Part shown: positions 1 to 64,000 of the stretch, piece by piece
Layout: each line of letters starts with the position of its first letter
Numbering within the stretch: position 1 is the first letter of the stretch
Assembly (NCBI RefSeq): GCF_013004105.1
Contig: NZ_CP053085.1
Coordinates: forward strand, 4,526,001-4,590,000
DNA from: Gemmatimonas groenlandica
Lineage (GTDB): Bacteria; Gemmatimonadota; Gemmatimonadetes; Gemmatimonadales; Gemmatimonadaceae
Length of the DNA stretch: 64,000 bases
Reading direction: 5' to 3'
The notes under the pieces: model-generated
The model's input: the letters and a program-made list of their open reading frames with translations, nothing else
Told to the model about the DNA's origin: nothing
Database searches by the model: none
Translations under genes and position numbers: made by a program

Positions 1-471
1 CAGCGCCTCGAGATCGTAGCCAATACCTTCACGCCACCGCTCGTAGTCGAGCTGGCGACTGCGCGCGAATCGCTGCCAGGCATCGCTGCCGCCTGACGAC
101 CGCTCTCTCTCGGGCGGCGACGACGGGTTGGCGGCCTCGCGAATGGCGTCCATGTCGGGCGGCTCCGGTCGCGGACCGGGCGCCTCGAGCACAAAGAAAA
201 ATCGCGACGGATCGGCGAACTCACCACGATACGACGAGTTGTTTCGATCGTAGAATCGAATGTCCGCGGTGCTGTGGCGCGGTTGCGTGGAGACGGGCTG
301 CTCCAGCATGACGAACGCCCCGACCGGTGGCGCTGGATGCGTGTGTCCGACGTCGATGATACGGTTCCCGGCGGCGAGTTCAACATCGAGCAGACTGCGC
401 AACGCCGCCGGTAGTGAAGCCACGGCCAGCCGGAACGCGACATCGATGTGATTGAGCGACGTGTCCGTCAT
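1..471 (-). CDS. Unknown protein, C-terminus off the left edge
   Basis: The frame is open from an ATG at 471 to base 1, so 157 codons are visible and the C-terminus is missing. The protein starts MTDTSLNHIDVAFRLA. It has no signal peptide or membrane segment; residues 100-130 are rich in Pro, Glu and Ser (PGPRPEPPD, SSPPERERSSGG), followed by an aromatic and charged stretch (RQLDYERWREG). Its ATG overlaps the stop codon of the upstream lipoprotein gene by four bases (ATGA), so the two are probably translationally coupled. I do not recognise a family. The coding call rests on the clean frame, GC-rich third positions and the tight junction. Confidence 0.7.
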   Translation of the reverse strand, partial: MTDTSLNHIDVAFRLAVASLPAALRSLLDVELAAGNRIIDVGHTHPAPPVGAFVMLEQPVSTQPRHSTADIRFYDRNNSSYRGEFADPSRFFFVLEAPGPRPEPPDMDAIREAANPSSPPERERSSGGSDAWQRFARSRQLDYERWREGIGYDLEAL

Positions 472-1010
472 GGCTCGGCGTCCGCGCCGATGAACCCGAG
501 TCGTCGGTAGCGTGCAACGCGCTGGGTCATGTCTGACACCGACGCGCGAATCTGCGCGGCGAGCTGCGCGCCGGCGACATCACGCGTGTCGAGTGAAATG
601 CAGTGGGCGAGATACACATACGTGTGATCGCGCTCCTTGAACTCCGGCGCAAGGAGCGCTTCGACGGCGGCTGGCAGTACTTCGCTACCGAGTACGCTGG
701 CGGACTGACGCCAGCGATTGTCCGTAAAGCGGAAGGCGGTCACGGGCTCCGTCAGCGTAATGGTGCCGTCGGGAAGCACCAGCGCAGCCACTTGATGGAT
801 GAGCAGCAGTCGCGTGGATGATGAACTGTCGACCACCACGCGCCATCCGCCGTCGCTCGTCATCGCCCGCGCGCGCGCGGGCGGCAGCTGCAACTCGCGC
901 AGCGTCTCGTTGACGGTGCGAAGCCGCTCGTCATCCGCCGCCGGCTTGCACGAGGCCATCAGGAGCATGGCCATGCCGACGCCGCACACGATCAGCGGGT
1001 CGCGTAGCAC
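468..1010 (-). CDS. Putative lipoprotein of unknown function
   Basis: A 180-aa product with an N-terminal hydrophobic segment (IVCGVGMAMLLMASC) ending in a lipobox-like LMASC, so lipid anchoring to a membrane is likely. I chose the GTG at 1010 because AGGAG (complement of 1016-1020) lies five bases upstream; the longer in-frame ATG at 1034 has no such site and would overlap the preceding gene by 22 bases. The rest is soluble and shows no motif I recognise. It sits third in a four-gene minus-strand row and overlaps the next gene by four bases. Function unknown. Confidence 0.7.
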   Translation of the reverse strand: MLRDPLIVCGVGMAMLLMASCKPAADDERLRTVNETLRELQLPPARARAMTSDGGWRVVVDSSSSTRLLLIHQVAALVLPDGTITLTEPVTAFRFTDNRWRQSASVLGSEVLPAAVEALLAPEFKERDHTYVYLAHCISLDTRDVAGAQLAAQIRASVSDMTQRVARYRRLGFIGADAEP

Positions 1011-1012
1011 CG

Positions 1013-1435
1013 CTACTCCTGCACCGTGGGCCACGCGAACGTGACGGACTTGGGCGTATCCGGCGTGCCATCGATCGTGCGAAGTCGCACAAATATTTCG
1101 ATCGCTGACGGCGCACCGTTCACCACATGGACGCGAAATTCGATCTGCCGGGCGTCGTCGGCGGTGGGTTCAAAGGTGTAGCCCCAGACGAAGTACGGCT
1201 TCCCTTGGGCACCGGCGGCTCGGGCCTGCACGCGCATGGCATCGGGCTCGAACACGGCGCCCGCCGTCTGCGACGAGCGGATGCGCACGCGCCATCCGTA
1301 CGAGTCGACTTCCCGGTACGCCACGAAGGCATAGTCGCCATTTAGGACGGCATCGTAGGCGTCGAGGTAGCCCAGCGTTTCGTATCGGATCGACTCGGTG
1401 GAGGTCGGAGCGTCAATCAACATAGGCGTGCTCAT
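1013..1435 (-). CDS. Unknown small protein
   Basis: A 140-aa protein starting MSTPMLIDAPTSTES. It is rich in aromatic residues and beta-strand-like segments (YAFVAYREVDSYGWRVRIR, YFVWGYTFEP, EFRVHVVNG), suggesting a small beta-sandwich; no signal peptide is visible from this start. The frame stays open upstream to 1504, but that extension reads through a 13-bp tandem repeat and encodes a cysteine-rich nonsense peptide, so I start at 1435. It is followed within three bases by the lipoprotein gene. No family recognised. Confidence 0.65.
   Translation of the reverse strand: MSTPMLIDAPTSTESIRYETLGYLDAYDAVLNGDYAFVAYREVDSYGWRVRIRSSQTAGAVFEPDAMRVQARAAGAQGKPYFVWGYTFEPTADDARQIEFRVHVVNGAPSAIEIFVRLRTIDGTPDTPKSVTFAWPTVQE
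1016..1020 (-). promoter_or_regulatory. Shine-Dalgarno AGGAG that fixes the GTG start at 1010
   Basis: Minus-strand AGGAG is followed by five bases and GTG. The TAG stop of the preceding gene (1013-1015) lies between the two, so the ribosome site sits inside the upstream reading frame, as in coupled genes. Confidence 0.6.
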
Positions 1436-1469
1436 CGGAGGGTTGGTGAGAGGAAGATCGGACTGCGGA

Positions 1470-1508
1470 ACACGGCATACGCACACGGCACACGCACACG
1501 GCACACGG
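1470..1508. repeat. Three tandem copies of a 13-bp unit
   Basis: ACACGGCATACGC, ACACGGCACACGC and ACACGGCACACGG lie head to tail and fill most of the gap between two minus-strand genes, ending two bases before the stop codon of the 1511-2443 gene. Confidence 0.85.
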
Positions 1509-1510
1509 CG

Positions 1511-2443
1511 TCAGTCCCCTTGCTGACGCCACTGATAACGCCCGGCGCGGAACTCGATACGCCCGCTGGCGGATTCGGCCTTGGCTACCAGCAGCGCAGC
1601 GCCCGCACCGATATCGCGTGGAACCACCTGCCAGCTGTCCATCCAATCGAAGTTGCGGCCGCCGTTTCCGAACGGCACACCGGCGCCGCACAGCTGCGCC
1701 GGACGACCGCTGGCGTGCACAATGAGGATGCCACGTTCGTGCGTGAGTCGATGCCGGACCTGCCAGGCCACATCGGGCCGACCGTCTCCATCGAAATCGG
1801 CCGACAGCATTGCGGGCGATACCGTGCTGTCGCGCACCAGCTGCCGCGCCGAAGCCTGCGTACGCCAGGCCACGTCGGCCCACGGTGGTGTGGGCGTCGT
1901 CGCGAGCGCCTGCACCACGCCTTCCGCCGTCTTCCCGGCGGCGAGGGCGCCCGGCGAGCGATCCAAGGTCCAGATCACGTTGTCGACCGCCACCATCAGA
2001 TGCGTGGCGTCTACGACGTGCACCTCGAAGATCCCCGAAGCACAGCGGATGCTGATGCCGCGCACGAGCCCGCTGGCAAAGCCGAGTGCTCGTGCGGTCG
2101 TCGCTGCCGGCGCCGGCAGGTTCCCCTGAAAAAGTGCTTCCGGTGGCATGAGGGTCGGCTCGTAGCGCGGGGCGGCACACGCGAACGGCCCCGGGCCGAC
2201 GAGAGCCGTCGGGCGAAGCTCAACCAAGTGTGCGAGATACGCCGCACGATTCCACGACGGGCTGTCGGTCGTGACCCAGGGTGCGACGATCCCGCTGCGA
2301 ATACGCCACGTGCCAAACAGCGACGGTGAGAGCGTCGAGGCGCTCGGGCGGGCCAACGACTGCGCCGGCGCGTCGACGGCCGCGATCACCGGCGACGCCA
2401 GCAGGAGGAGTGCGAGTCTGATGAAGCGGAGGCGGTCGGTCAC
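1511..2443 (-). CDS. Secreted protein with an FG-GAP-like calcium loop
   Basis: About 310 aa from a GTG at 2443, which gives a clean signal peptide (RLRFIRLALLLLASPVIA then APAQS). An ATG at 2515 would add 24 residues ahead of it; neither start has a good ribosome site, so the start is uncertain. Near residue 220 the motif SADFDGDGRPDVAWQ matches the DxDxDG calcium-binding loop of FG-GAP/VCBS repeat proteins, here as a single copy. Probably exported and calcium-binding; its role is unknown. It is the first gene of the minus-strand row. Confidence 0.7.
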   Translation of the reverse strand: MTDRLRFIRLALLLLASPVIAAVDAPAQSLARPSASTLSPSLFGTWRIRSGIVAPWVTTDSPSWNRAAYLAHLVELRPTALVGPGPFACAAPRYEPTLMPPEALFQGNLPAPAATTARALGFASGLVRGISIRCASGIFEVHVVDATHLMVAVDNVIWTLDRSPGALAAGKTAEGVVQALATTPTPPWADVAWRTQASARQLVRDSTVSPAMLSADFDGDGRPDVAWQVRHRLTHERGILIVHASGRPAQLCGAGVPFGNGGRNFDWMDSWQVVPRDIGAGAALLVAKAESASGRIEFRAGRYQWRQQGD

Positions 2444-2755
2444 GGTTGAATGCTGCGAGGGGTCTGCTGGCGAGCGGGTGGCGACCGGCGATGTCGACAA
2501 CCTTAGCAACGGCACTCACCCAGCGATCACCGCTGGCGGTGTCCGCGCGGGGGAGTCGGTGGTGATCGTCCCCTTGTGCCCCGCGTGCACCGACGCTGTG
2601 ACCGTGCCGACAGCAACCGCGCGCAAATGACAGCAGGTCAATGACTTACGCAGAAGACTTTTTGACGAGAATGCGATGCGCTCGCCGAATACCGTAGTCT
2701 CGTGACGTGCGCCGCGAAAATCGGCGCCCCTGAGACCTGCAACCGGAGCGAACAC
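2444..2755. other. Divergent intergenic region
   Basis: A 312-base gap between divergent genes. Apart from a weak sigma-70-like promoter candidate facing right, I see no gene, repeat or strong hairpin. Confidence 0.5.
2662..2692 (+). promoter_or_regulatory. Weak candidate promoter for the PEP-CTERM gene
   Basis: TTGACG at 2662-2667 is followed after 19 bases by GAATAC. The -35 is good and the -10 poor. It lies about 65 bases upstream of the start codon. Low confidence. Confidence 0.25.
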
Positions 2756-3505
2756 ATGCACCGATGGATTACACGCGGCCTTGCCTCGGCCGTTCTCGTA
2801 CTGGCCACGCAAACGACCGCGTCTGCGCAAACGCTGTTCTTTAACGGGCAATGGAATGGCGACGGCCAGACGTCCGCGTCGAACACCATCAACGGGTCAG
2901 GCTCGAATCAGATCATCTTCGAAAACTTTGTCGTGGGTGGTGCGGGTTGGAACGTGACCGGCGTCTTTGGTGAGTTCAACACGAAGGGCTCAGTTTCGTC
3001 GTGGCTGACAGCGAATTGGGAGATTCGGAGCGGCATGTCGACGGGTAACGCCGGAAAGCTCGAGTGGTCCGGCCTCGGTCCGACGACCAATAGCCTGACC
3101 GGCACCAACTACGGAGACTACAAGGGGATCCGATCGACGGTCTCCGGTCTGAATGTGATGCTCGCGGCCGGCACGTATTGGGTCGGCCTCGCCCCCGTCG
3201 GCTTGGACGCCAGCCAGGTCGACATTTATCTCAACAGTACCGGAGGCGTGAACGGCGTCAACGCGCTGATCGACGGTGATTTCTTCGTGAAGTCGACGTC
3301 CAGCGACCTGTACAATTATGTGGAACCCGCTCAAGGCCTGTATAGTTGGGCCAGTCGCGACTACGCGCTGGGTGTTCTCGGTACACAGATCACCTCTAGC
3401 CCGCCGCCCAGCACGACGGTCCCCGAGCCGTCCACCTATGCCCTGATGGCGGCCGGTCTCGCCACGCTCGGCCTCGTCGCGCGCCGTCGCCGCATCCGCG
3501 CGTAG
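2756..3505 (+). CDS. PEP-CTERM sorting-domain protein
   Basis: A 249-aa exported protein. The ATG at 2756 has GGAG eight bases upstream and gives a signal peptide (MHRWITRGLASAVLVLA, cleavage after ASA). The mature part is rich in Asn, Gly, Ser and Thr with repeated beta-strand-like segments. The C-terminus is a textbook PEP-CTERM signal: VPEPST, a hydrophobic helix, then ARRRRIRA. In this family exosortase and archaeosortase-like enzymes cut at the PEP motif and the protein is used in exopolysaccharide or surface structures. No exosortase gene lies in the window. Confidence in the class is high; the specific role is unknown. Confidence 0.92.
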   Translation: MHRWITRGLASAVLVLATQTTASAQTLFFNGQWNGDGQTSASNTINGSGSNQIIFENFVVGGAGWNVTGVFGEFNTKGSVSSWLTANWEIRSGMSTGNAGKLEWSGLGPTTNSLTGTNYGDYKGIRSTVSGLNVMLAAGTYWVGLAPVGLDASQVDIYLNSTGGVNGVNALIDGDFFVKSTSSDLYNYVEPAQGLYSWASRDYALGVLGTQITSSPPPSTTVPEPSTYALMAAGLATLGLVARRRRIRA

Positions 3506-3545
3506 GTCAAGCCAACAGCGTCACCATCGTCATCCGGTCCGCGCC

Positions 3546-3944
3546 GTGCTGCGTGGCTTCGCCCACCTCGTCGCCACCGTCGTGGCACTCCCCTACGCGC
3601 TGATCGCGGCCGCCTTCCTGATCGTCGGGCAGGCGGCCCGCGCGAAGGGGATGTTGGCGGTATTGAATGTCCTATTCACTCACGCCGACCGATTGGTGCG
3701 GTGGGGTATCTATGTGCTCCCAGTGCTCTGCCTGGCCCTTTCGTTGGCTGGGTTCGCACCGGGGCTGCGCCGGGCCAGTGCTGTCTGCCTGCTCGTGCTG
3801 TCGGCCACCAGTCTCGTCATCCTCGTCGTGATGCCAACCAGCAAGCCGACGGCCGGGCAGTGGCTGTTTCTAGCGCCCTGCGCGGCCCTGATCGGGGTGA
3901 GCGTCTGGTTGTATCGGGCGGCGGAGGTCACGCTGGAGCGCTAG
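3546..3944 (+). CDS. Small four-helix membrane protein
   Basis: A 132-aa protein from a GTG start. It has four hydrophobic segments, at about residues 7-29, 53-71, 78-97 and 105-124, with short charged loops, and no other motif. It ends nine bases before the regulator gene at 3954, so co-transcription is likely. No family recognised. Confidence 0.6.
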   Translation: MLRGFAHLVATVVALPYALIAAAFLIVGQAARAKGMLAVLNVLFTHADRLVRWGIYVLPVLCLALSLAGFAPGLRRASAVCLLVLSATSLVILVVMPTSKPTAGQWLFLAPCAALIGVSVWLYRAAEVTLER

Positions 3945-3953
3945 TTTGGCGGA

Positions 3954-6731
3954 ATGATTCGAATCCGCTTGTTCGGTGGACTTTCCGTCGCCCGCGACGA
4001 CCAACGCCTCCCGGCGCCGTCGGCGACGCAGCCTCGTCGACTGGCGATTCTGGCGACGATTGCGCAGTCCGGCGAGCGCGGCGTGTCCCGCGATCGGTTG
4101 GTCGAACTGTTCTGGCCCGACGGAAGCGAGGAGGTGGCGCGTCGCGGACTCACGCAGGCACTCTACGCGCTGCGAACGGGGCTCGACGACGAACAGCTAT
4201 TACTCGGCGTGCAGGAGCTTCGCCTCAATCGTGACGTCGCCACCTGCGATGTCCTCGAGTATGCCGACGCGATCGACGGTGGCGAACTCGAGCGCGCGGC
4301 CAGATTGTACAGTGGTCCCTTTCTCGACGGCTTTCGTGTCCCCGGGTTGGCGGACTTCGACCGGCGCATTGAAGAGCAGCGCGCGGAGCTGGCGCGGCGA
4401 CACGAGACGCTTCTCGAGCGGCTCGCGGTCAACGCTACGAAGCGCGGCGAGACCGATCAGGCGGTGGACTGGTGGCGCCAACGCGCGTCCATGGATCCGT
4501 TCAGTGGTCGGATTGCCGAAGCGTATATGCGGGCGAGGGCAGCGGCGGGCGATCGGATCGGCGCCATTCGCCATGCGCGCGTGCACGAGCAGCTCGTGGC
4601 GCAGGAGTTCGGAACCGAAGCCGCAGCCTCGGTAACGGCGCTGGCGGAGCAGCTGCGTGCTGAGCTGGAGACACCCGGTCCGCCGCCAGCGGCGCCGGCG
4701 ACAATCGCCGAGACCCCTCGGGCGTCGTCCGAGCCGTTGCCGGTGCCCGTGATGCCAGTGCCGATGCCGCTGCCAGTGCCGGAGGCCCGGCCGGCGGAGT
4801 CGCCGACGATGCATGCGGCCGCGCCCATCGCGCCCATCGCGCAGCCGGCACGCCCGGGGCCGCGCCGGAGCCGCGCGGCGATCGTGGCGTTGCTGAGCAT
4901 CACGGTCGCCGCGCTTGGGCTCTTCGCGTGGAAAGCCCAGCCGGAGGCGAGTACGCGATTCGACGATGTCGACTTGCGTAGTCTCCGCGTGTCGGCGGCT
5001 CGGCGAATTGCCGCCGATGAGTCGTTCGAACTCGATCCGGCCATCTCTCCGGACGGGCTGAACATTGCCTACGTGGCCGGCGACGAGGGCGCGATGCGCC
5101 TTTACCTTCGTCAGCGCGACGGGAGCCAGGCAGTGCCGATCGCGGCCTCCGTGGCGGGTGATCAGCGTCTACCGCGCTGGTCGCCGGATGGTACGTCGAT
5201 CGCCTTTCAGGCGGACGGCGGTGTCTGGGTCGTGCCCGCTCTTGGCGGCACCGCGCGGCTGGTGCTGGCGCCCCGGCCCAACGACAAGTGGTTCGCGTCG
5301 TCGCCCGTCTGGTCGCCCGACGGACAAGAGCTGGCCTGGGTGACCGGCGATACGATTTTTCGTATGCCGGTCAGCGGGGGTACGCGCCGCGTGATCGCGA
5401 CCGGCGCCACCCAGATCCACGGACTCGCGTGGTCTCCCGATGGACGGTGGCTCGCCGCTGTGTCGGGGAATGCGGAGTTTACGATCGGCAATCGTGCGTA
5501 TCAGTCGACGCTCGGCGTGGCCATCGGGAATCTGGGGCCGAGCGCCATTGTCCTGATCGCCACGGCCAACCCGCCGTCGGGGCGTGACGCCGCGCGCCCG
5601 GTGCGTGTCCTAGTGCCACCCACGACGTTGAATGCCAGTCCCGTGTGGCTCGATCAGCGCACGTTGATCTTCGTCTCGAATCGCGGTGGCACCCGCGATC
5701 TCTTTGCCGCGCACATTACGGACGACGGGACGCTGCGCGGTGAGGTCGAACGCATCACCGCCGGCCTCGACGTGCACAGCGTCTCGGCGTCGCGCGACGG
5801 TCGTCAATTGGCGTACGCGGTGTTTCGCCAGCTGACGAACATCTGGTCGATCCCGATTCCTCGCGACGCACCGGCGACACTCGCCGCCGCCACGCGCGTG
5901 ACGCAGGGCACGCAGGTCGTCGAGGGCATGGCCGTGTCGCGCGATGGCCGCTGGCTGGCGTACGACGCGAATGTCGCCGGACAGCAGGACATCTTTCGCC
6001 TCGCGCTGCGCGACGGGGCCCCAGTCAATCGCGAGGCCGAGCGTATCGTGTCATCGCCGGTCGATGATTTTCACCCCACCTGGTCGCCCGACGGCCAGTG
6101 GATTGCGTACTACACCTTTCGGGGCAACGTACGTCGCGCCGCGTACGTGCCCGCCGGCGGCGGAACGACGCGCCTCGTGCACCCCAACGATGAGGCGTTG
6201 GAAGAGTTCTCCCCAGCGTGGACCGCCGATGGCAAGGGCCTGCTGTTTTTTCGCGGTTCCGGTCAGTACGGGGACCTTTATCGCACGGACCGGCTGGACG
6301 ACACCACGTGGGGGCCCACGCGGCGCGTGACAACGGCCGGCGCAGGCGCCGCCTCCTACATCGGCGATGGGCGGCAGATCGTGTACTTCTCGGCGCCCGG
6401 CACGATTCGCCTCGCCGATAGCAGCTTTCGAGAAAGTACCTCGCGGGTGCTGCTGTCGCCCGACACACGCGGGCCAGTGATGACCACGAGCGGGGCGGTC
6501 ACCGGCGATGGAACGGCGATCATCGTGAAAGGCCAGGATGCGACCGGGATTGGTTTCTGGTCGTACCCGCTGCAAAACGGCGCGTTGGGGGCGCCGCGAG
6601 TACTCCTGCGCTTCGATGATCCGCGTCGGACTTCACCGCGGCCGGAGTTCACGATGGACGCCCGGTTCCTGTACTTCACCCTGACCGAGCGTGAAGCCGA
6701 CGTATGGTCATTGCAGTTGGAGCGACGCTGA
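3954..6731 (+). CDS. Membrane-anchored BTAD (SARP-type) regulator with TolB-like propeller
   Basis: A 925-aa protein with three parts. Residues 1-95 form an OmpR/SARP winged helix (IRIRLFGGLSV; LVELFWPDG). Residues 100-240 form a helical BTAD bacterial transcriptional activation domain. After a Pro-rich linker (about 240-300, VPVMPVPMPLPVP) there is one membrane helix at about 308-326 (IVALLSITVAALGLFAW), and residues 340-925 form a propeller of PD40/TolB repeats with recurring SPDG motifs (FELDPAISPDG, PRWSPDG, PVWSPDG, LAWSPDG). The layout puts the DNA-binding part in the cytoplasm and the propeller outside, like ToxR/CadC one-component regulators. Known family behaviour is that BTAD domains activate transcription; the ligand and targets are not known. 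Confidence 0.85.
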   Translation: MIRIRLFGGLSVARDDQRLPAPSATQPRRLAILATIAQSGERGVSRDRLVELFWPDGSEEVARRGLTQALYALRTGLDDEQLLLGVQELRLNRDVATCDVLEYADAIDGGELERAARLYSGPFLDGFRVPGLADFDRRIEEQRAELARRHETLLERLAVNATKRGETDQAVDWWRQRASMDPFSGRIAEAYMRARAAAGDRIGAIRHARVHEQLVAQEFGTEAAASVTALAEQLRAELETPGPPPAAPATIAETPRASSEPLPVPVMPVPMPLPVPEARPAESPTMHAAAPIAPIAQPARPGPRRSRAAIVALLSITVAALGLFAWKAQPEASTRFDDVDLRSLRVSAARRIAADESFELDPAISPDGLNIAYVAGDEGAMRLYLRQRDGSQAVPIAASVAGDQRLPRWSPDGTSIAFQADGGVWVVPALGGTARLVLAPRPNDKWFASSPVWSPDGQELAWVTGDTIFRMPVSGGTRRVIATGATQIHGLAWSPDGRWLAAVSGNAEFTIGNRAYQSTLGVAIGNLGPSAIVLIATANPPSGRDAARPVRVLVPPTTLNASPVWLDQRTLIFVSNRGGTRDLFAAHITDDGTLRGEVERITAGLDVHSVSASRDGRQLAYAVFRQLTNIWSIPIPRDAPATLAAATRVTQGTQVVEGMAVSRDGRWLAYDANVAGQQDIFRLALRDGAPVNREAERIVSSPVDDFHPTWSPDGQWIAYYTFRGNVRRAAYVPAGGGTTRLVHPNDEALEEFSPAWTADGKGLLFFRGSGQYGDLYRTDRLDDTTWGPTRRVTTAGAGAASYIGDGRQIVYFSAPGTIRLADSSFRESTSRVLLSPDTRGPVMTTSGAVTGDGTAIIVKGQDATGIGFWSYPLQNGALGAPRVLLRFDDPRRTSPRPEFTMDARFLYFTLTEREADVWSLQLERR

Positions 6732-6887
6732 GTCCTCGCCGCTGAGCCGCGGCGCCTCCGCACTCCGGAGGTAACCGATTGCCTGCATGCGTCTTACGCC
6801 GGAGACTCGGCGGTGATTTTCCGATGCGCGCGCGTCCTAGCTTCGTGAGTGTCCAGCCGTTCTCTCCGTCTCTGGCCCCACGTGCCC

Positions 6888-7577
6888 ATGGGCATCACCA
6901 TCGATCATCTCTCCGTCGATCACCTGATCTCGGTGATTCAGGACTTTACCGACGCGCGCGGTGCATACCACGGCGTTGGTGAACAGGGCCGGATTCGCGA
7001 GCTCGGCTTCGATGGCCTGACCCGCATGATCACGGTGCGCTGGGAGCGAGAAGGACAGGACGACACCATGTGGTTCGCGCTCGCGTCGACGACCGGTCCG
7101 GGTAACGGGCGCATGCGCGAGTACTTCGCGCTTGGCGAGTACGTTCGCCCTGACATCGAGGGGAAGCGCTGGATTCCGGGCGTCGGCCACGTGCCCGTGA
7201 TGCCCGACATTCCCCCCGTGCGGAACGACGTGGTTCGCAGCTATGCCCGTTATGGGGACGCGATGGAACGCGTGTGGGCCCTGGCGGCGCGGCAGCGGTT
7301 CGATGAGGCCGAAGAACAAGTGATAGCCATGCTCAACGCGAAGGATCGTCGCGGCGACCTGTGCGCGCCCGTCGCCAGCGATCTCTGCGCGCACGCGCGC
7401 ACGCATGCCTTCGACCTCGACCTGACGGTACACCACTGGCTCCGCGAGCGCGGCATATCGCTCTGGTATGCCTGGGGCGCGCAGGCCAGCAGTGGCGGCG
7501 AAGGCGCCGCGCGCGCCACCGATATTCGCGCCGCCGAACGGGCGTTTCTCGACCTCGACCGGAAACTCGGACGATGA
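6888..7577 (+). CDS. Unknown cytoplasmic protein
   Basis: A 229-aa protein starting MGITIDHLSVDHLISVIQ. An in-frame GTG at 6849 is an alternative start; neither has a clear ribosome site. There is no signal peptide or membrane helix. It is rich in Asp, Glu and Arg, with a helical second half (DAMERVWALAARQRFDEAEEQV). Its stop overlaps the next start by four bases, so it is the first gene of a coupled trio with the 369-aa protein and the DUF3592 protein. No family recognised. Confidence 0.6.
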   Translation: MGITIDHLSVDHLISVIQDFTDARGAYHGVGEQGRIRELGFDGLTRMITVRWEREGQDDTMWFALASTTGPGNGRMREYFALGEYVRPDIEGKRWIPGVGHVPVMPDIPPVRNDVVRSYARYGDAMERVWALAARQRFDEAEEQVIAMLNAKDRRGDLCAPVASDLCAHARTHAFDLDLTVHHWLRERGISLWYAWGAQASSGGEGAARATDIRAAERAFLDLDRKLGR

Positions 7578-8683
7578 CCCTTCACTCGCTATTCAGCCTG
7601 GGTGCCTTCGCCATGATGTTCTCGGTGCAACCCCGACTCACGGAGCGCCCGCTCGCCGACCTCGGTACGATCACGCTCCCGACAAGCCTCAAGAACGAAG
7701 GAAACCGGGCGATCGTCGAGGAGCAGGAGAGTCGTCTGACGTTTCAATTCTCGTCGACCTACTTCTGGGCGTCGATGGGCAGCACCACGACGTATAAGCA
7801 ACTCATGATCGTGTCGATCATGGCGCCCGACGCGACGGACGCCGAGTATGCGGCGCTACCGCGGTACATGGCCATGCGCTACGAGCCGCGGCAGCAGTCG
7901 ACGACCCGCGTCGTCGGATCCGGCACGCTGCGGATGACCGAGGGGATCTATTCGCGGGGCAACCTCAGCGAACCCGCCGTCGAGTACATCTACAGCGACC
8001 GCGCACGGCGATTGCAAATCGCGTGGCACGCCGTGAAGAAGGAAGTGAAGCCCAACGACGTGCTCGCGCAGCTGCCACGGATCGCGCAGTCATTCCAGCT
8101 CGTTCGAGATCCGCTGGCCCGCTTTGCCGCGATGCGCGCGGCGCCGGGCAAGGAGGCGGAAGAGCGCGCGCGCCGCCTGGCGACCGCGAAGGCAATGCTG
8201 CAGCGCGAAGGCTACACGGCGTTGGTGCCGGGCAAGCCCGTGCTGCGCAACGGCGTCTATCTGGAATGGATGGCGGAGCCCGAACCCCGCTACCAACTGC
8301 TCGTGCCGCTCGGTCGCGTGCGTGGGCCCGCCAATGGGTCCGTGGTGGGTCGTCCTCGCCCTGTGCAACGCGGTGTTGGTGACGCGACCGATCAGCGGAT
8401 CGCACGGTCGATGGGGTGGCGCGAAGTCAGCGAAGGCGAATGGCTGTTCAACAATCAGGAGAACGAATACCTCCCGCTGGCCGGCATTGGTGCCGTGCTC
8501 GCGGCGATGCAGCACGATCGGCAGTTCGTGTACTTCTACTATACCGCCAGCGTGCGGATCGAAGAGCAAGAAGACGACACGCGGCTCACCTCGCTGCGCT
8601 GGTTCCTCGATGAGCTTCCCGAGGTGCACCGCCGCTGGCGCGCGGGCACCCTCGTGACCCCTGGCGTTCCGGAGAAAGACTAA
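7574..8683 (+). CDS. Unknown protein, second of a coupled trio
   Basis: A 369-aa protein starting MTLHSLFSLGAFAMMFSV. The start overlaps the previous stop (ATGA). The N-terminus is mildly hydrophobic and may be a weak signal sequence. The middle has a basic helix (KEAEERARRLATAKAMLQREG); the C-terminus has an aromatic cluster (QFVYFYYTASVRIEEQED). Its last base is the first base of the next gene (TAATG). No family recognised; co-expression with a DUF3592 membrane protein is the main contextual clue. Confidence 0.6.
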   Translation: MTLHSLFSLGAFAMMFSVQPRLTERPLADLGTITLPTSLKNEGNRAIVEEQESRLTFQFSSTYFWASMGSTTTYKQLMIVSIMAPDATDAEYAALPRYMAMRYEPRQQSTTRVVGSGTLRMTEGIYSRGNLSEPAVEYIYSDRARRLQIAWHAVKKEVKPNDVLAQLPRIAQSFQLVRDPLARFAAMRAAPGKEAEERARRLATAKAMLQREGYTALVPGKPVLRNGVYLEWMAEPEPRYQLLVPLGRVRGPANGSVVGRPRPVQRGVGDATDQRIARSMGWREVSEGEWLFNNQENEYLPLAGIGAVLAAMQHDRQFVYFYYTASVRIEEQEDDTRLTSLRWFLDELPEVHRRWRAGTLVTPGVPEKD

Positions 8684-9162
8684 TGGCACGCGCAATCACG
8701 ATGCTGATCTTTGGCGGCTTCGGCGTGATGTTCCTGTACGTCGGGCTGACCCAGTTTCTGCAGCAGCGCCGAAGCCTGGCGAACGCGGTGGAAATCGTGG
8801 CGACCATCGCGTACTCCGCGGTGCATACCAGCACCAGCGCGGATACCGACGGTCGGCTCATCAGCAGCAACAGTACCACCACGCATCGACCGGACCTGCG
8901 ATTCACCTACGTCGTGGCGGGGAAGGCGTACGAGAGCGACCTGCTGTATCCGACGATCATCGTACGCGGCTACGCGTCGAGAGAGGCGGTCGAGGAGGTG
9001 CTCGCGCCGTATCCGGTGAACGCGACCGTGCCGGCGTACGTGGACCCGTCGCACCCCGGCGAGGCGTTCCTGATCGCCGAGCGCAGCAGCGCGCCGATCG
9101 TGTTCTTGGTGCTCGCGCTGCTGGTACCGCTCGTGGCGTGGTTCGTGAGTAAGTACATCTGA
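8683..9162 (+). CDS. DUF3592-type membrane protein
   Basis: A 159-aa protein with a membrane helix at each end (ITMLIFGGFGVMFLYVGLTQF near residues 5-25 and IVFLVLALLVPLVAWFV near 138-154) around a soluble beta-rich domain. The segment LRFTYVVAGKAYESD, the loop between YPTIIVRG and YPVNATVPAYVDPSHPGEAFL, and the two-helix topology match the DUF3592 family, whose function is undetermined. Translation starts on the last base of the preceding gene. Confidence 0.75.
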   Translation: MARAITMLIFGGFGVMFLYVGLTQFLQQRRSLANAVEIVATIAYSAVHTSTSADTDGRLISSNSTTTHRPDLRFTYVVAGKAYESDLLYPTIIVRGYASREAVEEVLAPYPVNATVPAYVDPSHPGEAFLIAERSSAPIVFLVLALLVPLVAWFVSKYI

Positions 9163-9310
9163 CTCTCGCCCACCACGCATGTGCCATCGCCCCGCCTGAC
9201 GACATCGTCGCGCATCGACGACGGCTGTCGACAGCGACGGTTTCGCCGCACATTGTGGAGCGACGCGGCAGTGGCGCGCAGCGCTGGAGAGTCAATTCGA
9301 CGGGGGCACT

Positions 9311-10051
9311 ATGAAATGGACATGGCTGGCGCTCGCAATCGTCGTGGTGGTGCGTGCCGTACCAACACAGGCGCAGGCACCGACGCCGTTGGCACCAAAA
9401 GCGGTGGCCGACAGCTTCTTCGCGGCGGTGCGCGCGGAGCGTTGGGCGAGCGCCGCGGCGTATCTCGACATGGACGCGTTCGCGCGGCTCCTTCGGGAAC
9501 GGGTGAACATGGCCCGCATGACCCGAGCGGAGCCACCGATCTCGGTCGAAACACTGATGGCGCAGGACTCGACGATGCCCCGCGCGGTGGCCGAGTGGCA
9601 GGTCGCGAAGATGCGTCGCTACGACGCGAATCGGCCGCCTGACGACTTTTCCCAGGACTTCATCGGCATCACGTCGCTTCGCGCGCTCGAGGCGCTCACG
9701 CCCGCAGACGGCGCCGTGCGCTGGCTCGAAGCGCAGGACCCCAACGCCAGCTTGCGGCGCGCCGTCGCGAAGCTCAACTGTCCTCAGGTGAGCGCCGACT
9801 CGCTCCGAACGTTGTCGCTGTTCACGCGGGCCGTCCTCGCGGCCGTCGAGGTGAACGACTCGACCGCGTATGTACTCACGTCGATCGACGTCTTCGGTAA
9901 TGCTATGGACGGGGACGACACCCCACCGCCGGACCTGGTACTCCTGCGTCGGAAGGCGGGTGCCTGGCGCGTGGTACCGAGCCCCTGGCTCATGAAGGGC
10001 ATGAATATGGGGTTCGGGTATCCCCGGTGTGCTCCGAGGAATGAGCACTAA
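9311..10051 (+). CDS. Secreted protein of unknown function
   Basis: A 246-aa protein with a clear signal peptide (MKWTWLALAIVVVVRAVPTQAQA). The mature region begins with a helix of the kind seen in SnoaL/NTF2-like and DUF4440 proteins (VADSFFAAVRAERWASAAAYLD) and ends with DLVLLRRKAGAWRVV, also reminiscent of that fold; this is a tentative fold suggestion only. A G-rich tract at 9302-9306 may serve as the ribosome site. No catalytic motif seen. Confidence 0.6.
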   Translation: MKWTWLALAIVVVVRAVPTQAQAPTPLAPKAVADSFFAAVRAERWASAAAYLDMDAFARLLRERVNMARMTRAEPPISVETLMAQDSTMPRAVAEWQVAKMRRYDANRPPDDFSQDFIGITSLRALEALTPADGAVRWLEAQDPNASLRRAVAKLNCPQVSADSLRTLSLFTRAVLAAVEVNDSTAYVLTSIDVFGNAMDGDDTPPPDLVLLRRKAGAWRVVPSPWLMKGMNMGFGYPRCAPRNEH

Positions 10052-10186
10052 TTCGTACGCAGCCGCACGTGCAGACTCGCTCGACGAGCGGCTGAGCTCG
10101 CGCGGAAAGGAATTTCGCCGCATCGTAATCGCGAGGTAGTCGGCCCCGCCGCTACCGCGCTCCCGATCCTTCACTCTTCCCCCTCC

Positions 10187-11770
10187 ATGCGTACACCCCT
10201 GCTGCAGTTCCTGTCGAACGCGCTCGCCGAGGCCGCGAAATCCGGCTCTGCTCCGGATACCGGCCGCCCGACTCTGTCGATCGCCGAGCGGCCGTTCACG
10301 CGACGTGCCTTCGTCGGTGCCGCGGGGCTCACCACGGGCGCGCTCGTGGCGGGCTGTCGCGACTTGTCGCCGACGGGAATTGCCGCTACGCCGCGCAGCA
10401 CGAAGACCACGAGGTCGGAACGGGTGGTGGTGATCGGCGCCGGGCTCGCTGGCCTCACCTGCGCGCGGCGTTTGAAAGAGCAGGGCATCGCCGCCACGGT
10501 CTACGAAGCGAACACGCGTCTTGGCGGGCGCTGCTGGACCAACCGCAGCGACTTCGGCGCACAGATCGCGGAGCACGGCGGTGAGTTGATCGATCAGGGG
10601 CACACCGCGATCCGGCACTTGGCACAGGAGCTGGGGCTCGTGTTGGACAATGTGCTCGCCGCCGAAGCCAACGGCACCGAATTGCAGCTCTGGTTCGACG
10701 GTGCGCCGTACAGTTACCGGCAGGCGGTGGAAGACCTCAAGGCGGTGTGGCAGCCACTCAAGCGAGACTACGTCGAAGCGGGCTATCCGACGCTGTACAC
10801 ACAGTCCACCGCGCGCGGCCGTGAGCTCGACGCGCTGAGCATTCGCGACTGGATCGCCACGCGCGTGCCCGGTGGCATGAGCTCGCGCGTCGGCAAGATG
10901 CTCGACGTGGCCTACAACATCGAATACGGCGCGGAGAGCACCGACCAGGCTGCCCTCAACCTCGTCTATCTGCTCGGCGGCGTCGGTCAGGGACAACTGC
11001 GTCTGTTCGGACCGTCCAACGAAAAGTCCAAGGTGCGCGGCGGCAACGACCAGATCGTCGCGCGCATGGCCGCGGGACTCGGCGGTCAGGTGGAGACGTC
11101 GCGCGCCCTCGTCGCGTTGCGCGCCACGGGATCACGGTACACGCTCGACTTCGATGGTGGTGCGCCGGTGGTGGCCGACCGTGTCGTGCTGGCGCTGCCG
11201 TTCTCCATCCTGCGCGAATGCGTGGACATCAGTGGCGCCAACTTTCCCCTTGTGAAGCGTCGCGCGATCGCGGAACTCGGCATGGGCCGCAATGTCAAAC
11301 TCGCGCTGCAGTTCAACACCCGGCACTGGCGCACCCTCGGCGGCAATGGCGACAGCTTCAGCGATCGCGGCTATCAGGCCACGTGGGAAGTGACGCGTGC
11401 GCAGCCCGGTACCAAAGGCATCTTGGTGAACTATACCGGAGGCAACGTGACCGATTCGCAGAGTGGGGGGCTGTCGTCAGCGCTCGCGACCGAATTTCTC
11501 ACGCGCATCGAGCCGGTGATGCCGGGACTGACCGCGCAGTACACCGGGGTGAGCACGTTCGACGATTGGCCGCGCAACCCGTGGTCGTTGGGATCGTACT
11601 CGTACTACCGGGTGGGTCAGTACACGCGTTTCGCCGGGGCCGAAGGTGAGGCTGTTGGCAGTTGCCACTTCTGCGGCGAGCACACCTCCATCAACGCGCA
11701 GGGCTACCTCGAGGGCGCTGTGGAGTCGGGCGAGCGAGCGGCGCGCGAGATTCTTGCGGCGGCGAAATGA
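10187..11770 (+). CDS. Tat-exported flavin amine oxidase
   Basis: A 527-aa FAD enzyme. Residues 38-57 form a twin-arginine signal ending in a lipobox-like cysteine (TRRAFVGAAG then ALVAGC57), so it is probably exported folded and perhaps lipid-anchored. The Rossmann motif VVVIGAGLAGL with the following acidic YEAN and the RLGGRCWT element is diagnostic of the monoamine oxidase/phytoene-desaturase superfamily. The C-terminus carries the second FAD-binding motif (GEHTSINAQGYLEGAVESG). Family members oxidatively deaminate amines or amino acids to give imine and H2O2; the substrate here is not predictable. A small gene overlaps its stop codon. Confidence 0.88.
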   Translation: MRTPLLQFLSNALAEAAKSGSAPDTGRPTLSIAERPFTRRAFVGAAGLTTGALVAGCRDLSPTGIAATPRSTKTTRSERVVVIGAGLAGLTCARRLKEQGIAATVYEANTRLGGRCWTNRSDFGAQIAEHGGELIDQGHTAIRHLAQELGLVLDNVLAAEANGTELQLWFDGAPYSYRQAVEDLKAVWQPLKRDYVEAGYPTLYTQSTARGRELDALSIRDWIATRVPGGMSSRVGKMLDVAYNIEYGAESTDQAALNLVYLLGGVGQGQLRLFGPSNEKSKVRGGNDQIVARMAAGLGGQVETSRALVALRATGSRYTLDFDGGAPVVADRVVLALPFSILRECVDISGANFPLVKRRAIAELGMGRNVKLALQFNTRHWRTLGGNGDSFSDRGYQATWEVTRAQPGTKGILVNYTGGNVTDSQSGGLSSALATEFLTRIEPVMPGLTAQYTGVSTFDDWPRNPWSLGSYSYYRVGQYTRFAGAEGEAVGSCHFCGEHTSINAQGYLEGAVESGERAAREILAAAK

Positions 11771-12021
11771 ATCGCGCCATGCGCTTTACGGCTGGTGCGG
11801 CCGTCGTGGTGTTGCTCGGCGCGCTGGCGACACGACTCGCCGTGGGGCCGATTCACGCCGTGCGGAACGCGTCGGAGTGCGAGCGGGCCTATGCGGGGGC
11901 ACGCACACACTCCGACTCAATCTCGGTGACGTTCCTCTCGTTTCCCGATGCCGCCTCGCGCGGCATTCGACGGCGGTGCGGAGAACTCCACGCCGCCGTC
12001 GTCAGTGCGCCGGGGCGATAG
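11767..12021 (+). CDS. Small exported or membrane-anchored protein coupled to the amine oxidase
   Basis: An 84-aa protein starting MNRAMRFTAGAAVVVLLGALATRLA, i.e. a single N-terminal hydrophobic helix and a short outer part with two cysteines (ASECERAYAG and RRRCGELHAA). Its ATG overlaps the amine oxidase stop by four bases, which is the main support that it is translated. The cysteines might form a disulfide. No family recognised. Confidence 0.5.
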   Translation: MNRAMRFTAGAAVVVLLGALATRLAVGPIHAVRNASECERAYAGARTHSDSISVTFLSFPDAASRGIRRRCGELHAAVVSAPGR

Positions 12022-12051
12022 CCATCGCTACGCCATGCGGCGCAAGTAGGG

Positions 12052-12945
12052 CTATTTGAGTGCGTTGAACGCGGACAGCACCGCCAACAGATCGGGGCTT
12101 GTGAACGTGTACTCGCCCTTCGCCGAACTGCTGGCACCATCGAACGTCTTGCCGTCTTTGGCCACCTTGAGCACCATCGCATACGGTGGGGTCATCGCGA
12201 ACGGGCGATACGTCGCACGGGCCCGCACGGCGCGTTCGACGCCGAGGCGGATGGCGTCCTGCGCGGCTGTGGGTGACATGCCGTTGATCGCGCCGCCGAT
12301 GGCTTCCTTCACCGCCACGCCGTCGACGTTGCCCAACAGTTCGCGAAGCTGCCGCACGACCGCGCCGTCGCCGGCGACGAACACCACGGGCACGCCGTAC
12401 AGTCCCGCCACGAGCGCGTTGTAGCCGCCCTCGGGCAGCGAGCGGCCGTTGATGGAGAAGTCGACCACGTTGCCATTCGACGTGTGCGCCAGGATCGCGT
12501 TGGGCGTGCCCGCTCGCGCGTGATAGCCGATGAACACGACCGCCGCGAACGTGCTGTCGAGGCCCTCCATCATGTTCTTCGGGCCCGCGCTCGCGCCACG
12601 CAACAGCTTGGCCCGGGGATCGAGATCGCCCGGCAGCATGTTCTGCTTGGCGCCATGCGAGTCCCGCACGACCACTTCAGTGGCACCGGCGCTCCACGCA
12701 CCAGCGACCGCCGCGCTGGCCTCCTGCGCCATGATCTTGCGAAAATACTGGTAGTCGCCCGACGTGCCGCCCACGTCACTCCCCGACACGACGCCAGCGA
12801 GACCTTCCATGTCGACCGAGACGAAGACCTTGAGGGGACGAGACTGCGAACGAGGTTGCGCGAGCGCCGGCGTGCCGGCCAGTGCGACGAGGGCCAGCGA
12901 TGTAAGCGCCGCGCGGAGCCGCGAGGAGAAGCGGGACGTGAGCAT
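12052..12945 (-). CDS. Periplasmic M55 (DppA-like) D-aminopeptidase
   Basis: A 297-aa protein. The ATG at 12945 gives a signal peptide (RAALTSLALVALAGTPALA). The mature part follows the M55 family in order: VFVSVDMEGLAGVV (metal-binding Asp and Glu), SGDYQYFRKIMAQEASAA, DSHGAKQNM (His ligand), FIGYHARAGT (His) and LPEGGYNA (Glu). B. subtilis DppA is a cytoplasmic zinc D-aminopeptidase releasing D-Ala; export here points to periplasmic peptidoglycan or peptide turnover. The S9 peptidase gene is divergent from it. Enzyme class confident, substrate inferred. Confidence 0.88.
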   Translation of the reverse strand: MLTSRFSSRLRAALTSLALVALAGTPALAQPRSQSRPLKVFVSVDMEGLAGVVSGSDVGGTSGDYQYFRKIMAQEASAAVAGAWSAGATEVVVRDSHGAKQNMLPGDLDPRAKLLRGASAGPKNMMEGLDSTFAAVVFIGYHARAGTPNAILAHTSNGNVVDFSINGRSLPEGGYNALVAGLYGVPVVFVAGDGAVVRQLRELLGNVDGVAVKEAIGGAINGMSPTAAQDAIRLGVERAVRARATYRPFAMTPPYAMVLKVAKDGKTFDGASSSAKGEYTFTSPDLLAVLSAFNALK

Positions 12946-13151
12946 TGATCGCACGTGGTAAGGGGTGGGGAAGCGTACACCGACGCATGCATCAAAGACG
13001 GTCACCTCGTCCAGCCTCGAACGCAATAGTGCCGTATCGGCAACGACGGTGCGTGCAACGTTCTGGCCACGCGGGCGATCAGCGCCTAAGCTTGGCGAGA
13101 CGCCGTCCGATGGCCCCGGATCGACGCCACAACCGCCCGACAGGAGATTCG

Positions 13152-15749
13152 ATGACGCTGCACCATCACGCTTCACGTGCCATCCATCACGCGAAGCTGC
13201 TCTCGACCCTCACGGTCGCGTGGTCGGTCGCTTTGTCGGTCGAGTTGTCGGTCACACCGCGTGTGGTCAGCGCGCAGGGCACACTCGCCGATTATCGACG
13301 CGCCGCCGCGATCAACCAGCGGTTTGCCAATCTCACCACCGGTATCACGTCGGGCCTGTCGTGGGTCGGCCGGACCAACCAAGCCGTCTATCGCGTGTCG
13401 GTACCGGGCGGCAACCGGTTCGTGAAGGTCGATGCCGATCAATGGAGCAAACAGCCCGCCTTCGATCACGCCGCGGTCGCCGCGGGGCTCTCGGTCGCGA
13501 GTGGCCAGCGCTATACCGACATCACGCTGCCGTTTCCGTCGGTGGTGTTCGTGGAGAACGGATTGGCGATTGAAGGGAATGCGAGCGGCGGTCGCTATCG
13601 CTGCGCGGTGAACGGCGGGGCCTGCGCGCGTATCGGTGACGCCACGCCAGCCGAAGGCAGCGCGGCGCCGAATGGCGGTGATCGCGGGGCGGCTGCACGC
13701 GGAGGCGCTGCCCGCTGCGGCGGTGCTGCGCCGGGGCAGGGACAAGGCCAACCGGCCGAGAATGTCGGCGTGTACTCGCCCGATTGCCGCCTGGTGGCGT
13801 TCGTGCAGAACTACAATATCGCGATCCGAAATGCGCCTGTCCCCAACGCAGCACCGAACGGGATGCCGAATTACACGCTGCTGAGTACCGACGGATCGGA
13901 AGGCGATGCGTACGTGCAGAACTCGATCGTATGGTCGCCCGATTCGAGAAAGCTGGTGGCCTATCGGCAGGTGCCCGGCTACAACCGCATGGTCACGTTC
14001 GTGCGCTCGTCGCCCACCGACCAGCTGCAGCCGAAAACCGAGAACACGCGGTCCCTTGGCGGCTTCGCATCGAACTACGCGAAGCCCGGTGATGTGCTGG
14101 CCACCAATCAGCCGTCCATTTTCGACGTAGAGACCAAGCGGCAGATCGTGATCGACCGTGCGCTGTTTCCAAATCCGTACGCGATCTCGCGGCCGGTGTG
14201 GCGCAAGGACAATGGCGCGTACGCGTTCCACTACAATCAGCGCGGCCACATGACGTACCGCGTGCTCGAGGTTAACGCAAACACAGGCGCCGTGCGGCCG
14301 ATGATCGACGAAGTGACGAAGAGTTTCTTCATGTACAGCGATGCCGGCCACAACTTCATCCACGACCTCGGCTCCAATTGTCGCTTGGCGCAGGGTGGCG
14401 GCGCGTGCAGCAGCTACACGGGCGACGACCTGTTGTGGGTCTCCGAACGCGACGGCTGGAATCACCTGTACCTCATGGACGGCCGGACGGGTCGGGTGAA
14501 GAACCAGATTACCAAGGGCGATTGGGTAATGCGTGGCGTGGACAGCGTCGATGTGGCGAATCGTCAGATTTACTTTCGCGCCAGTGGCATGAATCAGGGG
14601 CAGGACCCGTACTTCGTGCACTTTTATCGCATCAACTTCGATGGCACGGGGTTGGTCGCGTACACCGAGGCAAACGGTATGCACGCGATCAGCTGGTCGC
14701 CCGACCGCACGTTCTACATCGACACGTACTCACGAGTCGACATGCCGCCGGTCGTTGAGCTGAAACGCGCCACCGACCGCCGCACGCTCGTGCTGGAGCA
14801 GGGCGACATGTCGGCGGCGGTGAAGGCGGGCTTCCGTGCGCCGGAAGTGTTCGTCGCCAAAGGCCGTGACGGCACGACGGACATCTGGGGATTCATCGTG
14901 CGTCCGGTAACGTTCGACGCGAAGAAGAAGTACCCGGTCATCGAGCAGATCTACGCCGGCCCGCACGACAATCACGTCCCGAAGTCGTGGGGTGGCGGTC
15001 AGAATCTCACGGCCACGGCTGAACTCGGGTTCGTGTTGGCGCAGGTCGATGGCATGGGCACGAGCAATCGCTCCAAGCGATTCCACGACGTGGCGTGGAA
15101 GAATCTCAAGGATGCCGGCTTCCCCGATCGCATCTTGTGGCACAAGGCGATCAACCAGAAGTACGCGTGGTACGACACCGATCGCGTGGGGATCTACGGC
15201 ACGTCAGCCGGTGGGCAGAATGCGGCTGGTGCGGTGTTTTTCTTCCCGGAGTTCTACGATGTCGCCGTGGCGAATTCGGGATGCCACGACAATCGCATGG
15301 ACAAGATCTGGTGGAATGAAGCGTGGATGGGCGAGATGGGCGCGCACTACGACAGCAATTCCAACGTCGGCGCGGCCAAGAACCTGAAAGGCCATCTCTA
15401 CCTGACCGTTGGAGAGCTCGACACCAACGTCGATCCGTCGTCCACGCTGCAAGTGGCCGACGCGTTGATCCGCGCCGGCAAGGACTTTGATCTGCTTGTG
15501 GTGCCCAACGGCGGCCACGGGGCGACGGGAGCACAAGGCACGCGCAAGCGCAACGACTTCTTCGTGCGCTGGCTGTTGGGCGTGACGCCGCCCGATTGGA
15601 ATTCCGGCATCACGGCGGCCGAGCCGACACCAGTCGGCGCCGCGCAAGGCTCGCGCGGGGACTTCGAGTTCCCGTCGGACGAGCTGCCGGAGGACGGCTT
15701 CTTCGCGCGCGACCCGAGCTTTTCGTCGGCCCGCGCCTGGTGGTTCTGA
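13152..15749 (+). CDS. S9 family dipeptidyl-peptidase-like serine peptidase, secreted
   Basis: An 865-aa protein. The ATG at 13152 has AGGAG five bases upstream and gives a signal peptide (cleavage near VVSAQG). Residues 50-600 form the DPP IV-type propeller domain (IVWSPDSRKLVAYRQVPGYN). The C-terminal alpha/beta-hydrolase domain contains the triad Ser685 (YGTSAGGQNA), Asp757 (GELDTNVDPS) and His789 (NGGHGATG). A Gly/Ala/Gln-rich insertion with Cys lies near residues 170-205. Family enzymes cleave dipeptides or short peptides; with the neighbouring M55 peptidase it suggests periplasmic peptide scavenging. The last 60 residues are acidic and Pro-rich beyond the catalytic domain. Confidence 0.92.
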   Translation: MTLHHHASRAIHHAKLLSTLTVAWSVALSVELSVTPRVVSAQGTLADYRRAAAINQRFANLTTGITSGLSWVGRTNQAVYRVSVPGGNRFVKVDADQWSKQPAFDHAAVAAGLSVASGQRYTDITLPFPSVVFVENGLAIEGNASGGRYRCAVNGGACARIGDATPAEGSAAPNGGDRGAAARGGAARCGGAAPGQGQGQPAENVGVYSPDCRLVAFVQNYNIAIRNAPVPNAAPNGMPNYTLLSTDGSEGDAYVQNSIVWSPDSRKLVAYRQVPGYNRMVTFVRSSPTDQLQPKTENTRSLGGFASNYAKPGDVLATNQPSIFDVETKRQIVIDRALFPNPYAISRPVWRKDNGAYAFHYNQRGHMTYRVLEVNANTGAVRPMIDEVTKSFFMYSDAGHNFIHDLGSNCRLAQGGGACSSYTGDDLLWVSERDGWNHLYLMDGRTGRVKNQITKGDWVMRGVDSVDVANRQIYFRASGMNQGQDPYFVHFYRINFDGTGLVAYTEANGMHAISWSPDRTFYIDTYSRVDMPPVVELKRATDRRTLVLEQGDMSAAVKAGFRAPEVFVAKGRDGTTDIWGFIVRPVTFDAKKKYPVIEQIYAGPHDNHVPKSWGGGQNLTATAELGFVLAQVDGMGTSNRSKRFHDVAWKNLKDAGFPDRILWHKAINQKYAWYDTDRVGIYGTSAGGQNAAGAVFFFPEFYDVAVANSGCHDNRMDKIWWNEAWMGEMGAHYDSNSNVGAAKNLKGHLYLTVGELDTNVDPSSTLQVADALIRAGKDFDLLVVPNGGHGATGAQGTRKRNDFFVRWLLGVTPPDWNSGITAAEPTPVGAAQGSRGDFEFPSDELPEDGFFARDPSFSSARAWWF

Positions 15750-15879
15750 CTATCAGGCGTGGCCGCCGAGGGTGCGCGTCCGCGATGTGTCGTAGCCACT
15801 CGCCCAGCAGCGCTGCATATTCCCGACGGAGGCTCTCCAGTTCTCCCGCGGCTGCGATTTCTCCGGACGTAAATACCCA

Positions 15880-16437
15880 ATGGGGAAGAGCGATTTCACC
15901 GACCTTCCGCGCGACACGGTAGCGGACGGGAAAGACGGCCTCGATCACGTGGTCCGCGCCGTGTACGCGGAGCTTCGCACGCTCGCACGCCAACGACTGC
16001 GCGCCGCGCCAGCCGAACGGTCGCTCAACACGACCGGTCTCGTCCACGAGGCCTATCTGCGTCTCTTGGACTCGGACATACCAGTGCAGGATCGGGAGCA
16101 TTTCTTAGCGATTGCGTCACGCGCTATGCGACACGTTCTCGTGGACCATGCGCGAGCGCGTACGGCCACCAAACGCGGGGGCGGGGTCGCGCTCGAAGAG
16201 CTGCACGAGGATGTTCCGATGGGCGAGCTCGATATCGATAAAGTGATGGAGTTGGATGCCGCGCTGACGAGGCTTGAGGAGCTCGACGAGCGACAGGCGC
16301 GTATGGTCGAGCAGCGCTACTTCGGCGGACTCACGCTCGAGGAGGTCGCCGCAGCGATGGATTGCTCGCTCGCTACGGTGAAGCGGGACCTGCGCTCCGC
16401 TCGGGCCTGGCTGGCCACCGAGTTACGCGGCGCATGA
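15880..16437 (+). CDS. ECF-type RNA polymerase sigma factor
   Basis: A 185-aa sigma factor with region 2 (LRTLARQRLRAAPAERSLN, then TTGLVHEAYLRLLD and FLAIASRAMRHVLVDHARAR) and a region 4 helix-turn-helix (YFGGLTLEEVAAAMDCS, then TVKRDLRSARAWL). The FLAIASRAMRHVLVDHARAR signature belongs to the ECF group common in Acidobacteria, Planctomycetes and Gemmatimonadota that is paired with Ser/Thr kinases. The next gene is such a kinase, joined by a four-base ATGA overlap, so the kinase very probably controls this sigma factor. Confidence 0.92.
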   Translation: MGKSDFTDLPRDTVADGKDGLDHVVRAVYAELRTLARQRLRAAPAERSLNTTGLVHEAYLRLLDSDIPVQDREHFLAIASRAMRHVLVDHARARTATKRGGGVALEELHEDVPMGELDIDKVMELDAALTRLEELDERQARMVEQRYFGGLTLEEVAAAMDCSLATVKRDLRSARAWLATELRGA

Positions 16438-19040
16438 TTCCCGATCGCGCACTCTGGCAACGGGCCCGCGCCCTGTTCGACGAGCTGGTCGATCTGGAGC
16501 CGGCGGTGCGCGAAGCACAGTTACAGGAGCTGAAGCAAGACGACGCCACGCTGTACGCGGCGGTCGCGCGGCTGCTCGGCGCCGACTCCCGTTCGGAGGA
16601 CGCGCTGCGTGACTATAGCTTCGGGTCGCCGCACGCCGTGCCCGCAGCGGTTGCGAATTCCCAGGATCCGCTGGGCATCGTGGGGCACGTCGTGTCGCAT
16701 TTCCGCATCACGGGTTTCGTAGCGGCAGGCGGTATGGGTGTCGTGTATGCCGCCGAAGATGTGCAGCTCGGGCGCACGGTCGCCCTCAAGTTTCCGCTGC
16801 CACAGGAGCAGCTCGATCGCGCGGTACAGGAGCGTTTTGTTAACGAAGCGCGATCCGTCGCGTCGCTCGATCATCCCAATCTCTGCACGATTCACGAGAT
16901 CGGCGAGAGTGAGCACGGTGTCTTCCTGGCCATGCCCCTGTACTTCGGCGAAACACTGCGGGACCGTCTCAATCGCACCGGCACGCTGGAGCCAGACGAA
17001 GCGATCGAGCTTGTGCGGCAGGTGACGCTCGGACTCGTCGCCGCGCACGAGGTGGGAGTTGTCCATCGCGATCTCAAGCCGGGAAACCTCATGTTGCTGG
17101 CTGATGGCTCGGTGAAGATTCTCGACTTCGGCCTGGCCAAGATCCGCGACGTCAATCTCACGAAATCGCGCATGACGCTCGGTACGATCGGCTACGTCGC
17201 GCCCGAGCAAATCCGACGCCGCCCTGTTGATGCGAGAGCGGACGTGTGGGCGGTGGGCGTGATGTTGTACGAGATGCTGACAGGCACGCTTCCGTTCCGC
17301 GGCGAGCACGAAGTCGCGATTCTGCACGCCGTGCTGCACGAGGAGCCACGCCGTCCGTCGGAAGTGAATCGCGCGCTGACCCCCGCGATCGACAATCTCA
17401 TCGGGGCGCTGATTCAGAAGGACCCTGCGGCCAGATATCAATCCTCCGGAGCGCTGCTCGCCGACCTTGAGGCGATCCAAGCCGGTGCATCGGTAAGCCA
17501 CCGTGCGCCATTCTGGAGCCAAAGTGTGCGACGACGGCAGGCGCGGGCGGTACTGCTCCCGGCCGGAGCGGTCGTGCTCGTGGCAATCGGCGGCGCGTCG
17601 TGGGGCATCAAGCTTCGCGCGGACCGCGCCGCCTTGACGCGCGCCGAATCAGCCCGCGCGCCAGTGCTCTCGTGGGTGCGTGACACGACAGAGGTCCGTA
17701 CCGCCGCGCAGCTGCTGGCGGCCATGGATCCGGTAAACGCCGGCCGTGCGGTGCGCCTCGCCGCGGGCACATACGACGTGTCGAGTCCAATCACCGTCCC
17801 CGACGGCATGACGCTGATCGGAGCGGGCGTGATGCAGTTCGATGCACAAGCGCTGCCCATCGGCTTCACGGACGCGACGCGATCCACCATTCGCATGATG
17901 GAGAGCAGCGACGGCAGCGTCATTACGCTCGGCCACCGCACCACGCTTCGCGGGCTCGAGATCGTCGATCTGGAGGGGCGTTCAGGTAATGTGATTGCGG
18001 TGGCCTCGCGACACCCGCGAGATAGCGTAGACGCCGCGATCATCGAAACCGTGATCGTGAATGCGAATCCGTTGGCCATCGGTCCCTCGGGCGCACTGGG
18101 CCGCGGGCTGTGGGTCACCACGCAGAATCCGAACATGGGCAAGGAACCCGCCCCACATGAAGGTTCGGCGCTGTCGGTGCACTTGACCCGCTCCATTATT
18201 CGCTCGCCGTCGGGAGGCGGTGGCTTTTTCGCGTATAACTTCGCGGCGGTGAGCAGCATCCGGGTCGAGATCGCCGGCAGCGTGATCGGCGGGAGCAACG
18301 AGGCCAATGGGGGCGTGAGCCGACCGGACGCGGTGCACGATTCCAACGTTCATCTTGTGTCGACCGGCAACCTGTATCGCAACGAGTGGGCGAACCCGTG
18401 CGTCTCGCCGTTGCTCGGATGGAATTTCACCGGCGGCTCGGGCGCCCCTATCCCCATTCGCCTCGCGGCATCCACGAGAAACCAGCTTCGAGTGCAGTCA
18501 GTGAATGACCGGCTGGAGGGATTCACGACCGCCGTGATCGCCACCGGCGGGCGCCGTTTCTTCGCGGAACCGTTGAATGCGGCACCGACCGATAATCACG
18601 TCGAGTTACAGCTGATCGGGACCACGATCTCGACACCGGCCTGTGACGACCGGGACGGCACCACTGCCGTCGACAATACGGCGGGCATTCCCTCCGCACG
18701 AAAGGCCATCGTCGCCGACCTTCGCCTGACCGGCGCCGCTTCCGAGATCGATCGCCTGCATCCGGGCGATCGCAACACGGTACGTGTTGAGCTCCGCGGC
18801 GTGACCGGGAGCGGACGCAGGTCGAACCGGTACATCGACGAGGGCGGGCCACTGGGCGAGCTCCCGGCGCAGTTCCGCGGGAGCGGCAATCGGCTGGAGA
18901 TCGTGGGTGATCCGCAATCCTTCGCGCGTATGAACCGTACCATCGTACCGGCGCCCGCCCTCGGATACTTCAGACCGATCCAGACTGCCGTCGCCCGCAA
19001 GCCGGCTTCGGAGGCGACGCTGCGCTCTACTTTCCGATAA
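16434..19040 (+). CDS. Receptor-type Ser/Thr protein kinase with predicted beta-helix ectodomain
   Basis: An 868-aa protein. Residues 1-85 are a helical leader typical of sigma-linked kinases (ALFDELVDLEPAVREAQLQE). The Hanks-type kinase domain spans about 92-355: glycine loop AAGGMGVVYAAED, ALKFPL lysine, HRDLKPGN catalytic loop, DFGLAK and APEQ, all intact. A membrane helix follows near 370-388 (VLLPAGAVVLVAIGGASWG). Residues 410-868 look like a right-handed beta-helix (GRAVRLAAGTYDVSSPITV, then DGMTLIGAG), the pectin-lyase fold, with no evident catalytic residues. This suggests an outside domain that binds a polymer and passes a signal to the kinase and the coupled sigma factor. The last 14 bases overlap a convergent gene. 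Confidence 0.87.
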   Translation: MIPDRALWQRARALFDELVDLEPAVREAQLQELKQDDATLYAAVARLLGADSRSEDALRDYSFGSPHAVPAAVANSQDPLGIVGHVVSHFRITGFVAAGGMGVVYAAEDVQLGRTVALKFPLPQEQLDRAVQERFVNEARSVASLDHPNLCTIHEIGESEHGVFLAMPLYFGETLRDRLNRTGTLEPDEAIELVRQVTLGLVAAHEVGVVHRDLKPGNLMLLADGSVKILDFGLAKIRDVNLTKSRMTLGTIGYVAPEQIRRRPVDARADVWAVGVMLYEMLTGTLPFRGEHEVAILHAVLHEEPRRPSEVNRALTPAIDNLIGALIQKDPAARYQSSGALLADLEAIQAGASVSHRAPFWSQSVRRRQARAVLLPAGAVVLVAIGGASWGIKLRADRAALTRAESARAPVLSWVRDTTEVRTAAQLLAAMDPVNAGRAVRLAAGTYDVSSPITVPDGMTLIGAGVMQFDAQALPIGFTDATRSTIRMMESSDGSVITLGHRTTLRGLEIVDLEGRSGNVIAVASRHPRDSVDAAIIETVIVNANPLAIGPSGALGRGLWVTTQNPNMGKEPAPHEGSALSVHLTRSIIRSPSGGGGFFAYNFAAVSSIRVEIAGSVIGGSNEANGGVSRPDAVHDSNVHLVSTGNLYRNEWANPCVSPLLGWNFTGGSGAPIPIRLAASTRNQLRVQSVNDRLEGFTTAVIATGGRRFFAEPLNAAPTDNHVELQLIGTTISTPACDDRDGTTAVDNTAGIPSARKAIVADLRLTGAASEIDRLHPGDRNTVRVELRGVTGSGRRSNRYIDEGGPLGELPAQFRGSGNRLEIVGDPQSFARMNRTIVPAPALGYFRPIQTAVARKPASEATLRSTFR

Positions 19041-19974
19041 ACGCCGACCACTGGGTGGCCAGCGGTCGTGCCGGGAACCAGCTTGACGCAATGAGGTCGC
19101 CGGTGAACGCGTGACTCGGTGCGATCTGCCCGTCAGTCGGATCGCCGAGGAAGCCCACCTGTGGTGAGGTTTTCCGGAACGGGCCGGCGTTTCCGAGCGG
19201 AAGTATGGCGCGCATCCAGTCGATCGTGAGTTCACGCTGCCCCAGTGAGAGCGAGTTGTGCGGCACGCCAGGCTCGACGGCCAGCGCCCACGGCGCACCT
19301 GCAGTACGGAGCGCGGCGAACGATGCTCGCAGCATCGGATTGTTGACGACCACATCCAACTCGGCGAGTACCATGTACGCCGGCACGCTCAGGGCCTCGC
19401 CCGACAACGGCGCCACGACACTCGGCACTTTGAGGAACAGCCCCGCGACGCGCTCGGGATTCCGTTGCAGGAATCCACTCGCCTCAGGCCCGCCGCCCGA
19501 CAGTCCGTACAGCAGAATTGGCGCGTCTCGGAGTTCGGATCGGCCGGTCAGCACGGCGGCCTGCTCGATGGCGGCAAGCAGGGCCAGATCGCTCGCCGGC
19601 CCATTGGGGTACGCCGTCGGTCCGAATCGCCCGGAGCCGAGGATTGCCAAGCCGCGCTCGGCAGCGAGCTCACGGAACCGGGCACCAAGGTCCTGCAGTA
19701 ACGGCTCAACGAGCGGTGGGGCGCGGAACGATGTACCGACGGCAAACCCACGGGTGTCGGGCCCGCCGAGCGCCAGCACGATGCCGCGCACATGGTGCAC
19801 GTTTGCCGGAACGTGCAATGCGAAATCGCCAAACTGTAGATTGGTGGCTGCCGGCGTCTGAGCAGCATTGAGCGCCGGCGACGCCGTTTCCGGCACCGTG
19901 ATGTCGCGGCATGCCCCAAGCGCGGCTGCGCAGAGGGCCGTTACGACGAGTCGGCTGGATAGGGAATTCCACAT
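19027..19974 (-). CDS. Lipoprotein alpha/beta-hydrolase
   Basis: A 315-aa protein. GGAGG lies seven bases upstream of the ATG. The signal ends in a good lipobox (ALCAAALGAC21). The body is an alpha/beta-hydrolase: ALGGPDTRG forms an oxyanion-like loop, LLYGLSGGGPEASGF carries the nucleophile Ser (GLSGG), and the candidate late His is in VEPGVPHNSL. Enzymes of this type are esterases, depolymerases or peptidases; the substrate is unknown. It converges with, and overlaps by 14 bases, the kinase gene. Confidence 0.75.
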   Translation of the reverse strand: MWNSLSSRLVVTALCAAALGACRDITVPETASPALNAAQTPAATNLQFGDFALHVPANVHHVRGIVLALGGPDTRGFAVGTSFRAPPLVEPLLQDLGARFRELAAERGLAILGSGRFGPTAYPNGPASDLALLAAIEQAAVLTGRSELRDAPILLYGLSGGGPEASGFLQRNPERVAGLFLKVPSVVAPLSGEALSVPAYMVLAELDVVVNNPMLRASFAALRTAGAPWALAVEPGVPHNSLSLGQRELTIDWMRAILPLGNAGPFRKTSPQVGFLGDPTDGQIAPSHAFTGDLIASSWFPARPLATQWSAFIGK

Positions 19975-20100
19975 GGCAGAACCTCCAAGTTCGAGAAAAG
20001 GCCGTCGGTATGAGGCTTCATCTCTTCTTTCGGATTTTCTGGTGAAACCGGCTCACACGTACGTAACGGCACCTCGTCCCGCGCTGCGCCTATTCCGCGC

Positions 20101-20541
20101 TTACTCCGCGTGCAGCGTCGCTTCGAGCGTGATCGGCACCGCCGACAGCGCCTTCGACACCGGACAGCCCACCTTCGCTGCGTTCGCCTTCTCACGGAAG
20201 GTCGCGTCGTCGATGCCCGGCACGACCGCATCCAGCGTGAGCACGATCCCACTCATCGACCAGTCGTTGCCCTGCTGCGCCATGGTGATCACCGACTCTA
20301 CGTGCAGCGCGGTGGGCGCGAAGCCCGCGCCGGTGAGCTGAAACGACAGGGCCATGGCAAAGCATCCGGCATGCGCCGCCGCGATCAGCTCCTCGGGGTT
20401 GGTACCGCTCCGCCCCTCGGCGTCGGCAAACCGCATCTTCGTAGAGTACGGCTGCTCCGCCAACACGCCGCTCGGCGTGGTGAGGCTCCCCGACCCTTCC
20501 AATCCTGTGCCGTGCCAAACGGCCTTTCCGCTACGACGCAT
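20101..20541 (-). CDS. osmC: OsmC peroxiredoxin
   Basis: A 146-aa protein collinear with E. coli OsmC over nearly its whole length. It has the motifs GTNPEELIAAAHAGCFAMAL (peroxidatic Cys60), VPGID and KVGCPVSKAL (resolving Cys126). OsmC/Ohr enzymes are thiol peroxidases that reduce organic hydroperoxides in the cytoplasm. The signature closely follows the OsmC rather than the Ohr branch. Single gene with a 389-base upstream region that contains a hairpin repeat. Confidence 0.93.
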   Translation of the reverse strand: MRRSGKAVWHGTGLEGSGSLTTPSGVLAEQPYSTKMRFADAEGRSGTNPEELIAAAHAGCFAMALSFQLTGAGFAPTALHVESVITMAQQGNDWSMSGIVLTLDAVVPGIDDATFREKANAAKVGCPVSKALSAVPITLEATLHAE

Positions 20542-20578
20542 CGATCACTCCTGCTGGGTAAACGGTGATGGACGGTGG

Positions 20579-20617
20579 TGAACACCGATGAACACACGGC
20601 TGAACAGACGGGTGAAC
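20579..20617 (+). repeat. Four spaced TGAAC motifs
   Basis: TGAAC occurs at 20579, 20589 (ATGAACAC), 20601 and 20613 in the region upstream of osmC, spaced 10-12 bases, about one helical turn. Could be a regulator site array or a degenerate repeat. Confidence 0.35.
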
Positions 20618-20688
20618 GGCGAATCCGCGCCCAAGGTGCCCGGGATGATCGAAGTGTAGCGTAGCCTGCTTGGGGACGGCATGCGGGG

Positions 20689-20790
20689 GAACCGATGACG
20701 CCGAGCTGCAGAGCGCGCAGAGTGCGCAGAGGTAAAGCCATTGGTGGTCTCTGCGACCTCTGCGGCCTCTGCACCTCAGCGTGATCCGGC
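20689..20790. repeat. Long hairpin repeat, CGCAGAG family, copy 1
   Basis: The left arm GAACCGATGACGCCGAG continues into CAGAG heptads (GCAGAGCGCGCAGAGTGCGC); the right arm (TCTCTGCGACCTCTGCGG) is its inverted complement and ends CAGCGTGATCC. The loop is short (near AAAGCCATTGGT). A further half-arm, GAACCGATCACACAGAGG, follows at 20815-20832. The rest of the gap from 20542 to 20930 holds only the TGAAC motifs. Confidence 0.8.
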
Positions 20791-20930
20791 ACCCAATCGG
20801 CAGCTGGCCTCGCTGAACCGATCACACAGAGGTTAGGAGGAAAGGAGTCCACGGGGGCGAGCGCGCGAGTCAATGCGTGCCGCGATGATCGGCCCTTGCC
20901 GACTCTCGCACGACTCCGTAGTTCACTGAG

Positions 20931-21182
20931 ATGCCAAACCATCCAATGTTCACGGCCGTGTGCTGTAGCCGCCGAGTCCGATATGCCGCGCTGTCTGTGC
21001 TGACGTTGCTCGTGTCGGCGTCGTCGCACGTGCAATCTCAAGCCCAGACGCGCCGCTGCCCGCAGTTCGCGCGGGTGCCGGGCTACGGCGCGTGCACGAA
21101 CATCGCCGGCAACAAATGCGGCTTCTGCACGTACCGCTGCAACGACGAGACCGTGGTCCGCTGGAACGTGTGCGGGGGATAG
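20931..21182 (+). CDS. Small secreted six-cysteine protein
   Basis: An 83-aa protein with a signal peptide (YAALSVLTLLVSASS, cleavage near SQAQ) and a mature part of about 43 residues carrying six cysteines in the pattern C-x11-C-x7-C-x2-C-x3-C-x10-C (ends NVCGG). Six cysteines in such a short exported chain suggest three disulfides or a metal site. It is not a family I recognise. An ATG at 20946 is an alternative start. The next gene begins inside its last codons. Confidence 0.6.
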   Translation: MPNHPMFTAVCCSRRVRYAALSVLTLLVSASSHVQSQAQTRRCPQFARVPGYGACTNIAGNKCGFCTYRCNDETVVRWNVCGG

Positions 21183-22324
21183 TCGCGCGCGCCTTGCTCC
21201 CTTGCGCGCTTTCTGTGGGTGTGCTGGCATGTGATCGCACGGAGCCAGTGAGCGACGAGGCCTCGACAGCCCTCCGGGCGGCCATGGCGACGCGCACGAT
21301 CTATCCGGCGAAGCGCGAGGAGTGGCGCACCGACATCACGGAGCACACTGACAGCACCATGGTGCCGCTCGTGTTCCGGGCCGGTGGTACTACGGTGGCG
21401 CTATTGCAGGCGTCGCCGATGCGCATTTCACTGTTCGAGCTGAATCGGCGCGGGATGTTGCTGGCCACGCGCCCGGCGCGGATCGACTCGGTGCTCAACG
21501 CGGCAGTGCCGCGCGACATCATCGCGCCTACCGAGTTGTCGCGTATCACCGACGATGGTCAGGTCGACGTCATCGATAGCGCCACCAGCACACTGGTCCG
21601 CGAGTCGATCGGCGGCTTCATGTTCCGTCGCGAGCTCCCGTTGCTGCGCGGAGGCAGCGGTCGCCTCTGCACCCTGTCGCCGGCCACGCTGCTGCATGTG
21701 CGCACGTTGGGGCAGCGGACCGCGCTCGAAGCGTTCACCCTCACGGCGAACCCGAAGGACGACGCGTTGGTAGGTCGGCATCGCTTGAAGGTTGATCCAT
21801 CGTCGCGACTGCGGTGGGGAAATGGAGACGCGCGGCGGTGTGTGTTGCTCACCGATCATGAAGTGCTGATCGTGAGCGCGCCCGCCGACCCGAGCACCGG
21901 AGTGTCGCCGCAACTCACCACGCTCCGAGCGCCGGGAGACTCGGGGCCGCCACCGACCATCGAGCGTTTTGGCCGTGCGACCGACCGCACGCGCCTGCGG
22001 CAACCGTTCATCGTCGATGCCGCCATCGTGGACGGCGGATTCGTGGTGCTGGTGGGACTCGAATCGGACACCCAGGGGCGCGTGCTCGACTATTACGACG
22101 AACGCGGACGGTATATCCAGAGCGCGATGCTCCCGTTCACGGCGTCGGCGATGTCCGGGGCCGGGCCGCGATTTCTGGCGCTGCATCAGGACGAGCGCTA
22201 TCGCTGGTGGATCTCGTCGTGGCTGACGCCAATGGCGGCGCACGGTGCCACCGCGCCGCCGGAGCCGCGGCAGCTCGATGACGCGCCGGAGCGTCAGCTG
22301 TTCGCGCGGCCGCGTGCCCGCTAA
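21170..22324 (+). CDS. Lipoprotein, possibly propeller-like, unknown function
   Basis: A 384-aa protein. The GTG at 21170 overlaps the end of the six-cysteine gene by 13 bases in another frame and gives a short lipoprotein signal (RALLPCALSVGVLAC). The body alternates strand-like segments of the kind found in 6-bladed NHL/propeller lipoproteins (RISLFELNRRGMLLATR, RVLDYYDERGRYIQSAML); the latter resembles the DxxGxxxxS pattern of 6-bladed propeller proteins near their C-terminus. No catalytic residues recognised. Export together with the small Cys-rich protein suggests a functional pair. Confidence 0.65.
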   Translation: MRGIVARALLPCALSVGVLACDRTEPVSDEASTALRAAMATRTIYPAKREEWRTDITEHTDSTMVPLVFRAGGTTVALLQASPMRISLFELNRRGMLLATRPARIDSVLNAAVPRDIIAPTELSRITDDGQVDVIDSATSTLVRESIGGFMFRRELPLLRGGSGRLCTLSPATLLHVRTLGQRTALEAFTLTANPKDDALVGRHRLKVDPSSRLRWGNGDARRCVLLTDHEVLIVSAPADPSTGVSPQLTTLRAPGDSGPPPTIERFGRATDRTRLRQPFIVDAAIVDGGFVVLVGLESDTQGRVLDYYDERGRYIQSAMLPFTASAMSGAGPRFLALHQDERYRWWISSWLTPMAAHGATAPPEPRQLDDAPERQLFARPRAR

Positions 22325-22382
22325 CCCACGACGTCAGTTTGGCCTATGCTTCCTGTTCAGGCCCGGCTTCGCGCTGCTCGCG

Positions 22383-22402
22383 CGCATCGGCATGCCGATG
22401 CG
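22383..22402. promoter_or_regulatory. Perfect 20-bp palindrome, candidate operator
   Basis: CGCATCGGCA is followed immediately by its exact complement TGCCGATGCG with no spacer. It lies 56 bases upstream of the lipoprotein start at 22458 in a gap of 133 bases, a position suited to a repressor site. Confidence 0.4.
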
Positions 22403-22457
22403 TGTGACGAGACGCACGACCGAAATCCCACTACCTCATGGATCACGGAGCAACACT

Positions 22458-22937
22458 ATGAGCTATCGCAGCGTCGTCGCGGTCGCACTGCTTGTTGGAT
22501 GCGGTGGGGGTGATCCAGGTAGGGACCAGCCGCTGTTTACCGTTTCCGTCCAAAGTCCCGTCGGCGGAACGTTCACGGCAATCCAGCGGAACGCATTTGG
22601 GGCCGGTGGTGGGAGTAATGAAAGTTTTCGCGGCACCGGTGCCTTTCAGGAAGTTCTCCGCAGCGCCTCGTACGGTATGGTCGATACGTCGTGGCAGGAG
22701 ATTCGCGGGACATTCACCGGCGCCTCGCTGGTCGTTGGATTCGGTACGCGCTTGTACGGCGGTGGAGCCGGCGCCGACATCGGTGCACAATCAGGCTCGC
22801 TGCAGAGCGTTGACGGTCCGCTGCTACAAACGTCGTCGTGCCAGATACGGTACGGACCGAGTAATGCCGGGGGGTCGACTTACAGCGTGAGATTCCGATA
22901 CACCGCCGATCGCACCAAAATCTGTAACCAGCCGTAG
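22458..22937 (+). CDS. Small lipoprotein of unknown function
   Basis: A 159-aa protein. GGAG at 22447-22450 precedes the ATG by seven bases. The signal ends VALLVGCGGGDPG, a standard lipobox with a flexible Gly linker. The mature part is Gly/Ser/Thr-rich and strand-like, with two late cysteines (TSSCQIRYG and KICNQP) that may pair. No family recognised. It converges with the large operon to its right. Confidence 0.65.
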   Translation: MSYRSVVAVALLVGCGGGDPGRDQPLFTVSVQSPVGGTFTAIQRNAFGAGGGSNESFRGTGAFQEVLRSASYGMVDTSWQEIRGTFTGASLVVGFGTRLYGGGAGADIGAQSGSLQSVDGPLLQTSSCQIRYGPSNAGGSTYSVRFRYTADRTKICNQP

Positions 22938-22973
22938 AACGCACGCAAACGGCGCCACCGCGCCGCTCTACGG
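22932..22973. terminator. Possible bidirectional terminator hairpin
   Basis: CCGTAGA pairs with TCTACGG around an inner CGGCG/CGCCG stem, between two convergent genes and overlapping both stop regions. There is no T tract on either side, so it may only be a structured junction. Confidence 0.35.
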
Positions 22974-25900
22974 CCGCCGCTTCGACCCCGCCAGCACGCG
23001 GTAGTACTCCTCGACCAGCGCGCGATATTCCGCCGGTGCGGCGGCACGTGCGCCCGCCGCCGGCCGACCATCGGCGCCCAGTCCCACCGAGCGATACAAC
23101 GCGAACTCGAAGTTCTTGAGGCGCTCGAGCATCGCGGTCTGCAGTTGCTCGAGTCCCTTCGGGTCACCGAACGCACGGCTGTTCTCGAGTTGGCGCAGCC
23201 CTTCGATGGCGCGATCGAGTTCGCGCGTGTCCACGCCCTGGGCCGCCGCCTCGCGGCGGAGCCCTTCGGCGTTCTCACGACGCAACCGGAATTCGCGCGC
23301 GAACTGTTCCGGCGTGCCCGCCGGCATCATGCCGCCGTCGTTGCCGTTCGGCGACGACTGCCCGGAAGGCATGCCGCCATTGGGCGTGCCACCGGCCCGC
23401 GGCGCGCCGTTTGAATTGCCGCCGCGACCGCCGTTGGCCTGTTGGCCGCCTTGCTGGCCCTGACCCTGTCCTTGGCCCTGCCCCTGCTGCTGGCCTTGGC
23501 CCTGTCCCTGCTGACCCTGCCCCTGCTGTTGACCCTGTCCTTGCCCCTGCTGGCCCTGCTGCCCCTGCTGGCCCTGCTGGCCACTCTGCTGGCCTTGCTT
23601 CCCCGGTTGGCCCTGCTGCCCTTGCTGGCCGCTTTGCTGCCCCTGTGCGCCCTGCTGGCCCCCTTGCTGGCCTTGTTTGTCGGCCACGCGGTCCCGCAGT
23701 GACTCCAAACCCTCCACGAGCGCCCGCGTGCGCTCCAGCGTGCGTTCCTGCGTCCGCGCCGCCGACTCGCCCGACATCGCGCCCGTGGCCGCCCGCAGAC
23801 GCTCCGCCACGTCCTTCAGGTTCTCGCCGATCTGCCCTTCGAACTGCGACGCGTATTCCGCCGAGCCGCCGCGAATGACCTGCTTGCTGAAGTCGATCTT
23901 GTCGGCCACCCGCGTGTCGCGAATCGTTTCCGCCGCTTCGCCCAGCTTGCCCGCTGCCTTGGGCTGATCGCGCCGTGCCTCACGCGCCAACCGATCGGCG
24001 TCGGCTTCCAGTTTGCGCACGTCGTTGCCAAGCGCGTCCTTCTGCTCGCCCAACTTCCGCTGCTGTTCGTTGCGCGTGTTCGGCGCCGCACCCGCCATCG
24101 ACTTCACGCCCTCAGCGATCTCCTGCTGACGCGCTTCCAGATCCCGCGCGCGCTCGGCCAACTGCTGCACGCCACGATTGAGTTCGTTGGATCGCGTGCC
24201 CTCGAGATTGCGCGCCGCCCGGTTCAACTCTTCCAACGCCGCGCTGCCCTGCGCCGCCGATCCGCTCGACGCGCGACGCATCGCGTCAGCCGCCTGCTGC
24301 AGTCGCTGCGCCGCGTTGGCCAGTTCGGGGTTGTTCTGCTCGCGCGACAAGCGCTCCAATCTGCGTGCCTCTTCTTCCGCCTGACGCGCCAACTCTCGCT
24401 GCGCGCCGCTGTTGGCCGGCTGTCCCTGCTGGCCTTGCTGTCCACCCTGCTGGCCGCCTTGCTGTCCGCGGCCACTGCTCGATGCGGCACCGCCACTGCT
24501 GCCCGACGCGCCGCCGCTCTGCTGCTGCCCCAGCCGCTGGCGCATGGCCTCAGCCTGACGCTGCATGCGCTCGTTCTCCTGCTGCTGACGCTGCGCGAGT
24601 TGCCGCAACTTCTCCAGCGTTTCGTCGACGGCCTGCTGCGCACTCTGCTGCGATTGCGACTGCTGCTGCACGGCCTCGTACTGATTGCGCAGCTTGTCGT
24701 TCTCGAGCTCGAACAGGTCAGCCAGGTCTTCGGCCTTCTGACCGCCACCACCACCACCACCGCCGCCTCCCCCACCACCGCCCATCTGTACCTGCACGTC
24801 GCGGTACAATGCTTCGGCGCGCTGCAGATGCTGCAGCGCCTTCTGCTCCAGTGGCAACGCGTCCGTGCCGCGTCCACGGCCCAGCTGTTCTTCGGCCAGC
24901 TTCATCGATGCCGCCGCCGCTTCGGTCTCCACGCGGATCTTGGCAAACATCGTATCACCTGCCGCCAGGCCGCGCTCTTTCAAACTGGTCGCCAGCTTCG
25001 TCACCTCTTCGCGTAGTCGTCCTTCGGCAATCGTCAGCGTGGTGATGTTCTCGCGACGCTTCTTGTCGACGGTGCTGCTGCTGTCACGCAGCCAGTTGAA
25101 GGTGCCGGCTACGACTTCCTTCTGCCGCGCCACGAAGCCTTCGGGCGATTCGCCCTGCGGACCGCCACCGCCGCCGCCGCCACCACCCTGCTGTTCGGCC
25201 TGACGATAGTCCTTCGAGAACGGACGCACTTCGAGGAAGTACACATCGCTGCTGCCGGTGTGGCCCGACCCATCCTTCGCCACGGCGTGATACGCCACCA
25301 AGTCGCCCGGCACCAGCGACATCTCCTCCAGGAACAGCGTGTGCGCGGCGCGAGCATCCCGCGGCCGGCGCGTCGTGCTGTCCTGCATCACGATGCGCTT
25401 CTCGGCGCCACCGTTCACGCGATAGCGCAGCTCCAGCGCGACCACACCCAGGTCATCGCTGGCCTGCACAGCCACCGTGACTTCATCGGTGTTCGAGGCC
25501 TTCGTATCGCGTCCCGGCTCCTCGATCGTGACACGCGGCCCGCGGTCAGGAATCGCATCGATCACGTACTCCACCGAACCGGCCACCGTGGTGCCGTCCG
25601 TGGTAATCAGATCCACGTGATAAAATCCGCTCTTCGCCACCTTGAAACGACCGGCTACGGCGCTGTCGCCTTCGATGGTCATCGGCGCCGTGGTGCCATC
25701 GTCGAAACGCAGTACGCCGCTCGCGACTTTCCGCGTCACGTTGGCGTGCACCACCACCGTCGTCCCCACGATCGCGGCCACGTCACCGCCGTCTTCCACA
25801 TGCTCCGCCGGCATGCCGCTGTACGCCGGGAAGTTGAGATCGAGCGACACGTTCGACACCGCCGGCAGGTCGTTCACCGTGAGCTTATACGTCGGCGACC

Positions 25901-26711
25901 GTACGTCGGCCGACTCGACGTAGTATTCGGTGGGCTTCGTGATATCGAACAGCCGCGAGCGGAAGCGCGACGAATCGGCTTCGGGGCTCATCGGGAGGCG
26001 CTGCCACTCACTCGCCGAATCGCTGCGGAACACCAGCTCTGCGCCGTCCGCAGCGAAGCCAATCAGCGCCGCATGCACTTCAATGGCGCCGCCACGAGGC
26101 ACCGCCACGTTGCCCGGCTCGATGTTGAGCGCACGCACCGGCACCGCCGCTTCGGCCGTACCAAAGGGCACGAACAACAGCTTCGCGCCTTCACGCAAAC
26201 GCGCCGGACCGGCCACGAACATCAGTGCCGCCACCGCGGCCACACCACCCAGCATCTGCCCGGCGCGCACCATGCGCGGACGCTCCAGCGCCGCACGCTG
26301 CTGCAGCGGCGCAATCGCCGCGCTCGCTCGTGACATCAACCGCGCCGACAACGCACCCGACTGACGCTCACTTTCCGGCACATGCGCTTCCTGCACCGCC
26401 GTGATCAGCGCCTGCTTGAGTTGCGGGGCACGCTCTTCCACGTACAGCGCAAATCGTTCGTCACTGGCGCGCCGCGTGAGTGGCAGCACCAGTCCGCGGA
26501 TGAACGCTGCCGCGATCAGCGCGTAGCCGATCACGCGCGCGATGATCGGGGCTCGTCCGTCACCACTGAACACGGTGAGTACGAGCATGGTGGCCAGCAC
26601 GGCCAGCAGCACCGATGCCCCGATCCACACGAGCGACTCGAGGAGAATGCGCTGGCGCCACTGGCGGCGGAGCGCGCCGAGTGTGATGAGGAGCTGACGG
26701 TCGGGACTCAT
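22968..26711 (-). CDS. DUF4175-like giant membrane protein with Q/G-rich tail
   Basis: A 1247-aa protein. Three hydrophobic helices lie at about 18-40, 48-70 and 155-175. Two or three Ig-like beta domains follow (to about 560), then glycine runs near residues 510 and 642-656 and long coiled coils (ETLEKLRQLAQRQQQENERM). A Gln/Gly tract near residues 1010-1087 is built from GQQGQ and GQGQ units. The C-terminal 130 residues are helical again (EQFAREFRLRRENAEGLRRE). The layout fits the DUF4175 family, found beside BatA genes, of unknown function. It is the last gene of the eight-gene operon and overlaps the BatA/VWA gene by four bases. I start at 26711 rather than the longer frame to 26843. Confidence 0.82.
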   Translation of the reverse strand: MSPDRQLLITLGALRRQWRQRILLESLVWIGASVLLAVLATMLVLTVFSGDGRAPIIARVIGYALIAAAFIRGLVLPLTRRASDERFALYVEERAPQLKQALITAVQEAHVPESERQSGALSARLMSRASAAIAPLQQRAALERPRMVRAGQMLGGVAAVAALMFVAGPARLREGAKLLFVPFGTAEAAVPVRALNIEPGNVAVPRGGAIEVHAALIGFAADGAELVFRSDSASEWQRLPMSPEADSSRFRSRLFDITKPTEYYVESADVRSPTYKLTVNDLPAVSNVSLDLNFPAYSGMPAEHVEDGGDVAAIVGTTVVVHANVTRKVASGVLRFDDGTTAPMTIEGDSAVAGRFKVAKSGFYHVDLITTDGTTVAGSVEYVIDAIPDRGPRVTIEEPGRDTKASNTDEVTVAVQASDDLGVVALELRYRVNGGAEKRIVMQDSTTRRPRDARAAHTLFLEEMSLVPGDLVAYHAVAKDGSGHTGSSDVYFLEVRPFSKDYRQAEQQGGGGGGGGGPQGESPEGFVARQKEVVAGTFNWLRDSSSTVDKKRRENITTLTIAEGRLREEVTKLATSLKERGLAAGDTMFAKIRVETEAAAASMKLAEEQLGRGRGTDALPLEQKALQHLQRAEALYRDVQVQMGGGGGGGGGGGGGGQKAEDLADLFELENDKLRNQYEAVQQQSQSQQSAQQAVDETLEKLRQLAQRQQQENERMQRQAEAMRQRLGQQQSGGASGSSGGAASSSGRGQQGGQQGGQQGQQGQPANSGAQRELARQAEEEARRLERLSREQNNPELANAAQRLQQAADAMRRASSGSAAQGSAALEELNRAARNLEGTRSNELNRGVQQLAERARDLEARQQEIAEGVKSMAGAAPNTRNEQQRKLGEQKDALGNDVRKLEADADRLAREARRDQPKAAGKLGEAAETIRDTRVADKIDFSKQVIRGGSAEYASQFEGQIGENLKDVAERLRAATGAMSGESAARTQERTLERTRALVEGLESLRDRVADKQGQQGGQQGAQGQQSGQQGQQGQPGKQGQQSGQQGQQGQQGQQGQGQGQQQGQGQQGQGQGQQQGQGQGQGQGQQGGQQANGGRGGNSNGAPRAGGTPNGGMPSGQSSPNGNDGGMMPAGTPEQFAREFRLRRENAEGLRREAAAQGVDTRELDRAIEGLRQLENSRAFGDPKGLEQLQTAMLERLKNFEFALYRSVGLGADGRPAAGARAAAPAEYRALVEEYYRVLAGSKRRP

Positions 26712-28789
26712 GTGGGGCTCCGGTCGGAAGCGGACACGGGAGGAACGGGACGGACACGTCGGGCCACGGCACGCCATCCGCGCGTGGCCATGATGGTTTC
26801 GACGACCAGCACCAGCGCGACAATGATCAACAGTACCCGCCACGGATTCTGACGGCGCTCCAGCTCGGCCGTAGTCGGCGGTGCGTTCGACGCCATCGTG
26901 CCGGGCTCGGCGTCTCGCACGCCCAGCAACAGCTCGGTGGTGTCCATGGGAGTGAGCTCGGATTCACTGGCCGGCGCATTGGCCGCCACGCGACCCACGG
27001 CGGCCCCGGTCGCACTGACGGCAAACGCTTCGTACAGCCCGGCATCGGCCAGCGGTACCGCCGTGCCCAGTGAATCGGCCCGCGGGCGCAGCAATGTGCC
27101 ATCGGGCGCGCGCACCACCGGATCGTTCACCGACGGCGCCAGCGACCAGCTCTCACTGGTAGCGCGCCACAACGGCACGGCATCACGCCCGGACGTGTGC
27201 AGCACGAGCTGTCGTACGAACGGCAGGAACGCCGGCTGCAGCGGGAAATCACTGCGCTGCGCATCGAGCGGCACGGCGAGCACGACCAGACGGCCTTCGC
27301 CGAGGCGCTGTTCGAGCACGGCGGGGAGTCCATCGTCGAAGCGCGCCAGCACATCCACCTGGCCGACAAGATCCACCCGCGGATATCGCAGAAAGCGCAC
27401 CGAACTCAACGCATCGGGGACTTCGCGGAACGGGGTGAACAGCGGATGCTCGATGCGCACATCGCGCAGCGTACCGCCGCGATCGGCCAACCGGTCGGAC
27501 AGTCCGCTCATGCGCACCGGCAGCAGCGGCAAGTTGTCGCCACGCTGGGTCGCGAGTCGCGACCCGGCGGCGATCACCACGCCGCCGCCCTTGGTGATGT
27601 ACTCCTGCAGCGCCGCCACCGATGACGCCGACGGCAGCATATCCCAGAAGACGATCAGGCTCGTGCGGGCCAGCGCCTCGCGGCTCACGGGCGCCGAAGC
27701 CAACCGATCGATCTGAATGGCAGGAGCGGCGCCGATGGCGAGTGCGCGCTCCATGAACAGCGCTTCCCCGGCCGCCCCTTCCGACGGCGACACCAGCGCC
27801 ACGCGCACGGCGTCGTCGCGCGGCACCACGGCGTGCAGCGTGTCATCGGCCACCAACGCATCGGCCTCAAGCGACACCAGCAACGCGACCGCGTCATCGG
27901 GCGCCGGCACCGGCGCAAACGTGACCACGGTTTCGCCGTCGGGCTGTAGCGACACATCACTGCTGGCCGCGTCACGGCCATTTACCGTAAGACGCGCCTT
28001 CACCATGCGCGCCGCCGGCAGCTCGTGCGACTGCACGCGCGCCTTCACCGCCAGCAGCGACCGCGTGCCATCCAACACCCGCCGCGCCTCGACGACCCGC
28101 ACGGCACTGTTGGCGCGCACCGCCGCACCCACAGGAATGCTGCGCAACTTCACCCCGGCTGGCAGATCGATGCCGGCAATGCCGGCCGCACCGGCTCGCT
28201 GCAGGTCGGAAATCACGATGATCTCTGCCGCCGCAAATGGCGCATCGAGCAGCATCTGGCGCGCCGTGCGTAACGCCGGTGCCAGTCGCGTGCCGCGCGA
28301 CATCGGCTTGAGCGTGGAGATCGCGGCGATCGCCTGCGTCTTGTCGTCGCTCAGGCGCTGCAACACTTCGGAGGCATCGTCGTACGCCACCACACCCACG
28401 CGATCGCCGGCGCCGAGTGCGTTCACCACGGCCCGTGCGGAATCGAGCGCCCGTGGCCACACACCCTGGTAGCCCATGCTGAGCGAGCGATCGATCACCA
28501 CCACGACCGCCTTGCGACGCGTGTCGCCGCCGGTGGCGGTACGGTCGGTGAGGACGGGGCGCGCGAAGGCGAACACCAGCGCCGCCACCGCCAGCGCACG
28601 CAACAGCAGCAACGGCCAGTCGGTGATGCGCTGACGTTGCGACGTGCGGATAGGCAGCTGCTCCAGGAACATCAGCGACGGGAACCGGTACGGCCGGTCC
28701 TTGTCGCGATGCCGCAAATGCATCAGCAGCGGAATCGCCAGTGCGGCGAGTCCGGCCAGGAATGCAGGAACGAGAAATCCGATGCCCAT
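26708..28789 (-). CDS. BatA-type VWA membrane protein
   Basis: A 693-aa protein. The N-terminal 75 residues are a classic aerotolerance (BatA) domain: helix FLVPAFLAGLAALAIPLLMHL, then YRFPSLMFLEQLP and a second helix LLLLRALAVAALVFAFARPVL. A VWA domain follows with an intact MIDAS motif (VVVIDRSLSMG, DxSxS). Residues 300-620 are strand-rich with a glutamine-amidotransferase-like segment (ALQEYITKGGGVVIAAG). A C-terminal helix (VLLIIVALVLVVETIM) anchors the end. Bat proteins work with MoxR ATPases in envelope stress tolerance in Bacteroides; the exact activity is unresolved. Third partner of the adjoining MoxR and DUF58 genes. Confidence 0.88.
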   Translation of the reverse strand: MGIGFLVPAFLAGLAALAIPLLMHLRHRDKDRPYRFPSLMFLEQLPIRTSQRQRITDWPLLLLRALAVAALVFAFARPVLTDRTATGGDTRRKAVVVVIDRSLSMGYQGVWPRALDSARAVVNALGAGDRVGVVAYDDASEVLQRLSDDKTQAIAAISTLKPMSRGTRLAPALRTARQMLLDAPFAAAEIIVISDLQRAGAAGIAGIDLPAGVKLRSIPVGAAVRANSAVRVVEARRVLDGTRSLLAVKARVQSHELPAARMVKARLTVNGRDAASSDVSLQPDGETVVTFAPVPAPDDAVALLVSLEADALVADDTLHAVVPRDDAVRVALVSPSEGAAGEALFMERALAIGAAPAIQIDRLASAPVSREALARTSLIVFWDMLPSASSVAALQEYITKGGGVVIAAGSRLATQRGDNLPLLPVRMSGLSDRLADRGGTLRDVRIEHPLFTPFREVPDALSSVRFLRYPRVDLVGQVDVLARFDDGLPAVLEQRLGEGRLVVLAVPLDAQRSDFPLQPAFLPFVRQLVLHTSGRDAVPLWRATSESWSLAPSVNDPVVRAPDGTLLRPRADSLGTAVPLADAGLYEAFAVSATGAAVGRVAANAPASESELTPMDTTELLLGVRDAEPGTMASNAPPTTAELERRQNPWRVLLIIVALVLVVETIMATRGWRAVARRVRPVPPVSASDRSPT

Positions 28790-28815
28790 GCGCGAGTCAG
28801 CCGGTTAGTTGATCG

Positions 28816-29715
28816 TCAGCGTACCCGACTGCGGGCGAGCCGCGCGTCGAGGTAGGCATGGAGGGCACGGTCGAGAGGTTCGCTCGTGTCGAGACGCACG
28901 TAGTCAGCACCGGCGCTGGTGAAGCGCTCCTGCAACGCCGCGTGGTGCGCCGTAATCAACGTGTTGTACTTGTCGCGCAGCTCGCCGGGACGCAGCGGTA
29001 GCAGCGCGCCACTCTCGGCGTCTTCAAACGTGGCCGGCATATCGCCCGGTAACTGCTTCTCCGCCGGATCGACCAGGTGAAACACGATCACATCGTGCCC
29101 GCCCATGCGCAGCGCGGCCACCGCGCGTCCGAGCGCTTCCGGCTGCTCGTAGCAGTCGGTCACCAGCACCACGATGCCCGTGCGCGTGGTGAGATGCCCG
29201 ATGCGGCTGATGGAGTGCACCAGCCGGCTCGGCCCCGCCGCCTTGGCACGCGCCAGCGTATGCAACAGCAGCTGCAGATGACGCACCGAAGGCGGCACGA
29301 CATCCACCAGCTCTTCCTTGAACGTGGCCAGTCCGATGCGATCACCTTGCGACTTCGACAACCACGCCAGCGATGCAACCAGAAAGCGCGCGTAGTCGAA
29401 CTTGGTAACCGCCCCGCTGCCGAAGTCCATGCTGCCCGACGCATCGAGCGCGAAGATCACCCCGGCGTTGGTGTCGGCGTCGTACTCCTTGATGTAGAAC
29501 CGGTCAGTACGGCCGTACACGCGCCAATCGATGCGACGCAGATCGTCGCCGGGCTGGTACGAGCGATGTTCGGCGAAATCGAGCGACGAACCTTTGCGCA
29601 ACGACCGGTGCTGACCATGCATGAAGCCGTCCACGACCGTGCGCGCCAGGAGCGCGAGGTCGGAGATACGCGCCAGCATGGCGGGATCGAGAAAGGACGC
29701 GGGAGCGGTGGCCAC
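28816..29715 (-). CDS. DUF58 protein with VWA fold
   Basis: A 299-aa protein with the diagnostic DUF58 signature: RSYQPGDDLRRIDWRVYGR followed by DRFYIKEY, then a VWA MIDAS motif (FALDASGSMDFG). I use the GTG at 29715, which gives the family-typical N-terminus VATAPASFLDPAMLARIS; the frame is open to an ATG at 29751 inside the MoxR gene. DUF58 proteins are the usual VWA partner of MoxR AAA+ ATPases, which act as chaperones that remodel or metallate VWA targets. Seven bases separate it from the MoxR gene. Confidence 0.9.
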   Translation of the reverse strand: MATAPASFLDPAMLARISDLALLARTVVDGFMHGQHRSLRKGSSLDFAEHRSYQPGDDLRRIDWRVYGRTDRFYIKEYDADTNAGVIFALDASGSMDFGSGAVTKFDYARFLVASLAWLSKSQGDRIGLATFKEELVDVVPPSVRHLQLLLHTLARAKAAGPSRLVHSISRIGHLTTRTGIVVLVTDCYEQPEALGRAVAALRMGGHDVIVFHLVDPAEKQLPGDMPATFEDAESGALLPLRPGELRDKYNTLITAHHAALQERFTSAGADYVRLDTSEPLDRALHAYLDARLARSRVR

Positions 29716-29722
29716 GAATCGC

Positions 29723-30757
29723 TCAGAGCGACGAGCGTGGAAGCGGTACACTCTCGAGCAGACGCCCGATGAGCGAATCGGTGGTCACCTTCTCCGACTG
29801 CGCCGTGAAGTTCACCAGCACACGGTGTCGCAGCACCGGACGCGCGAGCGCCCGCACATCTTCGAAACTGGCGCTGGCCCGGCCCTGCAGTAGCGCCCTC
29901 GCCTTGGCACCCAACACCAGCGCCTGCGCCGCGCGTACCGAGGCGCCGTACGACACGAACTGCTTCACGTAGTCGGGCGCGCCTTCGCCCGGGCGCGTGG
30001 TGCGCACCAGCTTCACGGCGTACCGCGTCACGGCATCGGCGATCGGCAAGCGACGCACCACGCGCTGATAGGCCAGGATCTCTTCCTTCGACACCACCGA
30101 CTGCACCGCTTCCGGCGGCAGCGAGGTGGTCGACTTCACCACGGCCACTTCGTCCTCTTCCGGCAGGTAATCCAGCATCACTTCCAGCATGAAACGATCG
30201 AGCTGCGCTTCCGGCAGCGGATAGGTGCCCTCGAGTTCGATCGGGTTCTGCGTGGCGAACACGAAGAACGGCTTGTCGAGCTCGTAGGTGCGTCCCTGCA
30301 CGGTCACACGACGCTCCTGCATGGCTTCCAGCAGCGCGGCCTGCGTTTTCGGTGGCGTTCGGTTGATCTCGTCGGCCAGCAGCACGTTGGCGAACACCGG
30401 GCCGGGCATGAAGGCAAGTCGACGCTGGCCGGTTGCCGGGTCGTCCTGAATCACATCCGTGCCCGTGACATCGCTGGGCATGAGGTCGGGCGTGAACTGG
30501 ATGCGCGAGAACTTGAGGTCGAGCGCACGCGCGAGTGTAGAGATCAGTAGCGTCTTGGCGAGACCGGGGACACCGACCAGGAGACAGTTGCCGCCGGCGA
30601 AGAGCGCGATCAGCGCTTGCTCCACCACGACGTCCTGACCGACGATGACTTTGCGAAGTTCGCTCGCGATGCGTTGACCGGCGCCCTGCAGGCGGTCGGC
30701 AAGGGCGCCGTCGTCGAGACGGTCGAGTTCAGACGTGGATGGGGCCGGAGCGGTCAC
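29723..30757 (-). CDS. MoxR-family AAA+ ATPase
   Basis: A 344-aa cytoplasmic ATPase. It has Walker A GVPGLAKT, the MoxR signature RIQFTPDLMPSDVTGTD, Walker B VLLADEINRTPPKTQAALLE, sensor 1 FFVFATQNPIE, and YPLPEAQLDRFM with the arginine finger region. The C-terminal lid follows (VSYGASVRAAQALVLGAKA). MoxR proteins are thought to act as chaperones for VWA proteins; both immediate downstream genes encode VWA proteins. Fifth gene in the operon, 15 bases after the DUF4159 gene. Confidence 0.95.
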   Translation of the reverse strand: MTAPAPSTSELDRLDDGALADRLQGAGQRIASELRKVIVGQDVVVEQALIALFAGGNCLLVGVPGLAKTLLISTLARALDLKFSRIQFTPDLMPSDVTGTDVIQDDPATGQRRLAFMPGPVFANVLLADEINRTPPKTQAALLEAMQERRVTVQGRTYELDKPFFVFATQNPIELEGTYPLPEAQLDRFMLEVMLDYLPEEDEVAVVKSTTSLPPEAVQSVVSKEEILAYQRVVRRLPIADAVTRYAVKLVRTTRPGEGAPDYVKQFVSYGASVRAAQALVLGAKARALLQGRASASFEDVRALARPVLRHRVLVNFTAQSEKVTTDSLIGRLLESVPLPRSSL

Positions 30758-30772
30758 CTGGTTCCTCTGAGG

Positions 30773-31552
30773 CTAGCGGGTCAACGCGTAGATGATGTAG
30801 TTCACGCCGAGCTTGTACGCTTCGTTCGACATGTCGAGCGGGAACATCCCTGTGTCAGAGAACTCCCAGTACTCGGACAGGTCGTTGTTGTAATTCGCGA
30901 TCGCCAACAAGCGCTTCTTCGGATCGTTGTCCTCGAACACGCCGTAGAACACCGACTTGTAGCCGCGGTAGATCGGATGCTCGTAGTCGAGCGTCTTGAT
31001 GCGGTAGAACGAGTCGAAGATCGGATGCTTCAGGTCCATTTCGATGAGCCGGGCGTTCGGCAGCACCTTCTTCATGGCGCTCTCGAAGTTGATCCAGTGA
31101 TCGCCGACAAAGTCGTCAAAGATGATGAAGCCGCCCTTCGCCAGATAATTGCGCAGTCCCAGCGCTTCAGCGTCGTTGGGACGCCAGAAGCCCGGTTCGG
31201 CCATGTAGGCCACCGGGTACTTGCCAAGCTGCGGGTCGTCGAGCGTGAGAATGTTGCTGGCGTCGATGCGCATGCGCGTGCTCGAGAGCTCGCCTACGAT
31301 CTTGGTGAAGTGCCGCTCGCCCCGTGGATAGTCGTGGCTCCACGGAATGTCACGGCCACCGCCCCGGAATCCGCCACCGCCAAACTCGGGCATCTGATAC
31401 TTCACGCGCACGAAGGTCTGCCGGCCGTCGTAGGGCACGTTGGGCAGGAACGCCGGCTGCTGACCGCGCCGCTGAGCCTGCGCGGCGTGCGACGGTACCA
31501 GTGAAGCCAGGAACAAGCCGCCCAACAGCACGGCGCGAGGGAGTGACATCAT
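30773..31552 (-). CDS. DUF4159 exported protein
   Basis: A 259-aa protein with a signal peptide (LLGGLFLASLVPSHAAQA). The mature part matches the DUF4159 pattern: a short glutamine-amidotransferase-like fold with YLAKGGFIIFDDF and AMKKVLPNARLIEMDLKHPI, where the family has a hydrophobic sheet followed by a loop carrying conserved His. It also has a Gly-rich stretch near residue 58 (GGGGFRGGGRD). Function of the family is not known, but the gene is repeatedly seen beside MoxR/DUF58 genes. Its start overlaps the previous stop by four bases. Confidence 0.82.
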   Translation of the reverse strand: MMSLPRAVLLGGLFLASLVPSHAAQAQRRGQQPAFLPNVPYDGRQTFVRVKYQMPEFGGGGFRGGGRDIPWSHDYPRGERHFTKIVGELSSTRMRIDASNILTLDDPQLGKYPVAYMAEPGFWRPNDAEALGLRNYLAKGGFIIFDDFVGDHWINFESAMKKVLPNARLIEMDLKHPIFDSFYRIKTLDYEHPIYRGYKSVFYGVFEDNDPKKRLLAIANYNNDLSEYWEFSDTGMFPLDMSNEAYKLGVNYIIYALTR

Positions 31553-33891
31553 TTGCCGCGCAGCTCCAGCAACAGGGCCTGTGCCTTCTCGAACGACGGG
31601 GCCTCTTCGAGTACCTGCAATAGCTCACGACGCGCGCCCGCGATGTCACCGGCATCGCGCAGCGCGCGGGCCAGCTCAAAGCGTGCATCGAGCACGTCGG
31701 TCGGCCCCATGGCGATGATGGCCCGACGCTCCAGCACAGCTCGTGCGCGATCGCCCTGTGCGGCACTCAGCGTGGCCATGCGCACGTGCACCGTGGGGTC
31801 GTACGGCCAGATCCAGTTCAGCCGGTCGAGCGCGCGAATGGCGCCGGCCTTGTCGCCGCGTGCCTCGCGCAGATCGGCCTCCATCATGTTCGCCTCCCAC
31901 GCCGTTTCGTTGCGGCTGGTGACCTGCTCAACCAACGAGAGCGCGCGCGCGGTGTCGTTGGCCGCCCGCGCCATCTCCGCCAGATACCAGGCCGGACCGT
32001 CATCGCCGCCGTACTCCGGGAACATCGCTCGCGCCTGCTCGAACAGCGCTCGAGCAGCTTCTCGATCGCTGCGCATTTTCGAGGCGGCTTCGCGCATGGT
32101 GGCCACGAACTTCCCACCACTGCTGTCGTTCGGTGTCGCCCCACGAACAGCCGCGATGGCCAGCGCGAACTTGCGCTGCGTGTACGCCTCGAACTCCGCA
32201 TCGATTTGCAGCGGCGTCTTGCCCAGCACCTTCTGGAACACACCGGGCGTATCCATGCCGTCGCGATAGGCCTTCAGCATGGCTGGCAGCGCCGCCGCAC
32301 CACGCGAGGCTTCCACCATTTCGCAGAACAACGACGCTTCGTAGTAGCTGAACTGCGTCTCTTCGGGGAAGCGCGGTCGCAAAAATCCGTCGCTGAGCTG
32401 ACTGATGGGACGCAGTTTGCTGTTCGCCATTGCGATCACGTACGACACCGTCGCGTCAGCGCCCCAACCGCGGCCCACACGCCGCTCCTCGAGCACCGAG
32501 AGACCTTCCGACAGCCATCGGGGCACCCGATGGTCCGACGCGCCCAGCGTAAACGCGTGAGTGAGCTCGTGCCACGCCGTGCTGCCCCAGTTGAACTGAC
32601 CCTTTTCGCGCCCATTGGGCGTGTCCATGGCCAGCAGGCTGCCGAAGCTCACACCCAGCGCGCCGAGTCCGGCCAATCCCACGGTCCGCACCGAGAAGTC
32701 GGCGTGATAGCGGTAGAACTCGAGCCGGATGGGCGTAGGCGGCTTGTAGCCGTACCGCACGGCCAGCGAGTCATAGGCCTGCTCCAGCAGCGGCACGATG
32801 TACAACGCCAGCAAGTCCGCTTCTTCCGCCGGCGCGACGACGCGAAAGCGTCCGTGGTCGATCGTACGGAACGCCTTCATCTTGTCGAGCAGGTCGAGTG
32901 TGTTCTTGTGCCACAGGTTGAACGGATCGAGCGCGAAGGCGCGCTCCAACGCGGCACGGCCGGCCTCCATCTGCCCGATGCGCAACTGATTCGTGCCCAG
33001 CACGCCATAGGCCGGCACGTAGAGCGAGTCGTAGCCCGTCGCGCGCTTGGCGAGCGCCACCGCTTCGGTATACCGCCGTTGCCGCACCGAAGCCTCGGCC
33101 AGCTCCGTGTAGAACTGCGCCGGCGCCGGCTGCAACGCGGTCACAGCCGCCAGAGCTTTACGAAACGTGGCGCTGTCGCCGTTCAGGAACGCCATCGAGC
33201 CCAGCACCGACCAACCGGCGCTCGACGTCGAGTCGGCATCGATGGCCCGTTGCGCGTACACGCGCGCCGAATCGTACGACTCGGCGTCACGATGCATCTT
33301 CGCCACGAAGGCCAGCGCATCGGCATAGCGCGGTTCGCTCGCGATGCTCAGGCGCGCCGTGGCCATCGGGTTGCCCTTGCCCTCGAATTCCTCCACCCGT
33401 GCCATCGCCAGCAACGCCTTTGCATCAGTGGGAGAGCGACGTAGGATGCCCTCGAAGGACAATCGCGCATCGGGCGCGTTGTACTTCTCGAGGAAGAGCT
33501 CACCGGCGCGCAACTGCGCGTCGACGTTGCTGGAGTCGGCCGCCGTGGCGCGATCGAACGCCGCCAGCGCCGAACGCACCGCCTGCGCGTTCCCGATACC
33601 GAGCAGCACGTAGGCGCGACCGGCCGAGAGATACTCGTCGCTGTTGCGCGCGCCGCCCTGTTCGTACGCGGCGGTGATGCGGCTCGCGCGCTGCGTGGCA
33701 TCACGGCGATCGCCGCGACGCGCCGAGGCTTCGGCAGCGGCGATCTCAGTGGCCCAGCGATCGGGGCCTGGCACTCGCGGGGGGAGCGGTGCTACGCGAG
33801 CCGTCGGCTGCGCGGCGGCGCGATCCTGCCCACACGCCACCATCGGCGCCAGCATGGAAGCGGCCGCCAGCATATACACGGACCGCTTCAC
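31549..33891 (-). CDS. Lipoprotein TPR protein with HExxH metallopeptidase domain
   Basis: A 780-aa protein with lipoprotein signal (LAAASMLAPMVAC20). Residues 40-330 and 600-780 are tetratricopeptide-like helices (AQLRAGELFLEKYNAPDARL). The middle carries an intact gluzincin site: WHELTHAF (His441, Glu442, His445) and the third ligand in WLSEGLSVLEE (Glu462), like the peptidase MA family. The enzyme probably faces the periplasm. Overlaps of four bases join it to the caspase-like gene before and the DUF4159 gene after. Peptidase activity is inferred from motif only. Confidence 0.85.
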   Translation of the reverse strand: MKRSVYMLAAASMLAPMVACGQDRAAAQPTARVAPLPPRVPGPDRWATEIAAAEASARRGDRRDATQRASRITAAYEQGGARNSDEYLSAGRAYVLLGIGNAQAVRSALAAFDRATAADSSNVDAQLRAGELFLEKYNAPDARLSFEGILRRSPTDAKALLAMARVEEFEGKGNPMATARLSIASEPRYADALAFVAKMHRDAESYDSARVYAQRAIDADSTSSAGWSVLGSMAFLNGDSATFRKALAAVTALQPAPAQFYTELAEASVRQRRYTEAVALAKRATGYDSLYVPAYGVLGTNQLRIGQMEAGRAALERAFALDPFNLWHKNTLDLLDKMKAFRTIDHGRFRVVAPAEEADLLALYIVPLLEQAYDSLAVRYGYKPPTPIRLEFYRYHADFSVRTVGLAGLGALGVSFGSLLAMDTPNGREKGQFNWGSTAWHELTHAFTLGASDHRVPRWLSEGLSVLEERRVGRGWGADATVSYVIAMANSKLRPISQLSDGFLRPRFPEETQFSYYEASLFCEMVEASRGAAALPAMLKAYRDGMDTPGVFQKVLGKTPLQIDAEFEAYTQRKFALAIAAVRGATPNDSSGGKFVATMREAASKMRSDREAARALFEQARAMFPEYGGDDGPAWYLAEMARAANDTARALSLVEQVTSRNETAWEANMMEADLREARGDKAGAIRALDRLNWIWPYDPTVHVRMATLSAAQGDRARAVLERRAIIAMGPTDVLDARFELARALRDAGDIAGARRELLQVLEEAPSFEKAQALLLELRGK

Positions 33892-34862
33892 TTGCCACCT
33901 CCCGCTGCACGGATTGCCTTGGTCTTCTCGGCCAACGCCAGTAACAGCCGCTCCAGTTCCGCGTCGTACGCGTCAGCCGTCATCGTGGCCTTCTTCGTGC
34001 GCAGCGACGCGACTTCCGACTCGAGGGCCTGGCGCTCGGCGATCAGTGCGGCGATGCGTGGATCGGCCGACGCCGCGGTCTTGCCGAAGGCCACACGTGA
34101 GGCCAGGAGGGAGTCGCTCACCAGCGCGTGCTCGGTCTGCATGCGGTTCGAGCTGGTGTACACCTTGCCCACTTCGGTGCGGGCGAAGCGGAACACTTCG
34201 AACACGGACAAGCGTCCGTCCTTGTCGGCATCGGCGGCGTCGAGGCCCAATCCGCCGGCGAAGTACTGCAGGAATACCGACTCGTTGCGCTCGTTCGACG
34301 TCTTGGTCGCTGTCACGACCACGCGATTCGGCGCCTTGAGTGCCGGCACGAAATCGCCGCTACCGGTGGCGGCATTCACGAACACCACCTGCTGCTTGGC
34401 AAAGCCACCCAACCACGACGCATACTCGGCCGCCGTGGCGTCAGGACCGGGCAGGTTCACCTTCGATTGCGCGCCTTCACCGCTGCCGTGGCCCATCAGC
34501 ATCACGAAGAGCACATCGCCGGGCTGCACTCGTGACGACAAGCGCAGGAAAGCCTGCGAAATATTCTCCCGCGTGGAGCGCCCCGACGACAGCGCGGTGC
34601 GTACGGAGTCTTCGGTGAGCACGATCAAACTGGAGTCGCTCACGCCCCAACGGTTCTTCGCGGCATCTCGCGCGGACTGCGCCGACGCTTCGAACGAGCG
34701 CTTGAACTGCGGTTCACCCGACAGGCCGATCACGAGCAGCACATGAGTGCGCTGCGCCTGCAGCGGCGCGGCCAGAAGCGCAGCAAGCGGCAGTGCTACG
34801 GCCATCGCGAGCGCCGCGTGTACCATGACTTTGCGAAGGCGATGCATCATGCCAGTTCTCAT
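33888..34862 (-). CDS. Caspase-fold protein lacking the catalytic cysteine
   Basis: A 324-aa exported protein. I start at the ATG at 34862, which overlaps the upstream stop by four bases (ATGA). A signal peptide precedes LQAQ. The core looks like a C13/caspase fold: a strand then LMGHGSGEG with the catalytic-type His125, and the next strand VVFVNAATGSGDF where the family has its Cys. There is no cysteine anywhere in the protein, so proteolysis by this fold is excluded. An EF-hand-like DADKDGRLSVFE loop sits at about 211-222. The last 60 residues form a coiled coil. Possibly a binding or scaffold protein for the neighbouring protease-like gene. Confidence 0.7.
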   Translation of the reverse strand: MRTGMMHRLRKVMVHAALAMAVALPLAALLAAPLQAQRTHVLLVIGLSGEPQFKRSFEASAQSARDAAKNRWGVSDSSLIVLTEDSVRTALSSGRSTRENISQAFLRLSSRVQPGDVLFVMLMGHGSGEGAQSKVNLPGPDATAAEYASWLGGFAKQQVVFVNAATGSGDFVPALKAPNRVVVTATKTSNERNESVFLQYFAGGLGLDAADADKDGRLSVFEVFRFARTEVGKVYTSSNRMQTEHALVSDSLLASRVAFGKTAASADPRIAALIAERQALESEVASLRTKKATMTADAYDAELERLLLALAEKTKAIRAAGGGK

Positions 34863-37150
34863 GCCAGTCCTCTCCATCTCCGGTATCCCCACTCCGCGCC
34901 AAGCAGCAGCGCCACCAACAGGAATACCGCAGGCATGTCCCACAGGTCCTTCGCTTCGCGTACCGTCACGCCGGCTTCGGTGAACACGGCGTCTTCCGCC
35001 AGCTGCCCGGCATCGGCCAGCGGGTAGTAGCGACCACCGGTCTCTTCGGCGATGCGGCGCAGCAGCGAGGCACGCAGCTCAGCCTGCGCTACATCGGCGC
35101 CGCGCTCGTCCACCAGTAGCGAACTGGTGGCCGTCTGCACGGAATCGCGACCGCGCGTGGCCACGGCATCGATCACGTAGCGGCCGGTGTCCGTGGGCGT
35201 GAAGCGGGCGGTGTAGGTGCCGTCCTCGCGTAGCGTCCACTCCAGCGGCACCGTCTGTGCGCTGCCGGTCGGCGACGTCACGGTCACGGCGACCGTCGCG
35301 TCATTCACGTCGGTGAAGAACGGCGTGCTCACGCGGGCGCGCAACGACACCGGTTCACCCGGTGCCACGCGCGACGGTGAGGCCATGATTTCGAATGGCG
35401 CCGGGGCTTCTTCCACTATCCAACGCACGAGCTGACGCCACAGCGTCTGATGCGTGACGTCTTCGATCGGAATCGACGTGTCCATCTTCCACAGCCAGCT
35501 GTCCTGCACGCCGAACACCGCACTCATGCCGCGCCCGTACCGTTGCCAGGCCAGAATCGGCACATCGCTGCGGCCACCCTCGGCCGTGCCGGCCAATAAC
35601 ATGGTGGCACCCGCGCGCAGGGCGCCGAGGCGATTCACCGTGGTCAGTGCCGGCAGCGAATCCCAGCGCGAGCGGGACGACGCCAGTGTGGCGCGTAGCT
35701 GCAACGCCGCGTGCACTTCACCGGCGCGCGTGGGGCGCACCATGACCGGTGTGGCCGGACCGTCCACATTGATGCTGCCGGCGGAAATCGTAATTGGCAG
35801 CACGTCGGCCAGCGGCGTGCCGGCGTAGCCACCTTCCGACAGCGACGCACGACCACCGAGCACCATCAGACCACCACCGCGCAGGCTCACGAAGTCGGCG
35901 AGCATGCGCAGTTGCTCGGTGGTGAAGAACGACGCCTCGATGCTGCCCAGGATGATCGCGCGATAGCCGAACAGCTCTTCGCGGCTGGTGGGGAAGCCGC
36001 CCAACAGATCAAGACTGTCGCGCACACCGAGACGCAGGAACTTGCGTTCAGCGCTGCGCATGAGACCGACCACCTGCACGGCGCTGTCGTTCGCGACCGC
36101 GCGGCGCAGGAACGCGAACTCAGGACGCGGCTCGCCTTCGAGATACAAGATGCGATCGGGCCCGGCACGCACTTCAATGCTCGTCTGCCACTCGTTGTTC
36201 TCCGTCACGATCTCCGTGGGCAGCGCCTTGGCGCGCACGGCAATGCGATGCACCCCCGGATCGAGCGGCGGAATGCGGAAGCGCACGGTGGTGAGATCAC
36301 CCTTCTCGCCCACGCGCGCGGCCTCCGTGGCGACCACGCGACCGTCGGCTTCGACCGTGATCGGCACCGGATCACGACCGGCGCCACGAATACGCACGTC
36401 GGCTTCGACCACACTCGAGGCGCCGGCTAGTGTACGACGAGGCGCCTGCACGCGTTCGATCGCGACGTCACGCTCGAACCGCTCGGTGCCCACGCCCACC
36501 GTGAATACCGGCACACGACGCGCGCGCAGCGCCAGGAGCGCGTCGTCGAGCGAACCACTGCCGTTGTCGGCGCCATCGGACACGATCACCACGCCGGCCA
36601 GCGGCATGCCGTTCAAGTCTTCACGCACATCGTTCAACGCCTGCGCGAGATCGGAGCGCGTGCCGTTCGACTTGAGCGCAGCGGCGCCGGCAATCGGCGA
36701 GGCATCGGCGGCAAAGCGAAAGCGACGGATCGCGAACTTCTCGGCCAGCTGCTTCGACAGTGCGCCGGTGTCGGCGAGGGTGCGCTGCAACGCGGCGGTG
36801 CGCGTGCTGTCGCCCACATCGCGAATGCGCATACTGCGCGAATCATCCATGAGGACGGCAAGCACGTTGCGCTGCGGCACCGCTGATGCGATGACGAGGC
36901 CCGGGCGCAACAGGCAGCCGATCACCAACAACACGGCCGCCGCGCGCAACGTGGCGAGTATCGCGCGATCCGCAGGACGCAAGGTGCGCACACGCGCATA
37001 CGCTACGATTACCACCAGCAACACGATCGCCGCGGCGGCGATCACGAGCATCACGGGCACGACTGGTGCCATTACCAGATCACCCCGCGCAAAGACACGC
37101 GGAGGATACTTGAAGAGCAGGGTAGTGATGGATTCGAACCAGTTTCCCAC
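34859..37150 (-). CDS. Large VWA membrane protein with glutamine-amidotransferase-like domain
   Basis: A 763-aa protein from a GTG at 37150, first gene of the eight-gene operon. Two N-terminal helices lie at about 30-50 and 65-85. The VWA domain has MIDAS residues DDSRS (VLMDDSRSMRI) and VVIVSDGADNGSG. Next comes an Ig-like/CARDB-type region (VTENNEWQTSIEVRAGPD), then a class I glutamine-amidotransferase-like segment (MLADFVSLRGGGLMVLGG) without the catalytic Cys, a further beta domain, and a C-terminal helix (AVFLLVALLLGAEWGYRRW). The layout resembles the VWA proteins found next to BatA genes. Start has no clear ribosome site. Confidence 0.82.
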   Translation of the reverse strand: MGNWFESITTLLFKYPPRVFARGDLVMAPVVPVMLVIAAAAIVLLVVIVAYARVRTLRPADRAILATLRAAAVLLVIGCLLRPGLVIASAVPQRNVLAVLMDDSRSMRIRDVGDSTRTAALQRTLADTGALSKQLAEKFAIRRFRFAADASPIAGAAALKSNGTRSDLAQALNDVREDLNGMPLAGVVIVSDGADNGSGSLDDALLALRARRVPVFTVGVGTERFERDVAIERVQAPRRTLAGASSVVEADVRIRGAGRDPVPITVEADGRVVATEAARVGEKGDLTTVRFRIPPLDPGVHRIAVRAKALPTEIVTENNEWQTSIEVRAGPDRILYLEGEPRPEFAFLRRAVANDSAVQVVGLMRSAERKFLRLGVRDSLDLLGGFPTSREELFGYRAIILGSIEASFFTTEQLRMLADFVSLRGGGLMVLGGRASLSEGGYAGTPLADVLPITISAGSINVDGPATPVMVRPTRAGEVHAALQLRATLASSRSRWDSLPALTTVNRLGALRAGATMLLAGTAEGGRSDVPILAWQRYGRGMSAVFGVQDSWLWKMDTSIPIEDVTHQTLWRQLVRWIVEEAPAPFEIMASPSRVAPGEPVSLRARVSTPFFTDVNDATVAVTVTSPTGSAQTVPLEWTLREDGTYTARFTPTDTGRYVIDAVATRGRDSVQTATSSLLVDERGADVAQAELRASLLRRIAEETGGRYYPLADAGQLAEDAVFTEAGVTVREAKDLWDMPAVFLLVALLLGAEWGYRRWRGLA

Positions 37151-37409
37151 GGATATAGTCTGGGCGGGGGCGGGAGCGAGGTCGGCGTGCCGGTCACGCC
37201 GACAAATAGGACACGGTGCAGCTCACGAGAGTGCACCTTCGGGCACGAAGCGTCTACCCCGTGACGCAATAGTCGGTCATCCCGTTGGGTTTTGCTTTTG
37301 GAATGCGGGACGGCGTTCCAGCGCCTTAACATTCGTTTCGCCGCCTCGTCCAATGGGGTGAAGCGGGCGCCCGTCTCGGCGAACGCGGCCCATACTGGAG
37401 ATAGATCCC

Positions 37410-38210
37410 ATGCGAAGCTCTCATTCCCGATCACTCGCGCTCGCCCTCACGCTGAGCGCGTTCGTTCCGTCGCTGCTCGTTGCGCAGACGCCTCCCCCGC
37501 AGCGCCCGGTGCGACCTCGTGCCGCCGCTGCGCCAGCGCCAGACGCGGCTGGCCCCGCGAATGCACAGTCTGGACCGGCTGGTCGCTTCGGCGGTCCCGG
37601 TGCCCGCAATGGTCGTGGTGGCCCCGGTGGCGGTCATCCCGCTGCCATGCTGCTCCGCGCGCGTACACAGCTCGAGCTTACCGATGATCAGGTGAAGCGT
37701 CTCGAAGCGCTGGCGGCCGCCCCAGCGCCCAAGTCGAACGCCACGGACATGATGCGTGCGCAGGCCGATCTCCTCGACGCCACGCAGGGCGATGGCAATC
37801 TGGGTGGTGCCCGAGCCGCACTCGACAAGCTCAGCCGCCTGCGAAACGATCAGGTGCTCGCCCGCATCAAGTCGCAACAGGATGTGCGCGCCGTGCTCAC
37901 ATCGGCGCAGAAGACCAAGGTCGACAACATGCGCCAGCAGTTGCGTAACCGCGGTGGCGCCAAGCGGCAGCGCGGCATGCGACCGGGCGGCATGCGACCG
38001 GGTGGCATGCGTCAGGGGCGTGGCCAGATGGCCCCCGGTATGCCGCAGGGTGGTGGCATGCGACAGGGTCGCGGGCAGATGGGCCCCGGTATGCCTGGCA
38101 TGATGCCTGGCATGATGCCTGGGAATCCACAGGGTACACAGGGACCGATGCCGCGCATGCGTCGCGGTGGCGACGTACCCGACACCGCCCCCGTGCCGCC
38201 GACCAACTGA
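37410..38210 (+). CDS. Periplasmic LTxxQ (Spy-like) protein with Met/Gly/Arg-rich tail
   Basis: A 266-aa protein. GGAG precedes the ATG by nine bases. A signal peptide ends near LLVAQ, followed by a Pro/Ala-rich stretch. The helical core has the two LTxxQ motifs of the Spy/CpxP fold (LELTDDQVKRLEAL and VLTSAQKTKVDNM). From about residue 190 the chain is made of MRPGG and RGQM units and GMPGMMPGMMPG. Spy-type proteins are periplasmic chaperones; methionine-rich repeats often bind Cu(I), which is an inference here. It is divergent from the eight-gene operon across a 259-base gap. Confidence 0.8.
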   Translation: MRSSHSRSLALALTLSAFVPSLLVAQTPPPQRPVRPRAAAAPAPDAAGPANAQSGPAGRFGGPGARNGRGGPGGGHPAAMLLRARTQLELTDDQVKRLEALAAAPAPKSNATDMMRAQADLLDATQGDGNLGGARAALDKLSRLRNDQVLARIKSQQDVRAVLTSAQKTKVDNMRQQLRNRGGAKRQRGMRPGGMRPGGMRQGRGQMAPGMPQGGGMRQGRGQMGPGMPGMMPGMMPGNPQGTQGPMPRMRRGGDVPDTAPVPPTN

Positions 38211-38249
38211 AGTCCGGAACGAATGAGTCCACAACACCGTAGGTGATCG

Positions 38250-38282
38250 AGCCGGGGCGCTGCGACAGCGACCCGGCTTTTT
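38250..38282 (+). terminator. Intrinsic terminator
   Basis: AGCCGGG pairs with CCCGGCT around an inner GCGCT/AGCG stem, followed by TTTTT. It lies 40 bases after the Spy-like gene stop, and is the clearest rho-independent terminator in the window. Confidence 0.88.
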
Positions 38283-38354
38283 CATGTCGTGCCCTTGCCA
38301 CGGCGAGGCGAGAGCCGCCCATTAGGCGCTTCACCGCTTACGCCGAGTCCTGCT

Positions 38355-40478
38355 GTGCATCGTTCTGTGCGTCGTTCGCTTCGTGTTGCGCTCATCACGG
38401 CCGCCGGCTGTGCCGTCACCACTCCGCTCGTCGCGCAGTCGGCGCCGGCAACATCCGCCGACGCCGCGACGCCGGAATCGGTAGCCCGTTGGATCACGCT
38501 GGCGGCACCGCCCAGCGGCGAGGCGCACGCGCTCGACGCATTGCGCGGCGTGCTCCCTGGATGGACGCGCGACAATATGGGCAATCTCGTGAAACGGGTG
38601 GGCCGCGGATCGCCGCGCCGCATGATCGCCTGCGCGATGGACGTGCCGGCGTTCGTCGTCAGCGGCATCACGGAGCAGGGGTACATCCGACTACATCGCA
38701 CTGGCGTCGCAGCGCATCCGTTGTGGGATCAGTTTCATGAGGCCCACCAGCTGCGCATTCTTACCGCCCGCGGCGAGGTCACGGGGGTCGTCGCCATCGC
38801 CAATGGACACTTCGCGCGACAGCATCGCGGTGACACCACCGTGGTGGGCGTCGATCAGCTCTGGGTCGACGTGGGCGCGAGCACCAAGGCGCAGGCTGAA
38901 GCGCAGGGCATCTCCCTGCTCGATCCGGTCGTGGCGTCGCGTCCGGTGTGGACGTACGCCGGTTATGCCTCTGGGCCGGCCGCCGGCGCCCGCGCCAGTT
39001 GTGCCGCCGTGGCCAGCGCTGGCGCAGCGGCCGCCGCGTCATCGCAGCCGGGCGAAACGATCTACGTGTTGTCGTCGCAGCGCAGCTTCGGCTGGGTTGG
39101 TCTCGCGGCCGTCCTCGCGCGCTCCGGCAAGCTCGATGCACTCACACTACTCGACGAAGGCAAGGCGGCAGGCAGTGCGGCCATGCTGCCGGTGGCGCGT
39201 CTCGGGCAGACCAAGCGTGCCGTGACCCGCGTGATCGCGTCCACAGGACTCGACAGCGTGCGCGTCATCACGCCCGCGGTTCGCTTCGCGGGGTCGATGG
39301 TGGAATCGGTGGCGGCCGCCGACGTGCGCGCGCTGCTGCAGGAGGCGGCGCGCGCTGGTGGCCTCGCCAGTGCGCCTGCGCTGCTGGCGCCAGCCCTCGA
39401 TACCGCAAAAGCCACCGCGAGTGCGCGCCTGCCGCGCCGCGATGCCTACGGTGCCATCGAAAAGACGTTCATGACGATCGCCGACCTGCCTGGCGTGCCA
39501 GGACACGAGTGGCGCGTGCGCGAGGCGATCACCGCGCTGCTGCCGGCCTGGGCGAAGTCGCGCGCGGTCGTGGATAGCGCAGGAAATCTCATCGTGGCCG
39601 CCGGTCCCGAGCGGGACTCGATCGCGTTCATCGCGCACATGGACGAAGTGAGCTTCGAAGTGGAGAGCATCTCGCGCGATGGCACGGTGCGGTTGGCGCG
39701 TCGTGGCGGTGTGGTGCCGAGTGCGTGGGAGGGTCAGCCGGCGGCGCTGCACTTCGATCGCGTGGGAGCCAGCGAGGCCGCGCCGTCGTTGCGTGGCGTG
39801 TTCGTACCGCGCGACTCCGCACGCGTGAAAGCGCCCAGCGTGAGCACCGCGTGGTTCGGCGTCGACTCAGCCACGCTCGTGGCGCAGGGGGTGCGCGTTG
39901 GCGACGCCGTCACCGGCTACAAGCGCGCGTCACGCCTGGGCGGAACACGTCTCACGGGGCGTGGCAGCGACGATCGCACGGGCAGCACGGCGCTGTTGCA
40001 TGCGGTGCAGCGCATCGATCCGAACACACTCACGCACAAGGTGTTGTTCGTGTGGTCAGTGCGTGAAGAGGGCGGACTGAACGGCGCCGGCGCGTTTGGC
40101 GCGAATCATGGTCGTTCACTGCAGCGCATCTACAGCGTAGACACGTTCGTGAGCTCGGATACGCCGCTCGAAGACAAGGCGTTTGCCTATGCGCCGCTCG
40201 GGCAGGGCTTCGTACTGCGCGGTCTCGACGACGGCGCCATCTCACCGCCGGCCGAGCGCCAACGCGTACTCTCAGCGGCGCGTGCGCAGGGCATTCCCGT
40301 GCAGCAAGGCACCACGCATGGCTCGACCGACGGCTCGGCGATTGCGCCCTACGGCGCGCCGAATGTTGGGCTGTCGTGGCCCGGGCGGTATTCGCACACG
40401 CCCGGCGAAGTGCTAGACCTACGTGATGTCGATGCGCTCGTGAAGATCATAACGGCGCTTGCCACGGCAGCAAGGTAG
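38355..40478 (+). CDS. Tandem M42-like aminopeptidase, first half degenerate
   Basis: About 707 aa from a GTG at 38355 that gives a good signal peptide (RVALITAAGCAVTTPLVAQ); a GTG at 38289 is possible but inside the terminator's shadow. The C-terminal half has all M42/M28-type metal and catalytic residues: IAHMDE (His428, Asp430), GSDDRTG, SVREEGG, SVDTFV and YSHTPGE. The N-terminal half is recognisably the same fold (DNMGNLVKR; ACAMDVPAFVV; EQGYIRLHRTG), but AHMDE has become CAMDV and the later ligands are missing. It is probably a periplasmic aminopeptidase whose first copy is structural. Single gene after the terminator. Confidence 0.85.
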   Translation: MHRSVRRSLRVALITAAGCAVTTPLVAQSAPATSADAATPESVARWITLAAPPSGEAHALDALRGVLPGWTRDNMGNLVKRVGRGSPRRMIACAMDVPAFVVSGITEQGYIRLHRTGVAAHPLWDQFHEAHQLRILTARGEVTGVVAIANGHFARQHRGDTTVVGVDQLWVDVGASTKAQAEAQGISLLDPVVASRPVWTYAGYASGPAAGARASCAAVASAGAAAAASSQPGETIYVLSSQRSFGWVGLAAVLARSGKLDALTLLDEGKAAGSAAMLPVARLGQTKRAVTRVIASTGLDSVRVITPAVRFAGSMVESVAAADVRALLQEAARAGGLASAPALLAPALDTAKATASARLPRRDAYGAIEKTFMTIADLPGVPGHEWRVREAITALLPAWAKSRAVVDSAGNLIVAAGPERDSIAFIAHMDEVSFEVESISRDGTVRLARRGGVVPSAWEGQPAALHFDRVGASEAAPSLRGVFVPRDSARVKAPSVSTAWFGVDSATLVAQGVRVGDAVTGYKRASRLGGTRLTGRGSDDRTGSTALLHAVQRIDPNTLTHKVLFVWSVREEGGLNGAGAFGANHGRSLQRIYSVDTFVSSDTPLEDKAFAYAPLGQGFVLRGLDDGAISPPAERQRVLSAARAQGIPVQQGTTHGSTDGSAIAPYGAPNVGLSWPGRYSHTPGEVLDLRDVDALVKIITALATAAR

Positions 40479-40489
40479 AGCGAAAAGCA

Positions 40490-40569
40490 ACTCGCGACTC
40501 CGAACTTCAACGCAAAACTCACCACTCACGTGAGTCTCGAGTTTTGCGTTGAAGTTTGGAGTCGTGGGT
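40490..40569. repeat. Long inverted repeat at a convergent junction
   Basis: A 31-base arm (core CTTCAACGCAAAACTC) and its complement match at 28 positions around an 18-base loop that itself contains ACTCACGTGAGT, a perfect 12-bp palindrome. It fills the gap between two convergent genes and ends four bases from the next stop codon. No T tract; may act as a terminator or be a mobile hairpin. Confidence 0.85.
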
Positions 40570-40573
40570 TTTC

Positions 40574-41710
40574 CTACTGCTCGTCGGCCGACGGCCCGTA
40601 GAGGCCCGGCACGGGTACGCCGAGCAAACGGTAGTAAATCGTAAGCTGCGCGCGATGGTGAATCATGTGGCTGATCACCGACGTGCGGAGCACCGACAGC
40701 TTCGGCATGGCCATGAGGACCTGAGGGCCCATGCGCAACGTCCACGTTTCGCCAAGCTGTTCGTCGGTGACCGTGGCGAGTGCCGCCTTGAAGTCGGCGA
40801 GCCGAGCGTCGAACTGCGCGACGAAGCCGGCGGCGGTGGTCGGCACTTCCGAGCGCGGCGTCGGCTCGGCGAAGTCGAGTTCCGACGTGGTGATGGTCAC
40901 GGTGCCCCATATGCCGAAATCGGTGAGGTGATTGGCGAGCTTCTGCAACGGCCACGACTTCGGATGCGGCGTGAAGTCGAGGTGCGCCTCGGGAACGCGC
41001 TCCAGCATCTTGCGGGTCTGCGCCATCTCGTGATCGAGATCGGACAGGGCGGATTGAACGAGAGACATGGGCGGTGGTGGTAACGGTGGACGGAAGTGCT
41101 CCGGGGAGACACCGGAGGCCGCGCGCCAGGCGGCGACATCGGCTGGGGTGTCGAGGTCGAAACTACCGCTCCGAAGAGAAACCGTAAGGGTCGCATTGTC
41201 ACGAAGTAATCCGCGGGCGCCTTGGTCGCCGTCGAGCGCGGCGAGCGCGGTCCAATCCGCCCGCGGTAGCACTGCCGGAATGCCTCGGACCGCGCTGCCG
41301 TCAGCGCCGGCATACTCCGACGCCACGCGCCCCGCGCCCCCGTTCGATGTCGTGATGAGCGACTGCAGGTGCTCGACACTGACCGTCGGCATGTCGCACG
41401 TGGCGATCAGTGCCGCCGGAATTCCGGCAAAGCGTACATCGTTCAGCTCCGCTACCGCGCAGGAGATCGACGTGCCCATGCCTCGCTGCCATTGCACATT
41501 TTCGATACAGTGTACCGGCAGTATCGAAACAGCATCGCGTACATCTGCGGACTCGGCGCCAACAATCACGAGGACCGGTGAGCAACCCGCTTCGAGTAGC
41601 TGCCTGGCTGCGTGCTCCACGAGCGTCACGCCGTTCATCTTGAGCAGCTGCTTCGGGGATCCCAGTCGACGGGAGCCGCCCGCCGCCAGGAGCACACCGG
41701 CGACGGTCAT
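40574..41710 (-). CDS. MobA-like nucleotidyltransferase fused to a DinB domain
   Basis: A 378-aa protein. Residues 1-200 are a MobA-like NTP transferase as in molybdenum-cofactor cytidylyltransferases: AGVLLAAGGSRRLGSPKQLL, VLVIVGAES, ATCDMPTVS and DLDTPADV. After a proline linker (RPPLPPPP) residues 215-378 form a DinB four-helix bundle with candidate metal His in LANHLTDFG and SHMIHHRAQLTIYY, ending GLYGPSADEQ. An internal ATG at 41068 sits exactly at the boundary, so DinB could also be made separately. The gene follows xdhC by four bases, fitting a Moco-maturation role for the first domain. Confidence 0.82.
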   Translation of the reverse strand: MTVAGVLLAAGGSRRLGSPKQLLKMNGVTLVEHAARQLLEAGCSPVLVIVGAESADVRDAVSILPVHCIENVQWQRGMGTSISCAVAELNDVRFAGIPAALIATCDMPTVSVEHLQSLITTSNGGAGRVASEYAGADGSAVRGIPAVLPRADWTALAALDGDQGARGLLRDNATLTVSLRSGSFDLDTPADVAAWRAASGVSPEHFRPPLPPPPMSLVQSALSDLDHEMAQTRKMLERVPEAHLDFTPHPKSWPLQKLANHLTDFGIWGTVTITTSELDFAEPTPRSEVPTTAAGFVAQFDARLADFKAALATVTDEQLGETWTLRMGPQVLMAMPKLSVLRTSVISHMIHHRAQLTIYYRLLGVPVPGLYGPSADEQ

Positions 41711-41714
41711 CGCC

Positions 41715-42965
41715 TCAGTCGCGCTCGCGGTGATCGTCGATCCCCACATCGCACTCGGTAGGGACGATCGGCCCCTCGTGCTCGAATACCCGGGGCGTCG
41801 GCGTGCGGGCGTGAATCGGGCTCTGACGCTCCCGCAGAAATCCGGCGGGGCGACCATGGATCACCGCCTCGATCTCGGCGATGGCCGACAGCGCGATCGA
41901 CGCCGGGCTCTCGCCGCCAAGGTCGAGGCCGATCGGGGCGTGCAGCCGGTGGCGCATGCGATCGGTCAGGGCGGTGCCGTTCGCGCCCAGCGCGACTTCT
42001 ACCGCGTCCAGCAGCTGTCCGGCGCGCTTTCGCGAGCCCAGTACGCCGATGTACGCCACCGGGAGCGGCAGAAGCGCGGTGAGCCAGGCACTGTCGACGT
42101 CGAAAATGTGCGACAGCAGCGCGACAGCCGTGCGCCCGTCGTGCGGCAGCGTCGCCAGCACCCCGTTCAACGACTCGGAGTCGTTCAAAGAGGCGCCGTA
42201 ACGCGCGACGTGCGTGGCCACGTCGGGCGGCAGCGACAGCTCGGCTAGCACCGCCGGGCGATGATCGATGACGGTCACCTCCCACTCCAGCGCCCGCGCG
42301 ATCTGCACGAACGCATCGGCGCCACGACCCGCGCCGATCACATGCAGCGCAATCGGGGCTACCAACGGCTCGATGAACAGCGCAGCGGCATCGTCCCGCA
42401 CGTCGTGCAGCAATGGATGGCCTGTGCGCTGCGCCGCCCGCGTGCACTCCATCAGCTCGGGCCCCGAGATCCAATGGACTTGATTGCCGATGGGGCGCCA
42501 CGTGCCCGACGCGGCGTCGCCGTCGAGCACCGCACAGCTACTCCCGCCGCCATGCCCGTCGAGCACGGTGAGTACGGCGCCACTGCCGCGCCGGGAGCGA
42601 ATTGCCTCGACATCGGCCAGCCACCGTGGATCGGGCAGTGGCTCCAGCAGGAGGTGGGCGATGCCATCGCACGCCGCACCGAATCCCCAGATGGCCTCGA
42701 GGTCGGCCCGCAAATCATACATCAGCCGAACACCACGGCCGGTCGCACACACCTCGGCCGCCCGCGCCGCCACGTCGCCTTCGAGACAGCCGCCACTAAT
42801 CGCGCCCGCCAGCACGCGCCCCTCGGCGTCCACCAACAGGCGGGCACCGGGCTGACGGTACGAACTGCCGTCGACCTGCACCAGCGTCGCCAGCGCGAGC
42901 GGCACATCCGGGCGCGCGGATGTGGCCTCCGCGGCGGCGCGGGCGAGTTCTCGGAATCCGGTCAC
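41715..42965 (-). CDS. xdhC: XdhC/CoxI family molybdoenzyme maturation protein
   Basis: About 416 aa from a GTG at 42965; the frame is open to 43223 but that part runs through a hairpin repeat. The N-terminal XdhC/CoxI domain has LVQVDGSSYRQPGARLLV and AGAISGGCLEGDV. The C-terminal Rossmann domain has HVIGAGRGADAFV and AYIGVLGSRKRAGQLL. XdhC binds Moco, promotes sulfuration and delivers it to xanthine dehydrogenase-type enzymes. The target dehydrogenase is not in this window; the next gene encodes a MobA-like protein likely acting in the same pathway. Confidence 0.9.
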   Translation of the reverse strand: MTGFRELARAAAEATSARPDVPLALATLVQVDGSSYRQPGARLLVDAEGRVLAGAISGGCLEGDVAARAAEVCATGRGVRLMYDLRADLEAIWGFGAACDGIAHLLLEPLPDPRWLADVEAIRSRRGSGAVLTVLDGHGGGSSCAVLDGDAASGTWRPIGNQVHWISGPELMECTRAAQRTGHPLLHDVRDDAAALFIEPLVAPIALHVIGAGRGADAFVQIARALEWEVTVIDHRPAVLAELSLPPDVATHVARYGASLNDSESLNGVLATLPHDGRTAVALLSHIFDVDSAWLTALLPLPVAYIGVLGSRKRAGQLLDAVEVALGANGTALTDRMRHRLHAPIGLDLGGESPASIALSAIAEIEAVIHGRPAGFLRERQSPIHARTPTPRVFEHEGPIVPTECDVGIDDHRERD

Positions 42966-43060
42966 GCGGGTCTGACGAGAGAGGCGGAAGTCATCTAACC
43001 ACACGATACCACGTGGCAGCACCGCCACAAGAGCCACCGCCAGTCTATGCGGCCCTACCA

Positions 43061-43161
43061 GACAACGCGGAGGCGCAGAGAGCGCAGAGCTCGCTGAGGA
43101 CACCAAGAGAAAATCCTTCTCTGCGTCCTCTGCGGCCTCTGCCTCTCTGCGAGATCGGTTC
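43061..43161. repeat. Long hairpin repeat, CGCAGAG family, copy 2
   Basis: ACGCGGAGGCGCAGAG with further CGCAGAG units is mirrored by CTCTGCGGCCTCTGCC and ends GAGATCGGTTC. It lies in the 302-base divergent gap between xdhC and the TetR gene; the rest of the gap holds the regulator's inverted repeat. Confidence 0.85.
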
Positions 43162-43212
43162 GCGGATCTCAACCAGTGACCAACCGGTTTTTGTCCCAAC
43201 TGGAAGGGACGA

Positions 43213-43256
43213 AATGCAAGCAAGTGCCCGCTTGCGCGATAGTGAGTACTTGCATT
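43213..43256. promoter_or_regulatory. Candidate TetR operator
   Basis: AATGCAAG (43213-43220) and CTTGCATT (43249-43256) are exact inverted repeats, 36 bases centre to centre, ending 11 bases upstream of the TetR start codon. A TetR protein commonly represses its own operon from such a site. The spacing is long for one dimer, so two dimers may bind. Confidence 0.4.
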
Positions 43257-43267
43257 ACCGTTGCTAC

Positions 43268-43924
43268 ATGATTGACGACCACCGACAGCGCATTCTCCAC
43301 GCCGCCGCCCGCGTGTACGCCCAGCACGGCTGGCGCGGAGCGACCACCCGCCGCATTGCCGATGAAGCCGGCGTGAATGAAGTCACGCTCTTCCGGCAGT
43401 TCGGCTCCAAGGACGCCTTGCTCGATCTGATGATGCACGAGTGCTCGCGCATCAAGCAGGAAGCCACCTTTCCGCAGGAACCGGTGAACCCGGAGCAGGA
43501 ACTGCTCGATTGGGTTTCCGTGCATCACAGCGCGCTGGTGAGCATGCGCGCCATCGTGCGCCAGATGATGAGCGACGCCGAAAACCGTCCCGACGTGGCT
43601 GATTGCGCCACGCACGGTCCCAGCGCCGCGATGGCCCACGTGCACGACTACGTCGTGAAGCTGCGTCGTCATGGATGGATCACCGAGTCCGGCGAAGTCA
43701 CGCCGGCCGAGGTGCGCGCCGCCGCCACCATGCTCATGGGCGCCGTGTTCGCCGACGGCATGAACCGCGACATCATGCCCACGATGTTCACGCAGCCGGT
43801 GCCGGAAACCCTGCGCGCTTACGTGCGCATTTTTCTCCGCGGGGTCGGTGCCTTGCAGGAACCAGCGCACCGTGCAGCACGTACGGTCGAACGCGACTCG
43901 ACTTCCACCACTGTCCCCGAATGA
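43268..43924 (+). CDS. TetR-family repressor of the efflux operon
   Basis: A 218-aa regulator. The helix-turn-helix is typical of TetR: RQRILHAAARVYAQHGWRG, then TTRRIADEAGVNEVTLFRQF and GSKDALLDLM. The rest is an all-helical ligand domain (AVFADGMNRDIMPTMF). I start at 43268; an ATG at 43214 would put the inverted repeat inside the gene. The TolC-family gene overlaps its stop by four bases, so the regulator heads an operon TetR-OMF-MFP-RND and probably responds to a pump substrate. Confidence 0.9.
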   Translation: MIDDHRQRILHAAARVYAQHGWRGATTRRIADEAGVNEVTLFRQFGSKDALLDLMMHECSRIKQEATFPQEPVNPEQELLDWVSVHHSALVSMRAIVRQMMSDAENRPDVADCATHGPSAAMAHVHDYVVKLRRHGWITESGEVTPAEVRAAATMLMGAVFADGMNRDIMPTMFTQPVPETLRAYVRIFLRGVGALQEPAHRAARTVERDSTSTTVPE

Positions 43925-45483
43925 TGCATTCCCTTGGTGCGCGCGCATGGCGCCGCATACTCAGACTCCCCGCGGTCCGGATCATGGCCGCGTCTGCTAC
44001 GCTGACGATGGCGCTGACGCCACGCGGCGCCGTCGCGCAGCCCGCGGTCGGTGGCGCACCGCGCCCGCTGTCGCTGGCCGAGGCGCTCAAGCTGGCCACC
44101 GGTGAGAGCGAACAGATCGCGATCGCGCGTGCCGGCTCGCTGCGCGCGCAAGGTCAGCTTGGCCAGGCCCGATCGGCGCTGTTGCCGCAGCTCTCCACCA
44201 CCATGAACTGGCAGAAGCAGCTGCAGAATCAGTTCGCCGCGATTTCGAGGAGTTCGAATAGCGGATCGACCGGCGGCGGTAGCGATACGACGTCGGCCGC
44301 CGACAATCCGATCACGCGGATCTTCGCCTCGCAATACAACTTCAACGTCGGGCTCTCGGCCTCGCAGCCGCTGTTCACCGGTGGCCGCGCCACCGCGAAC
44401 ATCCGCGCCGCGAAGGCCACCCGCGAATCCGCCGAGATCGGGATCACCAGCGCGCAGGCGCAGGTGCAGCTCGATGTGACGCAATCCTACTACGACGCGC
44501 TGCTGACCGATCGTCTCGTTGCGATCTCGGAATCGTCGCTCGTGCAGTCGGAGCGCACGCTGCGCCAGGTGCAGCTCACCCGCAACGTGGGTTCGGCGTC
44601 GGAGTTCGAACTCATTCGGGCGCGCGTGACCCGCGACAACCAGCGGCCCGGCTGGCTACAGTCGCGCACCAATCGCGATCTCGCCTACGTGCGCTTGCGT
44701 CAGTTGCTCAATCTACCGCCCGATCAACCGCTCGCGCTCACCGACAGCATCGCCGAGTCGCCGCTGTCGGCGCCCGTCGCCGCGCAGCCGCCGATCACGA
44801 CAGTGAACGTCAGCGTGACCGAGGTGCTCACCATCGATCCGCAGGTGCAGGCTGCCGTCGCGCGCACCCTCGCCGGCAGCGATACGGGCATCAGCACGCG
44901 CGCGCCGGTGAAGCAGGCGATCAAGGGCGTCGAAGTCGCGCAGCAGCAACTGAAGGCCACCAAGGCGCAGCGGCTGCCGTCAATCTCGGCCACCACCAAC
45001 TATCAGCGGCTTGCCTATCCCGTCGGCATTCTGCCCAAGAGCCTCGGCGACTTCTTCCCGAACTGGACCGTGGGAATCGGCTTGTCGTATCCGTTCTTCA
45101 CCGGCGGCCGAGTGCGTGGTGAAGTGCAGGCGGCGGAAGCCACCGTGATCGAAGCGCGCCAGCGACTACGACTCGCGCAGGAAGGTGCCTCGCTCGACGC
45201 GCGTCAGGCCGTGGCGCAGCTGACCGAATATGAGGCCGCGTGGCAGGCCAGCGTCGGTACGGCCGAACAGGCGCAACGCGCGTACGACATCGCGGAAGTG
45301 CGTTTCCGCGAAGGCATTTCCACGCAGCTCGAACTCTCCGAGACGCGCAATCAGTTGCAGCAGGCCCTCGCCAACCGCGCGCAAGCCGCGCGCAATCTGC
45401 AGGTCGCGCGCAAGCGTCTCGAATTGCTCCCCTATCTCCCCCTGTCGCAGGGTTCCACCCCGTCCACCGGCCCCACTCGATGA
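43921..45483 (+). CDS. TolC-family outer-membrane efflux protein
   Basis: A 520-aa protein with an N-terminal signal (cleavage near AVAQP). It has paired outer-membrane efflux protein repeats with long amphipathic helices: PLSLAEALKLATGESEQI, LDVTQSYYDALLTD, then GIGLSYPFFTGGRVRGEVQ and QLELSETRNQLQQALANRA. A Ser/Gly/Asp-rich insert lies near residues 110-135. Forms the trimeric exit duct for the RND pump encoded two genes on. The start overlaps the TetR stop (ATGA). Confidence 0.92.
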   Translation: MMHSLGARAWRRILRLPAVRIMAASATLTMALTPRGAVAQPAVGGAPRPLSLAEALKLATGESEQIAIARAGSLRAQGQLGQARSALLPQLSTTMNWQKQLQNQFAAISRSSNSGSTGGGSDTTSAADNPITRIFASQYNFNVGLSASQPLFTGGRATANIRAAKATRESAEIGITSAQAQVQLDVTQSYYDALLTDRLVAISESSLVQSERTLRQVQLTRNVGSASEFELIRARVTRDNQRPGWLQSRTNRDLAYVRLRQLLNLPPDQPLALTDSIAESPLSAPVAAQPPITTVNVSVTEVLTIDPQVQAAVARTLAGSDTGISTRAPVKQAIKGVEVAQQQLKATKAQRLPSISATTNYQRLAYPVGILPKSLGDFFPNWTVGIGLSYPFFTGGRVRGEVQAAEATVIEARQRLRLAQEGASLDARQAVAQLTEYEAAWQASVGTAEQAQRAYDIAEVRFREGISTQLELSETRNQLQQALANRAQAARNLQVARKRLELLPYLPLSQGSTPSTGPTR

Positions 45484-46622
45484 ATATCATGACTCGCCGA
45501 ACCGCGTCCCTGGCTCTCCTCGCGACAGCGCTGGTGGGGACTGCCTGCAGTAAAGACAAGGAAGCGTCGGCCGCCAACGCGGCGCCGGTCGCCCAGAACA
45601 TCGGACCGGAAAACATCGCCGTGGCCAATACCGACACGCTGCGAAGCGGTCCGGCGGTGTCGGGTTCGCTGGTGGCTGATCGTGAAGCACGCATTCGCGC
45701 CGAGCTCTCCGGCGCCGTGCTGCAGATCTTCGTCGAGCCAGGCGAGCGCGTGAGCTCCGGCACCGTGCTCGCCCGCATCGATGACGCCAACGTGCGCGAT
45801 GCGGCGCTGTCGGCCCGCTCCGCGGTCGCACAGGCCACCGTTGGCGCCGAACAGGCCGCCCGTGAACTGCAGCGGGCGAAGACGCTGGTCGCGGCCGGTG
45901 CGATCGCCGAGCGCGACGTCGAAGGTGCGACCAACGCCAATCTTGGCGCGCAGGCGCAACTGGCCGACGCGAAGTCGCGCCTTGCCTCGGCCGACAAGAA
46001 CCTGCGCAACGCGACCATTCGGGCACCGTTCGCGGGTGTCGTCGCCGAGCGCGCCGTCAGCCCGGGCGACGTGGTGTCGCCGGGGGCCGCACTGTTCACC
46101 GTGATCGATCCACGCAGTCTGAAGCTGGAAGCGTCGGTGCCGACGGCGGCGTTGGGCACCGTGCGGGTTGGGGCGACCGTCTCGTTCACCGTCAATGGCT
46201 CGGATCGCGTCCTCGAGGGACGCATCACCCGCGTGAGCCCGATGGTCGATGCGCAGACTAAGCAGGTGAAGATCTTTGCCAGCGTGCCCAACGACCGCAA
46301 CGAGCTGGTGTCCGGGCTCTTTGTCGAGGGGCGCGTCGCGGCGGAGAAGCGGGTGGGTGTGCTAGTGCCCGAAGCCGCCGTCGATCAGACGGGTATCTCG
46401 CCGATGGTGATGCGCCTCAAGAACGGCAAGGTCGAGAAGGTGCAGGTCCAGTTGGGACTTCGTGACGAGAGCGCGGAAAAGATCGAAGTGCGCACGGGGC
46501 TGGCCGGTGGGGACACCGTGCTCCTCGGTGCCGCCCGCGGCATTTCGGTCGGGTCGTCCGTGGTGGTTTCGTCGCCGAAGGATGCCACGCCGCGTGCGGC
46601 GTCACCTGTGAAGAACAACTGA
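45480..46622 (+). CDS. RND periplasmic adaptor (membrane fusion protein), lipoprotein
   Basis: A 380-aa adaptor with a lipobox (LALLATALVGTAC). It has a lipoyl/barrel-sandwich half (ARIRAELSGAVLQIFVEPGE), a helical hairpin (AAREL through VEGATNANLGAQAQ), the second lipoyl half (IRAPFAGVVAERAVSPGDVV) and a beta-barrel and membrane-proximal domain. This is the AcrA/MexA fold. The start overlaps the TolC-family stop (ATGA) and the stop lies ten bases before the pump gene. Confidence 0.93.
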   Translation: MNIMTRRTASLALLATALVGTACSKDKEASAANAAPVAQNIGPENIAVANTDTLRSGPAVSGSLVADREARIRAELSGAVLQIFVEPGERVSSGTVLARIDDANVRDAALSARSAVAQATVGAEQAARELQRAKTLVAAGAIAERDVEGATNANLGAQAQLADAKSRLASADKNLRNATIRAPFAGVVAERAVSPGDVVSPGAALFTVIDPRSLKLEASVPTAALGTVRVGATVSFTVNGSDRVLEGRITRVSPMVDAQTKQVKIFASVPNDRNELVSGLFVEGRVAAEKRVGVLVPEAAVDQTGISPMVMRLKNGKVEKVQVQLGLRDESAEKIEVRTGLAGGDTVLLGAARGISVGSSVVVSSPKDATPRAASPVKNN

Positions 46623-46632
46623 GGCATTTCGC

Positions 46633-49600
46633 ATGTTCATTTCAGATTTCGCGATCAAGAAGCCGCTGATCACGGTGGTTGCGATGCTCACCTTGGTGGG
46701 CTTCGGCGCTGTGGCGCTCACGCAGCTGCAGACCGACGAATTCCCCGAGGTGCAACCACCGATCGTGCTCACGACGATCGTGTATCCGGGCGCATCGCCG
46801 GAGCAGGTGGAGCGGGAAGTGCTCGAGCCGATCGAAGAGGCCATTCAGAGCATCGCGGGTGTCAAATCGATCAACGGCGAAGCGCGTGATGGATTCGCCC
46901 AGATCACGACACAGTTCCTCTTCTCGAAGGATCTCTCGGAAGCGACGCAGGACATCCGCGACGCGATCAGCACCAAGCGCCAGGATCTGCCGCAGGAAAT
47001 GGAAGAGCCGATCCTGCGGAAGTTCAGCCCGACCGACGCGCCGATCGTGACACTGTCGCTTTTCTCGACCACGCTCACACCGGCGCAGCTCTCGCAGCTG
47101 GCCGATCCGGGCATCACGCGCGAGTTGCGCTCGATTCCCGGTGTCGCCGACGTAGCGATCACCGGTGAGGTCAAGCGCGAACTCACGGTCAACCTCGATC
47201 CGCAGCGCTTGCAGGCGGCGGGGGTGAGTGTCCCGCAGGTCGTGTCTGCGCTGCAGGTCGGCAATCTCGCCGTCCCCGTGGGTCGCGTCACCAGCTCCCT
47301 CGACGAACGCACGATCCGGTTGCAGGGACGTCTGGATAGTCCGGACGATTTCATGCAGTTGGTCGTGTCGGAGCGCGCTGGTCGAGTGGTGCGCCTGGGC
47401 GACGTAGCGACCGCAGTCGATGGCATCGAAGAACAGCGGACGCTGGCCTTGTTCGACGGCCGCGACGCCGTGGGCATCGAGATCAAGAAGGCGAACGGCT
47501 ATTCCACGACCGCGGTTGCGGCGGCCGTGTTCAAGAAGGTCGAGTTGCTGCGCCCCACGCTTACTCCGCAGGGCGCCCAGCTCGACGTGGTGAAGAACAA
47601 GGGCGAGCGGGTCGAGAATTCCGTGCGCAACGTGCGCGACGCGCTGGTTGAAGGCGCCGTGCTCACGGTGCTCGTCGTGTTCCTGTTCCTCAATTCGTGG
47701 CGCTCCACCGTGATCACGGGCCTCGCCCTGCCGGTGTCGGTGCTCGCCAGCTTCATCGCGGTGTGGGTCTTCGGATTCACGCTGAATACCATGTCGTTGC
47801 TGGGTCTCTCGCTGGCGATCGGTATTCTGATCGACGATGCGATCGTGGTGCGAGAAAACATCGTGCGACACGTGGAAATGGGGAAAGACCATTACACCGC
47901 GGCGCGCGAAGGGACGGATGAAATCGGCCTCGCCGTGGCGGCCACGACGTTCTCGATTATCGCCGTGTTCATTCCGATCGCCTTCCTGCAGGGTGAATCG
48001 GGACAGTGGTTCAAGCCGTTCGCGCTCACCATCGCCTGTTCCGTGCTCGTGTCGTTGTTCGTGTCCTTCTCGCTCGACCCGATGCTCTCCGCCTACTGGC
48101 CGGACCCGCACCAGGAAGAGCACCAGAAGGCATGGATCACGAAGAAGCTCGACAAGTTCAACCACTGGTTCAACGGACTGGCCAACGGCTATCGCCGCTT
48201 GATCGGCTGGGCGTTGGATCACCCCAAGTCGATGGTGCTGTTGGCCGTGTCGTCGTTTGCCATCGCCATTGCGATGCCCGCAACCGGCATCGTGGGCGGT
48301 GGCTTCTTCCCACTGGAAGACAACGCCGAAGTGCTGATGACGGTCGAGACGCCGCCGGGGGCCAACTTGGATTATTTGCGGCAGAAGGTCGGTGAAACGC
48401 TGGCCCAGGTCGACAAGTACAAGATCAAAGACTCGCTCGACATGACCAAGGAAGTGCGCTACACCTTCGTGACGGCCGGTGGCGCCAGCGGCGCCGTCGA
48501 CAAGGCGAGTGTGTACATCAAACTGCGCACCAAGGGTGATCGTCTGGCCAACGGCAAGCTCGGCGCCGAAGAGCTTGCCGCCGCGCTCCGCGAAGATGTG
48601 AAGAGCATCGGTGGTGCCGACGTGTCGGTGTTCACAAACGACTTCGCCGGACAGCAGAAGCAGATTTCGATCGAGCTCCGCGGCAACGACAAGGCGGCGC
48701 TGCAGGTGGTGGCCGACCAGTATCTCGCCGCGATGAAGTCGACGCCTGGTGCCGTCGACGCGGCGCTCAGCACCAAGGGCCAGAAGCCCGAACTCACGGT
48801 GCAGGTGGATCGTGGATTAGCCGGGTCGCTGGGCCTCACGGTTGGACAGGTCGCGCAGGCGATTCGTCCGGCCTTTGCGGGCCTCGACGCCGGCGATTGG
48901 GTCGATCCGTCCAACCAGACGCGCAAGGTGATGGTGCGGCTGTCGCCCGAATCACGGTCGCGTGGTAGCGACCTGGCGCAGCTGCCGGTGGCTGTCGGAC
49001 AGGGCAATGGATCGACGCTGATTCCGCTGCAACAGGTTGCCCGCATTTCGAGCCAGCTCGGGCCGGCCATCGTCAATCACCTCGATCGCAACAACGTGAT
49101 CAAGGTGGAAGGCAACATCGCCGGTCGCTCGCTCACCGAAGTGATGAACGACCTGAACGCCAAGACGGCCAACGTGACCATTCCGCCGGGTGTGACGATT
49201 TCGCAGGGCGGACAGGTCCAGCAGCAGGGCGAGGTGTTCACGAACGTGTTCATCGCGCTGGGCGTCGCGGTGGCGCTGATGTATCTCATCCTTGTGGTGC
49301 AGTTCGGCTCGTTCCTCGATCCCATCGCGATCCTGATCTCGCTGCCGCTGTCATTGATCGGCGTCATGGGTGGTCTGGCGATCACGGGGAACACGATCAA
49401 CATCATGAGCCTCATCGGCGTGATCCTGCTCTGCGGCATCGTTGCCAAGAACGCGATTCTGCTCATCGACTTCGCCAAGTGGGCCCGCGAGAAGAACGGC
49501 ATGCCGCTGCGTGAGGCGCTCATCGAGGCTGGCGCCATTCGCTTGCGCCCGATCCTGATGACGACGTTCGCCCTGATCGCCGGTATGATCCCGGTGGCCT

Positions 49601-49818
49601 TGGGTCGCGGCGAAGGCGCGCAGTTCCGTGCCCCGCTTGGCGTCGCCGTCATCGGTGGCGTGATTACCAGCACCGTGCTCACGCTGCTCGTGATCCCGAC
49701 CTTCTACGAGATCTTCGACAACATGCGCACGTGGGTCTCCCGTCGGGTCGGACTCACGCCGCCGCACACGGGGCAATTCCGCATCCTCGATTTGCCGGTT
49801 CCTGAGGCCGGCGACTGA
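46633..49818 (+). CDS. RND multidrug efflux permease
   Basis: A 1061-aa inner-membrane proton antiporter of the AcrB/MexB (HAE1) type. It begins MFISDFAIKKPLITVVAML and has the usual twelve helices with two large periplasmic loops. The proton-relay aspartates are present in GILIDDAIVVREN (Asp401, Asp402), and the C-terminal half has GIVAKNAILLIDF, with the conserved Lys and Asp. It also has the motif PGVADVAITG in the porter domain. The chain is about the family's standard length. Substrates cannot be read from sequence. Confidence 0.95.
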   Translation: MFISDFAIKKPLITVVAMLTLVGFGAVALTQLQTDEFPEVQPPIVLTTIVYPGASPEQVEREVLEPIEEAIQSIAGVKSINGEARDGFAQITTQFLFSKDLSEATQDIRDAISTKRQDLPQEMEEPILRKFSPTDAPIVTLSLFSTTLTPAQLSQLADPGITRELRSIPGVADVAITGEVKRELTVNLDPQRLQAAGVSVPQVVSALQVGNLAVPVGRVTSSLDERTIRLQGRLDSPDDFMQLVVSERAGRVVRLGDVATAVDGIEEQRTLALFDGRDAVGIEIKKANGYSTTAVAAAVFKKVELLRPTLTPQGAQLDVVKNKGERVENSVRNVRDALVEGAVLTVLVVFLFLNSWRSTVITGLALPVSVLASFIAVWVFGFTLNTMSLLGLSLAIGILIDDAIVVRENIVRHVEMGKDHYTAAREGTDEIGLAVAATTFSIIAVFIPIAFLQGESGQWFKPFALTIACSVLVSLFVSFSLDPMLSAYWPDPHQEEHQKAWITKKLDKFNHWFNGLANGYRRLIGWALDHPKSMVLLAVSSFAIAIAMPATGIVGGGFFPLEDNAEVLMTVETPPGANLDYLRQKVGETLAQVDKYKIKDSLDMTKEVRYTFVTAGGASGAVDKASVYIKLRTKGDRLANGKLGAEELAAALREDVKSIGGADVSVFTNDFAGQQKQISIELRGNDKAALQVVADQYLAAMKSTPGAVDAALSTKGQKPELTVQVDRGLAGSLGLTVGQVAQAIRPAFAGLDAGDWVDPSNQTRKVMVRLSPESRSRGSDLAQLPVAVGQGNGSTLIPLQQVARISSQLGPAIVNHLDRNNVIKVEGNIAGRSLTEVMNDLNAKTANVTIPPGVTISQGGQVQQQGEVFTNVFIALGVAVALMYLILVVQFGSFLDPIAILISLPLSLIGVMGGLAITGNTINIMSLIGVILLCGIVAKNAILLIDFAKWAREKNGMPLREALIEAGAIRLRPILMTTFALIAGMIPVALGRGEGAQFRAPLGVAVIGGVITSTVLTLLVIPTFYEIFDNMRTWVSRRVGLTPPHTGQFRILDLPVPEAGD

Positions 49819-49833
49819 TGTAGTCGATTACAT
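49818..49833. promoter_or_regulatory. Near-perfect 16-bp palindrome before the VTT protein gene
   Basis: ATGTAGTCGATTACAT differs from its complement at one symmetric pair. It overlaps the end of the pump gene and ends nine bases before the next ATG; could be an operator or chance. Confidence 0.3.
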
Positions 49834-49842
49834 TGGCGGGGT

Positions 49843-50556
49843 ATGCTCCCGCCGATGTCTTCGATCCTGCTCGCGACTACGCTCGCCCCCGCGCTCCTGC
49901 TGCCGGTGGCGAGCGTTGTGCTGTCCAGCGCCTCCGGTTTTGGCGTTGTGGTGGCCGCGCTCGACGTGACGAAGTGGCTGGAGTCGGTCACCGACAGCTT
50001 CTGGACGTATGTGATTCTGGGCGGGTCGGCCATCGTGACCGAGGAGCTGTCGCCCATTTTCGGCGGTATTGCCGCCCACGAAGGCGAACTGCAGATCGCG
50101 CGGGTGATCCTCTCGATCACACTCGGCGGTTGGGTGGCCACCACCTTGCTGTACGTGCTCGGCCGCTGGAAGTGGGAGTTCATCCGCCGTCGATTCCCGC
50201 GGGTACGCGCTACCGGCACCGTGGCGCTGCGCGTGGTCCGGCGGAACCAGCTCAAGGCCTCGCTGCTGGTCCGCTTCGCCTTCGGGCTGCGGATCGTGCT
50301 GCCGATGGCCTGCGGCGCGGCCAACGTGCCGCTGTACCTCTATCTGCCTCTGTCGCTGATCGGCTCCGCACTCTGGAGCGCCGCCTTCACCCTCATCGGC
50401 TACGCCGCCGGCGAGGCGGCCGTCCAGACCCTCGGCCATCTCGATCGGGCTGGCGAGATCGTCGGCGCCGTCGTGGTCTTCGGCGCCGTCCTGGGCTTTG
50501 TGCGCTGGCAGCACGTTCGCCGCGAACGCAAAGCCGCGCGTCGCAAGAACCCGTAG
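49843..50556 (+). CDS. VTT/DedA-like membrane protein
   Basis: A 237-aa integral membrane protein with about five helices. The segment GGIAAHEGELQIARVIL followed by GGWVATTLLYVLGR, and the later RFAFGLRIVLPMACGAANVPL, match the conserved acidic and GR-containing re-entrant loops of the VTT (DedA/SNARE-associated) family, whose members act as undecaprenyl-phosphate or phospholipid translocases. The C-terminus is basic (RRERKAARRKNP). An ATG at 49855 is an alternative start. Confidence 0.75.
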   Translation: MLPPMSSILLATTLAPALLLPVASVVLSSASGFGVVVAALDVTKWLESVTDSFWTYVILGGSAIVTEELSPIFGGIAAHEGELQIARVILSITLGGWVATTLLYVLGRWKWEFIRRRFPRVRATGTVALRVVRRNQLKASLLVRFAFGLRIVLPMACGAANVPLYLYLPLSLIGSALWSAAFTLIGYAAGEAAVQTLGHLDRAGEIVGAVVVFGAVLGFVRWQHVRRERKAARRKNP

Positions 50557-50566
50557 AGCGGAACTC

Positions 50567-52018
50567 CTAGATCGCCGCTGCCGCCGAGCGCAGCTCGGCC
50601 CACGCGGTCTCCACGTGACTGCGATCGGTCCGGATATTTCCGATGGCCAGTCGCAGCGTGTACTTCCCGTTCAGCTTCGTGTGCGACAGATACGCCCGGC
50701 CATCGGCGTTCACGCGCTCCATGATCGCGGCGTTCGCCCGCGCGATGTCGGCTTCGCTCAGGCCGCTCGGTGCGTAGCGGAAACACACCAGCGACATCGT
50801 GACCGGGGCCGTGAGTTCCCAGCCGCCGCTTTCGAAATGCACCATGCCGGCGAAGTCGCGCGCCAAGTCGCAGTGAAAGCGAATACGCTCAGCGATGCCC
50901 TCGGCGCCGTACGCGCGCATCACCATCCACAGCTTCAGTGACCGGAACCGACGACCCAGCTGAATGCCGTAGTCCATCAGGTTCACCGTCTCATCTTGCG
51001 TGCTCGTAATCAGGTACTCGGGCAAGAGCGCGAACGCGCGCTTGAGCGCTTCCGGATGCTTCGTGTACATCACCGAACAATCCATCGGCGTGAAGAGCCA
51101 CTTGTGTGGGTTCACCACGAACGAGTCGGCGTCGTCGGTGCCGTCCATGAGATGCCGCATCTCGGGTACGATCGCGGTCACACCACCATACGCCGCGTCG
51201 ACGTGCACCCAGCAGCCGTGCGCGCGCGCGATGCGCACCACGGCCCGCACGGGGTCCACGCTGGTCATGCTGGTCGTTCCCACACACGGCACCACAGCGA
51301 TCGGACGGAAGCCCGCCGCGATGTCGGCCTGAATCGCCGACTCGAGCGCATCGGGGCGCATCCGGAAGTTCTCGTCGGCGGGGACCTTCACGAGGTTCTC
51401 GTGGCCGAGTCCGAGCGCGATCACCGCTTTGTCGATCGACGAGTGCGCGTGTTCGCTGCAGTACACGCGCAGGCGCGGCATGTCGGCGCGCCCGGCCATG
51501 CCCTGCATGCGCACGTCGAGCCCTGCCTGCTCACGCGCCGCGGCCAGTGCGTAGAAGGTGCTCACGCTGGCGGTGTCGGTGATCTGTCCGAACCATCCGT
51601 CGCCGAGTCCCATGAGCTGGCGCAACCAGTCGAGCGACACCTGTTCCAGCTCGGTCACGGCGGGACTCGTCACCCACAGCATGCCGTTGGCATTGATGCC
51701 GGCCGCCAGCAGCTCACCCAGGATGCCAGGATACGACGCGCTGTTTGCGAAGTACGCGAAGAACCCGGGATGATTCCAGTGCGTGATGCCGGGCATGATG
51801 GTGTCGCGGAAATCGCGCAGCATGGCCTCGAGCGGCTCGCCTTTCGTGGGCGCCGAGGTCGGGAGCGCGGCGCGAATGGCGCCCGGCTGCACACGGCTTT
51901 TCACCGGCAGCTGCGTGGCGTGTTCGAGGTAATCGGCGATCCAGTCTACGGCGGCATGGGCCGCGGCGCGGAAGTCGTCGGGAGGGAGATCGCCGAGGAA
52001 GGTGGAGTCGGAAGACAT
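50567..52018 (-). CDS. PLP-dependent aromatic-type amino-acid decarboxylase
   Basis: A 483-aa group II decarboxylase. The PLP lysine lies in VNPHKWLFTPMDCSVMY. Other family motifs are PGITHWNHPGFFAYFANSAS near the start, GTTSMTSVDPV, and WVHVDAAYGG just before the Lys, with the Asp that contacts the pyridine nitrogen. It resembles aromatic-L-amino-acid/tryptophan decarboxylases in length and order; Tyr, Trp or DOPA are likely substrates. It converges with the VTT gene (ten bases between stops). Confidence 0.92.
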   Translation of the reverse strand: MSSDSTFLGDLPPDDFRAAAHAAVDWIADYLEHATQLPVKSRVQPGAIRAALPTSAPTKGEPLEAMLRDFRDTIMPGITHWNHPGFFAYFANSASYPGILGELLAAGINANGMLWVTSPAVTELEQVSLDWLRQLMGLGDGWFGQITDTASVSTFYALAAAREQAGLDVRMQGMAGRADMPRLRVYCSEHAHSSIDKAVIALGLGHENLVKVPADENFRMRPDALESAIQADIAAGFRPIAVVPCVGTTSMTSVDPVRAVVRIARAHGCWVHVDAAYGGVTAIVPEMRHLMDGTDDADSFVVNPHKWLFTPMDCSVMYTKHPEALKRAFALLPEYLITSTQDETVNLMDYGIQLGRRFRSLKLWMVMRAYGAEGIAERIRFHCDLARDFAGMVHFESGGWELTAPVTMSLVCFRYAPSGLSEADIARANAAIMERVNADGRAYLSHTKLNGKYTLRLAIGNIRTDRSHVETAWAELRSAAAAI

Positions 52019-52099
52019 GCGGGGAAGCTATCGCGACGGGGGCTCCGGTGGAGTCCGTGTCCGTGTCGGATGGCTTGGGTGCCGGCGGAGGGATCGCTG

Positions 52100-52209
52100 G
52101 TTCACGCGAAGGCCGCGGAGAGCGCGAAGTCACGCGAAGAACAGCAAAAGACAATTTTGAATGCTGTTCTTCGCGCATCTTCGCGGCCCTTCGCGTTCTT
52201 CGCATGAAC
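52100..52209. repeat. Long hairpin repeat, CGCGAAG family
   Basis: The left arm GTTCACGCGAAGGCCGCG runs to CACGCGAAGAACAGCA; the right arm is TGCTGTTCTTCGCGCATC to CGTTCTTCGCATGAAC. The arms match as inverted complements for about 48 bases with a few differences, around a short AT-rich loop (AAAGACAATTTTGAA). Each arm is made of GCGAAG-like heptad units. Confidence 0.85.
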
Positions 52210-52260
52210 CGCAAGAGCCAGTCGCCAATGCGGCGCCGTCCGAAGCGCCAGCCAGCCCGA

Positions 52261-53277
52261 TCACGGCGCCAGCAGTAAACCCCAGTGCACCCGCAGGTAC
52301 TGCTCCAGCACCTGGGCCGTCACATCGGCGAACCGTTCGCGATTCGCCACGTTGTCGCGCACGCCTACGAAGTTGGCCTCGATCTGCACGCCGCAGATCA
52401 GTCCACCGGTGGTGCCGCCGAGCGGTCCGGCCTCGCTGCCGCACGAGTGCCGGCGGGTGTTGTCGCCTCCGTTGAAATACTCGGCGCCGTTCGGCCGCGG
52501 ATCGCTGCTGCTGGGCAGGGCCGGGAATCCGAGACCGGCGTAGAGTGAACCGAGGCTGGTGGGGCCGCGCAGCAGGGCGGAGAACGAGAGCGGCGACGCC
52601 TGCGACAGCGTGAGGATACTGGCGCTGTTCTCGAGGGCGCTCGACGCATCGAGTGAGGCGTCGGTGCCGTCGAGCTGCGTTCCGGTGGTCAGGTAGCCGA
52701 GTTCGAGTCGCTGCACGGCATGGCCATGGCCGTGGATATCCATGTACCACCCCTTGCCATGCGCCTTCAGCACGGCGCTCTTGGCGAGGTCGATGTAGCT
52801 GTGCCATTCGCCAAGCGCGGTCGCGGCTTCGGCATTACCGCAGCCGGCTTCCGGTTGCAGGCGGTTGGGGTCGAGCTTCCGTCGCGCGAGATGCGAGATG
52901 ATGACGTGCGGATACGTCCCGAAGCGCGCGGCGTAGCGCGTCTGCATGGTGCGCACGAGCTCCTGCGTGTTGGCGTCGGTCACCGTCGTGGCCGCGCCGC
53001 CGCAGGTACTGGCGGTGCGGTCGGGGATCGACGACGGGATGAGCGAACCACCGTGCGGCGCCGTGAGAATCACCGGCGTGTTGCCGGCGATGTACTCCAC
53101 GTAGCCGTTGCGTCCGAAGTACGACTGCCCGGCCACGTAGGTGATCGGCACCACCGGCGGCGGCACGACCGGCGGCGTGGTGTCTGTGGGGCTGTCCGAG
53201 CAGGCCATGGCCGCGACCGCGAGCAGCGGGGCGAGCATGGACCAGCGACGGCGCTTCGGTCCGCTCGGACATGGCAT
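52261..53277 (-). CDS. Lipoprotein related to N-formylglutamate amidohydrolase
   Basis: A 338-aa protein with lipobox (LAVAAMAC26) and a Pro-rich linker (TTPPVVPPPVVP). The body has the metal-site motifs of the N-formylglutamate amidohydrolase family in order: VILTAPHGGSLIP, HLARRKLDPNRLQ and WYMDIHGHGHA. Family members hydrolyse N-formyl-Glu in histidine breakdown, but secreted relatives of unknown function are common. The lipid anchor and export argue against a His-utilisation role. An ATG at 53238 is an alternative start. Confidence 0.78.
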   Translation of the reverse strand: MPCPSGPKRRRWSMLAPLLAVAAMACSDSPTDTTPPVVPPPVVPITYVAGQSYFGRNGYVEYIAGNTPVILTAPHGGSLIPSSIPDRTASTCGGAATTVTDANTQELVRTMQTRYAARFGTYPHVIISHLARRKLDPNRLQPEAGCGNAEAATALGEWHSYIDLAKSAVLKAHGKGWYMDIHGHGHAVQRLELGYLTTGTQLDGTDASLDASSALENSASILTLSQASPLSFSALLRGPTSLGSLYAGLGFPALPSSSDPRPNGAEYFNGGDNTRRHSCGSEAGPLGGTTGGLICGVQIEANFVGVRDNVANRERFADVTAQVLEQYLRVHWGLLLAP

Positions 53278-53329
53278 ACCGAGAATCTCTCCTGTAAGGC
53301 GGTTCGGCGGAACGGCCTCGCCAGCGCCA

Positions 53330-53446
53330 GATCACGCGGAGGCGCAGAGTGCGCAGAGAGCGCAGAGCCGTCACGCGTAATTCCCCTGGCTGTTTCCCCT
53401 GCATTACTCTCTGCGGCCTCTGCGCTCTCTGCGCCTCCGCGTGATC
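53330..53446. repeat. Long hairpin repeat, CGCAGAG family, copy 3
   Basis: The ends are perfect inverted repeats starting GATCACGCGGAGGCGCAGAG, extended by further CGCAGAG units. The loop (about 41 bases) contains TTCCCCTGG and GTTTCCCCTGCA. It fills much of the 336-base gap before the multicopper oxidase gene; nothing else is evident there. Confidence 0.92.
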
Positions 53447-53613
53447 TGTTCTGCGATGTTCGTGACACGCCCGATCATGTCGAGCTGCTCACAATCGGTG
53501 ATGAATGGTTGCTATGCGAATGTCAGTGGAATCACGCTGCTCGCGGATTTCGAGAGCCGACGCTATCATCTGCCGCGTTAGCAGTTCCGGTTCACCCGCT
53601 CTGGAATCACGCA

Positions 53614-55431
53614 ATGTTCGCTCGTCCGTGGTCGTATCTGCTCGTGGCCGCACTCACTACTTGGTTTGGAATCGGCACCAGGGCGGTAACGCCGGTAGCT
53701 GATGCCAACGACAACCGACGCGCGGCGGGGCGGAAAGTGGCCGACACGATGTTCGTCGACCTCGATATCCGGATGGCGCGCTGGTATCCGGAGGGGGAGG
53801 GCGGCGACGTGGTGGAAGGGCCGGTGATCGGCGAAGTCGGACGCGCGCCGCAGGTACCGGCGCCGTTGATCCGCGTACGTGCCGGTACCGTGATCATGGC
53901 GCGCATTACCAACGCGCTGACCGATTCCGCGGTGACGTGGCGGGGACTCAACCGCAAGCCCGGCTTCGACACCATCACGCTCAAGCCCGGCGAAACTACC
54001 ATGCGTCGCTTCGTGGCCGGCGCCCCTGGCACCTACGTGTACGGCGCACAGGTGGGCGTCGTGAACTGGGACGTGCGTGAACGCGAGCAGACGTATGGCG
54101 CGTTTGTCGTCGATTCCATCGGCGCGCGGACCGATGATCGCATCTTCGTCATGAACGTGTGGGGCGACGGCTCGCCGGAGAAATATCGCAATGCGCTCGC
54201 CATCAACGGACGCGGCTGGCCATACACGGAACGCATCACCGCGCAGACCGGTGACACGCTACGCTGGCGCATCGTGAACGGCACCATTCGCGTGCATCCC
54301 ATGCATCTGCATGGCTTCTACTTCAAGATGCTCGCGAAGGCGGATTCGTCGCGCGCCACGCACATCGCGAAGGCCAAGCAGCCGATGCTTGTGACCGAGC
54401 TGATGGACCCCTTCACTACGATGGATATGGAGTGGGTGGCGGCGCGCTCGGGGAACTGGCTCTTTCACTGTCATCTCGCCTTTCACGCCGTCGCCGACAC
54501 CCGCTACACGCCCGGCGTGAGCGACCACGATCATCACTCCGCCGACGCGGCCAAACACATGGCCGGACTGGTGATGGGTATTTCGGTGACCGATCGCGTA
54601 CGCACGGTGGCCGCGCGCCGCGTCGCGCCGCGAACGATGCGGCTGCACGTGCAGGAAGGCGCGCGGCGCGGCAAGTCGGAGCGGGCGCTCGGCTTCGTGC
54701 TGCAAGAGGGAGCATCGCCCGCCGCCGATTCCGTCAACATACCCGGCTCTCCACTCATCCTCACGCGTGGACAGCCCACCGACATCACCGTCATCAACCA
54801 TCTCAAGGAGTCGACCGCCGTGCACTGGCATGGCATCGAGCTCGAGAGCTTCTCCGACGGTGTCGCCGGCTGGAGTGGCGCCGCAGGCAAGCACGCGCCC
54901 GCCATCGCACCGGGTGATTCGTTCGTGGCGCGACTCACACTGCCACGGGCCGGCACGTTCATCTATCACACGCACCTCAACGACGTCGTGCAGCTCACGT
55001 CGGGACTCTACGGCGGCATCGTGGTGCTCGAGCCAGGACAGCGCTACAACCCGGCGCGCGATCACCTGTTCGTGGTAGGATGGGATGGCCCCGATGAGCC
55101 GGCACGGTTGCTGGTGAACGGTGACTCGGCGCCGCCGCCGAAGCTGCTGGCGCGCGGCGTCACCCATCGTCTGCGATTCGTCTTCATCGGCGCCGTAAAC
55201 GGCAACACGCTCACGCTCTCCGACAGCACCGGCCCCGTCACCTGGCGCGCCGTGGCCCGCGACGGTTACGAAATGCCCGCCGCCCAGCGCGAACTGCTCC
55301 CCGCGAAATTCCGCGGCTGGGCAGGCCAAACGTGGGACTTCGAATTCCAGACCGACCGCCCGGGCGTTTACCGACTCACATTCGGCAACCCAGCCAAACC
55401 CGTGTGGAAGGGCGAGCTCGTGGTGCGCTGA
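53614..55431 (+). CDS. Four-cupredoxin multicopper oxidase with rearranged copper motifs
   Basis: A 605-aa exported enzyme (signal LLVAALTTWFGIG). Domain 1 (about 45-165) has the fold of a first MCO domain, but its copper motifs are replaced by TWRG (108-111) and YGAQ (143-146). Domain 2 (about 170-340) carries HPMHLHG (228-234) and HCHLAFH (285-291: type-1 Cys286 and His291, with a His-rich DHDHH loop after). Domain 3 (about 360-480) carries HWHG (404-407) and HTH (452-454). Domain 4 (to 605) lacks copper motifs. The set makes one type-1 site and eight trinuclear-cluster His, in reverse of the usual HWHG-first order. It probably oxidises phenols or metals (Cu, Mn) in the periplasm. The usual axial Met position after HCH holds Thr. 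Confidence 0.88.
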   Translation: MFARPWSYLLVAALTTWFGIGTRAVTPVADANDNRRAAGRKVADTMFVDLDIRMARWYPEGEGGDVVEGPVIGEVGRAPQVPAPLIRVRAGTVIMARITNALTDSAVTWRGLNRKPGFDTITLKPGETTMRRFVAGAPGTYVYGAQVGVVNWDVREREQTYGAFVVDSIGARTDDRIFVMNVWGDGSPEKYRNALAINGRGWPYTERITAQTGDTLRWRIVNGTIRVHPMHLHGFYFKMLAKADSSRATHIAKAKQPMLVTELMDPFTTMDMEWVAARSGNWLFHCHLAFHAVADTRYTPGVSDHDHHSADAAKHMAGLVMGISVTDRVRTVAARRVAPRTMRLHVQEGARRGKSERALGFVLQEGASPAADSVNIPGSPLILTRGQPTDITVINHLKESTAVHWHGIELESFSDGVAGWSGAAGKHAPAIAPGDSFVARLTLPRAGTFIYHTHLNDVVQLTSGLYGGIVVLEPGQRYNPARDHLFVVGWDGPDEPARLLVNGDSAPPPKLLARGVTHRLRFVFIGAVNGNTLTLSDSTGPVTWRAVARDGYEMPAAQRELLPAKFRGWAGQTWDFEFQTDRPGVYRLTFGNPAKPVWKGELVVR

Positions 55432-55463
55432 CGAGGCAGGTCCTCTGTGGGGCTTGAGCGGCA

Positions 55464-55582
55464 GATCACGCGGAGGCGCAGAGCGCGCAGAGAGCGCAGA
55501 GCCGTCCCACGACCAGTTCCCTTAGCAGTTTCCCCAGCACTCCCCTCTGCGGTCTCTGCGCGCTCTGCGCCTCCGCGTGATC
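55464..55582. repeat. Long hairpin repeat, CGCAGAG family, copy 4
   Basis: About 30 bases at each end match perfectly as inverted repeats (GATCACGCGGAGGCGCAGAG and on through CGCGCAGAGA). The loop shares GCAGAGCCGTC and AGTTTCCCC-type segments with copy 3 in the same orientation. It lies between the multicopper oxidase stop and the aminotransferase start. Confidence 0.92.
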
Positions 55583-55654
55583 GGTTCAACAGCACCAACG
55601 AGCCACACCACCTCTGCTGATTGCGGCCAAGCCGCCGAGCCCGTACCGTCAGGG

Positions 55655-56989
55655 ATGCCTACAGATCGCTCCCGTCGGGATTTCGTGAAGAGCGCGGCCA
55701 TTCTCGGTGCCGCCGCCGCCGTCGCCCCAAGCAGCGCCGCAGCCGCCGCCCACACGCCGCCGTCGAACAGCCACAGCGCCCCCCTCACGCCGCACCCCGG
55801 CGCGTTGTACGACGTGGCGCGCGACGAGGCCTACTGGACGCAGGTCGCCGCCAAGTACCGCATCACGCCGCGCACCACGAACATGGAAGCGGGCTACTTC
55901 GGCATGATGGCGCTGCCCGTGCTCGAGGCGTATCACCGCTACATCGATCGCGCCAACAGCGAGAGCTCGTACTTCGCGCGTCGTGAGTTTCCCGCCATGA
56001 TGCGCACCGCCCGCGAGCGCGTTGCCACCTTCGTGGGGGCCAAGCCCACCGAACTCGCCTTCACGCGCGGGGCGACCGAGGCGCTGCAGGCCCTGATCGG
56101 GCAGTACAATCGCCTGCAGCCCGGCGACACAATTATGTACGCCGACCTCGATTACAACGCGATGCAGTGGGCCATGAACGCGCTCGCCGCGCGCTGCCAG
56201 TCCAAGGTCGTCACCCTCGACATCCCCGAGCCGGCGTCGCACGACAACATCCTTGCGGCGTACACCAAAGCGCTCGACGCCAATCCGCGCACCAAGCTGC
56301 TGCTGCTCACGCACTGCAACAACAAAACGGGCTTGCTGCTACCGGTTGGTGATATCGCCAAGCTGGCCAAGGCGCGCGGAGTAGACGTCATGGTCGATGC
56401 GGCGCACTCGTTCGGACAGGTGCCGCTCACCATGGCCGACATGGGCGCCGACTTCGTGGGGCTCAATCTGCACAAGTGGATCGGTGCGCCCGTCGGTGCC
56501 GGCGCGCTCTACATCCGCGAAGACCGCCTCAGCGCCATCGATCGTGCCCACGCCGACGAAAGCGCACCACTCGACCGCATCGAGAGCCGCATTCACACCG
56601 GCACCACGCACTTCGCCACCGTGATGACGATCCCCGATGCCATCGACTTCCAGCTCAGCATCGGCATCCCGCAAAAGGCGGCCCGCCTGCGCTATCTGCG
56701 CGATCGCTGGGTGCACGCCGTGGCCGACGTGAAAGGCGTGAGCATTCTCACACCCGAAGACGCCGCACTCACCGGAGCCATCACCGGCTTCCGCTTGCAC
56801 AACCGTGGCACCGGCGAGGCCAACCGCGCGCTCGCCACCACACTGCACGACGAATTCGGCATCTTCACCTTTCAGCGCACCGGACTCGCCAAGGGTGACT
56901 GTGTGCGCGTCACGCCCACGCTGTACAACACCCCCGCCGACGCCGACAAACTGGCGGTCGCCATTCGCACCATCGCCGCCCGAGGCTGA
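55655..56989 (+). CDS. Tat-exported class V aminotransferase-fold PLP enzyme
   Basis: A 444-aa protein. The ATG at 55655 gives a twin-arginine signal (DRSRRDFVKSAAILGAAAA). The body follows isopenicillin-N-epimerase/cysteine-desulfurase-like class V proteins: ELAFTRGATEALQALI, VDAAHSFGQVPL and the PLP lysine in GADFVGLNLHKWIGAPVG. Export through Tat suggests a folded, cofactor-loaded periplasmic enzyme. The gene begins an operon: M20 hydrolase (3 bases on), kinase and permease. The substrate is unknown. The frame is open upstream only because it runs into repeat copy 4. Confidence 0.88.
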   Translation: MPTDRSRRDFVKSAAILGAAAAVAPSSAAAAAHTPPSNSHSAPLTPHPGALYDVARDEAYWTQVAAKYRITPRTTNMEAGYFGMMALPVLEAYHRYIDRANSESSYFARREFPAMMRTARERVATFVGAKPTELAFTRGATEALQALIGQYNRLQPGDTIMYADLDYNAMQWAMNALAARCQSKVVTLDIPEPASHDNILAAYTKALDANPRTKLLLLTHCNNKTGLLLPVGDIAKLAKARGVDVMVDAAHSFGQVPLTMADMGADFVGLNLHKWIGAPVGAGALYIREDRLSAIDRAHADESAPLDRIESRIHTGTTHFATVMTIPDAIDFQLSIGIPQKAARLRYLRDRWVHAVADVKGVSILTPEDAALTGAITGFRLHNRGTGEANRALATTLHDEFGIFTFQRTGLAKGDCVRVTPTLYNTPADADKLAVAIRTIAARG

Positions 56990-56992
56990 TTC

Positions 56993-58330
56993 GTGAAGCG
57001 TCGTACTTTTCTCGGACACGCCGGTGCGCTGGCGTCGATGCCGCTCGTCATGCCGTACCTGTCCAGCGCGTTCCACGACGTTCCCGCCGCCGCGCCCCTG
57101 CGCGTGAACGGCGCGCGCCTCAACGAGTGGCTCACCAGGTTCGACAGCATCGGACGCACGCCCACCGGCATCAATCGCGTGGCGTATTCCGAAGCCGATC
57201 TCGCCGGACGCGCCTTCACGCAGCAGCTACTGCGCGACGCCGGCTTTACGCCGCGCATCGATACCGCCGGCAACATCTACGCGCGACTCGAAGGCACCAA
57301 TCGCGCGCTGAAACCCATTCTCATCGGCTCGCATGTCGATTCGGTCACCGATGGTGGCAACTTCGACGGCCCCGTGGGATCGTTCGGTGCCATCGAAGTG
57401 GCGCGCACGTTGCGTGAGAAGGGCACACGCCTGCGCCATCCGCTCGATGTCGTGATCTGGCAGAACGAAGAAGGCGGGACGACCGGCAGCAAGACCGCCA
57501 TCGGCGAGATGAACGACGTCGAGCTCGCGAAAGTCGCGCGCTCCGGCAAGACCATCCGCGACGGCATCGGTATCATTGGTGGCGACGTATCGCGGCTTGC
57601 CGAGTCGGTGAAGAAGAAAGGCGACATCGCCTGTTACATCGAACTGCACATCGAACAGGGTGGCCTGCTCGAAAAAGCCGGCAAGCAGATCGGCGTGGTG
57701 CAGGGCATCGTGGGACTGCGCTGGTTCGAAGTCACCATCACCGGCTTCGCCAATCACGCCGGCGCCACGCCGATGGATCAGCGACAGGACGCCATGCTCG
57801 CCGCCGCCAAGTTCACGGTCGCCGTGAACGACGCCGTGCGGGCAGAACCCGGTCGACAGGTGGCCACCGTGGGTCGCATGGTGGTGTCGCCCAACACCAC
57901 CAACGTCATCCCCGGTCAGGTCGTCATGACGGTCGACCTTCGAGATCTCGACCAAGCCAAGATCGAGCACTTCACCGAAGTGTTCGAGCGACTCGCTCGC
58001 GAGATCGGTGCGGCCACCAAAACCACGTTTGCCTTCAAGCGGCTCACCGACAGCAAGCCCGCCGTCTCCGACCCGCAGGTCATGAACTGGATCGAATCCA
58101 GCGCGACGGCGCTCGGCCTGTCGTCGCAGCGCATGCCCAGTGGTGCCGGTCACGACGCGCAGGAGATTGCGCACATCGCCCCCATGGCCATGATCTTCAT
58201 TCCGAGTGTGGGTGGCATCAGTCATTCGCCCAAGGAGTTCTCGCGCGCGGCCGACATCACCAACGGCGCCGACGTGCTGCTCAACGCCGTCCTCGCGGCC
58301 GACGCCAGCCCAGCGGCCGGTCCGCCGTGA
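56993..58330 (+). CDS. Tat-exported M20 amidohydrolase (carbamoylase/allantoate-type)
   Basis: A 445-aa protein from a GTG, with a twin-arginine signal (MKRRTFLGHAGALASMPL). The metal ligands of the M20 hydantoinase/carbamoylase branch are present: GSHVDSVTDGGNFDGPVG, QNEEGG, IELHIEQGG, GAGHDAQE and ISHSPKE. The dimerisation domain (GFANHAGATPMDQRQD) is also typical. Relatives are N-carbamoyl-L-amino-acid hydrolase, beta-ureidopropionase and allantoate amidohydrolase; these are usually cytoplasmic, so the export signal is unusual. It overlaps the kinase start by four bases (GTGA). Confidence 0.9.
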   Translation: MKRRTFLGHAGALASMPLVMPYLSSAFHDVPAAAPLRVNGARLNEWLTRFDSIGRTPTGINRVAYSEADLAGRAFTQQLLRDAGFTPRIDTAGNIYARLEGTNRALKPILIGSHVDSVTDGGNFDGPVGSFGAIEVARTLREKGTRLRHPLDVVIWQNEEGGTTGSKTAIGEMNDVELAKVARSGKTIRDGIGIIGGDVSRLAESVKKKGDIACYIELHIEQGGLLEKAGKQIGVVQGIVGLRWFEVTITGFANHAGATPMDQRQDAMLAAAKFTVAVNDAVRAEPGRQVATVGRMVVSPNTTNVIPGQVVMTVDLRDLDQAKIEHFTEVFERLAREIGAATKTTFAFKRLTDSKPAVSDPQVMNWIESSATALGLSSQRMPSGAGHDAQEIAHIAPMAMIFIPSVGGISHSPKEFSRAADITNGADVLLNAVLAADASPAAGPP

Positions 58331-61098
58331 AAGCCCGTGGCGCGGTGCGCCGCGTCCTCTACATCGAACGTGACCCCCACGACGCGCGGGCCCTGACCGA
58401 CTTCGTCTCGGACCAGCAGCTACCGCTGATCGTGACCGTCGCTGCGTCCATGGGTGCAGCGCAGGCCCTGCTGGGCGAGGAGTCCTTCGACGTCGTGCTG
58501 GCCACTGACGATCTCACCGGCAGTGCCACCGAGAGTTTCGCCGAACAGGTGGTCATCATTCTCGTTGAAGCCGGTCGGGAAGCCACCGCGACCGAGTTGC
58601 TGCGCGCGGGTGTGGACGACGTCATCATCAAGGACGCCGCGCGAAGTTACCTCAACACGCTGTCGTGGCGCATCGAGTTCGTGCTGCGGCGGACGTCGAC
58701 ATCGCGCACGGCTGCGGAGGCTGCTGATCGCGAGTCGGACCGACGGTTCCGTCGGCTCCTTGATTCGACCGGAGTCATCGTCTGGGAAGCCGACGCGTCG
58801 TCGTTCCAGTTCACATCGGTGAGCGAGAATGCCGAGCGCTTGTCGGGCTTTACGTCCGACGAGTGGTGCCAGCCCGGCTTTTGGGCCAGCCGTGTTCATC
58901 CGGAAGATCGTGAGTTCGCGGTGTCGTACTGTGCGGCTGCGACCGCCCGACTCGAGGACCACGAGTTTGAGTATCGATTTCTCTGCCGAAGCGGCGAGCA
59001 ACGCTGGATTTCCGATCTCGTCACGGTGGTCGTAGAAGCGAGTCGGCCTCGATGGATTCGGGGGCTCATGGTCGACATCACGGCCCGCAAGCAGGCGGAG
59101 GCCGCGCACCAAGCCGCCGCGCGTTGGCAACACGCGCTGGTCACCCACGCCGGCGATGCGATTGTCTCGACCGATCTTGCCGGCAACATTCTGACCTTCA
59201 ATCCGGCAGCAGAGCGGATGCTCGGCTACTCTGCCAGTGAAATGATTGGTCGGACGCCGGCGGTGTTTCACGACGCCGAGCAGGTGGTCGAGCGCGCCCG
59301 GGAATTCTCGCAGGAGTTGGGCGAGGAGATTGCGCCCGGCTTCGACGTGTTCGTGGCGAAGGCCATGAGGCAATTGCCCAATCGCCACGACTGGACGTTT
59401 ATCCGAAAGGATGGATCGCACGTTCATGTCTCGCTCGCGGTGACGGCTCTCCGGGGGGCGTCGGGCGAGATCGAAGGATTCATGGGACTGGTGACGGACC
59501 TCACCTCGCGGTTACAGGCGGAGTCTGCGCTGCGGGCGAGTGAGGCGCGCTATCGCACCATCATCGAGGCCGAGCCGGAGTGCGTGAAGGTCGTGTCCGC
59601 AAGTGGCGAGTTGCTGGAGATGAATCGGGCCGGGCTCGCAATGTTGGAAGCGGACACGCTGGAAGACGTGCGTGGACGTGGGCTCGCGGAATTCATCGTA
59701 CCCGAACATCGAGCGGCCTTCGGTGCCCTGCACAAGCAGGCGATTGGCGGCGTGCCGGGCTTGGTCGAGTTCGAGATCGTTGGCTTGCACGGTACGCGGC
59801 GCTGGTTGGAAACGCACGCCGCGCCGTTGCCTGATGCAGATGGACGAGTGGACAAGATCCTCGGCATCACGCGAGACATCACGGTGCGACGACAGGCCGT
59901 CGCCGAGCAAGCCGCGCTCCAGGCGCAGCTGGCACAGGCGCAAAAGCTCGAGTCGATCGGCCGACTCGCCGGCGGCGTCGCCCACGATTTCAACAACATG
60001 CTCGGCGTGATCCTGGGCCATACCGAAATGGCGCTGCTGGAAGTGTCGCCGGATCAGCCGTGTCATCTCGACCTCAAGGAGATCCAGAATGCGGCACAGC
60101 GCTCCGCAGCCCTGACACGACAATTGCTGGCCTTCGCCCGGAAGCAGCCCATCGAGCCGAAGTCGCTCGACCTGAATTCGACAGTCGCCGCGACATTGTC
60201 GCTCTTGCAACGGTTGATCGGTGAGAACATCTCCGTCAACTGGCAGGGATCGCCGTCGCTGTGGCCCGTGTGGATGGATCCGTCGCAGCTCGATCAGATT
60301 CTGACGAACCTGTGCGTCAATGCGCGGGACGCGATCGCGACGGAAGGCCTCGGCTCCGGGTCCATGACCATCACGACGCGAAATATGCGCGTCGATGCGG
60401 CGTACTGTCGCGCACATCCCGAGGCCATTCCCGGTGACTTTGTCTGTCTTGCTGTGAGCGATACCGGGCGCGGCATGGAACCGGCCATCATCGAGCGCAT
60501 GTTCGAGCCCTTCTTCACGACGAAGCGTCTGGGTGAGGGAACGGGGCTTGGTCTGTCGATGGTGGATGGTGCCGTCCGGCAGAACCGCGGCTTCATCACG
60601 GTTCACAGCGTCGTCAATCGCGGCACCACGTTCGAGATCTTCCTGCCGCGATATAACGGGGAGGCACGACCCACGTTCACGCGCCCGTTGGAGAACGAGC
60701 TACCGCGCGGACACGGCACGATTCTCGTGGTCGAGGACGAGCCGTCGATCCTGAAGCTCACGAGCACCATGCTGCGTCGTCTGGGTTACGACGTGCTGGT
60801 GGCCGCTGGACCGTCGAACGCCATTGCCTTGGCGGAGGCACACCCCGGGCCGATCGACCTGTTACTCACGGACGTCATCATGCCCGAGATGAATGGGAGC
60901 GATCTGGCCACGGCCGTGCGACAGCGCTATCCAAAGCTTCGGGTGCTCTTCATGTCCGGCTATACGGCTGACATCATCGCCGACCGAGGCGTCATGGGCG
61001 CATCGGTCCACTTCGTCCAGAAGCCCTTTACCGCGCGTGACCTGCAGGTCGCGGTGGAGGGCGCCATCGCCGACCAGCCGCCGGTGTCGGCACCATGA
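58327..61098 (+). CDS. Hybrid PAS histidine kinase with N-terminal pseudo-receiver
   Basis: A 923-aa cytoplasmic kinase with no membrane helix. Residues 1-130 look like a receiver domain (RRVLYIERDPHDARALTDF; FDVVLATDDLTGS), but the phosphoacceptor position is Thr60. Three PAS domains follow near 140-250, 265-400 and 405-520. The HisKA box GRLAGGVAHDFNNMLGVIL has His553. The ATPase domain contains NLCVNARDAI and GRGMEPAIIERMFEPFFTTK. The C-terminal receiver is intact (LLLTDVIMPEMNG, Asp849; lysine in FVQKPF). It is coupled by overlaps to the M20 hydrolase and the permease, so it may sense the same compound. Confidence 0.92.
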   Translation: MKARGAVRRVLYIERDPHDARALTDFVSDQQLPLIVTVAASMGAAQALLGEESFDVVLATDDLTGSATESFAEQVVIILVEAGREATATELLRAGVDDVIIKDAARSYLNTLSWRIEFVLRRTSTSRTAAEAADRESDRRFRRLLDSTGVIVWEADASSFQFTSVSENAERLSGFTSDEWCQPGFWASRVHPEDREFAVSYCAAATARLEDHEFEYRFLCRSGEQRWISDLVTVVVEASRPRWIRGLMVDITARKQAEAAHQAAARWQHALVTHAGDAIVSTDLAGNILTFNPAAERMLGYSASEMIGRTPAVFHDAEQVVERAREFSQELGEEIAPGFDVFVAKAMRQLPNRHDWTFIRKDGSHVHVSLAVTALRGASGEIEGFMGLVTDLTSRLQAESALRASEARYRTIIEAEPECVKVVSASGELLEMNRAGLAMLEADTLEDVRGRGLAEFIVPEHRAAFGALHKQAIGGVPGLVEFEIVGLHGTRRWLETHAAPLPDADGRVDKILGITRDITVRRQAVAEQAALQAQLAQAQKLESIGRLAGGVAHDFNNMLGVILGHTEMALLEVSPDQPCHLDLKEIQNAAQRSAALTRQLLAFARKQPIEPKSLDLNSTVAATLSLLQRLIGENISVNWQGSPSLWPVWMDPSQLDQILTNLCVNARDAIATEGLGSGSMTITTRNMRVDAAYCRAHPEAIPGDFVCLAVSDTGRGMEPAIIERMFEPFFTTKRLGEGTGLGLSMVDGAVRQNRGFITVHSVVNRGTTFEIFLPRYNGEARPTFTRPLENELPRGHGTILVVEDEPSILKLTSTMLRRLGYDVLVAAGPSNAIALAEAHPGPIDLLLTDVIMPEMNGSDLATAVRQRYPKLRVLFMSGYTADIIADRGVMGASVHFVQKPFTARDLQVAVEGAIADQPPVSAP

Positions 61099-62429
61099 CG
61101 GACACGAGCCCTGAAAGCGGCGCGCTGCGACGCGTCCTCGGGCCCGGCACCCTCGCCCTCATCTTCGCCAACGGTACGATCGGCGCCGGCATCTTCGCTG
61201 TGCCCGGTCTCGTGGCCGCCACCCTCGGAAGTGCCACCGCACTCGGTTACGCCGTCTGCGCCGTGCTGGTGATGCTGATCTTCTTGTGTTTCGCCGAAGT
61301 GGGCAGTCGCGTGCACGACAGTGGTGGCGCGTATGCCTACGTGGAAACCGCGTTCGGTCCGTTCGCGGGATTCATCGCAGCGAATCTGATGTGGTTCGGT
61401 TTCGCCGCCTGCTCCGACGCCGCGTTGGCCGATGTGCTGGTCAGCGCCCTCGCCACCGCCGCGCCGATCCTCGTGCAGCCCGTGCCGCGGGCCGTTGCCC
61501 TCATCGCGCTGTTCGCCTTCATGGCCGGCGTGAATATCGTGGGCGTGAAAACCGGTGCGCGACTGGTCGTCGCGCTCACCGTGCTCAAACTGCTGCCGTT
61601 GCTGCTGCTGTTGGTGGTGGGCATTCCGCACATCAACCTGTCGCACATCATTCCCGCCAGCATGCCCAGCGCGTCCACACTCGGCAGCGGTGTGCTGTTG
61701 CTGATGTTCGCCTTCGTGGGCGGCGAAGCGTCGCTGTCGGCCAGTGGTGAACTGCGCAATCCCAGCCGCACCGTACCCCTGGGGCTGCTCATGGGTGTGG
61801 CGACGGTGGTCGGCTTGTACTTCGGGCTGCAGCTGGTGGCCGAGGGCGTACTGGGCGCCGACCTGCCACGGCAGACCGTCACGCCGCTGGCCGCCGCGGC
61901 CGAGCAGCTGATGGGGCCGTGGGGGCGCACCATGCTGCTGGGTGCGGTGTCGCTGTCGATCTTTGCCAACGTGAACGGCGACTTGCTGGTGTCACCGCGC
62001 TGCCTGTATGCCGCCGCCAAGGATGGACTGCTCCCGGCGCCGCTGGCCAAGGTGCATCCGCGCTACGACACGCCGTACGTGGCCATTCTGGTGTTCGCGT
62101 CGGTCGCCTGCGCGCTGGCGGTGTTGGGGGCCTTCCGGTCGCTGGCGATCCTCGGTACGTCGTCGGTGCTGCTGGTGGACGTGGCCGTCTGCCTTGCCGT
62201 GCTGCGCCTGCGTCAGCGAGGCGTGCAGACGGCGGACACCCCCTTCGTCATCCCCGGTGGACCGCTCGTCCCGATTCTCGGGGCCGCCGTCTGCGTTTGG
62301 GTGCTCACGAACCTGTCGAGGGAAGAGCTGCTCGGGCTCAGCGCCCTGGTCTTCTTCTCCGGCGGCCTGTATTTGCGCGTCCTGCGTGCTCGTCAGTTCA
62401 AGGCGGCCCGGGCGGCGCGGTCCGTGTAA
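61095..62429 (+). CDS. APC-family amino-acid permease
   Basis: A 444-aa membrane protein with about twelve helices. The helix-1 motif GTIGAGIFAVPGLVAA and the helix-2/3 segment CFAEVGSRVHDSGGAYAYVE are diagnostic of the APC superfamily. Later helices include NIVGVKTGARLVV and the middle-domain segment PRCLYAAAKDGLLP. It is coupled to the kinase gene by an ATGA overlap and is the last gene of the operon, fitting uptake of an amino acid or ureide released by the exported hydrolases. Confidence 0.9.
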   Translation: MTDTSPESGALRRVLGPGTLALIFANGTIGAGIFAVPGLVAATLGSATALGYAVCAVLVMLIFLCFAEVGSRVHDSGGAYAYVETAFGPFAGFIAANLMWFGFAACSDAALADVLVSALATAAPILVQPVPRAVALIALFAFMAGVNIVGVKTGARLVVALTVLKLLPLLLLLVVGIPHINLSHIIPASMPSASTLGSGVLLLMFAFVGGEASLSASGELRNPSRTVPLGLLMGVATVVGLYFGLQLVAEGVLGADLPRQTVTPLAAAAEQLMGPWGRTMLLGAVSLSIFANVNGDLLVSPRCLYAAAKDGLLPAPLAKVHPRYDTPYVAILVFASVACALAVLGAFRSLAILGTSSVLLVDVAVCLAVLRLRQRGVQTADTPFVIPGGPLVPILGAAVCVWVLTNLSREELLGLSALVFFSGGLYLRVLRARQFKAARAARSV

Positions 62430-62508
62430 TTCGCCATCGGGCCGTGCCGGTGCGATATTCAAGAGACCGCTCTGTTTCACCTGCTTTTCACGCACAAGGA
62501 CTTCACGA

Positions 62509-62913
62509 ATGCGACACGCCTTTCGCTACGCCGGCGGCTTCGAAAAGAACTTCCCGAAGCTGACCTCCGCCACGACGTCCTTCGAGGGCAGCGATGGCCA
62601 GCAGCACGAGTACGCGCCGTGGCCGGAAGCGGTGAATGGTCTGCGCATCTCGTTCATGGAGAAGGCCGGCAAGAAGTTCGTGGCCGTGCGCATCGCCGAC
62701 GACACCAGCGACGTCGTGCTGCACAACGACATGGTCCTGGTCCCGGGCGAGCATTTCGGCTTCGGCGTGCACCTGCACGGCACGCCCACGGTGGTCGAGG
62801 ACAACATCGCCATCATGAAGCTGCTGGAAGACGTGACCAAGAAGAATGTGGCCCACAGCGACGAACTCCTGCAGATTCGGGCGCGCTTCAAAGCCGCGAA
62901 CACCAAGCACTAA
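62509..62913 (+). CDS. Unknown conserved-looking 134-aa protein
   Basis: AAGGA precedes the ATG by eight bases. The protein is soluble, without signal. It starts MRHAFRYAGGFEKNFPKLTS and contains PGEHFGFGVHLHGTPTVVED and VTKKNVAHSDELLQI. Clustered His residues (GVHLHG) could bind a metal, but this is a guess. No family recognised. A strong hairpin follows the stop. Confidence 0.65.
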   Translation: MRHAFRYAGGFEKNFPKLTSATTSFEGSDGQQHEYAPWPEAVNGLRISFMEKAGKKFVAVRIADDTSDVVLHNDMVLVPGEHFGFGVHLHGTPTVVEDNIAIMKLLEDVTKKNVAHSDELLQIRARFKAANTKH

Positions 62914-62931
62914 GTCACCGGTTCGGTGAGG

Positions 62932-62975
62932 CGGGCCGGCTCTACGTCATTTGACGGATAGCCGGCCCGTTCTGC
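62932..62975 (+). terminator. Hairpin terminator
   Basis: CGGGCCGGCT pairs with AGCCGGCCCG around a loop that contains CGTCATTTGACG. It is followed by TTCTGCGTT, a weak T stretch, 19 bases after the stop of the 134-aa gene. Confidence 0.6.
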
Positions 62976-63023
62976 GTTCTGCACTTTGGTGGGTACGTGC
63001 CTCAACCTACTGGAGTGCTCGCC

Positions 63024-64000
63024 ATGACATCGCTCAATGCTCGTGTACGCCGCCGCGCGCTACGCGCGCTGGCGCTGGTCGGTGCCTTTGGCGCCGTCGC
63101 GTTCTCGGCCGCCTGTGTCTTCTACCGCACGGAAGTTCGCGCGGTGGAGCGACCCACGGCCGACGCCCCGACGTTCATCAAGTCGCCGCTCAAGGCGCAT
63201 CTGAAAGACGGCAGTATCGTCGTGTTTCGCAACGGCGCCACCGTGACGCGCGAAAGTCTCACCGGCGAAGGCCGTCGCTACACGCTGCAGAACACGACGT
63301 CGCGTGTGTACGACCGCGTGCCGATGGACAGCGTGGTCGGGGTGGAGACGTTCGAGAACAAAGTGAACGCTGCGCCCACCGTGGCGGCGTCGATCGCCGG
63401 CGCGGCGCTTGGTGCCGTAGCGGCCGCCGTGCTGGCCGTCGCGATCTTCGGCTCATGTCCCACCGTGTACGCCGACACCGGCGCTACCGGTGAATTGCAG
63501 GCCGAAGGCTTCTCGTACTCCATCGCGCCGCTCATGGAACAGCGCGATGTCGATCCGCTGCGGGTGCGCGCCGACTCCACCGGTCGCGTGCGCCTCGAGC
63601 TCCGCAACGAAGCGCTGGAGACACACTACATCAATCACATCGAGCTGCTGGCCGTGCGGCACGCGACCGGTGCGCGCATCGTGCCCGATCAGAGTGGACG
63701 TCCGGTACTCGTGTCGGGATTTGCCGATATCGATAGCGCCACGGACCGCGCGGGACGCGACGTGCGCAGCACGCTGCAGTCGCGCGACGGCTCGCTGTAC
63801 GCCACCGACCCGCGCATCATGCGCGACGCGCGCTTGGGTGATCTCGACGACTGGATCGACGTGCACGTAGGCGAGCTGCCCGCCGGCGATTCGGTGGCCG
63901 TGGTCCTGCGCCTCCGCAATTCGCTGCTCAACACGGTGCTGCTGTACAACGGTATGCTCGGAGGACGCGATGCGGCCGACTGGCTGCACGAAGGGCTTGG
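63024..64000 (+). CDS. Lipoprotein of unknown function, C-terminus off the right edge
   Basis: 325 codons are visible and the frame is still open at base 64000. GGAG at 63012-63015 precedes the ATG. The signal ends GAVAFSAAC, a lipobox. After about 80 residues of strands (LKDGSIVVFRNGATV; VYDRVPMDSVVGVETF) there is an internal hydrophobic stretch (AASIAGAALGAVAAAVLAVA) followed by FGSCPTVYADTGATGELQAE, a CP-x-VY motif that recurs in a group of Gemmatimonadota lipoproteins as I recall, without known role. Predicted envelope protein. Confidence 0.7.
   Translation, partial: MTSLNARVRRRALRALALVGAFGAVAFSAACVFYRTEVRAVERPTADAPTFIKSPLKAHLKDGSIVVFRNGATVTRESLTGEGRRYTLQNTTSRVYDRVPMDSVVGVETFENKVNAAPTVAASIAGAALGAVAAAVLAVAIFGSCPTVYADTGATGELQAEGFSYSIAPLMEQRDVDPLRVRADSTGRVRLELRNEALETHYINHIELLAVRHATGARIVPDQSGRPVLVSGFADIDSATDRAGRDVRSTLQSRDGSLYATDPRIMRDARLGDLDDWIDVHVGELPAGDSVAVVLRLRNSLLNTVLLYNGMLGGRDAADWLHEGL

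Follow-up and report, generated by a model that had tools for sequence, protein, structure and literature searches.

A Predicted Legumain-Fold Protein Family of Gemmatimonadota That Lacks the Catalytic Cysteine and Is Co-Inherited with a Membrane VWA Protein and a Metalloprotease

Gene content of the locus

The window (the whole 64,000-nucleotide stretch of Gemmatimonas groenlandica DNA analyzed here, genome positions 4526001–4590000) carries a run of minus-strand genes with a 324-aa protein as our main finding: a pseudo-C13 protein with a predicted legumain fold (33888–34862, start at 34862). It is preceded by a gene for a membrane protein with VWA, GATase1-like and Ig-like domains (34859–37150) and followed, in order, by genes for a gluzincin with TPR repeats on both sides (HELTH...SEG; 31549–33891), a DUF4159 protein (30773–31552), a MoxR-type AAA_3 ATPase (29723–30757), a DUF58 protein (28816–29751), a BatA-type VWA membrane protein (26708–28789) and a large DUF4175-like protein (22968–26843), which closes the same-strand run examined; the final four were assigned with Pfam. 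The first three junctions are 4-bp start/stop overlaps: the VWA/GATase-like stop with the pseudo-C13 start (ATGA), the pseudo-C13 stop with the gluzincin start (GTGA), and the gluzincin stop with the DUF4159 start (ATGA). Candidate promoters and terminators were no more numerous than in shuffled sequence. As a check for an anti-phage role, PADLOC matched its "caspase" profile to the pseudo-C13 protein (3.1e-8) and found no match on the six neighbors scanned.

The first-pass annotation had described this protein as an exported, caspase/C13-like chain without cysteine, and its coordinates, strand, start, length and lack of any cysteine over 324 aa were all confirmed from the sequence. Residues 1–36 (34755–34862, minus strand) read as a Sec-type signal sequence, basic and then hydrophobic and ending LQA/Q, from which we infer export and a periplasmic location. 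The other elements described earlier are also in place: His125, equivalent to the catalytic histidine, within MGHGSGEG (codon 34488–34490, minus strand); NAATGSGD at residues 163–170; an EF-hand-like 12-residue loop, DADKDGRLSVFE, at residues 211–222 (34197–34232, minus strand); and the adjoining HExxH gene. The tail had been called a coiled coil; AlphaFold2 predicts a two-helix hairpin at residues 268–319 (33906–34061, minus strand; helices at model residues 232–253 and 260–283).

Several features of the neighboring genes deserve mention. The gluzincin was modeled with pLDDT 86 as a metalloprotease-like core flanked by two TPR arrays, the core being placed by reading the model's secondary structure together with the Pfam range. 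In the VWA membrane protein, the GATase1-like domain reads GGGLMVLGGRASLSEGGYAG and lacks cysteine at what we take to be the nucleophile position; relatives with the same GATase motif likewise have no cysteine in that stretch, and this domain is possibly a second cysteine-less enzyme-like domain in the operon. At L038, L043, L083, L085, L086, L087, L088, L089, L090, L092 and L093 the VWA/GATase-like gene is immediately preceded by a second DUF4159 gene or a fragment of one; no such upstream copy was seen in the window.

Predicted fold, catalytic site and calcium-type loop

The AlphaFold2 model, computed from 25 aligned family members, has a pLDDT of 88 and a pTM of 0.84. Foldseek puts an asparaginyl endopeptidase at the top (E 4e-9), and the model's best VIA-align match is legumain (4nol; Z 21.9, rmsd 2.6, 204 of 288 residues aligned), tied with metacaspase-4 (6w8r; Z 21.4, rmsd 2.9, 210 aligned). 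These matches span model residues 1–228, so the C-terminal hairpin is barely tested by the comparison. The model thus has the predicted alpha/beta caspase-hemoglobinase fold of clan CD, to which caspases and legumain belong. The three methods agree on the caspase/C13 fold that had been proposed from sequence, and a different fold was rejected on the strength of the model and the legumain match. In profile searches the protein scores 13.6 bits against the C13 profile PF01650, below the gathering cut-off of 22.8, while two of the four other family members scanned pass it (L072 with 26.7 and L073 with 25.8 bits). Peptidase_C14 (PF00656) gave no match to the protein at E<=1 and none in its genome at E<=0.01, and matched one of 64 family members (E 0.013).

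No gap interrupts the motif when the family is aligned with cysteine-intact C13 peptidases (xxACYSGGFIP versus NAATGSGDFVP), and the catalytic cysteine position, previously placed only within NAATGSGD, therefore falls on Thr166 (codon 34365–34367, minus strand). We surveyed this site in 158 distinct family sequences, the window's included (at least 230 aligned residues, E<=1e-40, shorter and duplicate rows dropped). It is serine in 121, threonine in 32, proline in four and aspartate in one, and cysteine in none, which answers the earlier question whether orthologues lack the residue throughout: every one examined does. His125 is histidine in 157 sequences and glutamine in one, and Ser168 and Arg180 are invariant. 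Dereplication at 97% (144 sequences) leaves the picture unchanged: serine 112, threonine 27, proline four, aspartate one, and histidine 143. With the catalytic histidine in 157/158 and the catalytic cysteine in 0/158, we file the family as a pseudo-relative rather than a C13 peptidase. The orthologues were also examined for signs that the site is part of another enzyme's active site, and this did not overturn the assignment.

Since no family sequence has cysteine at this site, its loss is ancient and family-wide; the best explanation is loss in the family's ancestor, with fold and histidine retained. The E<=1e-40 limit could in principle hide a cysteine-bearing sister, but a phylum search at E<=1e-4 added only two genomes outside the family. 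These weak matches (G216 and G306) were considered as cysteine-bearing family members and rejected: they hold cysteine-intact caspase-type proteins. The one in G306, a genome of the same class, combines a PPC domain with a caspase domain that is intact (DACYSGG; L117), and a Pfam scan confirmed its C14 identity. In the phylum of a gammaproteobacterial relative, 38 of 398 genomes gave matches, of which the relative itself (G317) is a true member and the others are weak; all 29 of the weak matches examined as loci (L121–L149) have a C-x-S-G motif, and the five scanned with Pfam (L121, L126, L138, L140, L141) all match C13. Profile searches with PF00656 and PF01650 found no cysteine-bearing paralogue in the window's own genome, the PF01650 search being insensitive to remote forms because the pseudo-C13 protein itself stayed below threshold.

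The first-pass annotation had also drawn attention to the absence of cysteine from the whole chain. That absence is real and unremarkable: cysteine makes up only 0.36% of residues in 11 neighboring genes, which gives P ~0.35 for none in 288 residues, and we rejected it as a noteworthy feature in itself. What matters is that the catalytic site is never cysteine.

The loop is a family trait and not a special addition to the window protein, as had been suggested. Written DxDxDxxxSxxE, it follows the EF-hand 12-residue pattern across the 158 sequences, with D1, D/N3, D/N5 and E12 in all 158 and S/T9 in 156, and it probably binds calcium; the Pfam EF-hand_5 score of the window protein is below the cut-off. 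The pattern is absent from the C13 matches examined and present in two other caspase-type matches (L149 and L145). A second acidic loop, LDDNGDGxGS, is found in the cysteine-intact relatives L141 and L142 and in the majority of family members that come from outside the window's genus. It is absent from the genus, where it was therefore probably lost.

Distribution and co-inheritance

In a search of relatives, 36 of 61 genomes matched, counting the window's own. In a sample of the phylum Gemmatimonadota, 150 of 298 genomes matched; removing the weak G216 and G306 leaves 148 carriers, about half. Within the order of the gammaproteobacterial genome, two of 17 genomes have the protein. One plasmid-borne relative was found, in Gemmatirosa, and none was confirmed on viral contigs. 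At ~747142–748049 of contig 3 (1106233 bases) of genome G112, the match falls into two overlapping pieces and the gene may be frameshifted.

Gene neighborhood is strongly conserved. Across 33 loci longer than 5 kb, counts that are not independent because several loci are close relatives, the VWA/GATase-like gene lies directly upstream in 32, the remaining locus ending at a contig edge, and the gluzincin gene lies directly downstream in 30. All 30 neighboring gluzincins of at least 600 aa keep HExxH and the downstream glutamate (two cut ones were dropped), as do 3/3 further ones. Adjacency to the gluzincin is not absolute: the genes lie ~20 kb (L087, genome G070), ~1.5 kb (L088, G104) and ~4.7 kb (L089, G190) apart in three class-level genomes. 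Where the gluzincin gene lies elsewhere, the VWA/GATase-like gene stays next to the pseudo-C13 gene, to which it is linked at least as tightly as the gluzincin gene is.

Co-occurrence was compared in 40 genomes, 20 carriers picked for spread and the 20 listed of the 148 non-carriers; these 20 non-carriers all belong to the window's own taxonomic family, which makes the absence side phylogenetically narrow. The VWA/GATase-like protein was present in 20/20 carriers versus 0/20 non-carriers and the gluzincin (E<=1e-200) in 20/20 versus 1/20, which bears out the earlier suggestion of an association with an intact HExxH protein. In the lone exception, G011, the gluzincin gene comes within 29 bases of a contig end, and the assembly may therefore simply lack the pseudo-C13 gene. 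DUF4159 was rejected as a co-occurrence marker: it has too many copies per genome.

Possible roles and comparison with known systems

Because the cysteine is always replaced and the gene is co-inherited with those of a membrane protein and an intact metalloprotease, the probable role of the pseudo-C13 protein is binding or regulation and not cleavage. Our data lean, by a modest degree, toward an exported legumain-like pseudopeptidase, a subunit without catalytic activity in a membrane MoxR/VWA complex with the TPR metalloprotease. A C13-type clan CD domain would have lost its cysteine ancestrally while keeping its fold and histidine and carrying the conserved calcium-type loop. The VWA/GATase-like membrane protein encoded by the preceding gene would anchor it, the old substrate groove might bind peptides or partner proteins, and bound clients could be positioned or restrained for the metalloprotease. 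To us the conserved histidine and Ser/Thr pair looks like a site kept for binding or structure. The earlier proposal is supported in part, for its fold, missing cysteine and HExxH association; a role in regulating the gluzincin or presenting substrate to it is conjectural.

The pattern of constraint points partly away from such a subunit. On a quick tree the Thr166 site needs nine changes and His125 one, against 32 for the median column, and Ser/Thr occupies the site in 153/158 sequences, a stronger constraint than would be required at a plain dead site. Alternatively, Ser/Thr and His125 could replace the Cys-His pair in an active hydrolase or transferase on the clan CD fold, a possibility that we regard as unlikely; besides these counts it draws on the fewest-changes ranking among 283 columns, where the histidine is 9th and the Thr166 site 43rd. 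Its fuller form, a Ser/Thr-His clan CD enzyme, perhaps calcium-dependent, inside the membrane MoxR/VWA complex, with the Pro and Asp members as secondary losses, seems a shade more doubtful still. Against activity stand the five Pro or Asp members of the 158, together with L233, a member outside the survey that comes from another genome in the gammaproteobacterial order and has proline at the site. By parsimony, Ser/Thr was lost in at least four changes, and members without the His-Ser/Thr pair have intact operons: all five with an altered pair (L038, L094, L016, L107, L099) adjoin a gluzincin with HExxH. L016 has a Pro or Asp site and has lost the histidine too; its dN/dS is ~0.18–0.20 against the three nearest relatives tested, inside the range of seven control pairs (~0.05–0.25), values that are only rough because synonymous sites are near saturation. 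There is also precedent in the serine-substituted trypanosome metacaspase 4, called a pseudopeptidase in PMC6657590 and PMC4850289.

The protein could instead serve the VWA/GATase-like membrane protein alone, as its structural scaffold, with the gluzincin tied in by the shared operon rather than by the pseudo-C13 protein. The tighter adjacency of the VWA gene (32/33 loci, versus 30/33 for the gluzincin) suits this account, whereas co-inheritance of the gluzincin and the 4-bp overlap that joins its gene to the pseudo-C13 gene in the window do not, and we give it a minor but real chance. It is improbable that the histidine and Ser/Thr make up a sensor site, for a ligand or linked to calcium, instead of a peptide groove, with, for example, ion state gating the VWA complex: the acidic positions of the loop are almost invariant and a number of clan CD peptidases depend on calcium, according to PMC4357240, but nothing places the loop near the His/Ser-Thr site. 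A peptidase decayed recently in this genome has virtually no standing; apart from the missing cysteine nothing favors it, related copies have dN/dS well under 1, and the absence of cysteine at the site in all 158 sequences across the phylum led us to reject it.

With its two co-inherited partners the protein makes up a defined three-gene module, one that allows direct tests of what a dead legumain-like domain does, and the serine, threonine, proline and aspartate found at the nucleophile position offer a natural experiment on whether the His-Ser/Thr pair still matters. An active protein would represent a serine/threonine version of the caspase-legumain fold.

Bat or MoxR-VWA operons usually have DUF58 and TPR proteins as partners. 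The operon resembles such systems, of the Bacteroides aerotolerance type, in its MoxR ATPase and BatA-type VWA protein (PMC3557215) and differs in adding the VWA/GATase-like protein, the pseudo-C13 protein, the TPR gluzincin and DUF4159; in that paper, bat deletions in Leptospira caused no growth or morphology defect. By a term search, PMC7159879, which deals with conflict systems that contain MoxR and caspases, does not mention Gemmatimonadota, legumain, C13, DUF4159 or DUF58. The open-licence literature searched yielded no published description of the family; a putative Gemmatimonadetes metacaspase without the Cys-His pair, noted in PMC3501461, may or may not belong to it.

With C13 peptidases (PF01650, legumain; bacterial L121, L126, L140) the family shares the fold, the histidine position, the Ser-Gly of the CxSG-type motif and the strand "TA[AT]" after it, but it replaces the catalytic cysteine in every member and has the conserved EF-hand-like loop and helical hairpin. 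Pseudo-orthocaspases have the clan CD fold. These C14 proteins of cyanobacteria and Alphaproteobacteria also have Cys to Ser as their commonest change and are thought inactive, but their histidine is commonly tyrosine too (Tyr-Ser), whereas the present family keeps it, is C13-type in sequence and has a different gene neighborhood; they are reported absent in phototrophic Gemmatimonadetes (PMC6426788). Trypanosoma brucei metacaspase 4 resembles the family in having serine for the catalytic cysteine and is described as inactive yet functional (PMC6657590), but it is a eukaryotic C14 metacaspase without a MoxR/VWA operon. From these two cases, Cys-to-Ser clan CD pseudopeptidases are already known. 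Caspase-fold pseudoenzymes in the literature cited are variants beside active relatives; the pseudo-C13 protein represents a phylum-wide family that is cysteine-less at the catalytic site throughout, with its histidine preserved and close ties to both an intact metalloprotease and a membrane VWA protein.

Follow-up and report, generated by a model that had tools for sequence, protein, structure and literature searches.

We propose that the gene at 53614 to 55431 of the window (the whole 64,000-nucleotide stretch of DNA analysed, from Gemmatimonas groenlandica, a soil bacterium of the Gemmatimonadota) very probably encodes a secreted, O2-reducing multicopper oxidase of A-B-A-B architecture, with its T1 copper in domain 2 and one trinuclear cluster (TNC) across domains 2 and 3. 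The open reading frame runs from an ATG at 53614 to a stop codon ending at 55431 and specifies 605 amino acids (Table 1); judged by eye, a Sec-type signal sequence makes secretion probable. The domain order, the ligand conservation, the A/B pairing and the ceruloplasmin-like geometry of domains 2 and 3 were computed directly. The AlphaFold2 model contains four beta-sandwich domains, in keeping with the four cupredoxin domains claimed in the initial annotation, and the Pfam matches agree with the claimed position of HPMHLHG and HCHLAFH (domain 2) ahead of HWHG and HTH (domain 3). Cu-oxidase_2, the T1-bearing type with L3 and L4, covers residues 194-294 (family E 1.6e-24). Further towards the C-terminus, residues 375-474 match Cu-oxidase_3, the type with L1 and L2 (family E 1.9e-27). 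L4 precedes L1 in all 112 loci fetched as relatives. The L1-L4 motifs hold the ten His and one Cys ligands of the multicopper oxidase superfamily; among 94 non-redundant relatives, on which the conservation counts are based, H228, H233, H285, C286, H287, H291, H404, H406, H452 and H454 are invariant, H231 is conserved in 93/94, and Asp415, in the second sphere of the TNC, is invariant (94/94). Because the order occurs in all 112 loci and the ligands are kept in at least 93 of 94 sequences, the order reflects neither chance nor a sequencing artefact; the sharing of the order by 112 loci also rules out a frameshift. It is indeed the opposite of that in three-domain laccases, as had been noted, although the order is already known from bacterial and algal six-domain oxidases (PMC3600357).

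Table 1. Features of the four-domain oxidase gene; positions are those of the window.
Feature	Residues	Position	Strand	Remarks
Four-domain multicopper oxidase gene		53614..55431	+	605 aa; predicted TNC ligands shared between domains 2 and 3
Probable Sec signal peptide	~1-24	53614..53685	+	Sequence reading; hydrophobic helix 6-17 in AlphaFold2 model
ANDNRxxAG segment	31-39	53704-53730		Between signal peptide and domain 1; conserved
Domain 1, A-type cupredoxin	40-168	53731..54117	+	Copper motifs lost; PF07732 above cut-off; aligned to D3
TWRG	108-111	53935..53946	+	Decayed counterpart of HWHG; D1-D3 profile alignment
YGAQ	143-146	54040..54051	+	Decayed counterpart of YHTH; D1-D3 profile alignment
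Domain 2, B-type cupredoxin	172-333	54127..54612	+	Predicted T1 site and half of trinuclear site; PF07731
HPMHLHG	228-234	54295..54315	+	H228 T1; H231, H233 TNC; kept in 93-94/94
HCHLAFH	285-291	54466..54486	+	H285, H287 TNC; C286, H291 T1; 94/94
His/Asp-rich insertion	292-315	54487..54558	+	Family-specific; T1 His to axial position
M316-A-G-L319	316-319	54559..54570	+	Near-invariant MxGL; L319 at predicted T1 axial position; M316, L319 93/94
Domain 3, A-type cupredoxin	338-474	54625..55035	+	Predicted other trinuclear half; PF07732
HWHG	404-407	54823..54834	+	H404, H406 TNC; then second-sphere D415-G416; 94/94
YHTH	451-454	54964..54975	+	H452, H454 TNC; 94/94
Domain 4, B-type cupredoxin	480-605	55051..55428	+	No copper ligands; like D2 and three-domain middle domain

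Aligning domain 1 with domain 3 and domain 2 with domain 4, the check suggested with the initial annotation, gave the two best profile-profile scores of the six pairs (D1-D3, 71.3; D2-D4, 65.5), ahead of D2-D3 (50.0), D1-D4 (34.7), D3-D4 (32.9) and D1-D2 (31.0). On the basis of these scores, domains 1 and 3 are assigned to the A type and domains 2 and 4 to the B type; PF07732 independently matches domain 1, above its cut-off. In the D1-D3 alignment TWRG pairs with HWHG and YGAQ with YHTH. These two had been described as decayed motifs of domains 1 and 4; decayed they are, but both lie in domain 1, and no copper loop is left in domain 4, the HPMHLHG loop being deleted and the strand before HCH aligning with GVYRL, with no recognisable copper-motif remnant. 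Compared with the domains of other oxidases, domain 1 scores 101 against the A domains of three-domain enzymes and 82 against type-C two-domain enzymes (71 against D3), domain 2 scores 127 against the B domain of type-B enzymes, and domain 4 scores 60.7 against the middle domain of same-phylum three-domain oxidases, nearly equal to its score against D2. The ANDNRxxAG segment ahead of domain 1 is strongly conserved in most family members, with N32, D33, N34 and G39 kept, and perhaps ties the N-terminus to another domain.

The AlphaFold2 model of the whole protein (28 relatives) has a mean pLDDT of 85.5 and a pTM of 0.87, and its best Foldseek matches are factor V/VIII, ceruloplasmin and MnxG (9bxa, TM 0.64). 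Domains 1-2 superpose on the two-domain oxidase/nitrite-reductase subunit 3gdc (Z 24.2 over residues 28-327), and domains 3-4 superpose on the corresponding subunits 2zwn (Z 23.0) and 3g5w (Z 23.1), over residues 338-605, and on the two N-terminal domains of 6vow (Z 24.8). Modelled alone (residues 171-478, 66 sequences; pLDDT 89.4, pTM 0.86), domains 2-3 superpose across both domains on residues 193-551 of human ceruloplasmin (Z 18.6, 261 residues, 3.6 A), which we take to be its D2-D3, a pseudo-threefold copy of its D6-D1 trinuclear interface; the superposed ceruloplasmin interface itself carries no copper. The superposition supports an arrangement of domains 2 and 3 in which a trinuclear site could form between them, with a predicted convergence of the eight His, and this is apparently where the predicted cluster lies. 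The claim of a single site at this interface thus gains support from the invariant ligands and the modelled superposition. Against MnxG, the aligner matched the D2-D3 model to residues 624-1002, which are other than the copper-bearing pair of MnxG, and MnxG is absent among the matches listed for the D2-D3 piece against PDB sequences. Both the choice of 624-1002 and the copper-free ceruloplasmin interface count against the proposed reading. D2-D3 also aligns with the three-domain chains 3zx1 and 4f7k, over 200-221 residues and in an order that may be direct or permuted.

In domain 2, between the predicted T1 ligand H291 and M316-x-G-L319, lies an insertion with a median length of 26 residues, rich in His and Asp (His 10.4% against 3.6% in the whole protein; at least two His in 89/94). 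Leu is found at the L319 position in 93/94 relatives, as many as keep M316, and at the equivalent position Met is found in 33/33 two- and three-domain enzymes of the phylum that have the motif. Aligned on the glycine of MxGL, L319 is the predicted replacement of Met at the T1 axial position; the T1 copper is therefore predicted to be of high potential, although M316 could swing in as a T1 ligand. In some laccases an acid after the T1 His, or three residues after the Cys, serves proton supply; a sequence check found an acid at neither position in the four-domain oxidase, a point against the proposed reading. The predicted non-Met axial position draws interest for two reasons: two-domain laccases are reported to be of low potential (PMC8236229), and in a fungal laccase a Leu-to-Met replacement at the axial site took the potential down by 140 mV (PMC4220974). 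Bacterial oxidases with a predicted axial residue other than Met could be drawn from the four-domain family.

From these features we infer the copper occupancy, the electron path, the high T1 potential and the substrate of the four-domain oxidase. The T1 copper would be held in domain 2 by H228, C286 and H291, with the axial Leu319 predicted to be non-coordinating, and electrons would pass from it over the H285-C286-H287 bridge to the single trinuclear cluster. This cluster would be formed by H231, H233, H285 and H287 of domain 2 together with H404, H406, H452 and H454 of domain 3, and would reduce O2 to water. Domains 1 and 4 would bind no copper and would act as structural halves of two A-B units. 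The D2/D3 site would thereby occupy a B-to-A interface, which is inter-subunit in two-domain oxidases and intrachain in six-domain oxidases, and the His-rich loop at the T1 site may shape substrate access. The enzyme probably acts on a laccase-like substrate (phenols) or on a metal ion of low valence. Its likely role would be to oxidise phenols, Cu(I), Fe(II) or Mn(II) outside the cytoplasm, with O2 as the acceptor; the His/Asp-rich T1 loop slightly favours a metal-linked role. Among 115 neighbouring ORFs scanned with Pfam, no family recurred (at most 4/115 members), and no gene neighbour points to the substrate.

Vasin et al. (2013) classed multicopper proteins as two-, three- or six-domain, and located the trinuclear site of the bacterial six-domain oxidases (MnxG and its relatives) and of algal Fox1 between domains 2 and 3; T1 copper in domain 2 only is stated for the bacterial enzymes (PMC3600357). 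The four-domain oxidase resembles the bacterial and archaeal six-domain oxidases (MnxG, Leptothrix MofA-like) and Fox1 in having TNC ligands in domains 2 and 3 and T1 in domain 2. However, it has four domains and about 600 aa, whereas they have six and 1217 aa or more, and at 605 aa it falls outside a class marked by six cupredoxin domains and over 1000 aa; in addition, no recurrent partner gene was seen near it. With type-B two-domain oxidases it shares an A-B unit whose B domain carries T1, each of its halves fitting one subunit, and TNC ligands that by superposition would lie across the B/A interface. It departs from them in its four rather than two cupredoxin domains per chain, that is, two units per chain with one TNC and one T1 kept, and in its axial Leu instead of Met. 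Three-domain laccases, CueO and CopA have the same copper motifs and likewise one T1 and one TNC, but their three domains follow the order A(L1/L2)-middle-B(L3/L4), and the motif order is reversed in the present four-domain oxidase. The NCBIfam scores stay far below the trusted cut-offs (TIGR01480 128/479, NF008205 68/525 and TIGR03389 49/559 bits), the best match being CopA with 128 of 479 bits. Ceruloplasmin, hephaestin and factors V/VIII also have a single-chain A-B repeat, and D2-D3 superposes on the D2-D3 of ceruloplasmin, but those proteins have six domains and the TNC of ceruloplasmin lies between its D1 and D6.

Two-domain oxidases are trimers with the trinuclear site between chains, and by analogy with these relatives domain 2 of one molecule could meet domain 3 of the next. 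We consider this very improbable, as domains 2 and 3 are adjacent in one chain and their confidently predicted interface is of the ceruloplasmin intrachain type. For the origin of the protein, a circular permutation of a three-domain laccase (B-A-middle giving D2-D3-D4) with an extra N-terminal domain seems unlikely. It would fit the score of D4 against the three-domain middle domain, nearly as high as against D2, and the match of D3-D4 to the first two domains of 6vow; however, the middle domain of three-domain enzymes is commonly seen as a B domain that has decayed, and the D4 match therefore does not discriminate; in addition, the A-type D1 would have to be acquired separately.

The initial annotation had favoured duplication of a two-domain oxidase followed by complementary loss. 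It is a serious possibility, somewhat short of an even chance, that a type-B-like two-domain oxidase was duplicated in tandem, or fused, in this lineage and that the outer domains later lost their copper sites. This reading agrees with the A-B-A-B pairing, with the fit of each half to a two-domain subunit, with a T1 site in the B domain, where type B also has it, and with a weak grouping of D3 with one type-B domain (86/74). In the A-domain tree, however, D1 (100/100) and D3 (100/98) form separate clades rather than sisters, although a joint D1+D3 clade, which was not found, is not rejected either (AU p 0.206; 111 columns, long branches). Each clade spans several phyla, and therefore the architecture is older than its spread. 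Moreover, the score of D1 against D3 is exceeded by its scores against A domains of other oxidases. Of the earlier reading, the A-B-A-B pairing stands, but D1 is at least as close to the A domains of other oxidases as to D3. The complementary loss may already have happened in an older A-B-A-B(-A-B) protein, since MnxG-type six-domain enzymes share the D2/D3 site (PMC3600357). Shortening of a six-domain MnxG/MofA-type oxidase, with the site already at D2/D3 and the last two domains lost, is likewise credible without being the expected course. The bacterial six-domain oxidases have exactly this arrangement (TNC D2/D3, T1 in D2 only; PMC3600357), factor V/VIII, ceruloplasmin and MnxG are the best Foldseek matches of the full-length model, and D1 is not specifically closest to D3; against it, nothing of domains 5-6 remains after domain 4, and the relatives are similar in length. 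A two-domain gene that was duplicated and a six-domain gene that was shortened would each agree with these results, and we weigh the two equally.

The genome of the window carries three such oxidase genes, the other two being 42-44% identical to that at 53614-55431. All its PF07731 and PF07732 matches fall within these three genes, and the four-domain type is its only oxidase type of either Pfam family. Four-domain oxidases occur in 88/298 same-phylum genomes, in one to four copies each. More than 500 relatives were found in a scan of one genome per species, and the 80 kept comprise 51 from Gemmatimonadota, 16 from Acidobacteriota, 8 from Bacteroidota, 2 unclassified and one each from Rhodothermota, Pseudomonadota and Rokuibacteriota; the 112 fetched loci belong to at least six phyla. 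Among plasmid records only one matches over most of the protein, from Gemmatirosa kalamazoonensis (NZ_CP007129.1, 418946-420655; 94% of the protein, on a 1.1-Mb replicon). This species is cultured, and its relative is a practical source for expression. Many same-phylum genomes also encode type-C-like two-domain oxidases, with the T1 motif HCHxxPxKxHIxKG in the first domain; these belong to another class than the four-domain oxidase.

What is new is seemingly a four-domain class outside the textbook two-, three- and six-domain classes, forming a large and unnamed family. We found no papers on four-domain oxidases in the open-access literature, which is no proof of absence, and automated databases, we assume, surely hold such sequences under general names. 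Tentatively, we suggest a fourth architectural class of multicopper oxidases, with four domains and a D2/D3 TNC, widespread in Gemmatimonadota, Acidobacteriota and Bacteroidota, which may be a surviving intermediate between two-domain and six-domain proteins and whose T1 copper would have a high potential (axial Leu) that is uncommon among bacteria. The four-domain oxidases also provide a concrete system for testing the origin of six-domain from two-domain proteins. In a survey of soil 'laccases' that used two- and three-domain models only, Gemmatimonadales was the largest order among the matches (PMC12045287); a common four-domain class would be miscounted or misnamed in such surveys.

Two near-identical inverted-repeat elements of about 117 bp, at 53330-53446 and 55464-55582, flank the oxidase gene and form a long-stem hairpin (z -10.2). 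With up to 2 mismatches allowed, the genome has 23 copies of their 20-base arm, CTCTGCGCCTCCGCGTGATC (control 0), several of them arranged as inverted pairs, and we read the flanking elements as copies of a dispersed MITE/REP-like element.
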